Assembly (NCBI GenBank): GCA_013297625.1
Contig: JAAFHT010000013.1
Coordinates: 1-37,774, forward strand
Length of the DNA stretch: 37,774 nucleotides
DNA from: Actinomycetota bacterium
GTDB lineage: Bacteria; Actinomycetota; Actinomycetes; Actinomycetales; Microbacteriaceae
Reading direction: 5' to 3'
In this document: positions 1 through 37,774 of the stretch, piece after piece
Position numbering within the stretch: the first letter of the stretch is position 1
Layout: each line of letters opens with the position of its first letter
Made by a program: the position numbers and the translations under genes
The notes under the pieces: model-generated
Seen by the model: only the letters and a program-made list of their open reading frames with translations
What the model was told of the DNA's origin: nothing
The model's database searches: none

Positions 1-107
1 TTTGTGGTGGCGCCGCGGTGGTTGCCGCGATCTCGCTCGTTTTCGTGCCGAGACTCGCCTTTGGCGATGTCGCGGCCGATGACCTGCCGGTCGAGACGAA
101 CAAGTAA
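1..107 (+). CDS. C-terminal end of a membrane protein (partial)
   Basis: An open frame (phase starting at base 3) enters from the left edge and ends at TAA 105-107. The 34 visible residues hold an Ala/Val/Ile-rich hydrophobic stretch (GGAAVVAAISLVFVP) followed by a short acidic tail. This looks like the last membrane helix and cytoplasmic tail of an integral membrane protein. Too little is visible to name a family; a multi-helix transporter is a guess. It converges on the SDR gene, whose stop codon lies 7 nt away. Confidence 0.5.
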   Translation, partial: CGGAAVVAAISLVFVPRLAFGDVAADDLPVETNK

Positions 108-114
108 GGGCGGG

Positions 115-900
115 TCAGTCGGCGCGCACTTCGAGCGAGCGGCGAATGAGCTTGTGTTGTGCGGCCTGCGCCACGGGGCGCACTGTCAGCTCGTCGATAT
201 TGACGTGTGCGGGCGACTCAAGCGCATAGACAACGAGCTCGGCAATGTCGCGCGCGGTCAACGGATGCTCGACACCCTCATAGAGCGCCTCGACCTTGCC
301 CGGGTCGCCGTCGAATCGGTTGAGCGCAAACTCATCGGTGCGCACCATGCCCGGCGCCACTTGCACGACGCGCAGCGGCTCACCCGCGAGTTCGAGGCGC
401 AGGGCGTGCATCATGCCGCGCAAGGCGAACTTGGCGGCGTTGTAACCGCCGCCCGTCTCGTAGGCGACCTGCCCGGCCGTTGACGTGATGGCGATGATGT
501 CGCCCACGCCGCGCTCGCGCGCTCCAGCGCGCAGGGCGGGCAACAGGGCGCTGATGACACGTTGGGCGCTGAGCACGTTGATGTCGAACATGCGCATCCA
601 GTCAGCGGCATCGGCCGTCTCGACGGTGTCGACGCCGACCGCTCCGCCCGCGACGTTGACGATGGCGTGCACGGTGCCCGTAGCCGCGACGTGGGCTCGC
701 AGGGCATCCACCGCCGATGAGTCAGTGAGATCGGCCACCACGGTGTCGCACCCGGTCTCGGCCGCGAGCACGGCGAGGCGTTCGGCACGGCGCGCGACCG
801 CGATCACGCGCCAGCCATGCGCGCTCAACAATCGAGCCGTCGCCTCGCCGATTCCCGAGCTGGCACCGGTCACGACTGCGGTCAGGGTCTGAGACGTCAT
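115..900 (-). CDS. Short-chain dehydrogenase/reductase (classical SDR)
   Basis: 261 aa, the usual length of a classical SDR: a cytoplasmic NAD(P)-dependent oxidoreductase with a Rossmann fold. Visible motifs are the cofactor loop TGASSGIG (residues 11-18), NVAGG (82-86, in place of the usual NNAG), the catalytic Ser in ITST (about 140) and the YNAAK catalytic pair Y153/K157. The Arg pair after beta-2 (VARRAE, 36-40) suggests NADP preference. It resembles YdfG-type 3-hydroxy-acid/serine dehydrogenases, but the substrate cannot be read from sequence. The ATG at 900 lies exactly 7 nt after a TAGCGT hexamer, so the mRNA is probably leaderless. Divergent from metY. Confidence 0.9.
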   Translation of the reverse strand: MTSQTLTAVVTGASSGIGEATARLLSAHGWRVIAVARRAERLAVLAAETGCDTVVADLTDSSAVDALRAHVAATGTVHAIVNVAGGAVGVDTVETADAADWMRMFDINVLSAQRVISALLPALRAGARERGVGDIIAITSTAGQVAYETGGGYNAAKFALRGMMHALRLELAGEPLRVVQVAPGMVRTDEFALNRFDGDPGKVEALYEGVEHPLTARDIAELVVYALESPAHVNIDELTVRPVAQAAQHKLIRRSLEVRAD

Positions 901-906
901 TGCTCC

Positions 907-912
907 ACGCTA
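907..912 (-). promoter_or_regulatory. -10 element of SDR gene, leaderless
   Basis: TAGCGT on the minus strand, followed by exactly 6 nt and then the ATG at 900. The predicted start of transcription is therefore the first base of the start codon. No -35 match is visible. The same hexamer and spacing occur before guaB1. Confidence 0.5.
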
Positions 913-1014
913 CTCGCGCGGGCGTACGTTACGGCGTGTGTCGAGGGGCGTTGCCGCCGGGTGCGCGCGCGCGTACCGTTCGGAATGTTCCACCGACCTA
1001 CGAGGAGACCTGCC

Positions 1015-2334
1015 ATGACCGCCAGCTGGAAGTTCGAGACCCTTCAGATTCACGCGGGTGCGCAGCCCGATCCGGTGACGAACGCGCGGGCCACCCCGGT
1101 GTACCGCACGACCGCCTACACTTTCAACGACGCGCAGCACGCCAAGAACCTGTTTGCGCTCGCCGAGTTCGGCAACATCTACACGCGCATTCAGAACCCC
1201 ACGCAAGACGTGGTCGAGCAGCGCATTGCCGCGCTCGAGGGCGGCACGGCTGCACTGCTGTTGTCGTCGGGCCAGGCCGCGACGACCTACGCGGTGCTCA
1301 ACATTGCCCAGGCGGGCGACCACATCGTCTCGTCGTCGTCGATCTACGGCGGCACCTACAACCTCTTCACCTACACGCTCGCGAAGCTCGGCATTGAGGT
1401 GACGTTCGTCGAGAACCAAGACGACCCCGAAGCGTGGGCCGCCGCCGTGCGCCCGAACACGAAGCTGTTCTTCGGTGAGACGGTCGGCAACCCCAAGGTC
1501 AACCTGCTCGATATCAGCGCCGTCGCTGAGGTTGCGCACGCGCACGGCCTGCCGCTCATCGTCGACAACACGATCGCCACCCCCTTCTTGATCCGCCCGC
1601 TCGACCACGGCGCCGACATCGTCGTGCACTCGGCCACCAAGTTTCTCGGTGGCCACGGCACGGTTCTCGGCGGCGTCATCGTCGACGGTGGCAAATTCGC
1701 GTGGTCGAAGAACGTCGAGAAGTTCCCCGGACTCACCGAGCCCGACCCCTCGTACCACGGCGCCAGCTACACGGGCGTGCTGGGCGACGGCATCGCCTAC
1801 ATCATCAAGGCGCGCGTGCAGTTGCTGCGTGACATTGGCGCGGCCATCTCGCCCGACAACGCGTGGCAGCTCATCCAGGGCATCGAAACCCTCAGCTTGC
1901 GCATCGAACGTCACGTGCAGAACGCCGTCGCCGTGGCCAACTGGCTCGAGGCTCACCCGGATGTCGCGAGCGTGAGCTACTCGGGCCTGCCCTCCAGCCC
2001 CTGGTATGCGGCGGCTCAGAAGTACGCGCCGAAGGGCGTGGGCGCCGTGCTCTCGTTCGAATTGAAAGGCGGGGTGGATGCTGGGCGCGCGCTCGTCGAT
2101 TCTGTCGAGCTCTTCAGCCACGTCGCCAACATCGGTGACGTGCGCAGCCTCATCATTCACCCGGCGTCGACGACCCACTCGCAGCTCACGCCCGAGCAGC
2201 AGCTCACGAGTGGTGTGACTCCGGGCCTCGTTCGCCTCTCGATCGGTCTCGAGAATATCGACGACATCATCGCCGACCTCGAGGCGGGCTTCGCGGCCGC
2301 GCGTGCGGTCGTCGCGGCAAACGCAGCGCTCTAG
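1015..2334 (+). CDS. metY: O-acetylhomoserine sulfhydrylase (bifunctional O-acetylhomoserine aminocarboxypropyltransferase/cysteine synthase type)
   Basis: 439 aa PLP enzyme of the Cys/Met metabolism family (gamma class). It makes homocysteine from O-acetylhomoserine and sulfide in methionine synthesis. The PLP-binding lysine is K209 in [11 protein letters not shown]. Other visible signatures are YTRIQNPT (56-63), the LSSGQAA stretch (83-89) and VDNTIATP (183-190). The long MetY-type sequence, rather than the about 380 aa of MetB/MetC, supports the sulfhydrylase call. The frame stays open upstream to 817, but ATG 1015 is chosen because AGGAG (1003-1007) lies 7 nt before it and the protein then starts like its family. 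Paired with metX downstream, which supplies the O-acetylated substrate; the two are separated by a strong hairpin. Confidence 0.95.
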
Positions 2335-2347
2335 CGTTCACCTCGCG

Positions 2348-2396
2348 CTGCGCCCCCGTCGTGCTGTGCCCCTCACGGCACGTGACGGGGGCGCAG
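2348..2396 (+). terminator. Strong hairpin between metY and metX (terminator or attenuator)
   Basis: A perfect 13-bp inverted repeat: CTGCGCCCCCGTC at 2348-2360 pairs with GACGGGGGCGCAG at 2384-2396. A second inner stem (GTGCC 2366-2370 with GGCAC 2377-2381) closes a 6-nt loop. There is no U-tract, as is usual in actinobacteria. It begins 13 nt after the metY stop and ends 27 nt before the metX start. Confidence 0.7.
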
Positions 2397-2423
2397 CCGT
2401 GTCTGCGACAGAATGGGCACAGC

Positions 2424-3623
2424 ATGGATTGGCAAACGAGCGAAGACACGGTGCCTTCGGCATTCATCACCGAGGCGAACCGGCGATCAATGCTGGGCAC
2501 CCCGCCCACGACCGGGGCGTGGCGCGAGGGCGACGCCCCTGGCGACCGCCTCTTTCAGTCGATCGGTGCTCTCTCGTTCGAATCGGGGCAAAGCTTGCCC
2601 CACGTGCGCATGGCATACGAGACGTGGGGCACGCTGGCGCCCACGCGCGACAATGCGGTGCTCATCGTGCACGCCCTCACGGGCGACAGCCACGTTGTTG
2701 GGCGGCCCGGGCCGGGGCATCCGACCGCCGGGTGGTGGGGCGGCATCGTCGGGCCGGGACTCGCCGTCGACACCAATCGCTGGTTTGTCATTGCCCCGAA
2801 CATGCTCGGCGGGTGTCAGGGGTCGACGGGCCCTGCCTCGTTCGCTCCCGACGGCACCGAGTGGGGCTCGCGCTTTCCGTACCTCACGATTCGCGACCAG
2901 GTGGCAGCCCAAGTCGGGCTGGCTGACGCGCTCGGCATCGAGCGGTTCGCGGCCGTCATTGGCGGGTCGATGGGCGGCATGCACGCGCTCGAGTGGGCGG
3001 TGCAGCATCCCGAGCGCGTCGAACGGCTCGCAATTCTCGCGGCGCCACCGATCTCGAGCGCCGACCAGATCGCGCTGAACTCGGTACAACTCGAGGCGAT
3101 TCGCATGGATCCGCTGTTTCGCGAAGGCGACTACTACGACGAACCCGAAGGGCCCTTTCGCGGACTCGCTCTCGCGCGTCGCATGGCGCTGCTCAACTAC
3201 CGCTCGCCGAGCGAGCTCAACGAGCGTTTCGAGCGTTCGTGGCAAGGAGTTCTCGACCCGCTCGGCAAGGGCGGGCGATTCGCGGTCGAGAGCTACCTCG
3301 ATTTTCACGGCAACAAGTTCACGCGCCGCTTCGATGCCAACAGCTATGTCACCCTCGTCGAGGCCATGAATTCGCACGACATCACGCGCGGCCGCGGCAC
3401 GCTCGCCGAGGCGCTCAGCGGGGTGACCGCCCGCACCCTCGTGCTCGGCATCGACAGCGACCGACTCTTTCCCGTCGAACAACAGCAAGCCCTCGCGGCG
3501 GCGCTCCCCGCGACGATTCATGGCCCCGACGCCATCGTCATCTCATCATCATTCGGGCACGATGCCTTCTTGATCGAAGACGACCTCGTCGGCCCGCACC
3601 TCGCCGCCGTGCTCGCTGACTGA
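2424..3623 (+). CDS. metX: Homoserine O-acetyltransferase
   Basis: 399 aa alpha/beta-hydrolase-fold enzyme that acetylates homoserine with acetyl-CoA, the committing step of the sulfhydrylation route to methionine. The nucleophile is S182 in GGSMGGMHALEW, the acid D346 in SDRLFP, and the base H379 in FGHDAF. NMLGGCQGSTGP (126-137) is the family's conserved block. ATG 2424 is chosen because the N-terminus read from it (MDWQTSEDTVPSAF) looks like related actinobacterial MetX proteins; no clear ribosome-binding site precedes it. A later in-frame ATG at 2490 is possible. Only 27 nt separate the upstream hairpin from the start, so a promoter of its own (CAGAAT, 2409-2414) giving a near-leaderless mRNA is plausible. 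Confidence 0.95.
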   Translation: MDWQTSEDTVPSAFITEANRRSMLGTPPTTGAWREGDAPGDRLFQSIGALSFESGQSLPHVRMAYETWGTLAPTRDNAVLIVHALTGDSHVVGRPGPGHPTAGWWGGIVGPGLAVDTNRWFVIAPNMLGGCQGSTGPASFAPDGTEWGSRFPYLTIRDQVAAQVGLADALGIERFAAVIGGSMGGMHALEWAVQHPERVERLAILAAPPISSADQIALNSVQLEAIRMDPLFREGDYYDEPEGPFRGLALARRMALLNYRSPSELNERFERSWQGVLDPLGKGGRFAVESYLDFHGNKFTRRFDANSYVTLVEAMNSHDITRGRGTLAEALSGVTARTLVLGIDSDRLFPVEQQQALAAALPATIHGPDAIVISSSFGHDAFLIEDDLVGPHLAAVLAD

Positions 3624-3636
3624 GGTCGAGGTGCTC

Positions 3637-4533
3637 ATGACCAGGCGCAGTGTTCGCCGCGTGATCGCCGCGCTCATCGTGGTGGCAGCGATGACGCCGG
3701 TCGCGGGATGCTCACCCGCCCCTCCCCCCGCGCCCGGGCCTTCCGGAGCGGCGGCTACGGCCGCCGAGCTCGCCGTCACGGCCGAGGTCTATCGCACGCG
3801 CATCGATCCGTCGCGCGGAGCCATTCAGCTGTCGGTGCGCAACGACGCGGAGGCTCCCCTCACGGTTGTGGTTGCCACGCTCGAGTCTCCCGCCCTGTCG
3901 ACCCCGATTTCACGCGAGCGCACGACCGTGATCGGCCCCGGCCTCACGCGCGACCTACCGCTGACTCTGTCGCCCGCGGCGTGCCCCGCGAGCTCGACGA
4001 CGCCGCCCGAGGCCGTGCTGACCGTCATGCTCGCTGATGGCAGCAGCACCGAGCTGCGGGTGCCCACAACCGACCGGCTGGGCCAGTGGGCCGAATGGAT
4101 CGAGGCCGAGTGCTTCGCCGTGGCCGTCGCTCAACGAGCGACTCTTGATGTCGAGCACGACCCGTCGCGCGACGATGGCGCGCTCATCGGGCTCCGGCTC
4201 ACGACCGACCGACTCGACGCCGGCCTTGAGCTCGTTTCGATCGGCGACACCGTGCTCTTCGGGCTGGTCAGTGCGGCCGACGGCGCTCGCGTCACGACCA
4301 TGCCCCTTGTCTCGAGTGATGACTCGGGCGGCAGCGCGGGTGCGGTGAGCATCCCGCTCGTCATCACGCCCGCGCGCTGCGATGCGCACGCGCTCGCCGA
4401 CGACAAGCAGGGCACGCTCTTCGTCGTCGAGGTGCTGCTCGATGGCGAGCCAGGCTCGGTCACGATCGTCGCCAACTCGGCGACCCGAGCGGCGCTGTAC
4501 GACGCGTACACGCGAGCGTGCGGATTGTCGTGA
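3637..4533 (+). CDS. Putative secreted lipoprotein, unknown function
   Basis: 298 aa. The N-terminus has MTRR, a hydrophobic helix, and the lipobox VAGC with the lipidated cysteine at C25, followed by a Pro/Ala/Gly-rich linker; it should be anchored on the outer face of the membrane. No family recognised. The rest is beta-rich and Thr/Ser/Asp-rich with scattered cysteines (ACPAS, EAECFA, ARCDA, RACGLS) that could form disulfides, and two loosely similar halves suggest two Ig-like or beta-sandwich domains (inference). ATG 3637 is preferred over GTG 3631 because GAGG (3628-3631) sits 5 nt before it and would overlap the GTG. It starts 13 nt after metX and ends 31 nt before the sensor-kinase gene. 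Confidence 0.75.
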   Translation: MTRRSVRRVIAALIVVAAMTPVAGCSPAPPPAPGPSGAAATAAELAVTAEVYRTRIDPSRGAIQLSVRNDAEAPLTVVVATLESPALSTPISRERTTVIGPGLTRDLPLTLSPAACPASSTTPPEAVLTVMLADGSSTELRVPTTDRLGQWAEWIEAECFAVAVAQRATLDVEHDPSRDDGALIGLRLTTDRLDAGLELVSIGDTVLFGLVSAADGARVTTMPLVSSDDSGGSAGAVSIPLVITPARCDAHALADDKQGTLFVVEVLLDGEPGSVTIVANSATRAALYDAYTRACGLS

Positions 4534-4552
4534 ATGCGCCCCGTTCGGGTGA

Positions 4553-4558
4553 CAGACT
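4553..4558 (+). promoter_or_regulatory. -10-like element of the kinase operon, leaderless
   Basis: CAGACT, then exactly 6 nt, then GTG 4565. The same hexamer at the same distance precedes the YccF gene at 30129. The first base departs from the TAnnnT consensus, so this is weaker than the other leaderless promoters. Confidence 0.35.
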
Positions 4559-4564
4559 GAGCGT

Positions 4565-5728
4565 GTGGAGCTGATCGAGAAGGAGCGCCGCCGCCTGCTG
4601 CAGTCGGCCGCCCGTGCCTTCGGCCTCACCGGGGTCGTGCTGTCGGCCATCTGTTTGGCTCTGCCGGGGGTTGTCGACCCCGATCTCTTGCCCTCGGTCA
4701 TGATCATTCTCGCCGCCCACGCGGGCGCTCTCGTCATGGTGGGCCGCAGCAGCAACGTCGCCTGGATCGTGCTCTCGATCGTGCTCGGCTGCGGTGCTCT
4801 AGCCGTGGCGCAGTTGCCCTGGGGGCAGTCGACGTCGATCGCTTTGCCGATTTCTCTGGCACCGCTCGGCGCTGCGGGGCTCGGCGCCGTCGGCATGGTG
4901 CTGAGCGAAAGCACCGGTCGCTGGTTGCTGTGGGCCGGCGGCGCAGTGGCCAGCAGCATGCTCGTGGCGAGCGCTGGGCCGACGACAGCGTTCATCTCTA
5001 CGCCAGCGATCGCGACTCTCGCGGGCTGGGTCATCACGCTCATCATCGGCTTGTGGGTGACGGTCGGCGTGCAGCGTGCGGTGCGTCGCATCGAGAACAT
5101 CGGGCGCGCGCATCACCTCGAACGCCAAGCGAGTGAAACAGAAGCGCAGCGTCGCCAGAGTGCCCGGCTGTTACACGACACCGTGCTCGCCACACTCACT
5201 TTGCTCGCCCACTCGGGTGTTGGCGTCAGCGAAGACGCCTTGCGGCAGCAAGCTCGCGAAGACGCGCGATTGCTTCGTCAGCTTCGACTCGGCTCAACGC
5301 CGATGCCACAGTTCTCGGGCGTCTACAGTCTCGAGCCCGTTGCCGAGACGCCCCTCGGCACCACTCTCGAGTCGGTCAAGCAGCGTTTCTTGCGCATGGG
5401 TCTCACGGTGCGCTGGCACGGCAGCGGGCAGGTGTTGTTGCCCAGCGACGTTCTCGACGCCTTCTTGCTCGCCCTCGCCGAGTGCCTCGAGAACGTTCGG
5501 CGGCACGCGGGAGTCGAAGAGGCCGATGTCACGATCACTCAGGGCGACGACGTGCTCCGTGCCGTCGTGACCGATGCGGGTGTCGGCTTCGACCCGAGCG
5601 AAGTGAACGATGAGCGCCTCGGCTTCACCGAATCCGTCGTCGCCCGATTGCACGACGTCGGCGGCAGCGCTCGACTGTTCTCGACTCCCGGAGCGGGCAC
5701 CACGGTGATTCTGGAGGTGCCGCGATGA
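4565..5728 (+). CDS. Membrane sensor histidine kinase (HisKA_3/NarL-DegS class)
   Basis: 387 aa. About six membrane helices fill residues 13-170 with almost no extracellular loop, so the signal is probably sensed in the membrane or by a partner. Then follow a helical linker (170-200), the dimerisation box RLLHDTVLATL with phospho-acceptor H204, and a HATPase_c domain: N box LAECLENVRRHAG (N310), D box VTDAGVGFDP (D337), and a C-terminal GSARLFSTPGAGTTVILEVP. All residues needed for autophosphorylation are visible. The GTG start lies right at the predicted transcription start. Its ATGA overlaps the next gene, and the response regulator follows, so the three genes form one operon. Signal unknown. 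Confidence 0.85.
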   Translation: MELIEKERRRLLQSAARAFGLTGVVLSAICLALPGVVDPDLLPSVMIILAAHAGALVMVGRSSNVAWIVLSIVLGCGALAVAQLPWGQSTSIALPISLAPLGAAGLGAVGMVLSESTGRWLLWAGGAVASSMLVASAGPTTAFISTPAIATLAGWVITLIIGLWVTVGVQRAVRRIENIGRAHHLERQASETEAQRRQSARLLHDTVLATLTLLAHSGVGVSEDALRQQAREDARLLRQLRLGSTPMPQFSGVYSLEPVAETPLGTTLESVKQRFLRMGLTVRWHGSGQVLLPSDVLDAFLLALAECLENVRRHAGVEEADVTITQGDDVLRAVVTDAGVGFDPSEVNDERLGFTESVVARLHDVGGSARLFSTPGAGTTVILEVPR

Positions 5729-6981
5729 GCACCAAGTACACCCCGCCCGACGAAACCACCCTTGGCGGACTCGTTCGACCCGCGGGCGCGCGATCGTCGA
5801 CGCGCCGCGGCACCCCCACTTCGACGCACGCCTCAGCTCTCGGGTCAGGGTTCTTAGGCCTCGGCCTCGGCATCATCGCCGCCCTGCAGTCGATGCTCGG
5901 CATTTCGGTGTTCTTGCTACGAGCCGACGTCTACCCCTCGCTCTTGCCCGTCGCGACCGCATGGCTCTTGCTCATGGTCACCTTCCTCGGCCTGACTATC
6001 ACGATCTCGGCGAGCGGTGAACGCTTGCCCGATTGGCTCTACGGTGTCTTTCTCGCGGCACTGGGTGCCGTGGTGTGGCTCGACTTCGTCGCCATTGCGC
6101 CCCTCGGTGACATCGGCCGCAACGCCACCGCTTCTGTCTCGGCAGGCTTTGTGTTGCTCATCATTGTGACGCTGCGGTCACGATGGGAGGTCATGCTCGC
6201 GTCTTCGGCACTCGGCGTCGCGTTCATCGTGGCAATCGTCGTATCCACGCCCCTCACCCCCGCCACCCTGCCCTCGCAGATCGTCACGGTCGCTCTCGCG
6301 GTCGGCCCTGGAATCACGGGCGTTCTGCTCGTGAGTGGCTTCGAACGGACGCTCAAACGCGAGCTCGACCGCGTGCTCGTGCAATCCACCGTCACCGCGC
6401 CGCGGCTCGCGGTCGGCATGCTCGCGAGCGAAGAGCTCGAGCGGCTCGACCTCGACGCAGAAGAGTTACTTGAGGCCGTGGCGACAGGTGAGGCGCCGCT
6501 GCCGTTGCCCGCGGTGTACTCGTCTCGAGCATCCACTCTCGCCACCGAACTGCGCTTGCATCTCATCGAGGGTCGGCGCGAGACCTGGCTGTTCCACGCC
6601 GTTACCGAGTCTGAGCATCTGGGTCGTCGCGTCACCGTCAGTGACCCGGGCACACTCGCTGGGTTGCTCGATGACGTTCAGCGCGACTCGCTGCTCGCTG
6701 CGCTCTGGCTGCTCGCGGCCGACCCGGCTGGCGTGTCTCCGACGCGTACGGTCACGGTTGCCCTCGGCCCGCTCGACCCGAATCGCACGGCGGGGGCCGG
6801 TCGACTCGTGATTCCCCTTCGCATCGAGGTATCGGGACTGAAACGCAATCGTGTTGATCCCGGTGTGTGGGAGGCCCTCGACCGAGTCGGGCGATACAGT
6901 GACAGCACGACGACCAACTCCGTCGTGATCGAGGTCGATTGCACGGTCGAAAACCCCGTCGACGCCGGTCGTGTTCAGTGA
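5725..6981 (+). CDS. Polytopic membrane protein resembling a degenerate histidine kinase
   Basis: 418 aa; translation is coupled to the kinase by a 4-nt overlap. A Ser/Thr/Pro-rich cytoplasmic head (1-40) precedes about five or six membrane helices (41-205). The soluble part follows the kinase layout: a helical linker ending FERTLKRELDRVLVQ (206-220), then DDVQRDSLLAALWLLAADPAGV (316-337), which lines up with the kinase's DVLDAFLLALAECLENVRRHAGV, and a final TTTNSVVIEVDC. However, the phospho-acceptor His, the N-box Asn and the glycine-rich D/G boxes are not visible. I infer a pseudokinase or regulatory partner of the kinase. A wholly unrelated family is possible. Confidence 0.65.
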   Translation: MSTKYTPPDETTLGGLVRPAGARSSTRRGTPTSTHASALGSGFLGLGLGIIAALQSMLGISVFLLRADVYPSLLPVATAWLLLMVTFLGLTITISASGERLPDWLYGVFLAALGAVVWLDFVAIAPLGDIGRNATASVSAGFVLLIIVTLRSRWEVMLASSALGVAFIVAIVVSTPLTPATLPSQIVTVALAVGPGITGVLLVSGFERTLKRELDRVLVQSTVTAPRLAVGMLASEELERLDLDAEELLEAVATGEAPLPLPAVYSSRASTLATELRLHLIEGRRETWLFHAVTESEHLGRRVTVSDPGTLAGLLDDVQRDSLLAALWLLAADPAGVSPTRTVTVALGPLDPNRTAGAGRLVIPLRIEVSGLKRNRVDPGVWEALDRVGRYSDSTTTNSVVIEVDCTVENPVDAGRVQ

Positions 6982-7009
6982 ATCGAACGAAAGAGCAGGA
7001 GTGACCGTG

Positions 7010-7681
7010 ATGCCGCAGACGTCACCCATTCGATTGGCCCTCGTCGACGATCACCGCATGCTGCTCGGTGCGCTGACAGAGTGGATTCGCCAGGCCGCCG
7101 ACGACATCGAAATGGTCGCCGCTGTTGCCACGTGGCCTGACCTGCTTTCGCACCCCGCGTTTCCGGTCGACGTGGTGTTGCTCGACCTCGACCTCAAAGA
7201 CAACATTCCGGTCTCGCTCAAGATTCAGACCCTCAAGTCAATGACGGTTCCCGTGGTGCTCATGAGCACCTACAGCGAGCCCAACGTCGTCCGCGAGGCG
7301 CTCAACGCCGGCGCGCTCGGCTACCTCGTCAAGAGCGAAGACGCCGGAATGATCGTCGAGGCCATTCGCGCCGCCAAGAACGGCGAGTCGTTTATCTCGG
7401 CCGAGCTCGACCTCGCTCTCAACGCCGCCGACGTCGGAGGCTCGCCGCGCCTGAGTGCGCAAGAGCGCCGCGTCATGGCGCTCTACGGTGCGGGCGAGCC
7501 CGTCAAGACCGTGGCCTACCAACTCGGCATCTCAGAAGAGACGGCCAAGAGCTACCTCAAGCGCATTCGCGAGAAGTACCGCATCGCGGGAATCGACGTG
7601 GGTACGAAGGTCGCCTTGCGCAAGCAAGCCCTCACCGACGGCATTCTCGTGGATGCTCCGGGCGGCGGCAGCGGACTCTAG
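7010..7681 (+). CDS. LuxR/NarL-family response regulator
   Basis: 223 aa. Receiver domain (about 7-125): acidic pocket D13-D14 in LALVDDHRML, phospho-acceptor D59 in VVLLDLDL, a Ser/Thr switch at LMSTYSE, and K108 in GYLVKSED. C-terminal HTH_LuxR (about 145-215) with LSAQERRVMALYGAGEPVKTVA and SEETAKSYLKRIREKY, a DNA-binding helix. It is the natural partner of the upstream HisKA_3 kinase. ATG 7010 is used with AGGAG (6997-7001) 8 nt upstream; in-frame GTGs at 7001 and 7007 are alternatives, 7007 also having acceptable spacing. The stop overlaps the stop of the convergent MFS gene (shared CTAG region at 7678-7681). Confidence 0.9.
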   Translation: MPQTSPIRLALVDDHRMLLGALTEWIRQAADDIEMVAAVATWPDLLSHPAFPVDVVLLDLDLKDNIPVSLKIQTLKSMTVPVVLMSTYSEPNVVREALNAGALGYLVKSEDAGMIVEAIRAAKNGESFISAELDLALNAADVGGSPRLSAQERRVMALYGAGEPVKTVAYQLGISEETAKSYLKRIREKYRIAGIDVGTKVALRKQALTDGILVDAPGGGSGL

Positions 7682-9030
7682 AGCTCGTCGGCTCGCCGTC
7701 GGTGGGCCTCAGCGCGCAGCGCCGCGCGGCGTTCGAGCGCGACACTCACGACCGCGAGCACGGTGCCGCCGAGGGCGAGCAACAATCCCACCCACGCGGG
7801 CGTGAGGTAGCCCCATCCCGCCGCAACGACGAGTCCGCCTAGAAACGCGCCGAGAGCATTGCCGGCATTGAGGGCTGCGTGGTTGAGGGCCGCGGCGAGC
7901 GTTTGTGACTTGCCTGCCACATCCATCAATCGCGTCTGCACGACGGGCGAGATGATCGACGCAGTGAAGCCCACCAAGAAGGTTCCCGCGATGAGGCCGA
8001 CAGGATGTGTTCCGGTGAGTCCGAGCAGCGCGAGCGCTCCGATGAGACCCGCGAAGCCGATAAACATGGCCCGAACGGTGCCGGCATCGGCGAGGCGGCC
8101 GCCGATGATGTTGCCGATCGTGAGGCCGATGCCGGTGCTCGCGAGCACCCACGGCACTGCACTGCCGGGCATGCCCGCCGAATCGATGACCATGGGCGCG
8201 ATGTAGCTATAGACGGCGAAGAAGCCTCCGAAGCCGATGGCCCCGACCGCGACGGCCACCCACACCTGAAGGCTGCGGAAGGCGGCGAGTTCGGTACGCA
8301 CCGTGGAATTCGCGTCACCGGGCTGCCACGGCACGAGGATGCGCACGGCAATGAACGTGGCGGCAAACAAGGCGGCCACGAGCAGGTAGGCAGCGCGCCA
8401 GCCCGACGCTTGACCCACGGCCGTGATGATCGGCACTCCGATGACCGTGGCGATCGTGAGCCCGCTCAACACAAGGGCCACGCCTTGGCCGCGTTTACCG
8501 GGTCCCATCAAGCTGGCCGCGACGAGTGCGGCGACCCCAAAGTACGCGCCGTGCGGCAGACCCGAGATAAAGCGAGCGGCGATGACAAGTTCGAACGTCG
8601 GCAGGGTGGCCGAGGCAACGGTGCCGATCGTGAAGGCCGCCGCAAGCCACAGCAAGAGACGACGACGCGGCATGCGCCCCGCAAAGGCCGCAATCGTCGG
8701 CGCTCCGACGACCACCCCGAGCGCATAGGCCGTTATGACCCAGCCTGACTGGCCGATCGCCTCTTCAGAGTTGGCAGCGTAGAGCCCCGGAAGCAGATCG
8801 CGCGCAATCTCGGGCAAGAGCCCCATCGCCACGAATTCGGTTGAGCCGATGCCAAAGCCGCCCAGCGCCAGCGCCAACAGGGCCGCATAGACCCGTCGCT
8901 TGCTGAGCGGTCGCCGTTCGGCACCCCCGTGAGCGCGGCGATGCGCCTCATCGTGCTCGCGTTGTTGCCGCGCGTAAGCCGCTGCCGTGGCCTCATCGAT
9001 GATGGGAACGCTCGCGGTTGAGACGGTCAC
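7678..9030 (-). CDS. MFS transporter, DHA1/AraJ-like permease
   Basis: 450 aa with about 12 hydrophobic helices. After a charged cytoplasmic head (about 45 residues, rich in Arg/Glu/His), GIGSTEFVAMGLLPEIARDL is the signature first helix of AraJ/YdhP-type drug or sugar efflux permeases; AGRMPRRRLLL is the MFS motif A loop between helices 2 and 3. GTG 9030 is chosen because it overlaps the stop of the preceding gene (GTGA), which implies translational coupling; the frame stays open further upstream. Fourth gene of the minus-strand run from nnrD. Substrate unknown; proximity to a thiamine-binding-fold protein hints at a vitamin-like or small heterocyclic compound, which is only a guess. Confidence 0.85.
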   Translation of the reverse strand: MTVSTASVPIIDEATAAAYARQQREHDEAHRRAHGGAERRPLSKRRVYAALLALALGGFGIGSTEFVAMGLLPEIARDLLPGLYAANSEEAIGQSGWVITAYALGVVVGAPTIAAFAGRMPRRRLLLWLAAAFTIGTVASATLPTFELVIAARFISGLPHGAYFGVAALVAASLMGPGKRGQGVALVLSGLTIATVIGVPIITAVGQASGWRAAYLLVAALFAATFIAVRILVPWQPGDANSTVRTELAAFRSLQVWVAVAVGAIGFGGFFAVYSYIAPMVIDSAGMPGSAVPWVLASTGIGLTIGNIIGGRLADAGTVRAMFIGFAGLIGALALLGLTGTHPVGLIAGTFLVGFTASIISPVVQTRLMDVAGKSQTLAAALNHAALNAGNALGAFLGGLVVAAGWGYLTPAWVGLLLALGGTVLAVVSVALERRAALRAEAHRRRADEL

Positions 9031-9344
9031 GCGGTCTCCCCGTGCTGCGCATCGAGAGCAGCCTCGAGCCGCTGAACCTTGCCGTCGAGCTCGCCCGTGT
9101 GACCGGGGCGATAGTCGGCCTTGAGCACGAGCGACACGCGCGTGCCGTGTTCGGCCACGGCGAGGGTGGCGCGCTTGACGACATCCATCACCTCGTCCCA
9201 CTCCCCCTCGATCTCGGTGAACATCGATGACGTGCGATTGGGGAGCCCCGACTCACGCACAACGCGCACGGCGGCCGCGACGGCGTCGTGCACCGAATCC
9301 GACGACGAACCGCCCGAGGGAGCGACCGAGAACGCAACGATCAT
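9027..9344 (-). CDS. MTH1187/YkoF-family thiamine-binding-fold protein (DUF77)
   Basis: 105 aa single-domain cytoplasmic protein of the MTH1187-like family (PF01910): IVAFSVAPSGG at the start, then ESGLPNRTSSMFTEIEGEWDEVMDVVKRA, a family-typical stretch ending in a helix, then VSLVLKADYRPGHTGEL. Members have a ferredoxin-like fold; some bind thiamine or its precursors. The start overlaps the GT87-like gene's stop (ATGA), and its own stop overlaps the MFS start (GTGA), so the three are co-translated. A role as intracellular ligand sensor or carrier for the neighbouring permease is inference. Confidence 0.8.
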   Translation of the reverse strand: MIVAFSVAPSGGSSSDSVHDAVAAAVRVVRESGLPNRTSSMFTEIEGEWDEVMDVVKRATLAVAEHGTRVSLVLKADYRPGHTGELDGKVQRLEAALDAQHGETA

Positions 9345-10639
9345 GAGGATGCTCCTTCCGAGGCAGGCACAGCGTCGACCGGCTCACGCTCACGCGGTCG
9401 GCGGCACAGCGCGACGAGCTGCCACACCGCCCAGCCGAGTAGCGCGACGTAGAGCAGGTTACGCGCCGACAGCACCGTGAGGATGAACGGATCGAGCGAG
9501 AGCAGTGACGCGTAGAGCACGGGGTAGACGACTTGTGTGAGCGCTGCCGTGACGAGAGCGAGCACAGCGGGCACGCGGAACGAGATGCCGCCCCACCGCT
9601 GCCACGCAAGGCCTAGCACGATCGGCACGGCGATCCACGTGGCGAACTGCGGCGAACCCACCTTGTTGACGGTGATGAGCGCCATGACCATGGTGAGCGC
9701 CAGTACAGGAAAGAGCTCAACCTCGTCGACTCCGCGCCGCACCGCGACGAGGCCGAGCGACACGATCATGACCACCACGAGAGCCAGCACGGGTGTCATG
9801 ATGTCGGCCGCAAGCTGCGAACCTTCGCCAAAAACTTGCCAGGTCAGGATGCCCTGGTCGTAGTAAACGCGCGCGGCCCACTCGCCCGCGGCGGCTGCCC
9901 ACAGCCACACGGTCGACACGAGTGCTTCAACCTGCAGACCGCGGCCGGTTTGTTCGGTAATGGGCGTGAGCAATGCCGAGGCGCCCCCGAGCGCGAGGCC
10001 CGCAGCCACGACGAGCATCGTCACGGTCACGGCCGAAAGCATCACCGCGCCTCGGCTTCGCAGGGCGATGAGCGCGGCGAGCAGCAGGCCGGCGGGCCAG
10101 ACCTTAATCCAGGCACCGACCGCGAGCAGAGCGCCGCCCCACTTCGGGTGATCGGCGATGAGCATGACGGCCACCATCGCCACCGGCACCGTGATGGCGT
10201 CGATGCGGCCGAGCGCGATCGGGCCGACAAGCACGAGAAAGAGCATCCACCACCAGGCGACGGTGGCTCGGCGAGCGCGCTCTTCGACGCCAATGATCGA
10301 GATAAGGGCGATGGCATTGAGAGCCATCACGATCGTCAGCCACGTCGTGCCGTAGAGCGCGGGGCCGAACACGTAGGCGGCAAGCATGGGCACGAGGGCG
10401 AGCAGCGGGTACACCCACGAGGTGTCGATGCCCACCCACTGGTCGGCAAGCACACCGCGCTCAACCCAGAACAGGTAGACGTAGGTCACGTCGCCCATCG
10501 GCAGCCCCGGGCCATACAAGTTGAGGTAGCCGAGCCACAGGTGCACGACCGCAAAGGCGAGCCAGAGACTCACCGCGCTGCCTGCAGCCGTGATGGCGAT
10601 GCGCCGAACCCGCGCAAGGCGGTCGGCGAAAAGCGGCAT
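9341..10639 (-). CDS. Polytopic GT87-like glycosyltransferase (DUF2029 family)
   Basis: 432 aa with about ten membrane helices. The order MGDVTYVYLFW near the first loop, an RARRATVAWWWMLF loop, IALGRIDAITVP and WIKVWPAGLLLAA fits GT87-type polyprenyl-phosphate-mannose-dependent mannosyltransferases, which decorate envelope glycans on the outer membrane face in actinobacteria. The acidic Asp of the first long loop (MGD) is the likely catalytic residue by analogy. ATG 10639 is chosen because TACGCT lies 7 nt before it, giving a near-leaderless mRNA; the open frame extends upstream into nnrD but is not needed. No acceptor can be predicted. Linkage to a permease by overlap is unusual for a GT. 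Confidence 0.7.
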   Translation of the reverse strand: MPLFADRLARVRRIAITAAGSAVSLWLAFAVVHLWLGYLNLYGPGLPMGDVTYVYLFWVERGVLADQWVGIDTSWVYPLLALVPMLAAYVFGPALYGTTWLTIVMALNAIALISIIGVEERARRATVAWWWMLFLVLVGPIALGRIDAITVPVAMVAVMLIADHPKWGGALLAVGAWIKVWPAGLLLAALIALRSRGAVMLSAVTVTMLVVAAGLALGGASALLTPITEQTGRGLQVEALVSTVWLWAAAAGEWAARVYYDQGILTWQVFGEGSQLAADIMTPVLALVVVMIVSLGLVAVRRGVDEVELFPVLALTMVMALITVNKVGSPQFATWIAVPIVLGLAWQRWGGISFRVPAVLALVTAALTQVVYPVLYASLLSLDPFILTVLSARNLLYVALLGWAVWQLVALCRRPREREPVDAVPASEGASS

Positions 10640-10646
10640 GACATCG

Positions 10647-10652
10647 AGCGTA
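10647..10652 (-). promoter_or_regulatory. -10 element of GT87-like gene, near-leaderless
   Basis: TACGCT on the minus strand. The predicted start of transcription is 10640, one base before the ATG at 10639. It lies in the 32-nt gap after nnrD, so the three-gene unit can be transcribed separately from nnrD. Confidence 0.45.
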
Positions 10653-10671
10653 CTGCGACGGATGCTCGCGC

Positions 10672-11520
10672 TCAGTCGCCCCGCCCCCGCAGCAGCGCGG
10701 CAATGGTCGCGGGTACAGCAGCACACACGTCGAGCACGGTCACGGGCCCTCCGGCCGAGGCGCGCTGGGCGGCGAGCCCGTGCACGACGGCCGCGGCAGC
10801 GCCGAGGCGAGCGAGGTGCGCGGGATCCAGCGTGCCGACGGCCGCGTGCGTGGCAACCAGGGCGCCGAGTATGCCGGCGAGGGCATCCCCCGCTCCGGCG
10901 GTCGCGAGCCACGGTGTGGCCGAGCGCGCGACCAACACGGGGCCTCCCGGCGCGACGACGTGGGTGGCGTATCCCTTGAGAAGCACGGCCACGCCGAGCT
11001 GATCGGCCGCGGCGCTCGCTGCCCGCTCGGGGTCAGCGAGCACGAAGTCGAGGTCACCGCCCGTGAGGCGGGCGAGCTCACGCGCGTGCGGCGTGATGAT
11101 GACGGGGCCGCGCGCCAAGCCAAGAGCGTCGAGGGCGCCCGCGTCGACGACGAGCGGTTGGCCGGTTGCGAAGGCGGCGCGCAGGCGCTCAGCGGCGGCG
11201 GCGTCGGGGCCGTCGTCGATTCGCGTCGCGCCCGCATCCATGCCTGATCCGAGCACCCAGGCTTGCACGCGACCGGGGGCGGTGACCGCCTCGGGGCGGC
11301 GCTGCAACACGAGGTCGGCGGCCCGCTCGGCGCCGAGATAGCGCACCATGCCGAGGCCCGTGCGCAGCGCGGCTTCGACGCCGAGCACCGCAGCGCCCGG
11401 GTAACGCGTCGAGCCCGTGACCATGCCGAGCACGCCGCGCGAATACTTGTCGTCGTGCGGGCCGGGCACGCGCAGTAGCGCCGCGACCTCGGCCATAGAG
11501 ATGGTGCGCGACTCGCTCAC
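10672..11520 (-). CDS. nnrD: ADP-dependent NAD(P)H-hydrate dehydratase
   Basis: 282 aa, ribokinase-like fold, cytoplasmic repair enzyme that dehydrates damaged NAD(P)H hydrates using ADP. Visible signatures are DDKYSRGVLGMVTGSTRYPGAA near the N-terminus (K/Y-x-RG-x-G-x-x-GS family motif), PVIITPHARELARLTG in the middle, VAVLLKGYATHVVAP, and ATAGAGDALAGILGALVA, whose GAGD holds the catalytic Asp. It is the stand-alone dehydratase, without the epimerase domain found in fused YjeF. GTG 11520 sits exactly at the transcription start predicted from TACAGT (11527-11532). A later ATG at 11496 would remove residues before MAEVAALL. Confidence 0.9.
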   Translation of the reverse strand: MSESRTISMAEVAALLRVPGPHDDKYSRGVLGMVTGSTRYPGAAVLGVEAALRTGLGMVRYLGAERAADLVLQRRPEAVTAPGRVQAWVLGSGMDAGATRIDDGPDAAAAERLRAAFATGQPLVVDAGALDALGLARGPVIITPHARELARLTGGDLDFVLADPERAASAAADQLGVAVLLKGYATHVVAPGGPVLVARSATPWLATAGAGDALAGILGALVATHAAVGTLDPAHLARLGAAAAVVHGLAAQRASAGGPVTVLDVCAAVPATIAALLRGRGD

Positions 11521-11526
11521 GCGGTC

Positions 11527-11532
11527 ACTGTA
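11527..11532 (-). promoter_or_regulatory. -10 element of nnrD, leaderless
   Basis: TACAGT on the minus strand, then GACCGC (6 nt), then GTG at 11520. The first transcribed base would be the first base of the start codon. This supports the GTG start. Confidence 0.5.
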
Positions 11533-11591
11533 GCCCTGCCGCCCGTGACCCGCACGGAATACACCCGGCCGACATGGGCTTGACTGACTGT

Positions 11592-12731
11592 GTGACCTCG
11601 TTTCTCTTCTCCCCCATGACCATCCGTTCGCTCACCCTGCGCAACCGGCTGTGGGTGTCGCCGCTCTGCCAATACTCGGTCACGGCCGCCGACGGCGTGC
11701 CGACCGACTGGCACCTCGTGCACCTCGGGTCGTTCGCGCGCGGCGGGGCCGGCATGGTCATGGCCGAGGCCACCGCGGTCACGCCCGAGGGGCGCATCAG
11801 CCCGCACGACACGGGCATCTGGAACGACGCGCAGGCTCAGGCCTGGTCGCGCGTGGTCGACTTCATTCAGTCGCAAGGGGCCGCGGCGGGCATCCAGCTA
11901 GCGCATGCCGGCCGCAAGGCCTCGGTCTTTCCCGAGTGGGGCGCGATGGCCAATGGCGCCACAGGCCACGGTACCGCGCCGGTCGAGCAGGGCGGCTGGC
12001 AGACCGTGTCGGCCTCGGCGGTGGCCTTCGACGGCTACGCCGAGCCCATCGCGCTCGATGCCGCGGGCATTCAGGATGTGGTGGTCTCCTTCGCCGACGC
12101 GGCTCGCCGCAGCGTCGCCGCGGGCTTCGATCTCGTCGAGATCCATGCGGCGCATGGCTACTTGCTGCACCAGTTTCTTTCGCCCCTGTCGAACCGGCGC
12201 GACGACGAGTGGGGCGGAAGCCTCGAGAACCGCGCGCGCCTCCTGCTCGACATCGTGCGCGCCATGCGCGCGGTCGTCGACGTGCCGATTCTCGTGCGCT
12301 TCTCGGCCACCGACTGGGTCGACGATGAGTGGCTTGCCGAGCACGGCCACGCGAGTGACGGCGTGGCGGGCTGGAACGAGCACGACACCGCCATTGTCGC
12401 CGCGTGGGCGCTCGACGCGGGCGCCGACCTCTTCGACATTTCGACGGGTGGTCTCGTGCGCGCGCGCATTGAGACGGGCCCCGGCTACCAGGTTCCGTTT
12501 GCCGCAACCGTGCGCCGCGAGGGCAACGTGCCCGTCAACGCCGTCGGGCTCATCACAGAAGCTGCTCAAGCCGAAGCGATCATCGCCAGCGGCCAGGCCG
12601 ACGCCGTCATGATGGGCCGCGAGTTCATGCGCGACCCGCACGCACCCCTGCGCTTCGCGCGCGACCTCGGAGCCGAGGTCGACGGAGCACCGGTCGGAAC
12701 CCCGCCTCAGTACCTGCGCGCGTACCGCTGA
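11592..12731 (+). CDS. NADH:flavin oxidoreductase, Old Yellow Enzyme family (YqjM/NamA type)
   Basis: 379 aa FMN-dependent TIM-barrel ene-reductase, acting on alpha,beta-unsaturated carbonyls and similar electrophiles in the cytoplasm. Counted from GTG 11592 the FMN/substrate residues fall at C26 and Y28 (SPLCQYS) and H185/H188 (EIHAAHGYLLHQF), with SPLSNRRDDEWGGSLENR following. C26/Y28 is the known YqjM numbering, which is the reason for preferring this GTG over the in-frame ATG 11574. C-terminal AVMMGREFMRDPH binds the FMN phosphate. Divergent from nnrD. A GGAAT sequence upstream is not followed by a SigR -10, so redox control is not supported. Confidence 0.9.
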   Translation: MTSFLFSPMTIRSLTLRNRLWVSPLCQYSVTAADGVPTDWHLVHLGSFARGGAGMVMAEATAVTPEGRISPHDTGIWNDAQAQAWSRVVDFIQSQGAAAGIQLAHAGRKASVFPEWGAMANGATGHGTAPVEQGGWQTVSASAVAFDGYAEPIALDAAGIQDVVVSFADAARRSVAAGFDLVEIHAAHGYLLHQFLSPLSNRRDDEWGGSLENRARLLLDIVRAMRAVVDVPILVRFSATDWVDDEWLAEHGHASDGVAGWNEHDTAIVAAWALDAGADLFDISTGGLVRARIETGPGYQVPFAATVRREGNVPVNAVGLITEAAQAEAIIASGQADAVMMGREFMRDPHAPLRFARDLGAEVDGAPVGTPPQYLRAYR

Positions 12732-12774
12732 CAGTCGCTCGACGACCCGGCGAACCGGGTCGTCGAGCAGTCAG
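12728..12774. terminator. Bidirectional terminator hairpin
   Basis: A perfect 14-bp stem (12737-12750 with 12755-12768) closes a CGAA tetraloop; the outer CTGAC/GTCAG (12728-12732/12770-12774) can extend it. It lies between the convergent OYE gene, whose stop it overlaps, and the coiled-coil gene. Confidence 0.75.
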
Positions 12775-12788
12775 CTACAGGCAGTCAG

Positions 12789-13742
12789 TTACGGGCACTC
12801 GTAGTAGTAGACCCACGCCTTTTCGGCGTTGATGATCTCGACCTTGAAGCCCACGTTGCCGGTCACCGCCGGCGGAGCCGGGGGCGATGACGGCGAGCCG
12901 CCACTGCGGTACCAGTACCCGTTGCCGACCTTCTGGCCGCAACCGTCGTTCCAGGGCACCGCGCCGTAGGCAGCGATAACGGCCGCTGACGCCTCTTCCT
13001 TGGTGTACCAACCCGTCGTGTCGACCGGCGGCTTCACGGTCTTGTCGGGCTGCGGCTTTGTGGGCGGCTTCGACTCGGTGATGGGTTTGCTGTTCTCCGC
13101 CTCCTGGGCGGCAACGGCCGACTGATGCGAAGCTTCGGCCGACTTCAGTGCCGCGGCCAGAGCAGCCAGCGCATCGGCGGTGGCCTTGTCACCGTCTCCG
13201 GCAGAATTGAGCGCCGACAGCGCGTCGGTGACCTTCTGACGAATCTGCTCGCCCGCGAGGCTTGCCGCGGCGAGCCGGGCCTCTGCAGCTGTCGCGGCGA
13301 GGGCGGCCATGTTCTTGAGACCAGCCTTCGCTTCGGCGATTGCCGCCTCCAGCGCGTCGATCTGGTCGTTGAGCTCTTCCGTCGATTCCGATGTCTTCGC
13401 CGCAGCAAGAGTGAGAGAAAGGTACTCGGCGAGACGGTTGGCCTCGTCGATCGCAGCCTGGTCGACCAGTCCTGTTCCGACAACGAGCGATGCCTGCAGG
13501 TCTTTCACGAGCGCTTTGCCCGAGGCGATCACCTCGTTGTGCTGCGTCACCGCGGTCTTGTACTCGGCAGCGGCGACCCGCTCGGCCTCCGCCTGTTCGG
13601 CAGCGGCCACCTGCAGCGACACGACGGTAGCGCTCGCTGCTCCGCCCCCGAGCACGAGTGCGCCGGCGACCGCGAGAGCGATCGTGAGCTTGGTGCGATT
13701 ACCCCACCAACGGGTTCTCGTGGTTGTTTCTTCGATCGACAT
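12789..13742 (-). CDS. Membrane-anchored, Ala-rich coiled-coil protein with a Cys-containing C-terminal domain, unknown function
   Basis: 317 aa. A charged head (1-18, RTRWWGNRTK) leads into one membrane helix (about 19-42), either an uncleaved anchor or a signal peptide. Residues 45-215 are rich in Ala, Glu, Lys and Gln with heptad-like spacing, predicting long helices or coiled coil outside the cell. A Pro/Lys linker (about 218-244) then leads to a compact domain with two cysteines (NDGCGQ and the terminal YYYECP) that could form a disulfide. No family recognised. GGGGGAG just before the ATG is a good ribosome-binding site. A TAGCGT at 13810-13815 could be its -10, giving a leader of about 60 nt. 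A wall-spanning or surface protein is the likely role (inference). Confidence 0.75.
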   Translation of the reverse strand: MSIEETTTRTRWWGNRTKLTIALAVAGALVLGGGAASATVVSLQVAAAEQAEAERVAAAEYKTAVTQHNEVIASGKALVKDLQASLVVGTGLVDQAAIDEANRLAEYLSLTLAAAKTSESTEELNDQIDALEAAIAEAKAGLKNMAALAATAAEARLAAASLAGEQIRQKVTDALSALNSAGDGDKATADALAALAAALKSAEASHQSAVAAQEAENSKPITESKPPTKPQPDKTVKPPVDTTGWYTKEEASAAVIAAYGAVPWNDGCGQKVGNGYWYRSGGSPSSPPAPPAVTGNVGFKVEIINAEKAWVYYYECP

Positions 13743-13829
13743 TGATTCTCCCCCTCGAACGAACCCACGTGGATGACACCAAAGGTTCTCTCAAGAGTAC
13801 CGGCGAGTCACGCTACGGGCTAGTGAGAA

Positions 13830-14879
13830 TTACCGCCCACCGCGCTGCGTCGCGTCTTGCACCTCGCCGACGAGCTCTTCGATGATGTCCTCCAAAAAGA
13901 GCACTCCCGTCGTGACGCCTTCGGCGTCGACCGCACGGGCAACATGCGCACCCGAGCGGCGCATGACCGCGAGAGCGTCTTCGAGGTCGGCCGAGGCAAG
14001 AATCGACACGAGTCGGCGGATGCGCTTGGGCGGAACGGGGTCGTCGAGCTCGTCGTCGGGCAGGTCGATGACGTCTTTCAAGTGCAGGTAGCCCGAAGGC
14101 TCACCCGACTCGTCGATCAGCACGTAACGGCTGAACCCGCGCTGGGCAACCGCGCGCTCGACGTCGAGGGCACTCGCGTCGTCGGGTAGCGAGGTGAGGG
14201 CATCCATCGGCAGTGCGATATCGCTCACGATCTTGGTCGTGAATTCGAACGCCGCAGCCAAGGCGCCGGTCGTGTCGTCGAGCACGCCCTCGCGCGTGGA
14301 GTTGCGCACGATCGTCTCGACCTGTTCGAGCGTGAAGGCGCTCTCGGCCTCATTCTTGGGGTCGACGCGGAACAGACGCAGCACGCCGTTCGCGATGGCA
14401 TTGAGGGCACGGATGACCGGCGACAGAATGCGCGACACCAACACCAGCGGCGGCGCGAGCAAGAGCACCGCGCGCGTCGGAAGCGAGAACGAGAGGTTCT
14501 TCGGCACCATCTCGCCGAACACCACGTGCAGGTAGGTGACGATGAGCAGGGCGATGGTGAAGGCGATGCCGGCGATCCACTCGGCACTCAGCCCCGTGAG
14601 CCCCAGCGGAATCTCGAACAAGTGCTTGATGGCCGGCTCAGAGACGTTGAGGATCAGCAGCGAACAGACCGTGATGCCCAGCTGGCACGTCGCGAGCATG
14701 AGCGTCGCGTGTTCCATGGCCCACAGCGAGGTCTTCGCAGCGCGCGAGCCAGCCTCGGCGCGCGGCTCGATCTGCGAGCGCTTAGCGGCGATGACGGCGA
14801 ACTCGGCGCCGACGAAGAAGGCGTTGCCGGCAAGGAGCACGACGAGCCAGGCGATGCCCCACCAGTCTGCTTCGGTCAT
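13830..14879 (-). CDS. CNNM/DUF21-CBS transporter, HlyC/CorC family without the C-terminal domain
   Basis: 349 aa. N-terminal DUF21/CNNM membrane domain (about 1-185) with NAFFVGAEFAVIAAKRSQIE, CQLGITVCSLLILNVSEPAI and VVFGEMVPKNLSFSLP, the family's ion-binding helices; then a CBS pair (about 205-335) with RYVLIDESGEPSGYLHLKDVID and HVARAVDAEGVTTGVLFLEDIIEELVG. It stops right after the second CBS, lacking the CorC_HlyC domain found in its neighbour. Members move Mg2+/Co2+ or Na+ across the membrane, gated by nucleotide binding to CBS. The ATG overlaps the previous stop (ATGA), so the two proteins are made together, possibly as a heterodimer. Confidence 0.88.
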   Translation of the reverse strand: MTEADWWGIAWLVVLLAGNAFFVGAEFAVIAAKRSQIEPRAEAGSRAAKTSLWAMEHATLMLATCQLGITVCSLLILNVSEPAIKHLFEIPLGLTGLSAEWIAGIAFTIALLIVTYLHVVFGEMVPKNLSFSLPTRAVLLLAPPLVLVSRILSPVIRALNAIANGVLRLFRVDPKNEAESAFTLEQVETIVRNSTREGVLDDTTGALAAAFEFTTKIVSDIALPMDALTSLPDDASALDVERAVAQRGFSRYVLIDESGEPSGYLHLKDVIDLPDDELDDPVPPKRIRRLVSILASADLEDALAVMRRSGAHVARAVDAEGVTTGVLFLEDIIEELVGEVQDATQRGGR

Positions 14880-16222
14880 CGGGGCTCACCTCCCGCAGTC
14901 GCGGTGGTCGGCAGCGTGATTTCGCCCGTGGCGAGGGGGGTGAAGCGCACGCGGTCGATGCGGCGGCCATCCAATCGTTCGATGCGGAACGTGCCCGACG
15001 CGATCTCGACAGTGTCGCCCACGTCGGGTAGCCGGCCGAGCTCGGCCATCAAGAAGCCGCCCACGGTTTCCCACGGGCCGTCATCGGGCACCGTGACACC
15101 CGCACGGTCAGCGAGTTCATCGGGGCGGAGGATGCCCGGGAAGGTCAGCCAGTTACGCGAGCGCACGACATCGACACGCGCACGGTCGTGTTCGTCGCTC
15201 ACTTCGCCGACGAGCTCTTCGACGAGGTCTTCGAGAGTGGCGACACCGGCGGTTCCGCCGTATTCGTCAACCACGATCGCCATTTGGTAGCCGCGACCGC
15301 GCAGTTCTGCGAGCAGCGTGTCGAGCATCATCGTCTCGGGCACGCGCAGCGCCTCGCTCTGCAGGGCAGACGCGGGAACCTCGGCCCGGCGATCGCGCGG
15401 CACGGCCACGGCCTGCTTGACGTGCACGATGCCGACGATGTCGTCGATCGACTCGTCCATCACAGGGAACCGCGAGTGACCCGTCGTGCGCGCGAGGTCA
15501 ATGACCGACTGTGCACTGTCGCCACGCTCAACGGCGGCGACGCGCGGGCGGGGCGTCATGACGTCTTGCGCGGTGTGTTGCGAAAACGCCAGCGTGCGCG
15601 AGAGCAGCGTGGCCGTGTCGTTGTCGAGACGGCCTTGGCTTGCCGAGCGGCGCACGAGCGAAGCGAGCTCTTCAGCCGTGCGGGCGCCACTGAGTTCTTC
15701 TTTCGGCTCCACGCCCATCGAGCGCAAGATCGCGTTCGCCGAGCCGTTGAGCACGATGATCGCGGGCCGAAACACAGTCGTGAACGCCCACTGAAACGGC
15801 ACGACGACCTTGGCGGTCTGACGCGGCAGGCTGAGCGCAAAATTCTTCGGAACGAGCTCGCCCACGATCATCGACAGCAGCGTGGCGAGCACGATCGCGA
15901 TGATCGAGCCGATGATGGGCACCGCGCCCTCGGGAACACCGATCGCACGCAGGGGGTCGGCGAGCATGCTCGAGATCGCGGGCTCCATGAGAAACCCGGT
16001 TAGCAGCGTCGTGAGCGTGATGCCCAGCTGCGCGCTCGAGAGGTGCGTCGACGTGATCTTGAGCGCCGCGATCGTGGGGCCGAGGCGTTTCTCGCCGCGC
16101 GCCGCTCGAGCCTCAAGCTCAGAGCGATCAAGGTTGACGAGGGAGAATTCGCTCGCGACGAAGAATCCGGTGCCGATGGTCAGCAGCAGGCCGGCGAGCA
16201 GCGAGATCCACTCAGCGCTCAC
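14876..16222 (-). CDS. CNNM/DUF21-CBS-CorC_HlyC transporter (hemolysin C family)
   Basis: 448 aa, full-length HlyC/CorC architecture: CNNM membrane domain (about 1-190) with GTGFFVASEFSLVNLDRSELE, SAQLGITLTTLLTGFLMEPAI and MIVGELVPKNFALSLP; CBS pair (about 205-330) with RFPVMDESIDDIVGIVHVKQAV and MAIVVDEYGGTAGVATLEDLVEELVGE; CorC_HlyC domain (about 345-440) with an FLMAELGRLPDVGD segment. A probable divalent-cation exporter of the cell membrane. The GTG start is preceded by only a weak ribosome-binding site, but a 29-codon upstream ORF with a strong -10 ends 11 nt inside this gene, suggesting coupled translation. Confidence 0.9.
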   Translation of the reverse strand: MSAEWISLLAGLLLTIGTGFFVASEFSLVNLDRSELEARAARGEKRLGPTIAALKITSTHLSSAQLGITLTTLLTGFLMEPAISSMLADPLRAIGVPEGAVPIIGSIIAIVLATLLSMIVGELVPKNFALSLPRQTAKVVVPFQWAFTTVFRPAIIVLNGSANAILRSMGVEPKEELSGARTAEELASLVRRSASQGRLDNDTATLLSRTLAFSQHTAQDVMTPRPRVAAVERGDSAQSVIDLARTTGHSRFPVMDESIDDIVGIVHVKQAVAVPRDRRAEVPASALQSEALRVPETMMLDTLLAELRGRGYQMAIVVDEYGGTAGVATLEDLVEELVGEVSDEHDRARVDVVRSRNWLTFPGILRPDELADRAGVTVPDDGPWETVGGFLMAELGRLPDVGDTVEIASGTFRIERLDGRRIDRVRFTPLATGEITLPTTATAGGEPR

Positions 16223-16301
16223 GGCGGCCCCCGATCATCGGCGAGGGTCTATGGCTGGGTTCGTCGGGGGCGGGCGATTGGCCCGTACTAGGAGGCTCCA
16301 T
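16212..16301 (-). CDS. Possible leaderless 29-codon upstream ORF of the CNNM operon
   Basis: ATG 16301 to TGA 16212-16214, in a different frame from the CNNM gene, whose GTG lies at 16222; the uORF therefore stops just inside it. The peptide is Pro/Ser/Arg-rich (starts MEPPSTGQSPAPDEPS) with no hydrophobic part. ATG lies 3 nt after the transcription start predicted from TATAGT (16311-16316), the closest match to consensus of the leaderless -10s here. A terminating ribosome would release beside the GTG and could reinitiate. It may have only a regulatory role; alternatively the mRNA merely has an untranslated leader. Confidence 0.4.
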   Translation of the reverse strand: MEPPSTGQSPAPDEPSHRPSPMIGGRRER

Positions 16302-16310
16302 AACAGCCCC

Positions 16311-16316
16311 ACTATA
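16311..16316 (-). promoter_or_regulatory. -10 element of the CNNM operon
   Basis: TATAGT on the minus strand, predicted transcription start 16304, in the 124-nt gap after guaB1. No -35 match is visible. Confidence 0.5.
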
Positions 16317-16346
16317 CGGCGCTGCGGCGCGCACGCGCCTGCGCGG

Positions 16347-17783
16347 TCACCACGAGACCGGCAGCGCCTTGCCCTCGTCATAGCCAGCGGCCGATTGCGT
16401 GCCGACAACGGCGCGCTCGTGAAACTCCGGCAACGTGGATGCCCCCGCATACGTCATCGACGACCGCAGCCCCGACGTGATCATGTCGAGCAGGTCATCG
16501 AGCGAGGGCCGCTCGGGGTCGAGATAGATGCGCGAGCTCGAGATGCCTTCGGCAAACAGGCGTTTGCGCGCGCGCTCGAAGGCGTTGAGCCGCTGAAACC
16601 GCTGCTCGACGGCCTTCGTGGATGCCATGCCCCAGCTGCTCTTGAACCAGCGCCCGTGTTCGTCGCTCTCGAGTTCGCCGGGGGCTTCGAGCGTGCCGGC
16701 AAACCACGAGCCGACCATGACGGCCGACGCCCCCGCGGCGAGCGCGAGCGCAACATCACGCGGGTAGCGCACGCCCCCATCGGCCCACACGTGGGCGCCG
16801 AGCTCGCGTGCGGCAGCCGCGGTATCGAGCACGGCCGAGAACTGCGGGCGCCCGACGGCCGTCATCATGCGCGTCGTGCACATCGCGCCCGGGCCCACAC
16901 CAACCTTGAGAACGTTCGCGCCCGCCTCGACGAGATCGCGCACACCCTCAGCCGTCACGACGTTGCCCGCGACGATCGGCACCCCGAGCCCCGCAGCGGC
17001 AACCGCGCGCACGGCGGCGGCAGCTTGGTCCTGATGTCCGTGGGCCGTGTCGATGACGATGACGTCGGCGCCGGCAGCAACGAGCGCCGCCGCCCGAGCG
17101 GCCGCGTCACCCGTGACGCCGACGGCTGCGGCGACGCGCAGGCGGCCGTGAGCATCCACCGCCGGGGGATAGATCGTGGCCCGCACGGCGCTGCGCGCAC
17201 TCAGCGAACCGACGATGCGCCCCTCGTGGCGCACGGCCACAGCGTCGACTCCCGCCGCCTCGATGAGGTCGAAAGCCGCACGGGCGTCCGTCAGCTCATC
17301 GTCAATCGCCGGAACACTCGACACGACGAGGTCGCCGATGACCGAGTCGGGCAGCGCGTGCCGCAGAGCGCTCGCCGGGATGCTGCGTTCGGGCACCCCG
17401 TCGGCGTCGACAATCGTCAGCAAGGCGCCCGGCACCTCGGCCACGAGAGCCCGCGCGGCCGCGATGGTGTGCCCGGGCCCCACGAGCACGAGCGGGTCGA
17501 GCAGAGTCGACGTGCTCTTGACCGTCGCGATATCGGCTGCCAGCTGCTCGGCAGAGCCGTCTTGCGGCAGAACCGCCAGCCCACCGCGGCGCGCAAGCGC
17601 GGCCGCGAGCCGCGGGCCCGTCACCGAGGTCATGTTGGCAGCGACGATCGGGATGCGCAGGCCGGTGGGGTCGTCAGCGCTCAGGTCGACGCCGAGCCGA
17701 CTGCCCACCGTCGAATGCTGCGGCATGAGGAAGACGTCACTGTACGTGAGGTCATGGGTCGGAAGCTCGCGGAAGAATCGCAC
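16347..17783 (-). CDS. guaB1: GuaB1-family IMP dehydrogenase-like protein (probable GMP reductase)
   Basis: 478 aa, IMPDH/GMPR TIM barrel with an inserted CBS region. N-terminal [24 protein letters not shown] (48-56), CBS insertion about 90-205, phosphate-binding [13 protein letters not shown] and [10 protein letters not shown] (271-280), active-site loop [22 protein letters not shown] with catalytic C302, and C-terminal RSSMTYAGA. Two IMPDH-like genes are usual in actinobacteria; the GuaB1 type has been characterised in mycobacteria as a GMP reductase, which converts GMP to IMP. The same reaction is inferred here, not shown. The GTG start coincides with the transcription start predicted from TAGCGT (17790-17795). 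Confidence 0.85.
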
Positions 17784-17789
17784 GAATTA

Positions 17790-17795
17790 ACGCTA
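17790..17795 (-). promoter_or_regulatory. guaB1: -10 element of guaB1, leaderless
   Basis: TAGCGT on the minus strand, then 6 nt, then GTG at 17783, identical in hexamer and spacing to the SDR promoter at 907-912. Confidence 0.5.
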
Positions 17796-17835
17796 GTCGT
17801 GCCGTTGGCAGGTGAAACCCGCGCGCAGGAACGGT

Positions 17836-17841
17836 TAAGCT
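17836..17841 (+). promoter_or_regulatory. kgd: Candidate -10 element of kgd
   Basis: TAAGCT in the 131-nt gap between the divergent guaB1 and kgd, with a predicted transcription start near 17848 and a leader of about 67 nt. A GTG at 17852 opens a short 13-codon frame ending TGA just before kgd. No -35 is convincing. Confidence 0.35.
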
Positions 17842-17914
17842 TGTGCGGGCGGTGCCAGCGAAGGCTCCGCCGGTGCCAACCCAATCGATGTGAAGCGAAA
17901 GTGGGCGGTCGGCT

Positions 17915-20900
17915 GTGTCAAGCCAAGTGACCGGAGTCGGCCCTGACGGCAACGCCGCGGGCGAATTCGGAGCCAACGAGTGGCTCGTTGACGAACTGTA
18001 CGAGCAGTACAAGAACGACAAGAACGCGGTCGACCCTTCGTGGTGGCCCATTCTCGAGAAGTACCACCAGTCGACGGTCGCGGGCAGTGCGCCCGCCGCT
18101 GACGTCGCGCCCGCCGCAGCCGAGGCGGCTCCGGCCGCTGCGGCACCGTCGACCGGCAGTCACCCCGTCGCACGCACCACCTCGATGGCGCCCCAGCCCA
18201 CGCCCATTCCGGCGCAGGCTCCCGCGTCGGTCGCTCCCCCCACGCACGTTGACGCCGACGGCGACGGCCAGCTCGATGACATCGTCACGCCTCTCAAGGG
18301 CATGGCCAAGACACTGGCCACGAACATGGATGCGAGCCTCACGGTTCCGACCGCCACGAGCGTTCGCACGATTCCCGCGAAGTTGATGATCGATAATCGC
18401 ATCGTCATCAACAACCACCTCAAGCGCGCGCGCGGCGGCAAGGTCAGCTTCACGCACCTCATCGCGTGGGCCATGGTGCGCGCACTGCGTGAGTTCCCGA
18501 GCCAAAACGTGTTCTACGACGAAGTCGACGGCAAGCCCGTCGTCGTCACCCCCGCGCACGTCAACCTCGGCATCGCGATCGACCTGCCCAAGCCCGATGG
18601 CACGCGGTCGCTCATGGTTCCCGGAATCAAGAAGTGCGAAACCCTGGGCTTCGGCGACTTCATCACGGCCTACGAAGACGTCGTCAAGCGTGCGCGTGAC
18701 AACAAGCTCACGGCAACCGACTTTCAGGGCAACACCATCTCGCTCACCAACCCGGGCGGCATTGGCACGGTGCACTCGGTGCCGCGCCTCATGAAGGGCC
18801 AGGGCGCCATCATCGGCGCTGGTGCCCTCGAGTACCCGGCCGAGTTCCAGGGCATGTCGCAAGCGACTCTTGCCGACCTCGGCATTGGCAAGACCATCAC
18901 GCTCACGAGCACCTACGACCACCGCGTCATTCAGGGTGCCGGCTCGGGTGAGTTCTTGAAAAAGGTGCACGAGCTGCTCATCGGCGAGCGCCGCTTCTAC
19001 GAAGACATCTTCGCTGACCTGCGCATCCCGTACGACCCGATTCACTGGGCGCAAGACATTCACGTTGACCTGGCCGACCAGATCAACAAGACCGCGCGCG
19101 TGCAAGATCTCATCAACGCCTACCGCGTTCGTGGCCACCTCATGGCCGATGTTGACCCGCTCGAGTACCGCCAGCGCACCCACCCCGACCTCGACATTTC
19201 GAGCCACGGTCTGACGTTCTGGGATCTCGATCGCGAGTTTGTGACGGGCGGCTTCGGTGGCCGTCGCACGATGCTGCTGCGCGAGGTTCTCGGTGTTCTC
19301 CGTGACACGTACTGCCGCACCGTGGGCATCGAGTACATGCACATTCAAGACCCGGAACAGCGCCGCTGGTTCCAGGAGCGCTTGGAGAAGCCGTACGAGA
19401 AGCCGACGCACGACGAGCAAATGCGCATTCTCGGCAAGCTCAACCAGGCCGAGGCCTTCGAGACCTTCTTGCAGACCAAGTACGTCGGCCAGAAGCGCTT
19501 CAGCCTTGAGGGTGGCGAGTCGGTCATTGCCTTGCTCGACGAGATCTTGCAGGGTGCCGCCGATCACGGGCTCGACGAGGTAGCCATCGGTATGGCGCAC
19601 CGCGGCCGCCTCAATGTGCTCGCCAACACGGCAGGAAAGACCTACGGTCAGATCTTCCGTGAGTTCGAGGGAACCCAAGACCCAAAGTCGGTGCAGGGTT
19701 CGGGCGACGTCAAGTACCACTTGGGTACCGAGGGCACCTTCACGGCCATGTCGGGTCAGAAGGTGGCCGTCTCGCTCGCCGCCAACCCCTCGCACCTCGA
19801 GGCCGTCAACGGCGTGCTCGAAGGCATTGTGCGCGCAAAGCAAGATCGCAAGCCGATCGGAACCTTCAGCGTCTTGCCGGTACTCGTGCACGGTGACGCG
19901 GCAATGGCAGGTCAAGGCATCGTGGTCGAGACCCTGCAGCTCAGCCAACTGCGCGGCTACCGAACGGGCGGCACCATTCACGTCGTCATCAACAACCAGG
20001 TGGGCTTCACCACGCCCCCCGGTGAAGGTCGCACGTCGACCTACTCGACCGATGTCGCCAAGACCATTCAGGCACCGATCTTCCACGTCAACGGCGACGA
20101 CCCCGAGGCCGTCGTGCGCGTGGCCGAGCTCGCCTTTGCCTACCGCCAGCAGTTCAAGCGTGACGTCGTCATCGACCTCGTCTGCTACCGCCGCCGTGGC
20201 CACAACGAGGGCGACGACCCGTCGATGACGCAGCCGCTCATGTACAACCTCATCGAGGCCAAGCGCTCGGTACGCACGCTGTACACCGAGGCTCTCGTTG
20301 GCCGTGGCGACATCACCGAAGAAGAGTTCGAGGCCGCGCACCGCGACTTCCAAGACCGCCTCGAGGTGGCATTCGCCGAGACCCACGCCGCGCAGACGGG
20401 CTCGCTGCCCGTCGTCACGGGTGGGCCCGCGACCGAGCACGACGACCTGGCCGGAGAACCCGAGTCGACCGGCGTCGACGTGGCGGTCATCCAGCACATT
20501 GGTGACGCACACGACAACCCGCCCGCCGGGTTCACCGTGCACACCAAGTTGCATGCGATGCTCAAGAAGCGCGTCGAGATGAGTCGGCAAGGCCAGATCG
20601 ACTGGGGCTTCGGCGAACTTCTCGCATTGGGTTCGCTGCTCATGGAAGGCACTCCCGTGCGAATGGCCGGGCAAGACTCGCGTCGCGGCACCTTCGTGCA
20701 GCGTCACGCGGTGCTGCACGACCGCGTGAACGGCCAGGAGTGGCTGCCCCTCGCCAACCTCAGCGACAACCAGGCTCGTTTCTGGATCTATGACTCGCTG
20801 CTGAGCGAATACGCGGCCATGGGCTTCGAATACGGCTACTCGGTCGAGCGCCCCGACGCGCTCGTGCTGTGGGAGGCCCAGTTCGGCGACTTCGCCAACG

Positions 20901-21616
20901 GCGCCCAGACGATCATCGACGAGTTCATTTCGTCGGCCGAGCAAAAGTGGAACCAGCGCTCGAGCGTTGTGCTGCTGCTGCCGCACGGCTACGAGGGTCA
21001 GGGCCCCGACCACTCGTCGGCCCGCATCGAGCGGTTCTTGCAACTCGCGGCCGAAGACAACATGACAATCGCGCGCCCGTCGACTCCCGCGTCGTACTTC
21101 CACCTCTTGCGCCGTCAGGCCTATGCGCGCCCGCGTCGCCCGCTCGTGGTCTTCACGCCCAAGGCCATGCTGCGCTTGCGCGGTGCGACGAGCGAGGTCG
21201 CCGACTTCACGAGTGGCCGCTTCGAGCCCGTCATTGACGACGCCACGGTGACGGATGCCGGCGCCGTGCGCCGGGTGCTGCTGCACGCCGGCAAGATCCA
21301 CTACGACCTCGTGGCCGAAGTCGAGAAGCGCGGAACAACCGGGGTCGCCCTCGTGCGCCTCGAGCAGTTCCACCCGCTGCCCGAAGCCGAGCTGCGTGCG
21401 GCGCTCAGCCGGTACCCGAACGCCGAGGTCGTCTGGGTGCAAGACGAACCGGAGAACCAGGGCGCGTGGCCGTTCTTGGCGCTCGAGACGCAAAAGCGCG
21501 GCATGCCCGCGATGCGCGTGGTCTCGCGTCACGCCTCGGCATCGCCGGCTACTGGGTCAAGCAAGCGCAGCGCGCAAGAGCACGCCGACATCATGGATGC
21601 CGCGCTGAGCGACTAG
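17915..21616 (+). CDS. kgd: Multifunctional 2-oxoglutarate decarboxylase/dehydrogenase E1 with fused E2-like domain
   Basis: 1233 aa, the fused actinobacterial form (SucA/OdhA/Kgd): a thiamine-diphosphate enzyme of the TCA cycle oxidising or decarboxylating 2-oxoglutarate. Order: short E1 N-terminal segment with [17 protein letters not shown] (18-36); Ala/Pro linker (about 55-105); succinyltransferase-like E2 core (about 120-350) with its active-site TYDHRVIQG (332-340) but no lipoyl domain; E1 domain (370 onward) with [15 protein letters not shown], then [10 protein letters not shown] and INNQVGFTT (about 660-695, ThDP/Mg2+ binding); transketolase-like C-terminal part with [23 protein letters not shown] 17915 is chosen; upstream in-frame GTGs run into a stop. 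A strong terminator follows the TAG. Confidence 0.95.
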
Positions 21617-21630
21617 ACACCGCCCAGCTA

Positions 21631-21672
21631 ACGACGACGGCCCGCCCCGATTCGGGGGCGGGCCGTCGTCGT
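21631..21672. terminator. Bidirectional terminator between kgd and rsrA
   Basis: Perfect 18-bp inverted repeat (21631-21648 with 21655-21672), very GC-rich, with a 6-nt loop GATTCG, centred between the convergent kgd stop (21616) and rsrA stop (21684). Confidence 0.85.
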
Positions 21673-21683
21673 ATGCGCGAGTA

Positions 21684-21923
21684 TCAGCTCTTCTCGAGCT
21701 GAGCGAGCGAACCCACGATCATGTCGCGAAGCTGATCAGGGGCCTTTTCTTGGCAGGCCTCTTTCACTTTGGTGGTCAAGGTGATGCCCACGAGGTGCTC
21801 GGCCGAGCAGTGGTCGCAGTTCGCAAGGTGCTCGCGAATGTCAGCGCACTGTTCTGCGCTGAGCTCGTTGTGCAGAAACTCCTCGAGCTCTTCCATGGCT
21901 TTGTTGCAGCCGCAGTCGGTCAT
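21684..21923 (-). CDS. rsrA: RsrA-type zinc-binding anti-sigma factor
   Basis: 79 aa cytoplasmic anti-sigma factor of the ZAS family. The motif HX3CX2C is H32-x3-C36-x2-C39 ([10 protein letters not shown]), with extra cysteines at C4, C6, C26 and C57. In the Streptomyces and mycobacterial homologues (RsrA, RshA) oxidation of such thiols ejects zinc and frees the sigma factor. It is shorter than S. coelicolor RsrA (105 aa), mainly at the C-terminus. The ATG overlaps the sigR stop (ATGA), so the pair is translated in a fixed ratio. Confidence 0.92.
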
Positions 21924-22561
21924 TCGGCGCTCTCCTTCGTCGAACCGGCGGGTGCCGCAACGGTCATTCCGCGCTCGCGGGCGTAGTCGGCCAGCAGGTC
22001 TCGCAGCAATCGTCGGCCGCGGTGCAATCGGCTCATGACGGTGCCGACGGGGGTCTTCATAATGTCGGCGATCTCTTGGTAGGCGAAGCCCTCAACGTCG
22101 GCAAAGTAGACCGCGAGTCTGAAGTCTTCGGGAATCGACTGCAGGGCGTCTTTCACGGCGCTCGCTGGCATGCGGTCGATCGCCTCTGCTTCGGCAGAAC
22201 GAGTGGTCGATGACGTGGCCGACTCGGCACCGCCCAGCTGCCAATCTTCGAGGTCGTCGATGGTGCCTTGATAGGGGTCGCGTTGCTTCTTGCGGTACAC
22301 GTTGATGAACGTGTTCGTCAGAATCCGGTACAGCCACGCCTTGAGGTTGGTGCCCTGCTCGAACTGCGAGAAGGCCGAAAAAGCCTTGACGAAGGTTTCT
22401 TGAACGAGGTCAGCGGCATCGGCCGGGTTCTTCGTCATGCGCATGGCAGCGCCATAGAGCTGGTCCATGAAAGGCAGAGCCTGCTCTTGGAACAGTCGTC
22501 GACGCTCGGCGAGCTCGTCTGTCTCGGTCGGCGCGGCCGTGTTCGGCGTGGTGTCGGTCAT
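21920..22561 (-). CDS. sigR: ECF sigma factor SigR/SigH, thiol-oxidative-stress response
   Basis: 213 aa from ATG 22561. Region 2: [31 protein letters not shown] and [25 protein letters not shown], nearly diagnostic of the SigR/SigH group; region 4: [30 protein letters not shown]. RsrA follows with a 4-nt overlap. The frame continues upstream to ATG 22630 (good GAGGG ribosome-binding site, +23 aa) and ATG 22666 (+35 aa). A housekeeping-type -10 (TAGACT) sits just before ATG 22561, whereas a SigR-type promoter lies upstream of both longer starts, so short and long forms are both expected. The short form is annotated here. Confidence 0.92.
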
Positions 22562-22569
22562 CACGCCGG

Positions 22570-22575
22570 AGTCTA
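22570..22575 (-). promoter_or_regulatory. sigR: sigR proximal promoter -10 (housekeeping type, near-leaderless)
   Basis: TAGACT on the minus strand; predicted start 22563, two bases before ATG 22561. It lies inside the longer sigR frame and would yield only the short protein. Confidence 0.5.
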
Positions 22576-22693
22576 GCGAGCGCACCAGAAAGGCCGGTGT
22601 GGCGGCTCGGTCGAGCACGAGCGTTGACATGCGAATCCCTCGTTGTTGTGTCTCGGTGGTCGGCATCGGAGCACCGTGCCGGTGCAGTGCCGA

Positions 22694-22699
22694 TACCCT
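22694..22699 (+). promoter_or_regulatory. aroA: -10 element of aroA, near-leaderless
   Basis: TACCCT with predicted start 22706, two bases before ATG 22708. It overlaps the initiation region of the divergent SigR-dependent promoter, so the two probably compete for polymerase. Confidence 0.45.
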
Positions 22700-22702
22700 G
22701 AT

Positions 22703-22728
22703 AACCGATGCAGGTCTTCACATATTCC
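22703..22728 (-). promoter_or_regulatory. sigR: SigR/SigH-dependent autoregulatory promoter
   Basis: On the minus strand GGAAT (22728-22724), exactly 18 nt, then GTT (22705-22703): a perfect match to the SigR/SigH consensus GGAAT-N18-GTT. Transcription would start near 22695, 29 nt before ATG 22666 and 65 nt before ATG 22630. The -35 lies inside aroA codons 6-7 and the -10 abuts the aroA promoter. Confidence 0.85.
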
Positions 22729-24120
22729 GGAGCACGGTTCTCGCCGTATGGCGACGACGAGCGCCCTGGCACCTCCGATGCCCCCGACACCCCCGGTGAT
22801 TGGCTCGCCCCGCGCGCCACCGGCCCGCTCGCCGCGCGCGTGAGCCTGCCGGGTTCAAAGAGCCTGACGAACCGCGAGCTCGTGCTCTCAGCTCTCGCTG
22901 ATGGCCCGTCACTGCTGCGCCGCCCCCTGCACTCGCGTGACTCCATGCTCATGATCGAGGCGTTGCGCTCGCTCGGCGTGCACATTGACGAGGTTCCCGG
23001 TGACGGCGCCTATGGCCCTGACGTACGCATCACTCCCCCGGCCGAGCTCTCGGGAAGCACTGCGATCGACTGCGGGTTGGCCGGCACGGTCATGCGGTTC
23101 TTGCCGCCAGTGGCCGCGCTCGCCCTCGGGCCGGTCGCCTTCGACGGTGACGAAAGCGCCCGCCGTCGCCCCATGCGCACGACCGTCGATTCGTTGCGCG
23201 CGCTCGGCGTTGACGTCAACGACGACGGGCGCGGCGCTCTGCCGTTCAGCCTGTGGGGCACCGGTTCGGTGCGCGGCGGCGAGATCTCGATCGATGCCTC
23301 GGCCTCGAGCCAGTTTGTGTCGGGCCTTTTGCTCGCGGCTCCGCGATTCACCGAGGGGCTGGTGTTGCGCCACACAGGAGACCGCTTGCCCTCGATGCCG
23401 CACATTGAGATGACGATCGACGCCCTCGCCGCCCGCGGTGTCACCGTCGAGAGCCCCGAGCCGGGCGTCTGGGTCGTTCCCCCGGGCCCCATTGCGGGGC
23501 GCACGATCGACATCGAGCCCGATCTCTCGAACGCCGCTCCTTTTCTCGTTGCCGCGATCGTGTCGGGCGGTACGGTCGCCGTCGACGGATGGCCGCTCTC
23601 GACCACGCAGGTGGGCGCCGATCTCGAAACGCTGTTGCCACTCTTCGGCGCGCGCGTGCACCGCGATGGCGAGGCACTCGTGGTCGACGGCGGGCCGGGA
23701 CTGCTCGGCGGTGCGGTTGTGTCCGGCGTTGACCTCGACCTCTCAACGGGCGGCGAGCTCGCCCCCGCGATCGTTGCCCTCGCCGCCCTTGCGAGTTGCC
23801 CGAGCACGATCACGGGCATCGGCCACTTGCGCGGCCACGAGACCGATCGTCTCGCGGCTCTTGCCGCTGAGATCACCGCCCTTGGAGGCGCGGTCACCGA
23901 ACTCGACGAGGGCCTCGCGATCACGCCGCGCCCCCTGCACGGCGCGGCATGGCGCGCCTACGAAGACCACCGAATGGCCACTGCCGGAGCCATCATCGGG
24001 CTCGCGGTCGACGGCGTGCTCGTCGATGACATCGGCTCGACGGCCAAGACGCTGCCCCAGTTCGTCGAGCTCTGGAACTCCATGCTCGACCAAACCGAAT
24101 CGTCATCGAGCAATCCGTGA
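22708..24120 (+). CDS. aroA: 3-phosphoshikimate 1-carboxyvinyltransferase (EPSP synthase)
   Basis: 470 aa, sixth step of the shikimate pathway in the cytoplasm (shikimate-3-phosphate plus PEP). Motifs: [17 protein letters not shown] (about 48-64), [13 protein letters not shown] (PEP-site loop), [33 protein letters not shown] near the C-terminus. A non-core head of about 40 residues precedes the catalytic part; its first codons also contain the SigR promoter -35. ATG 22708 is supported by the adjacent TACCCT. The stop overlaps the rsgA start (GTGA), and rsgA overlaps hisN in the same way, forming aroA-rsgA-hisN. Confidence 0.95.
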
Positions 24121-25184
24121 GTTGGCTTCCGCCCGACGACGACGCGTACGACGAGTACGACGACGACTCGCTCGTGCGGTCACGCCCCAACCCGAAGGCC
24201 AATCGCCCTCGCTCAAAGCAACGACCCGCCCACGAGAACGCCGTTGTGGGTCGCGTTGTCACGGTCGACCGGGGTCGGTACCTGTGCCTGCTGGACGAAG
24301 GCGGCATTGACGAGCGTGAGGTCGTCTCGACGCGCGCGCGCGAGCTGCGCAAGAACGCCATCGTCACGGGTGACTACGTCGATCTCGTGGGTGACACGAC
24401 GGGAGCGGAAGGGTCGCTCGCCCGCATTGTGCGCATCCACGACCGTCGCACTTTGTTGCGCCGTAGTGCCGATGACACCGACGCCGTGGAGCGCATCATC
24501 GTCGCGAATGCCGACCAGTTGCTCATCGTTGTCGCCGCGGCGAACCCTGAGCCACGTCCGCGGCTGGTCGACCGATATCTCGTGGCCGCGTTTGACGCGG
24601 GAATCGAGCCTCTGCTCGTCATGACGAAGGCTGACCTCGCCGACCCCGCGCCGTTTCTCGCCCAGTTTCGCGGGCTCGATCTGCGCGTCGTCGCCAGCCG
24701 CTCGGACGCGCCCCCGGTCAACGAGCTGCTTACGATGTTGCACGACCGCACGACCGTCGCCGTAGGGCACTCGGGCGTCGGCAAGTCAACGCTCGTGAAC
24801 GCGCTGGTTCCGGATGCCCGGCGCGCGACAGGCGTCGTCAACGCCGTGACGGGCCGCGGCCGCCACACCTCGTCGTCGACCGTATCCCTGCGATTGCCGG
24901 GCGGCGGCTGGATCATCGACACGCCCGGAGTGCGCTCGTTCGGGCTTGGCCACGTCGACCCCGACAACATCCTGCGCTCGTTCGGCGACCTCGCCGAGAT
25001 CGGGGCCAGTTGCCCTCGCGGCTGCACGCACCTCCCCGACGCGCCCGACTGCGAGCTTGTCCAGCGTGCCGCAGCCGGAGAACTCGGCGAGTTTGGCGCC
25101 GAGCGCCTCGACTCACTGCAGCGTTTGCTCACGACACTCATGAGCCCCAGCGGGCGCACGGGCGCCGATACGCTGAAGTCGTGA
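24117..25184 (+). CDS. rsgA: Ribosome small-subunit-dependent GTPase A
   Basis: 355 aa circularly permuted GTPase (YjeQ) that helps mature the 30S subunit. Order: acidic disordered head (1-20), OB fold (about 40-115), then GTPase motifs in permuted order: G4 MTKADL (169-174), G1 GHSGVGKSTLVN (217-228), G3 DTPGVRSF (268-275); C-terminal zinc knuckle C299-x3-C303-x-H305-x6-C312. The GTG start overlaps the aroA stop; the stop overlaps the hisN GTG. Confidence 0.95.
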   Translation: MSWLPPDDDAYDEYDDDSLVRSRPNPKANRPRSKQRPAHENAVVGRVVTVDRGRYLCLLDEGGIDEREVVSTRARELRKNAIVTGDYVDLVGDTTGAEGSLARIVRIHDRRTLLRRSADDTDAVERIIVANADQLLIVVAAANPEPRPRLVDRYLVAAFDAGIEPLLVMTKADLADPAPFLAQFRGLDLRVVASRSDAPPVNELLTMLHDRTTVAVGHSGVGKSTLVNALVPDARRATGVVNAVTGRGRHTSSSTVSLRLPGGGWIIDTPGVRSFGLGHVDPDNILRSFGDLAEIGASCPRGCTHLPDAPDCELVQRAAAGELGEFGAERLDSLQRLLTTLMSPSGRTGADTLKS

Positions 25185-25981
25185 GCTCCGCATCCCTCGC
25201 CTCTGACCTCGAACTGGCTCTTGAGCTGGCCGCACGCGCCGACGCCATATCGATTGATCGTTTTCGCTCGGTCGACCTTCGGGTGACGACCAAGCCCGAC
25301 CGCACGCCCGTGACCGACGCCGATCAGGCCGTCGAGCGCGTGATTCGCGACGGCCTTGCTGCAGCGCGCCCCGACGATGGCATCTTGGGCGAAGAGTTCG
25401 GCACCGAGTCGGGCACGGGCGAGGGCGTGCACCGGCAGTGGATCATTGACCCCATCGACGGCACGGCCAACTTTCTGCGGGGGGTTCCGATCTGGGGCAC
25501 CCTTATTGCTTTGGCGGTGGATGCTGTTCCCGTGCTCGGCGTCGTCAGCGCCCCCGCCCTCGGGCAGCGCTGGTGGGGCGCCCGCGGGCTCGGCGCCCAC
25601 ACCTCGCAGCACGGCGGCGCGGCTCGCCGGCTGCAAGTGAGCGGAGTGCGCGAGCTCGCCGACGCCTCGCTCAGCTACAACAGCCTGCCCGGGTGGGACG
25701 GCGTGGGGCGGCTCGACCAGATAGTGGAACTCACGCGCGCGGTGTGGCGTGCTCGCGCCATCGGTGACATGTGGTCGTACATGCTCGTCGCCGAGGGGGC
25801 GATCGACATTGCGGCTGAGTTCGACCTGCAGCCCTACGACATGGCGGCGCTGCAACCCATCGTTGAAGAAGCGGGCGGGCGTTTCACCTCGGTTGAGGGC
25901 GATGCAGGCCCGTGGCACGGCAGCGCTCTCGCGACGAATAGTCTGCTTCACGATGACGTGTTGCGACGATTGCAGGGCTGA
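25181..25981 (+). CDS. hisN: Histidinol-phosphatase, inositol monophosphatase family
   Basis: 266 aa metal-dependent phosphatase. Metal ligands are E71/E72 in GEEFGTESG and D90/D93 in WIIDPIDGTANFLRGVPIW; the D220 motif YDMAALQPIVEEAGG completes the IMPase signature. NFLRGVPIWGTLIAL is typical of the HisN subgroup that performs the penultimate step of histidine synthesis in actinobacteria; a general inositol phosphatase cannot be excluded. The GTG overlaps the rsgA stop (GTGA). Confidence 0.88.
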   Translation: MSSASLASDLELALELAARADAISIDRFRSVDLRVTTKPDRTPVTDADQAVERVIRDGLAAARPDDGILGEEFGTESGTGEGVHRQWIIDPIDGTANFLRGVPIWGTLIALAVDAVPVLGVVSAPALGQRWWGARGLGAHTSQHGGAARRLQVSGVRELADASLSYNSLPGWDGVGRLDQIVELTRAVWRARAIGDMWSYMLVAEGAIDIAAEFDLQPYDMAALQPIVEEAGGRFTSVEGDAGPWHGSALATNSLLHDDVLRRLQG

Positions 25982-25982
25982 G

Positions 25983-25988
25983 TAGGCT
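25983..25988 (+). promoter_or_regulatory. Candidate promoter of the tandem lipoprotein genes
   Basis: TAGGCT directly after the hisN stop; predicted start about 25995, leader about 66 nt. A small GCTGCG/CGCAGC hairpin (25993-25998 with 26006-26011) would form at the very 5' end of the mRNA. Confidence 0.35.
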
Positions 25989-26060
25989 CATAGCTGCGCG
26001 CCGATCGCAGCGACCTCGGTGGCGCATCCACCCCGCCACCCAGAGTTGAATCGAGCACTC

Positions 26061-26579
26061 ATGACTATCGAAACCTCTCCCCGTTTTGCGCGCACTCTCG
26101 CCATCATCGCTATCGCCTCTGCGGGCGTCGCGCTGAGCGGCTGTAGCATCCTCGACCAGTTCACGGGCGGCGGAACAGCCACTCGCGACGACAGCGGCGA
26201 GGTCGTTGAAGGTAACGAAAGCACCGATGTATTCACGCTTCAGGTGGGCGACTGCCTCAACGACTCGAGTGCAGAAGAGACCGTTCAGTCCATTCCGACC
26301 GTGCCGTGTGACGAGCCGCACGACAGCGAGATCTACGCTTCGATCATCATGGAAGGCGACACCTTCCCCGGCGCCGAATCGGTCATCGCCGAGGCCGACC
26401 AGGCCTGCCTCGACGCCTTTGCGGGCTTCGCGGGCATTGAATACGCCGACTCGCTGTACTACTACAGCTACTACTTCCCGACCGAGGGCAGCTGGGCTGG
26501 CGGCGACCGCGAGATTCTCTGCACGATCTATGACGAGGCCGGTCAGGTTACGGGCTCGCTGCAGAACATCGGGCGATAA
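26061..26579 (+). CDS. Lipoprotein with septum-formation-like domain, first of a tandem pair
   Basis: 172 aa. Signal peptide with lipobox LSGC (C28) and a short Gly/Thr linker. The mature part (FTLQVGDCLND, PTVPCDEPHDSEIYA, ADQACLDAF, then YYYSYYFPTEGSW, GDREILCTIYD) has four spaced cysteines like the Septum_form domain (PF13845) of actinobacterial lipoproteins; the PCDEPHD block is its hallmark. Despite the domain name no division role is established here. Probably displayed on the outer face of the membrane. ATG 26061 fits the signal peptide; an in-frame GTG 26019 is less likely. Confidence 0.8.
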   Translation: MTIETSPRFARTLAIIAIASAGVALSGCSILDQFTGGGTATRDDSGEVVEGNESTDVFTLQVGDCLNDSSAEETVQSIPTVPCDEPHDSEIYASIIMEGDTFPGAESVIAEADQACLDAFAGFAGIEYADSLYYYSYYFPTEGSWAGGDREILCTIYDEAGQVTGSLQNIGR

Positions 26580-26590
26580 GTACTTCCCTC

Positions 26591-27103
26591 ATGGCCACAA
26601 CGGTGCGGCGACGACTGCCGGTTGCGATTCTCGCGGCCGCAGTCGTCGCCGTCGCCGTTTCTGGATGCTCGCTATTCGGGCCCGTGGCGTCGAACACGTT
26701 GCCCGTGCGCGACGACGACGGCGTCATCGTCGAGCCCAATGAGCAAACCGATGCCTTCACTCTCGTCGTGGGCGACTGCCTCAACGATGCGACCGCCACG
26801 GGCGAAGTGCAGACCGTACCCACCGTGCCGTGCGATGAACCGCACGACGGAGAGATCTACTCTGCTCACCTCTTGGGCGAGTCGAGCTACCGCGGTGAAG
26901 CCGTGACCATCAACGAGGCCGAGGCTCTGTGCCTCGACACTTTCGAGCAGTTCGTCGGTGAGGCCTACCTCGACTCACGCTTCGACTTCAGCTACTACTA
27001 CCCCACCGAGGCCAGTTGGTCCCGCGGCGATCGAGAAGTGCTGTGCGTCATCTATGACCCTGCCGGCCCCGTCACGGGGTCACTGAAGGGCGTGACCGAC
27101 TAA
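26591..27103 (+). CDS. Lipoprotein with septum-formation-like domain, second of a tandem pair
   Basis: 170 aa, 11 nt after its paralogue. Lipobox VSGC (C26). It shares with the first copy the blocks FTLVVGDCLND, TVPTVPCDEPHDGEIY, CLDTFEQFVG, SYYYPTEASW, GDREVLCVIYDPAGPVTGSL, in the same order, while signal peptides and several internal stretches differ. Clearly an old local duplication, not a recent copy. Four cysteines conserved. The stop overlaps that of the convergent oxidoreductase gene. Confidence 0.8.
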   Translation: MATTVRRRLPVAILAAAVVAVAVSGCSLFGPVASNTLPVRDDDGVIVEPNEQTDAFTLVVGDCLNDATATGEVQTVPTVPCDEPHDGEIYSAHLLGESSYRGEAVTINEAEALCLDTFEQFVGEAYLDSRFDFSYYYPTEASWSRGDREVLCVIYDPAGPVTGSLKGVTD

Positions 27104-28107
27104 CGCAGGTTGCTGAGCGAGATGATGGCTTTTCCGCTCACCTGCTGCCGCGCAAGGCGATCGATGAGCGCGAGCGCGCCATCGAGCGACGCGACCTCGT
27201 CGACCGGTGCCCGAAGCGTGCCGTGCTCGATCATCTCAAGCAGGGCGGCAAGGTCGGCGCTGTTCTCGCGCTGCATGACGGCCGTCAAGCGGTGCTTGAC
27301 CCAGGGGTCAAGCATCACGGCGCGCAATTGACGGTCGGCCCCGCGCAGGATCGGCCCGCCCGACTTGTCGGCGCCGACGATCACGAGCGTGCCGCGATCT
27401 GTCAGGGCACGGCGAAGCACGTGGAGCGCACGGCCATCGGCAGCGTCGATGATGACGTCGAAGCGCCCCCAGTCGGTCGGGTTGGGCATCGCCCGATAGT
27501 CGATCACTCGTTCCGCACCGAGCGAGCGCACATACTCAGCTTTGCCCGCGCTCGCCATGCCTGTGACGCGCGCGCCAGCGGCGGCGGCGAGCTGGGTCAT
27601 GAACGATCCAACCCCTCCACCTGCGCCGATCACCAGCACGGTCTGGCCCGACTTCACGCGCGCGCTGTCACGCACGGCCTGCAGAGCGGTGCCGGCCGAC
27701 ACAGGCAGGCTTGCAGCATCCGTCATCGAAACGGCGTCGGGGATGCGCGCGAGCTTGGCGGGCTTCGCCACGATGAACTCCGCGAAGGCCGCGGTCGCGG
27801 TGCCGGCGACGCGGTCACCGACTGCGAAGCCCTCGACGTCGGCACCCACCGACTCGACGACGCCGGCAAAAGCGAGGCCGATGATCGGTTGGCGTGGCGT
27901 GCGCAGGCCAATGACGGGGCGCACGGCGAGCGGGTCGCCCTTAATGAGGTGCACGGTGCCTGAGTCGGGGCTCACCGCAGCGACCCGCACGAGAACCTCG
28001 GCGGGGCTGGCCACGGGCACCGGGGCCGTGCCAATGCTGAGCACCTCGGTGCCGCCGTATCCGTGCTGCACGATCGCGGTCATGGCGCGGGGTGCGGTGG
28101 TGGTCAT
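27100..28107 (-). CDS. Zinc-independent MDR oxidoreductase (quinone oxidoreductase-like)
   Basis: 335 aa medium-chain dehydrogenase/reductase of the QOR/zeta-crystallin type. N-terminal GroES-like domain ([62 protein letters not shown]) without the structural-zinc cysteines, then a Rossmann fold with [23 protein letters not shown] binding NAD(P)H. The substrate is not predictable; quinones and reactive enones are common for the group. Third gene of an operon with a small membrane protein and an XRE regulator; the ATG overlaps the regulator stop by 4 nt, so it is probably expressed when that repressor is released. Confidence 0.9.
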
Positions 28108-28355
28108 TCTGCTTCTCCGGTTCGTGATGAGGGTGCCTCGGCGGCGGGGTACGAGAAGACCTCGTCGAGCCGAACCCCGAGTGCGTAGGCGATCTGAAAG
28201 GCGATCTCGAGCGAGGGCGAATACTTGCCTTGCTCGATCGCGATGATGGTCTGGCGCGTCACCCCGACTCGTTCGGCGAGTTCAGCTTGCGTGAGCTCTC
28301 CCGCGGCGAACCGCAGCGAACGGATGCTGTTGGTCACGCGCGTGGGCTTCACCAT
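28104..28355 (-). CDS. XRE-family HTH regulator, probable autorepressor
   Basis: 83 aa, essentially one Cro/CI-type [52 protein letters not shown] (about 21-69), with recognition helix TRQTIIAIE. This short type often sits beside a small membrane protein. Its ATG lies 7 nt inside the previous gene's end, and its stop overlaps the oxidoreductase start. Two CAAG-N4-CTTG inverted repeats flank the operon promoter and are its likely operators (inference). No sensor domain is present, so release may depend on the membrane partner or another protein. Confidence 0.9.
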
Positions 28356-28792
28356 GCGGGCACTCCCCCGCGGTACAGCGCGATCTTCGTGATGGTCTCG
28401 AGCAACGCCGAGAAGAAGAAGCCGAGGTAGAGCACGTTGGCGATCCAGAACGGGTCGAGCTTAAGCACGGCGAAAACGAGAGCCGCAAACGCGCCGGCAA
28501 TGAGAAAGCCGCGCGAGGTGAACTCGGCACGCGCTTTGATTTGCTTGTCGCGAATGTCGGTCTCACGCCCGTCTTTGTGCGTCACGATGCCGAGAATGAT
28601 CGAGACAACGATCATCACGACGATCGATGCACCGATGGTCCACAGCATTGCGTCAACGTAGGGTGTCTCGGGCATCGGAGTCTCGGCTGCTCGCGTGAAC
28701 AGCACGGTGAGATACACGGCAAACGAGGCGATCGAGACGACCAAGCCCACCCACGCTACGCGTTCTTCGTAGTTCATGTCTTGAATGGCCAC
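28349..28792 (-). CDS. Small four-helix membrane protein, partner of the XRE regulator
   Basis: 147 aa with four predicted membrane helices in two pairs (about 14-33, 48-69, then 95-112, 118-138) separated by a charged loop ([20 protein letters not shown]). No family name is certain; comparable DUF2178-like proteins often neighbour short XRE regulators. The GTG start has GGAGG 5 nt before it. First gene of the operon. A role in sensing, perhaps sequestering the regulator, is inference. Confidence 0.75.
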
Positions 28793-28807
28793 GAGGGCCT
28801 CCCTTCG

Positions 28808-28833
28808 GTCATGTCAAGAATCCTTGACATGAC
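28808..28833. promoter_or_regulatory. Operator 1: inverted repeat over the transcription start
   Basis: A perfect 11-bp inverted repeat, GTCATGTCAAG at 28808-28818 and CTTGACATGAC at 28823-28833, with a 4-nt spacer AATC. It covers the predicted transcription start (about 28829) and lies just downstream of the -10. Same core (GTCAAG-N4-CTTGAC) as operator 2. Confidence 0.8.
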
Positions 28834-28835
28834 TA

Positions 28836-28864
28836 AAAGTAAAGCATGGATTACATCATGTCAA
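28836..28864 (-). promoter_or_regulatory. Consensus promoter of the membrane protein-XRE-oxidoreductase operon
   Basis: On the minus strand TTGACA (28864-28859), exactly 17 nt, then TACTTT (28841-28836): the clearest -35/-10 pair in the window. The -35 is part of operator 2, and operator 1 follows the -10, so a bound repressor would cover both ends. The -35 overlaps the EamA stop codon region. Confidence 0.85.
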
Positions 28865-29758
28865 GTTTTCTTGACTCACTGGATCGAGGCCTGACGGTGC
28901 TCGTCGACGCGGTTGCAGCACAGCGGCCGCCAATCCGGTCAACATGATCGCGCCGCCCACAAACTCGGTCACCGAGGGAATCTCTGCCTGTACCAGCCAC
29001 GCGGTCAGGATGCCCACGACCGGCACGAGCAGTGTGAACGGCACGACCGCGCTCGTTGGGTACCGAGCGAGCAACGAGTTCCAGATGCCATAGCCGATGA
29101 GGCTCGCGAACACGGCCGTGTAGACCGTGCTGGCAATCGCGACCCACGACAGCCCGGTGAGCGCCTGCCACACCACGGGCGGCGAATCAACAATGAGCGA
29201 CAAGGCGAAGGCCGGAAGCGGCACCACGAGGCCCGACCACACCACGAGCGAGAGCCCCGAGCTCGCTTGCGCGCGGCGCGCGAGCACGTTGCCGATCGAC
29301 CATGAGAGGGCTGCGCCGAGCGTCACCACGAGAGGCAGCCACGGCGCCGCTTGTGCGTGCCCAACGATGACGAACGCGAGGCCGACCATGCCCACAAACA
29401 CGCCGATGAGTTGGCGCGGTGTCGGACGTTCGCGCAACACCAGCGCTGCCACGACGAGCGAGAAGATCACCTGGGTTTGCAGCAGTAGAGACGCGAGACC
29501 CGGCGGCATGCCGAGCGCGAGCGCCAGGTAGAGGAGGGCGAACTGGCCGAGGCTCAGGAATCCGCCAACCAAGAGCAGTTGACGCCAGCCGACTTTGGGC
29601 GGCTTCAGGAAGAAGATCGCGGGAACACAGACCACGAGAAAGCGCATCGCGAGGAAGAGCAGCGGCGGAACATCCGCTTGCCCCGCATCAATCACAACGA
29701 AGTTCGCGCCCCAAACGACGACGACGAGAATCGCGAGCAGCGAGTGCCGCAGGCTCAC
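28856..29758 (-). CDS. EamA/DMT-family transporter
   Basis: 300 aa with ten hydrophobic helices in two EamA repeats (about 5-135 and 142-285). First repeat: ILVVVVWGANFVVIDAG, LFLAMRFLVV; second repeat: TLGAALSWSIGNVLARRAQ, the typical second EamA start. RhaT/YdcZ-like drug/metabolite exporters of this type often export amino acids, but the substrate is unknown. GTG 29758 overlaps the stop of the YccF gene (GTGA). Its 3' end contains operator 2 of the next operon. Confidence 0.9.
   Translation of the reverse strand: MSLRHSLLAILVVVVWGANFVVIDAGQADVPPLLFLAMRFLVVCVPAIFFLKPPKVGWRQLLLVGGFLSLGQFALLYLALALGMPPGLASLLLQTQVIFSLVVAALVLRERPTPRQLIGVFVGMVGLAFVIVGHAQAAPWLPLVVTLGAALSWSIGNVLARRAQASSGLSLVVWSGLVVPLPAFALSLIVDSPPVVWQALTGLSWVAIASTVYTAVFASLIGYGIWNSLLARYPTSAVVPFTLLVPVVGILTAWLVQAEIPSVTEFVGGAIMLTGLAAAVLQPRRRAPSGLDPVSQENLT
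28857..28877. promoter_or_regulatory. Operator 2: inverted repeat overlapping the -35
   Basis: GTCAAG (28860-28865), TTTT, CTTGAC (28870-28875), with one arm extended as CATGTCAAG. Centre-to-centre distance to operator 1 is 47 bp. It lies within the last codons of the EamA gene. Confidence 0.7.
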
Positions 29759-30129
29759 GGCTTATCGACGATCTCCTTGCCCAGCGGCAGCAGCGCAACC
29801 GGGACCATCTTGAGGTTCGCCCAGGCAAACGGAATGCCGATGATCGTGATCGCGAGCGCGAGCGCCGAGGTGATGTGTGCAATGGCCAACCACCAACCGG
29901 CCAGGATCACCCACACAATGTTGCCAAGCACCGACCATGCGCCGGCCGACGGCTTCTCGACCACGGTCTTGCCAAACGGCCACAGCGAGTACACGCCGAT
30001 GCGCCATGCCGCGATACCCCACGGAATCGTCACGATGAGGATGAACATGACTAGAGCAGCCAAGGCGTAGCCGAGAAAGAGCCAGAAGCCCGAGAGGATT
30101 AACCAGATGATGTTGAGCAGGGTGCGCAT
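29755..30129 (-). CDS. YccF-domain inner membrane protein
   Basis: 124 aa with two YccF repeats, each beginning with a helix containing W-hh-hhGWW/FW (IIWLILSGFWLFLGY and IVWVILAGWWLAIAH) and ending in a conserved loop (VTIPWGIAAWRIG...LWPFGK and IGIPFAWANLKM...LLPLGK). About four membrane helices. Function unknown in the family. ATG 30129 coincides with the start predicted from CAGACT (30136-30141). The EamA gene is translationally coupled downstream. Confidence 0.88.
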   Translation of the reverse strand: MRTLLNIIWLILSGFWLFLGYALAALVMFILIVTIPWGIAAWRIGVYSLWPFGKTVVEKPSAGAWSVLGNIVWVILAGWWLAIAHITSALALAITIIGIPFAWANLKMVPVALLPLGKEIVDKP

Positions 30130-30135
30130 GCGTCT

Positions 30136-30141
30136 AGTCTG
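30136..30141 (-). promoter_or_regulatory. -10-like element of YccF gene, leaderless
   Basis: CAGACT on the minus strand, 6 nt before ATG 30129, the same hexamer and spacing as before the kinase operon at 4565. Confidence 0.35.
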
Positions 30142-30144
30142 GCG

Positions 30145-30166
30145 GGTCGCCGGGCGACGCGCGACC
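30145..30166 (-). terminator. Weak hairpin after lipoprotein gene
   Basis: GGTCGC (30145-30150) pairs with GCGACC (30161-30166), 10-nt loop, 15 nt downstream of the lipoprotein stop. The stem is short and a competing fold exists. Confidence 0.25.
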
Positions 30167-30180
30167 AGGAAGGCAGCGAG

Positions 30181-30804
30181 TTAGAGCCCCAGGCTGGGAT
30201 TCGCCGTGCGCATGGCGTCGAGCGCCGAACCCGTAATCGCGCCGGTCAGCGAAAGGCTGGTGCCATTGCACGCGATCAGCACGTCTCCGGTGAAGAGGTA
30301 GGTCGCCCCGATGGTCGAGACGGCTCCCTCGCCTTCCAGTTCAAACGCCGTGACGGTGCCCATCGTGGTCGACGCAAAGCCCGCCGCCGTGAGCTCCGCC
30401 TGGAGTGACGTGCGCGTGCCGGCCGTCGTTGACGCGACAGCGAGAGCAAAGAACCCATCAGAGTTCGGCACGGCCCAAGCACACGCGCGGAAGGTCTCGG
30501 CGCCCACGAGGGCTCCGGTCACGCCGGGGACGTCGAATCGCACAGGGTACTCAGCAACAGTCATTTCACCGCGAGACTCGGTCGATTCGGAGAATTGAGC
30601 CTTCGCGAGCGCGAGCGGCACCATGATCTCGCACTCCGGGATCGTCAACGGATCGACGACGGGCTCGGTGGTTGGCTCGACCGTCGCCGTAGGCGACTCC
30701 GTCACCGAGGGAGATGCCTCAGGCGTCGACGGCTCGGCCGCCGGCGTGCATCCTGCCAACAAGAGCGCCATTACAGCAGCGCCCAAGAGAGTCTGACCAC
30801 GCAT
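30181..30804 (-). CDS. Putative lipoprotein, unknown function
   Basis: 207 aa. Lipobox LAGC with C19 after a short signal peptide, then a Thr/Pro/Glu/Ser-rich linker (about 22-55) and a compact alpha/beta domain with three cysteines (IPECEIMVP, RACAWAVP, LIACNGTS). No family recognised; small actinobacterial lipoproteins of this shape are common near the cell wall. ATG 30804 is chosen because AGGA lies 6 nt upstream; an in-frame GTG at 30819 would add five residues before the signal peptide. Confidence 0.75.
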   Translation of the reverse strand: MRGQTLLGAAVMALLLAGCTPAAEPSTPEASPSVTESPTATVEPTTEPVVDPLTIPECEIMVPLALAKAQFSESTESRGEMTVAEYPVRFDVPGVTGALVGAETFRACAWAVPNSDGFFALAVASTTAGTRTSLQAELTAAGFASTTMGTVTAFELEGEGAVSTIGATYLFTGDVLIACNGTSLSLTGAITGSALDAMRTANPSLGL

Positions 30805-30906
30805 GGGGAGTCCTTTCACCGAGTGCTCATGACGCTATCGGTCACGCAACGACGCGCGCCAGGGGCAGTTGCACCGGTGAATCTCACAGTGCGTGACAGC
30901 AACCAG

Positions 30907-31277
30907 TGGTGGAGATGGGGGGAATTGAACCCCCGTCCATCGCTGTGAGCCAGAGCCTTCTACGGGCGTAGTCTGCTGAAACGTTCTACTCGGCTCCGAC
31001 CTTTGTTGCAGACCCCTAGGTCGACGAGCCCAGCCTCAGTTCAAGTCCCACGTGCACCTGAGACGCAGGCACGCAGCAAGTCTCCTTCATGACGCCAGTG
31101 ATCGGGTCGGAGACGCACCCGGACTGACGGACTATCTACTCTGCCTTAGGCGGCGAGAGCGAAGTCGGTGCGCTTAGCATTGGCACCTGTTGTTTGCAGA
31201 GATCGTTAACGAGATAACCCTGCATCCTCGACCCGCTTCTCACCGTTTCGCAGGCGATGTCGAAACCGATCATCCCC
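30907..31277 (-). ncRNA. ssrA: tmRNA (transfer-messenger RNA)
   Basis: About 371 nt. The 5' end reads GGGGATGATCGGTTTCGACA, a standard tmRNA start; the 3' end reads GGTTCAATTCCCCCCATC then TCCACCA, giving a T-arm, encoded CCA and a 7-bp acceptor stem (GGGGATG with CATCTCC, one G-U). The tag reading frame lies at 31184-31146: ANAKRTDFALAA followed by TAA, ending in the ALAA degradation signal. The first tag residue is inferred; the reading frame is fixed by the stop. It rescues stalled ribosomes with SmpB, encoded about 0.9 kb away. No convincing terminator or promoter seen. Confidence 0.95.
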
Positions 31278-31429
31278 TCGGTCACTCATTGTTTCGGCGC
31301 GAAGAATCGCGAGGAACAACGAGCGGGTCACTGTCACGCACTGTGGAGTTGTGGGGAGACTCGTTCAGGAAAAGACACTCGGTCAAGAACCGACGAAGCC
31401 TCGATCAGACGCCGTTCGCGGCGTAGCCC

Positions 31430-31435
31430 TACAGT
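31430..31435 (+). promoter_or_regulatory. Candidate -10 of the SIMPL-domain gene
   Basis: TACAGT, with a predicted start near 31442, giving a leader of about 29 nt that contains the GGAG ribosome-binding site (31462-31465). The stretch 31278-31429 between ssrA and this site holds no gene I can support. Confidence 0.35.
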
Positions 31436-31470
31436 ATACGTCACCCCCGACCATGCCGACTGGAGACGCC

Positions 31471-32139
31471 ATGACTGACCTCGTTCTCACCGTGCAGGGC
31501 TCTGCTCGCGCCGAACTCGCCCCCGAGCGTGCGACGATTCGCTTCACGATCGCGACCGACGGACCGGAGCGCGCTTCAGTGGTCGACGCCGTCACCGCCA
31601 CACTCGCGACCGTGAGCGAAACGCTCGGTGGTCGCGCCGCGAACGGTGCGCTCGAGGCGTGGTCGATCGATCAGGTGTCAGCGAGCGCGCAGCGGCCGTG
31701 GACGAACGACGGAACCCAAGCCCCGCTGGTGCACCGTGCAAGTGCCACAGGCCGTGCTGTGCTCGACAGCCCCGACCGTGCGGCAGAACTCGTCGACGCT
31801 CTCGCGGCCGATTCCCTCGTCACGATCGACGCCATCGAGTGGTGGCTCACCGACGCCTCGCTCGCGCACGCTCAGGTTGATGTGCGCACGCGCGCGGTCG
31901 CCGAGGCGCGGGCCAAAGCTGCCGTGCTCGCCGCCGCTGCTGGACGGTCTGACGTCGAAACCGTGGCACTCGCTGACCCCGGCATGCTCGATGGCTCGTC
32001 AGCGGGCATGGGCCCGCAGCCGCGATTCGAGAAGGCGATGGCCATGGCGATGGATGCGGGCGGGGCCGGCGGTTTCTCGCTGCGCCCGCAACCGATCGTG
32101 ATCGACGTTGCAGTCGATGGGCGCTTTATCGCACGCTAA
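31471..32139 (+). CDS. SIMPL-domain protein (DUF541)
   Basis: 222 aa. TDLVLTVQGSARAELAPERATIRFTIATDGPERASV at the start and the later WWLTDASLAHAQVDVRTRAVAEARAKAAVLAAAAGR are typical of the SIMPL/DUF541 (YggE) fold. No signal peptide, unlike many periplasmic or secreted SIMPL proteins, so it should be cytoplasmic. Biochemical role of the family is unclear; some members protect against oxidative stress. ATG 31471 is chosen for TGGAGACGCC upstream (GGAG, 5 nt); ATG 31453 in frame overlaps that site. Confidence 0.85.
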   Translation: MTDLVLTVQGSARAELAPERATIRFTIATDGPERASVVDAVTATLATVSETLGGRAANGALEAWSIDQVSASAQRPWTNDGTQAPLVHRASATGRAVLDSPDRAAELVDALAADSLVTIDAIEWWLTDASLAHAQVDVRTRAVAEARAKAAVLAAAAGRSDVETVALADPGMLDGSSAGMGPQPRFEKAMAMAMDAGGAGGFSLRPQPIVIDVAVDGRFIAR

Positions 32140-32173
32140 CGACGCGCGCTCGCACTCGTGGGCGTGAGCCGCT

Positions 32174-32650
32174 CTACTCGCCCATTCGGTTGCGCGTGCG
32201 CATCGCGCGATCGGCCTCGCGCTTATCTTGGCGCTCCCGCAACGCATGCCGCTTGTCGTACTCCTTCTTGCCCTTAGCGACCGCGAGCTCGACCTTGGCG
32301 CGCCCGTCGAGAAAGTAAATGCGCAGCGGAACGAGGGTGTAGCCGCCCTCTTTGACCTTCTGGCTGATCTTGATGATCTCGCGCTTGTGCAGCAGCATCT
32401 TGCGCTTGCGGCGAGGCGGGTGGTTGGTCCACGTGCCTTGCGAGTACTCGGGGATGTGCACGGCGTCGAGCCACGCCTCACCACCGTCGATAAAGCCATA
32501 GCCGTCGACGAGGCTCGCTCGCCCCATGCGCAACGACTTGACCTCGGTGCCACTCAGCACGAGGCCCGCCTCATAGGTGTCTTCAATCGAGTAGTCGTGC
32601 CGCGCCTTGCGGTTGGTCGCGACGACTTTCTCGCCCTGTTCTTTCGGCAC
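32174..32650 (-). CDS. smpB: SsrA-binding protein
   Basis: 158 aa tmRNA cofactor. Family blocks: [31 protein letters not shown] at the N-terminus, [48 protein letters not shown], and a basic tail [20 protein letters not shown] that enters the ribosome. GTG 32650 has a full-length AGGAGGT ribosome-binding site (32656-32662) 5 nt upstream. Convergent with the SIMPL gene; ssrA lies on the same strand downstream, as is common in actinobacteria. Confidence 0.96.
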
Positions 32651-32706
32651 GGTTCACCTCCTGCGATGGCCGACGGATGCTGCGCACTCCCCGCGCGCAG
32701 CCCTCC

Positions 32707-32712
32707 AGCATA
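32707..32712 (-). promoter_or_regulatory. smpB: Candidate -10 of smpB
   Basis: TATGCT on the minus strand, predicted start 32700, leader 50 nt. A 7-bp hairpin (GCTGCGC 32679-32685 with GCGCAGC 32695-32701) starts at the predicted first base. It could also serve as terminator for the upstream GNAT gene. Confidence 0.4.
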
Positions 32713-32734
32713 CCGGCAGCACGGTCGGCGGCCG

Positions 32735-33442
32735 TCAGTCGTCCGGCAGAATCACCTTCCACGTGCCGAAGCGCGTGAGCCCGGCCGACCGAGCGACCGC
32801 GACCGAACCGAGGTTGTCGACTTGGCAGCGATACTGCGGCTCGTATCCTCGCCGGAGCGCCTCGGCGCTGAGCGCGCGCACCGTCGCCGCCGCGTAGCCG
32901 CGGCCGCGGTGATCGGGAAGAGTAAGCACTCCCGTGTCGGCCAGCGTGCTGCCATCCCAGGGATACATGCTCGCCGCACTCACGAGCGTGTCATCGACGA
33001 AGCAGCCGAACACGAGCCAGTGGTCGAGTTCGACAAAGGCTTCGTCAACGTCATCGTCGGGGGCCGTGGCGGTGAAGCGGTCAAACTCGGCACGATCGTC
33101 GATCGTGAGCGCACGCACGCCCGGCCAAGCCGGTTCAGCAACGAGGGAACGAGCGTCAGCGGCCAAAAAGTGGAACACGACATCGGGGTCATTGAGCGTG
33201 ATACCCGCCGCGAGCAACGCCGAGGTGACCTGATCGAGGTCGAGTTCGTCGCCCTGCACAACACCGAGCTCGGTCGCCCGAGCCAGTGACACCGCCAAGA
33301 CCCGCGGACCCTCGGCCGCGGTCAGAAGCGACACCGACCGAGACTCAGTCAGAGTGGCATCGACGACGACGTGCACGCAGTCGCGTCGCGCAGAAACCTC
33401 GACGCCGCGCATCCAGAACTCGTACACGACCGGCGAAAACAT
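32735..33442 (-). CDS. GNAT-family N-acetyltransferase
   Basis: 235 aa. The C-terminal half is a GNAT domain: GVLTLPDHRGRGYAAATVRALSAEAL holds the acetyl-CoA pyrophosphate loop (HRGRGYA), followed by a VDNLGSVAVARSAGLTRFG motif B. The N-terminal half (about 1-110) is a less conserved alpha/beta segment, perhaps a degenerate GNAT domain. Substrate unknown. ATG 33442 starts 7 nt after the ftsX stop, so it is probably the third gene of ftsE-ftsX-GNAT. Confidence 0.8.
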   Translation of the reverse strand: MFSPVVYEFWMRGVEVSARRDCVHVVVDATLTESRSVSLLTAAEGPRVLAVSLARATELGVVQGDELDLDQVTSALLAAGITLNDPDVVFHFLAADARSLVAEPAWPGVRALTIDDRAEFDRFTATAPDDDVDEAFVELDHWLVFGCFVDDTLVSAASMYPWDGSTLADTGVLTLPDHRGRGYAAATVRALSAEALRRGYEPQYRCQVDNLGSVAVARSAGLTRFGTWKVILPDD

Positions 33443-33449
33443 GGGGTGC

Positions 33450-34364
33450 TCAGACGCGCAAGTAGCGGGTGATGGCAACGTTGGCCGAGAGTGCCGCCAA
33501 GAGGGCGCCCGCCGCGAGCAATATCGGCACGACGAGTAAGGCGTCACTGAGGCCGACGAAGGATGTGAGCGGCAGCGTCTCGGCCAGGTACCCCTGCACG
33601 AAGAACTGCACGATGCCGACGACCGCGAGCCCTGCCAGCACCGAACCAATGAGTGCCGCGACGACGCCCTCGATGATGAAGGGCGTTTGAATGAAGCGGT
33701 TGGATGCGCCCACGAGTCGCATGATGCCGATTTCGCGGCGGCGAGAGAAGGCACTCAGACGAATGGTCGTCGCGATGAGGAGGGCGGCAGCCACGAGCAT
33801 GAGCGCGGCGATGCCAATGGCCGTGAAGCTCGCGGCGTTGAGAATGTCGAAGATCTGCTCAAGGTATGTGCGTTGGTCGACGATGCTCTCGACGCCCGCG
33901 AGCCCGCCGAGGGCATCCGCCAAGATGGCGCTCTGCGTCGGGTCAATGAGGTTGACCCAGAAGGCTTCGGGCAGCAGTTCGGGCGTGATCAGATCGGCCA
34001 CGGCGTCGCCCGCAAACTGTTCTTGAAAGCGCTCGTAGGCCTCTTGCTGCGTCTCGAAGTAGAACGTGTCGATGAACGGCGCGAGGGTCTCGCCCTCGAG
34101 CTGCGCTTGCACGAGCGCTACTTGCTCGGGGGTTGCGACTTGCTGGTCGCAACCGCCGACGGTCGAGAACTCGGTGCACATGTATACAGCGACCTGCGCG
34201 CGATCGAACCAGTACGACTTCATCTGGTTGATCTGCATCTGCAGCAGAATCGCGGCGCCCACGAACGTGAGCGAGATGAACGTGACGAGCACGACCGAGA
34301 TGACCATGCTGAGGTTGCGGCGAAGACCTTGGCCGACCTCGCTCATGACGAGCCCGAGCCTCAT
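33450..34364 (-). CDS. ftsX: Cell division protein FtsX
   Basis: 304 aa. One N-terminal membrane helix (about 20-42), an extracellular domain (about 45-170) containing [10 protein letters not shown] whose two cysteines may pair, and three C-terminal helices (about 180-300) with the family segment [16 protein letters not shown] before the second. Partner of the FtsE ATPase; the complex activates peptidoglycan hydrolases at the septum. ATG overlaps the ftsE stop (ATGA). Confidence 0.95.
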
Positions 34365-35161
34365 GAGCGGCCTCCGAGGCCGTAGTTCGGCGCCGGGGCG
34401 GCCGGCTGGCTCGGCGGCGCCGGGGGCACAGCAGGCGCGGGCGTCATGCCGAAGCCCTGCGTGGCAATCGGCGTGGCTTGCGTCTTGTAGCCGCCGCCGC
34501 GCTCGTCGCGCACAATGCGGCCGCCGATGACCTCGATGACGCGGCGCTGCAAGCGGTCGACGATGCCCGCGTCGTGCGTGGCCATGATGACGGTCGTGCC
34601 GTTGGCATTGATGCGCTCAAGCAGCGCCATGATGCCGGCGCTTGTCTCGGGATCGAGGTTTCCGGTCGGCTCGTCGGCGAGCATGATCGCGGGCTTGTTG
34701 ACGACGGCGCGGGCGATCGCCACACGTTGTTGCTCACCGCCCGAGAGCTCGTGCGGAAAGCGCTGCGCCTTGCCGTCGAGGCCAACGGTCTGCAGCGCAT
34801 CCGGAACCGCTTCGTGAATGAAGCCCTTGCTCTTGCCAATGACCTGCAGCGTGAAGGCGACGTTGTCGAACACTGTCTTGTTCGGCAGCAGGCGGAAGTC
34901 TTGAAACACCACACCGAGGTTGCGGCGAAAGTAGGGCACCTTGCGGCTCGAGATGTGGCCAAGGTCTTGCCCGAGCACGTGAATCGAGCCGCTCGAGGGC
35001 TTCTCTTCTTTCAGCACGAGCCGCAAGAACGTTGACTTGCCCGAGCCCGAGGCTCCGACGAGAAACACGAACTCGCCGCTGAGAATCTCGAGGCTGACGC
35101 TGTTGAGCGCCGGCCGCGCTGTTCCGCGGTAGACCTTGGTGACCTCGTCGAATCGAATCAT
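34361..35161 (-). CDS. ftsE: Cell division ATP-binding protein FtsE
   Basis: 266 aa ABC ATPase: Walker [10 protein letters not shown] (about 37-45), Q-loop [13 protein letters not shown], signature [15 protein letters not shown], Walker [17 protein letters not shown], and H-loop ATHD. Core ends near residue 222; a tail of about 40 residues rich in Pro/Ala/Gln ([16 protein letters not shown]) follows and is longer than in the usual 229-aa FtsE. ATG 35161 is two bases after the start predicted from TACGCT (35170-35175). Confidence 0.95.
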
Positions 35162-35169
35162 CGCTCGCC

Positions 35170-35175
35170 AGCGTA
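35170..35175 (-). promoter_or_regulatory. ftsE: -10 element of ftsE, near-leaderless
   Basis: TACGCT on the minus strand, predicted start 35163, two bases before ATG 35161. The perfect palindrome GCACCCGGGTGC (35192-35203) lies just upstream, where a -35 or operator would be. Confidence 0.45.
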
Positions 35176-35197
35176 TGCCGCGCGCGTGGCAGCACCC

Positions 35198-35212
35198 GGG
35201 TGCGACACCCGC
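35198..35212 (-). terminator. Possible hairpin after VOC gene
   Basis: CGGGTG (35198-35203) and CACCCG (35207-35212) with a 3-nt loop, 24 nt after the VOC stop; overlaps the GCACCCGGGTGC palindrome. Weak. Confidence 0.25.
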
Positions 35213-35236
35213 GAGCGTTCGGTTCTCAGTGCCTGC

Positions 35237-35611
35237 TTAGGCCGATTCGGCTTCGGGCTCGGTGAGACCAATGATGGTGCCCTCGAGGTCGCGGAACGAG
35301 GCGAACCGACCCCAGCCCTCGACGGCCTCTATCTCTGCCGTGATCTCAGCCCCCGCATCCACCGCCCGGGCGAGAGCGGCTTCGAGATCGTCGACCGTGA
35401 TGTACAGACGGATGCCCTCGCCACTCGGGCGGTAGTCGTCGCCCTCGGTGAGCGCGAGCGCCGCGGCCGCCGGGTCGTCGTTGGGCATAAAGACCATGCG
35501 CTGGCCGTCGACCTCAGAAATCTCGAGCTTGACCTCGAACACGCGCGCATAGAAGGCCATCGCGCGTTCGAGGTCGCGCGACGGAATCTCGACGATGTTG
35601 ATGCTCACCAT
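35237..35611 (-). CDS. VOC-superfamily (glyoxalase/bleomycin-resistance) protein
   Basis: 124 aa, single VOC module pair: VSINIVEIPSRDLERAMAFYARVFEVKLEI at the start, MVFMPNDDP and GIRLYITVDDLEAALARAVDAGAEI in the second half, ending FASFRDLEGTIIGLTEP. Conserved metal-ligand positions are incomplete (Glu in VEI and DLEGTIIGL), so enzymatic activity is uncertain. ATG 35611 is one base after the start predicted from TAGAGT (35619-35624); a GTG at 35620 overlaps that promoter. It interrupts the usual prfB-ftsE order. Confidence 0.85.
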   Translation of the reverse strand: MVSINIVEIPSRDLERAMAFYARVFEVKLEISEVDGQRMVFMPNDDPAAAALALTEGDDYRPSGEGIRLYITVDDLEAALARAVDAGAEITAEIEAVEGWGRFASFRDLEGTIIGLTEPEAESA

Positions 35612-35618
35612 GGCGAGC

Positions 35619-35624
35619 ACTCTA
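35619..35624 (-). promoter_or_regulatory. -10 element of VOC gene, near-leaderless
   Basis: TAGAGT on the minus strand, predicted start 35612, ATG at 35611. It lies in the 28-nt gap after prfB. Confidence 0.45.
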
Positions 35625-35639
35625 CGGCGGTCGTGACGA

Positions 35640-36749
35640 TTAGTCGACGGGCTTTTGTTTGCGCCACTTGATGCCCGCGGCGATGAAACCGTCGAGGTCG
35701 CCGTCGAACACGGCCGAAGGGTTGTTGACCTCGTATTCGGTGCGCAGGTCTTTCACCATTTGGTAGGGCGCCAGCACGTATGACCGCATCTGGTCGCCCC
35801 AACTGGCCGTGATCGTGCCCGCGAGCTCTTTCTTCGTCGCCGCCTCTTGCTCTTTCTGCATGATGAGCAGTCGCGACTGCAGCACGCGCATGGCGGCCGC
35901 GCGGTTCTGAATCTGGCTCTTCTCGTTTTGCATCGACACCACGAGACCGGTCGGCAAGTGGGTGATGCGCACTGCCGAGTCGGTCGTGTTGACCGACTGC
36001 CCGCCGGGCCCCGATGAGCGAAAGACATCGACACGGATGTCTGACTCAGGCACGTCGATTTCGGCACTCTCTTCGAGCAACGGGATGACCTCGACCGCGG
36101 CGAAGCTCGTCTGACGCTTACCCGCGGCGCCGAACGGCGACATGCGCACGAGACGGTGGGTTCCCGCCTCGACACTCAGGGTGCCAAAAGCGTGAGGCGC
36201 ATCCACTTCGAACGTCGCGCTCTTGATGCCCGCCTCTTCGGCGTATGAGATGTCCATGACGGTCGTGGCGTACTTGTGTTGCTCGGCCCACCGCAGGTAC
36301 ATGCGCAAGAGCATGTCGGCGAAGTCAGCAGCATCGACGCCGCCGGCCCCCGCACGAATGGTGACGACCGCGGGGCGCGCGTCGTACTCGCCATCGAGCA
36401 GCGTCTGCACCTCCATCTCGGCGAGCGCCTTCTCGATGCCGTCGAGCTCGCTGGCGGCTTCGGCAGCGGCATCGGCGTCGTCGGCTTCGCGGGCCATCTC
36501 GATGAGCACGTCAAGGTCGTCGAGACGGCCCTGCAGCTCCGTGATGCGCTTGAGTTCGCTCTGGCGGTGGCTCAGGGCACTCGTGACCTTCTGGGCGTTC
36601 GCGGTGTCGTCCCACAAATCGGGAGCGCCCGCTTGCTCGTTGAGCGCGGCAATCTCGGCCTCGAGTCGCTCGACGTCAACGACGGCGCGAATGTCGGCGA
36701 AAGTGCTGCGGGCGGCGGCGATGCGCTCGGCGAAGTCCAGATCGATCAT
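35640..36749 (-). CDS. prfB: Peptide chain release factor 2
   Basis: 369 aa. Stop-codon recognition tripeptide SPF in [17 protein letters not shown] (RF2, UGA/UAA) and the catalytic GGQ in [22 protein letters not shown]. The coiled N-terminal domain (1-115) is complete. No programmed frameshift: the frame is continuous from the ATG, unlike in E. coli. Divergent from the MFS gene with only 43 bp between the starts. ATG 36749 is three bases after the start predicted from TAGGCT. Confidence 0.96.
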
Positions 36750-36758
36750 GTCGCTGCC

Positions 36759-36764
36759 AGCCTA
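36759..36764 (-). promoter_or_regulatory. prfB: -10 element of prfB, near-leaderless
   Basis: TAGGCT on the minus strand, predicted start 36752, ATG at 36749. It lies within the -35 zone of the divergent promoter. Confidence 0.45.
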
Positions 36765-36776
36765 CCGGCGGGGGCG

Positions 36777-36782
36777 TACCCT
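36777..36782 (+). promoter_or_regulatory. -10 element of the MFS gene, near-leaderless
   Basis: TACCCT, predicted start 36789, ATG at 36793. CTGCCA (36754-36759), 17 nt upstream, matches 4 of 6 bases of TTGACA and overlaps the prfB -10. Same hexamer as the aroA promoter. Confidence 0.45.
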
Positions 36783-36792
36783 GAACGGCGAG

Positions 36793-37774
36793 ATGACTGA
36801 GCCTGCGCCCGAGTTCCGCTGGAGCTCGATTGTGGCGCCCGCTCTCTTGCCGACACTGTTGTTCACGATCGGCGAGGGCGCGATCATCCCCCTCATTCCC
36901 TCGCTCGCAGCCCAGGTGGGCGCTGACCTCGCGGTTGCCGGTCTTGTCGCGGCCCTGCTGCTCGTCGGCCAATTGCTCGGCGATCTGCCCGCCGGCTGGA
37001 TCGTCGCGCGGGTGGGCGAGAAGTCGGCGATGCTCGGCGCACTCGCTTCGGCGGGGCTCGGCATCGCCATTGCGGCGTTCGCGGCGACCGTCTGGATGCT
37101 CGGCCTCGGCATGCTCGTGCTCGGGGCCTCGGCCGCCGTGTTCGCTTTGGCCCGACACGCCCTCTTGACCACCGCCGTTCCCGCGGCCTATCGCGCGCGG
37201 GCGCTCTCGACTCTCGGCGGCGTGTTTCGGCTGGGGCTCATGATTGGGCCGTTCTTTGGCGCCCTCATCATCACCGTGACGGGCGAGACGGGCGCGGTGT
37301 ATTGGCTCGCGATCGGTGCGCTCGTGGGCGTTGCGGCGAGCCTCATTCTGCTTCCTGATCCCGAGGGGTTGCTCGTGCGCGACCGCACCGTCGAGCGCGC
37401 GCCCGTGAGCCCCCTCGACGTGCTGCGCACGATCGGTGCACGCCGCGATGTCTTGGCGCGCCTCGGTGTCGCCGCGCTCACGGTCTCGGCACTGCGGGCG
37501 AGTCGGCAAGTGCTCCTTCCACTGTGGGCCGTCAGCATCGGGCTCGGTGACGCGCAAACGGCAGCGATCATCGGCGCCACCGCGGCGGTCGACTTCGCGC
37601 TCTTCTACCTCGGCGGCTGGCTCATGGACCGCTTCGGCCGCCTCTATACGGCCGTGCCCTCCACGCTCGGCCTGGGCCTGGGATTCATCGTGCTCGCCCT
37701 CTCGGCAAGCGCCGACAATCCGGTCGCCTGGTTCATCGGCGTGGCCATCGGCCTCGCGCTCGCCAACGGGATTG
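36793..37774 (+). CDS. MFS transporter (partial, runs off the right edge)
   Basis: 327 codons visible without a stop, about ten hydrophobic helices. FTIGEGAIIPLIPSLAAQVG is the first helix, GDLPAGWIVARVGEKSAM is the motif A loop after helix 2, and GGWLMDRFGRLYTAVPS repeats that loop in the second half. Probable drug or metabolite exporter of the DHA1 type. ATG 36793 is preceded by the TACCCT promoter, four bases from the predicted transcription start. Confidence 0.88.
   Translation, partial: MTEPAPEFRWSSIVAPALLPTLLFTIGEGAIIPLIPSLAAQVGADLAVAGLVAALLLVGQLLGDLPAGWIVARVGEKSAMLGALASAGLGIAIAAFAATVWMLGLGMLVLGASAAVFALARHALLTTAVPAAYRARALSTLGGVFRLGLMIGPFFGALIITVTGETGAVYWLAIGALVGVAASLILLPDPEGLLVRDRTVERAPVSPLDVLRTIGARRDVLARLGVAALTVSALRASRQVLLPLWAVSIGLGDAQTAAIIGATAAVDFALFYLGGWLMDRFGRLYTAVPSTLGLGLGFIVLALSASADNPVAWFIGVAIGLALANGI

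Follow-up and report, generated by a model that had tools for sequence, protein, structure and literature searches.

The sigR–rsrA locus described here appears to carry two nested promoters, p2 and p1, which would specify a long and a (nearly) leaderless short form of SigR, respectively; judging from sequence comparison, we assign this reading a probability of about 0.82. The locus lies in a stretch of DNA of 37,774 nt (hereafter, the window), from a Microbacteriaceae genome whose nearest named relatives, among the matches listed, are Microcella. Profile searches in the window placed sigR and rsrA on the minus strand, divergent from aroA, with the following features.

22708..24120, plus strand: aroA (TIGR01356, 350.5 bits; cut-off 287.25)
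22724..22728, minus strand: p2 -35 element GGAAT, within aroA codons 6-7
22703..22705, minus strand: p2 -10 element GTT, 18 nt from GGAAT
22694..22699, plus strand: aroA -10 TACCCT, 8 nt before the aroA ATG, leaderless-type
22694..22698, minus strand: predicted p2 transcription start region, placed from the -10 position
22664..22666, minus strand: in-frame ATG with no clear Shine-Dalgarno (SD), not conserved, probably not a start
22637..22641, minus strand: GAGGG, SD of the long start, preceding ATG 22630
22562..22630, minus strand: 23-residue N-terminal extension of long SigR, in frame and open, with a motif found in many family loci
22570..22575, minus strand: p1 -10 element TAGACT, in a conserved TANNNT-N8-ATG arrangement
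22561..22562, minus strand: predicted p1 transcription start, on the A of the ATG or the G preceding it (no leader or a 1-nt leader)
21920..22561, minus strand: sigR short form, 213 aa, ECF sigma factor (TIGR02947)
21684..21923, minus strand: rsrA, zinc anti-sigma factor, its start overlapping the sigR stop; contains HLANCDHC (HxxxCxxC)

Translated with a 35-residue extension, sigR scored 309.1 bits against TIGR02947, above the cut-off of 251.55, and thus belongs to the SigR/SigH ECF sigma factors. The adjacent ORF 21923-21684 encodes an RsrA with the HxxxCxxC motif; it scored 57.3 bits against TIGR03988 (E 1.3e-15), under the cut-off of 62.5. Between the convergent ends of rsrA and of a 1233-aa ORF (17915-21616) lies a GC-rich inverted repeat with perfect 18-bp arms, a 6-nt loop and no T run (21631-21672), perhaps a two-way terminator.

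The promoter elements, their conservation, their spacing, the reading frame and the SD difference between the two starts are established at the sequence level. We infer the transcript ends, the sigma factor reading each promoter, the translation of both forms and the instability of the long one, in the following scheme. Since p2 matches the SigR consensus, free SigR would use it under thiol stress, and the p2 mRNA, with a leader bearing a SD, would be translated from ATG 22630 into a long SigR with 23 extra residues. p1 would be a housekeeping promoter whose -10 lies inside the extension codons, 8 nt before ATG 22561, and its mRNA, beginning at that ATG or one base earlier, would give only short SigR, by leaderless translation. 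With no SD at the short ATG, little short form is expected from p2 mRNA; a leaderless short start would thus leave p2 mRNA producing almost only the long form, with a cleaner split of the isoforms by promoter. By analogy with S. coelicolor, long SigR would be an unstable, transient form that Clp removes, and the standing sensor pool would consist of short SigR bound by RsrA. The initial annotation had already proposed two promoters, nested starts and promoter-chosen isoforms as in S. coelicolor; comparison bears out this outline, and what did not survive are its start at 22666 and its spacing of p1.

Promoters, starts and extension in Microbacteriaceae

We found a sigR match in 25/26 genomes of the genus set and in 236/249 genomes of the family set, from the best 30 of which loci were kept; further loci came from the best 80 named genomes, plus seven additional family loci. 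With p1 sought at in-frame ATGs or GTGs within the 320 nt preceding the sigR core, 137 of 138 family loci were anchored, 128 of them distinct, the window included (earlier anchorings covered 106/123 distinct loci, and 129/131 in the count of -10 variants). The one locus lost, L169, has TANNNT 8 nt before an ATG (hereafter N8-ATG) on inspection. Because the main family loci were the best matches to the window, we added a set of 20 family genomes that rank lower among the matches listed (the lower-ranked set). Two records, titled Stenotrophomonas maltophilia (L080) and Planococcus (L105), have sigR loci 84% and 78% identical to that of the window, and these assemblies are probably contaminated or mislabelled.

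TAGACT had been described as lying two bases before ATG 22561; the actual gap is eight (22569-22562), so that an mRNA can begin at or just before the ATG, and p1 is a leaderless-type promoter. TANNNT occurred exactly 8 nt before an in-frame ATG in all 128 distinct family loci, and in 20/20 of the lower-ranked set. The -10 variants in 129 loci were TAGACT (101), TAGAAT (14), TACACT (7), TAAGCT (3), TAGGCT (2) and TAGGAT (2). Considering in-frame ATGs up to 150 nt from the core, the spacing of 8 was found in 122/128 loci, with no other spacing in more than 3; at rsrA starts, used as a control, TANNNT was present in 0/128. A chance origin of the p1 -10 is ruled out by this spacing histogram together with the rsrA control. 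The base before the short ATG is G in 126/128 loci, and the position ahead of it is a pyrimidine in 128/128. Start mapping in mycobacteria has described TANNNT promoters without a -35, with the purine start usually flanked by a pyrimidine (PMC3898074). Taking as leaderless an mRNA whose transcription start is within 5 nt of the start codon, the TANNNT-N8-ATG geometry is consistent with leaderless transcripts. The usual gap between TANNNT and the transcription start in mycobacteria is one or two bases shorter than N8, so that p1 transcription may start at the G before the ATG and not at the A. The family logo showed neither an AT-rich block nor a -35 in the 45 nt before the p1 -10, nor did the window, and a standard sigma-70 scan missed p1, as expected for a -10-only promoter. 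Scanning 11 genus genomes for TAGACT-N8-ATGA returned 2 to 5 sites per genome.

At p2, GGAAT-N18-GTT was present at 22728-22703 on the minus strand, as claimed initially. GGAATN18GTT occurs once in the window, and at least one match arose in 32/100 shuffles of the window, so that the motif by itself proves nothing and its support comes from conservation. Loss of these elements in relatives, which the initial annotation had raised against its own proposal, was checked across Microbacteriaceae: GGAAY-N17..19-GTT was kept upstream of p1 in 127/128 distinct loci, with spacers of 18 nt in 73, 19 nt in 41 and 17 nt in 13, and base-shuffled upstream regions carried the pattern in 0.9%. In the one locus without it, L005, the upstream region is truncated where the contig stops. 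The published M. tuberculosis SigH consensus is GGAAYR-N17-18-GTT (PMC4803200). In the lower-ranked set p2 was found in 18/20 loci, and the same pattern gave no p2 in L341 and L342.

Two in-frame starts had been proposed for the long form, ATG 22666 (35 extra residues) and ATG 22630 (23 extra residues). Both are present and only the second is conserved: L004, the nearest relative (core 99.5% identical), has a Leu codon at the position of ATG 22666, for which no clear SD was seen by eye. We thus rejected ATG 22666 as a start and take the extension to be 23 residues from ATG 22630, not 35. In L003, which has the same sequence as the window, SD energy is -8.6 kcal/mol at the long start and -1.7 kcal/mol at the short one. 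Across the 128 family loci the mean was -10.9 kcal/mol for the best upstream start and -3.2 kcal/mol for the short ATG, with nulls of -6.1 and -4.5 kcal/mol, respectively; long starts were picked by best SD, which works in their favour, and the null is meant to allow for this. The SD of the long start was stronger by at least 3 kcal/mol in 125/128 loci.

The extension is in frame in the family loci. An in-frame stop within 60 nt before the short ATG was found in only 1/127 loci (L047, where the chosen long start is nearer to the short ATG than the stop is); stops in the other two frames of the same 60 nt were found in 123/127 and 20/127 loci, the former largely because that frame reads the TAG of the -10 as a stop. 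Extensions vary from 13 to 50 residues, with 21 different lengths, and the 8-nt gap is constant. Comparison of the extensions in the family loci revealed an in-frame, SD-led segment with a recurrent N-terminal motif (MFATLDR, MIATLER, MTATLAP, MTSAVLER; MSTLVLDR in the window). L[DE]R occurs near the N-terminus in 60/128 family extensions, against a shuffled mean of 0.9%, and the motif was found again in part of the lower-ranked loci (e.g., MPTSVLERP, MTASVLERP); the earlier description of the extension as unrelated-looking is thus only partly right, since its N-terminus is often shared within Microbacteriaceae. Differences in the extension numbered 80, 57 and 97 at codon positions 1, 2 and 3, and single changes in 26 pairs were 60 synonymous and 74 non-synonymous. 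These data suggest a modest protein-level constraint on the extension.

These observations bear on three other explanations. It could be that the extension is unused: p2 would serve autoregulation, its mRNA would be read from the short ATG, and the upstream frame would be open as a consequence of high G+C. In 107/127 loci there is indeed one further frame without a stop, as high G+C would allow, and the mean difference in SD energy comes partly from choosing the best start. However, an in-frame stop in a single locus despite 21 different lengths, SDs beyond the null at the long start and none at the short one, and an N-terminal motif that exceeds shuffles and recurs in lower-ranked loci all speak against this explanation, which we consider improbable.

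Both TAGACT and the complement of GGAAT are found within reading frames (L-D-S/V-D-W in the extension, Y-S in AroA), and could in principle be conserved only as codons of SigR' and AroA, rather than as promoters. We rejected this possibility as highly improbable: TA and T of the -10 are fixed in 128/128 loci, although the residues encoded there differ (D, H, E, G, S); the NTA codons that the -10 forces are rare in the sigR core (36/23,040, versus 128/128 at the -10); and, of 44 other families, 28 also have N8-ATG although their extension residues are dissimilar. Finally, the short form may begin at GTG 22564 instead of ATG 22561, or the p1 mRNA may carry a short leader. The window and many relatives do have a GTG 5 nt downstream of TAGACT, but many other relatives lack it, while N8-ATG is kept in 128/128. 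Five nt is short for the distance from a -10 to a transcription start, and we find this option quite improbable. Nested promoters that select between a long and a nearly leaderless short SigR are the reading we retain.

The divergent aroA gene and other SigR-type sites

The complement of GGAAT falls within aroA codons 6-7 (aroA ATG at 22708), as the initial annotation stated, and the first 21 bases of aroA contain the p2 -35 and most of the spacer. The p2 -10 was said to abut the aroA -10; they are close, and 3 nt apart (22703-22705 and 22694-22699). aroA is divergent from sigR in 127/128 family loci. Its start could be placed in 120 of the 127 loci with aroA, via the last in-frame CAT near p2, a rule that favours starts close to p2; of these 120 loci, 119 have GGAAT inside aroA and 116 have it 18 nt from the aroA start codon (CAT), and TANNNT was found at N7-N9 before the aroA ATG in 116 (N8 in 82). 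With its TANNNT 8 nt before the ATG, aroA mRNA may be leaderless as well. The p2 -10 and the aroA -10 thus appear interlocked, in an arrangement conserved almost to the nucleotide in the family loci examined. Because of this conserved interlock, it is plausible that aroA transcription would fall under stress, by occlusion.

In the whole genome of the window, GGAATN18GTT gave 43 sites, and a reversed control pattern gave 1. We fetched 30 of the sites; eight were judged to lie before recognisable genes, and 22/30 had no recognised gene, so that many are probably chance matches. Four were checked by family search, and precede genes for a thioredoxin reductase (trxB), a ClgR-like regulator, an FMN reductase and a DUF4193 protein. 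The site of the ClgR-like regulator (L133, G000:C9:112-137) is about 120 nt before its gene, whose product scored 98.4 bits against NF041677, under the cut-off of 170. Other actinobacteria use ClgR to drive their clp genes, and a ClgR-like gene behind a SigR-type site would provide a circumstantial link between SigR and Clp. By eye, GGAATN18GTT was also seen before genes resembling cysK, sufB and those of a VOC-type protein and a luciferase-like oxidoreductase. The sites of a draft SigR regulon are L142, L135, L148, L140, L145, L138 and L150. Separately, at G000:C125:11608-11717 (L157-L160), four head-to-tail copies of GGAATTCGTCGCCCGAAGGGCGAGTT occur every 28 bp, the fourth one base off.

Known systems and families outside Microbacteriaceae

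In S. coelicolor, p1 gives a short, stable sigma-R, and the SigR-dependent p2 gives an unstable, N-terminally extended sigma-R' (Yoo 2016, PMC4921905; Feeney 2017, PMC5472188). The window shares with it, at the sequence level, a SigR-type and putatively autoregulatory p2 upstream, a SD-led in-frame start between p2 and p1, a candidate housekeeping p1 inside the extension, between the long and the short start, and the overlap of sigR and rsrA. The two differ in several respects. The extension has 23 residues in the window and 55 or 58 in S. coelicolor. The short start of S. coelicolor is a proven GTC in the SD-led layout AGGAGGTG-GGTCCG-GTC (PMC5472188), whereas the window has ATG 22561 in a leaderless position without a SD, and no GTC short start behind AGGAGGTG. 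The AT-rich block bound by WblC before the p1 -35 of S. coelicolor was not seen in the window or the family. Also unlike in S. coelicolor, p2 lies inside the divergent aroA.

Two other systems show partial likeness. M. tuberculosis sigE has three promoters, which choose between sigma isoforms, and the SigE-dependent one gives a leaderless mRNA; the logic is reversed, however, in that the leaderless mRNA encodes the main, longer form, and an internal SigH-dependent redox promoter gives two shorter isoforms (PMC10027907). C. glutamicum likewise has a SigH-RshA operon with several upstream promoters; those upstream of sigH are housekeeping-like, their starts having been mapped 22, 89 and 93 nt upstream of its start codon, and the SigH-dependent promoter serves rshA, not an extension-coding transcript (PMC3489674). 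Among the sigR/rsrA literature matches listed, Microbacteriaceae were unmentioned.

The comparison was also widened to 44 further families of the order and class, which supplied 146 loci. N8-ATG was found in 97/146 loci (28/44 families), and a SigR-type site in 138/146, the latter a raw count, the shuffled control covering the family set only; 137 of these loci were anchored, with N8-ATG in 89 and p2 in 129. The N8-ATG of L221 (TATCGT) may be a chance match. Spacing was single-peaked, with N8 in 84/137 loci and no other spacing in more than 2. The N-terminal motif, searched as [LM][DE][RAH] in the first 12 residues, was present in 10/94 extensions outside the family (shuffled mean 1.6, maximum 7), so that it recurs in some families only, which weakens the idea of a class-wide motif. 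In a quick tree of 168 sequences, 22 of them from Microbacteriaceae, the N8 label needs 13 changes, compared with 37.7 for shuffled labels, and well-supported branches force at least 6. The N8 trait is thus clustered, and has changed several times.

Among the 49 outside-family loci without N8-ATG, 7 have N8-GTG, and 23, from 11 families, have a purine-rich stretch followed by GTG-N6-GTC in frame, versus 1/97 of the loci with N8-ATG (examples of this SD-GTG-N6-GTC signature include L196, L200, L203, L207, L213, L216, L251, L256, L258, L264 and L266). Altogether, the 146 loci comprise 104 with N8-ATG or N8-GTG, 23 with a SD-led GTC and 19 with neither. GTC is the commonest Val codon in these sigR genes (183/313), and is therefore in itself weaker evidence than its position behind a SD. 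One family (f37) has N8-ATG in 0/7 loci, and is Streptomyces-like by the SD-GTG-N6-GTC signature. The Streptomyces paper states that evidence for GTC use is lacking in other genera, naming M. tuberculosis and C. glutamicum (PMC5472188).

The two designs suggest a broader possibility, which we consider doubtful: that class-wide, short SigR uses an unusual initiation, either at a leaderless ATG or, rarely, GTG (in the lineage of the window and many others) or at a SD-led GTC (in Streptomyces and about ten other families), the two designs being interchangeable and both controlled by IF3 or ribosome state, so that the translation mode too would set the ratio of sensor pool to stress form. In both designs the stress-induced long SigR would be SD-led with a normal start. 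In Streptomyces, repression of the GTC start by IF3 has been described (PMC5472188). Model leaderless mRNAs in E. coli are inhibited when IF3 is raised, although the reported effects are mixed and include enhancement at low IF3 (PMC9031893). A SigR-driven promoter has been reported for infC in Streptomyces; searching up to 850 nt before the IF3_C domain, we found a SigR-type site before infC in 0/15 genus loci (in the genome of the window, infC is cut by the contig end). The absence of such a site in these loci, the mixed reports on IF3 and the frequency of GTC as a Val codon weaken this idea.

Meaning of the nested layout

The nested layout is not peculiar to the genome of the window: all of the distinct family loci examined have it, as do loci of many other families. 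At the sequence level it represents a conserved two-promoter, two-start sigR, a variant of the sigma-R/sigma-R' scheme of Streptomyces in which the short start differs. It would extend a feature known in detail from Streptomyces to Microbacteriaceae and many other families, with a sharp, testable signature, namely a gap of exactly 8 nt between the -10 and the short ATG. If this holds, sigR/sigH genes of this kind would have two genuine starts in place of the single one that an annotation gives. The short N-terminal motif of the extension would be a candidate degron, and the leaderless and SD-led starts of one protein would make a natural pair for studying the mode of translation in a stress response.
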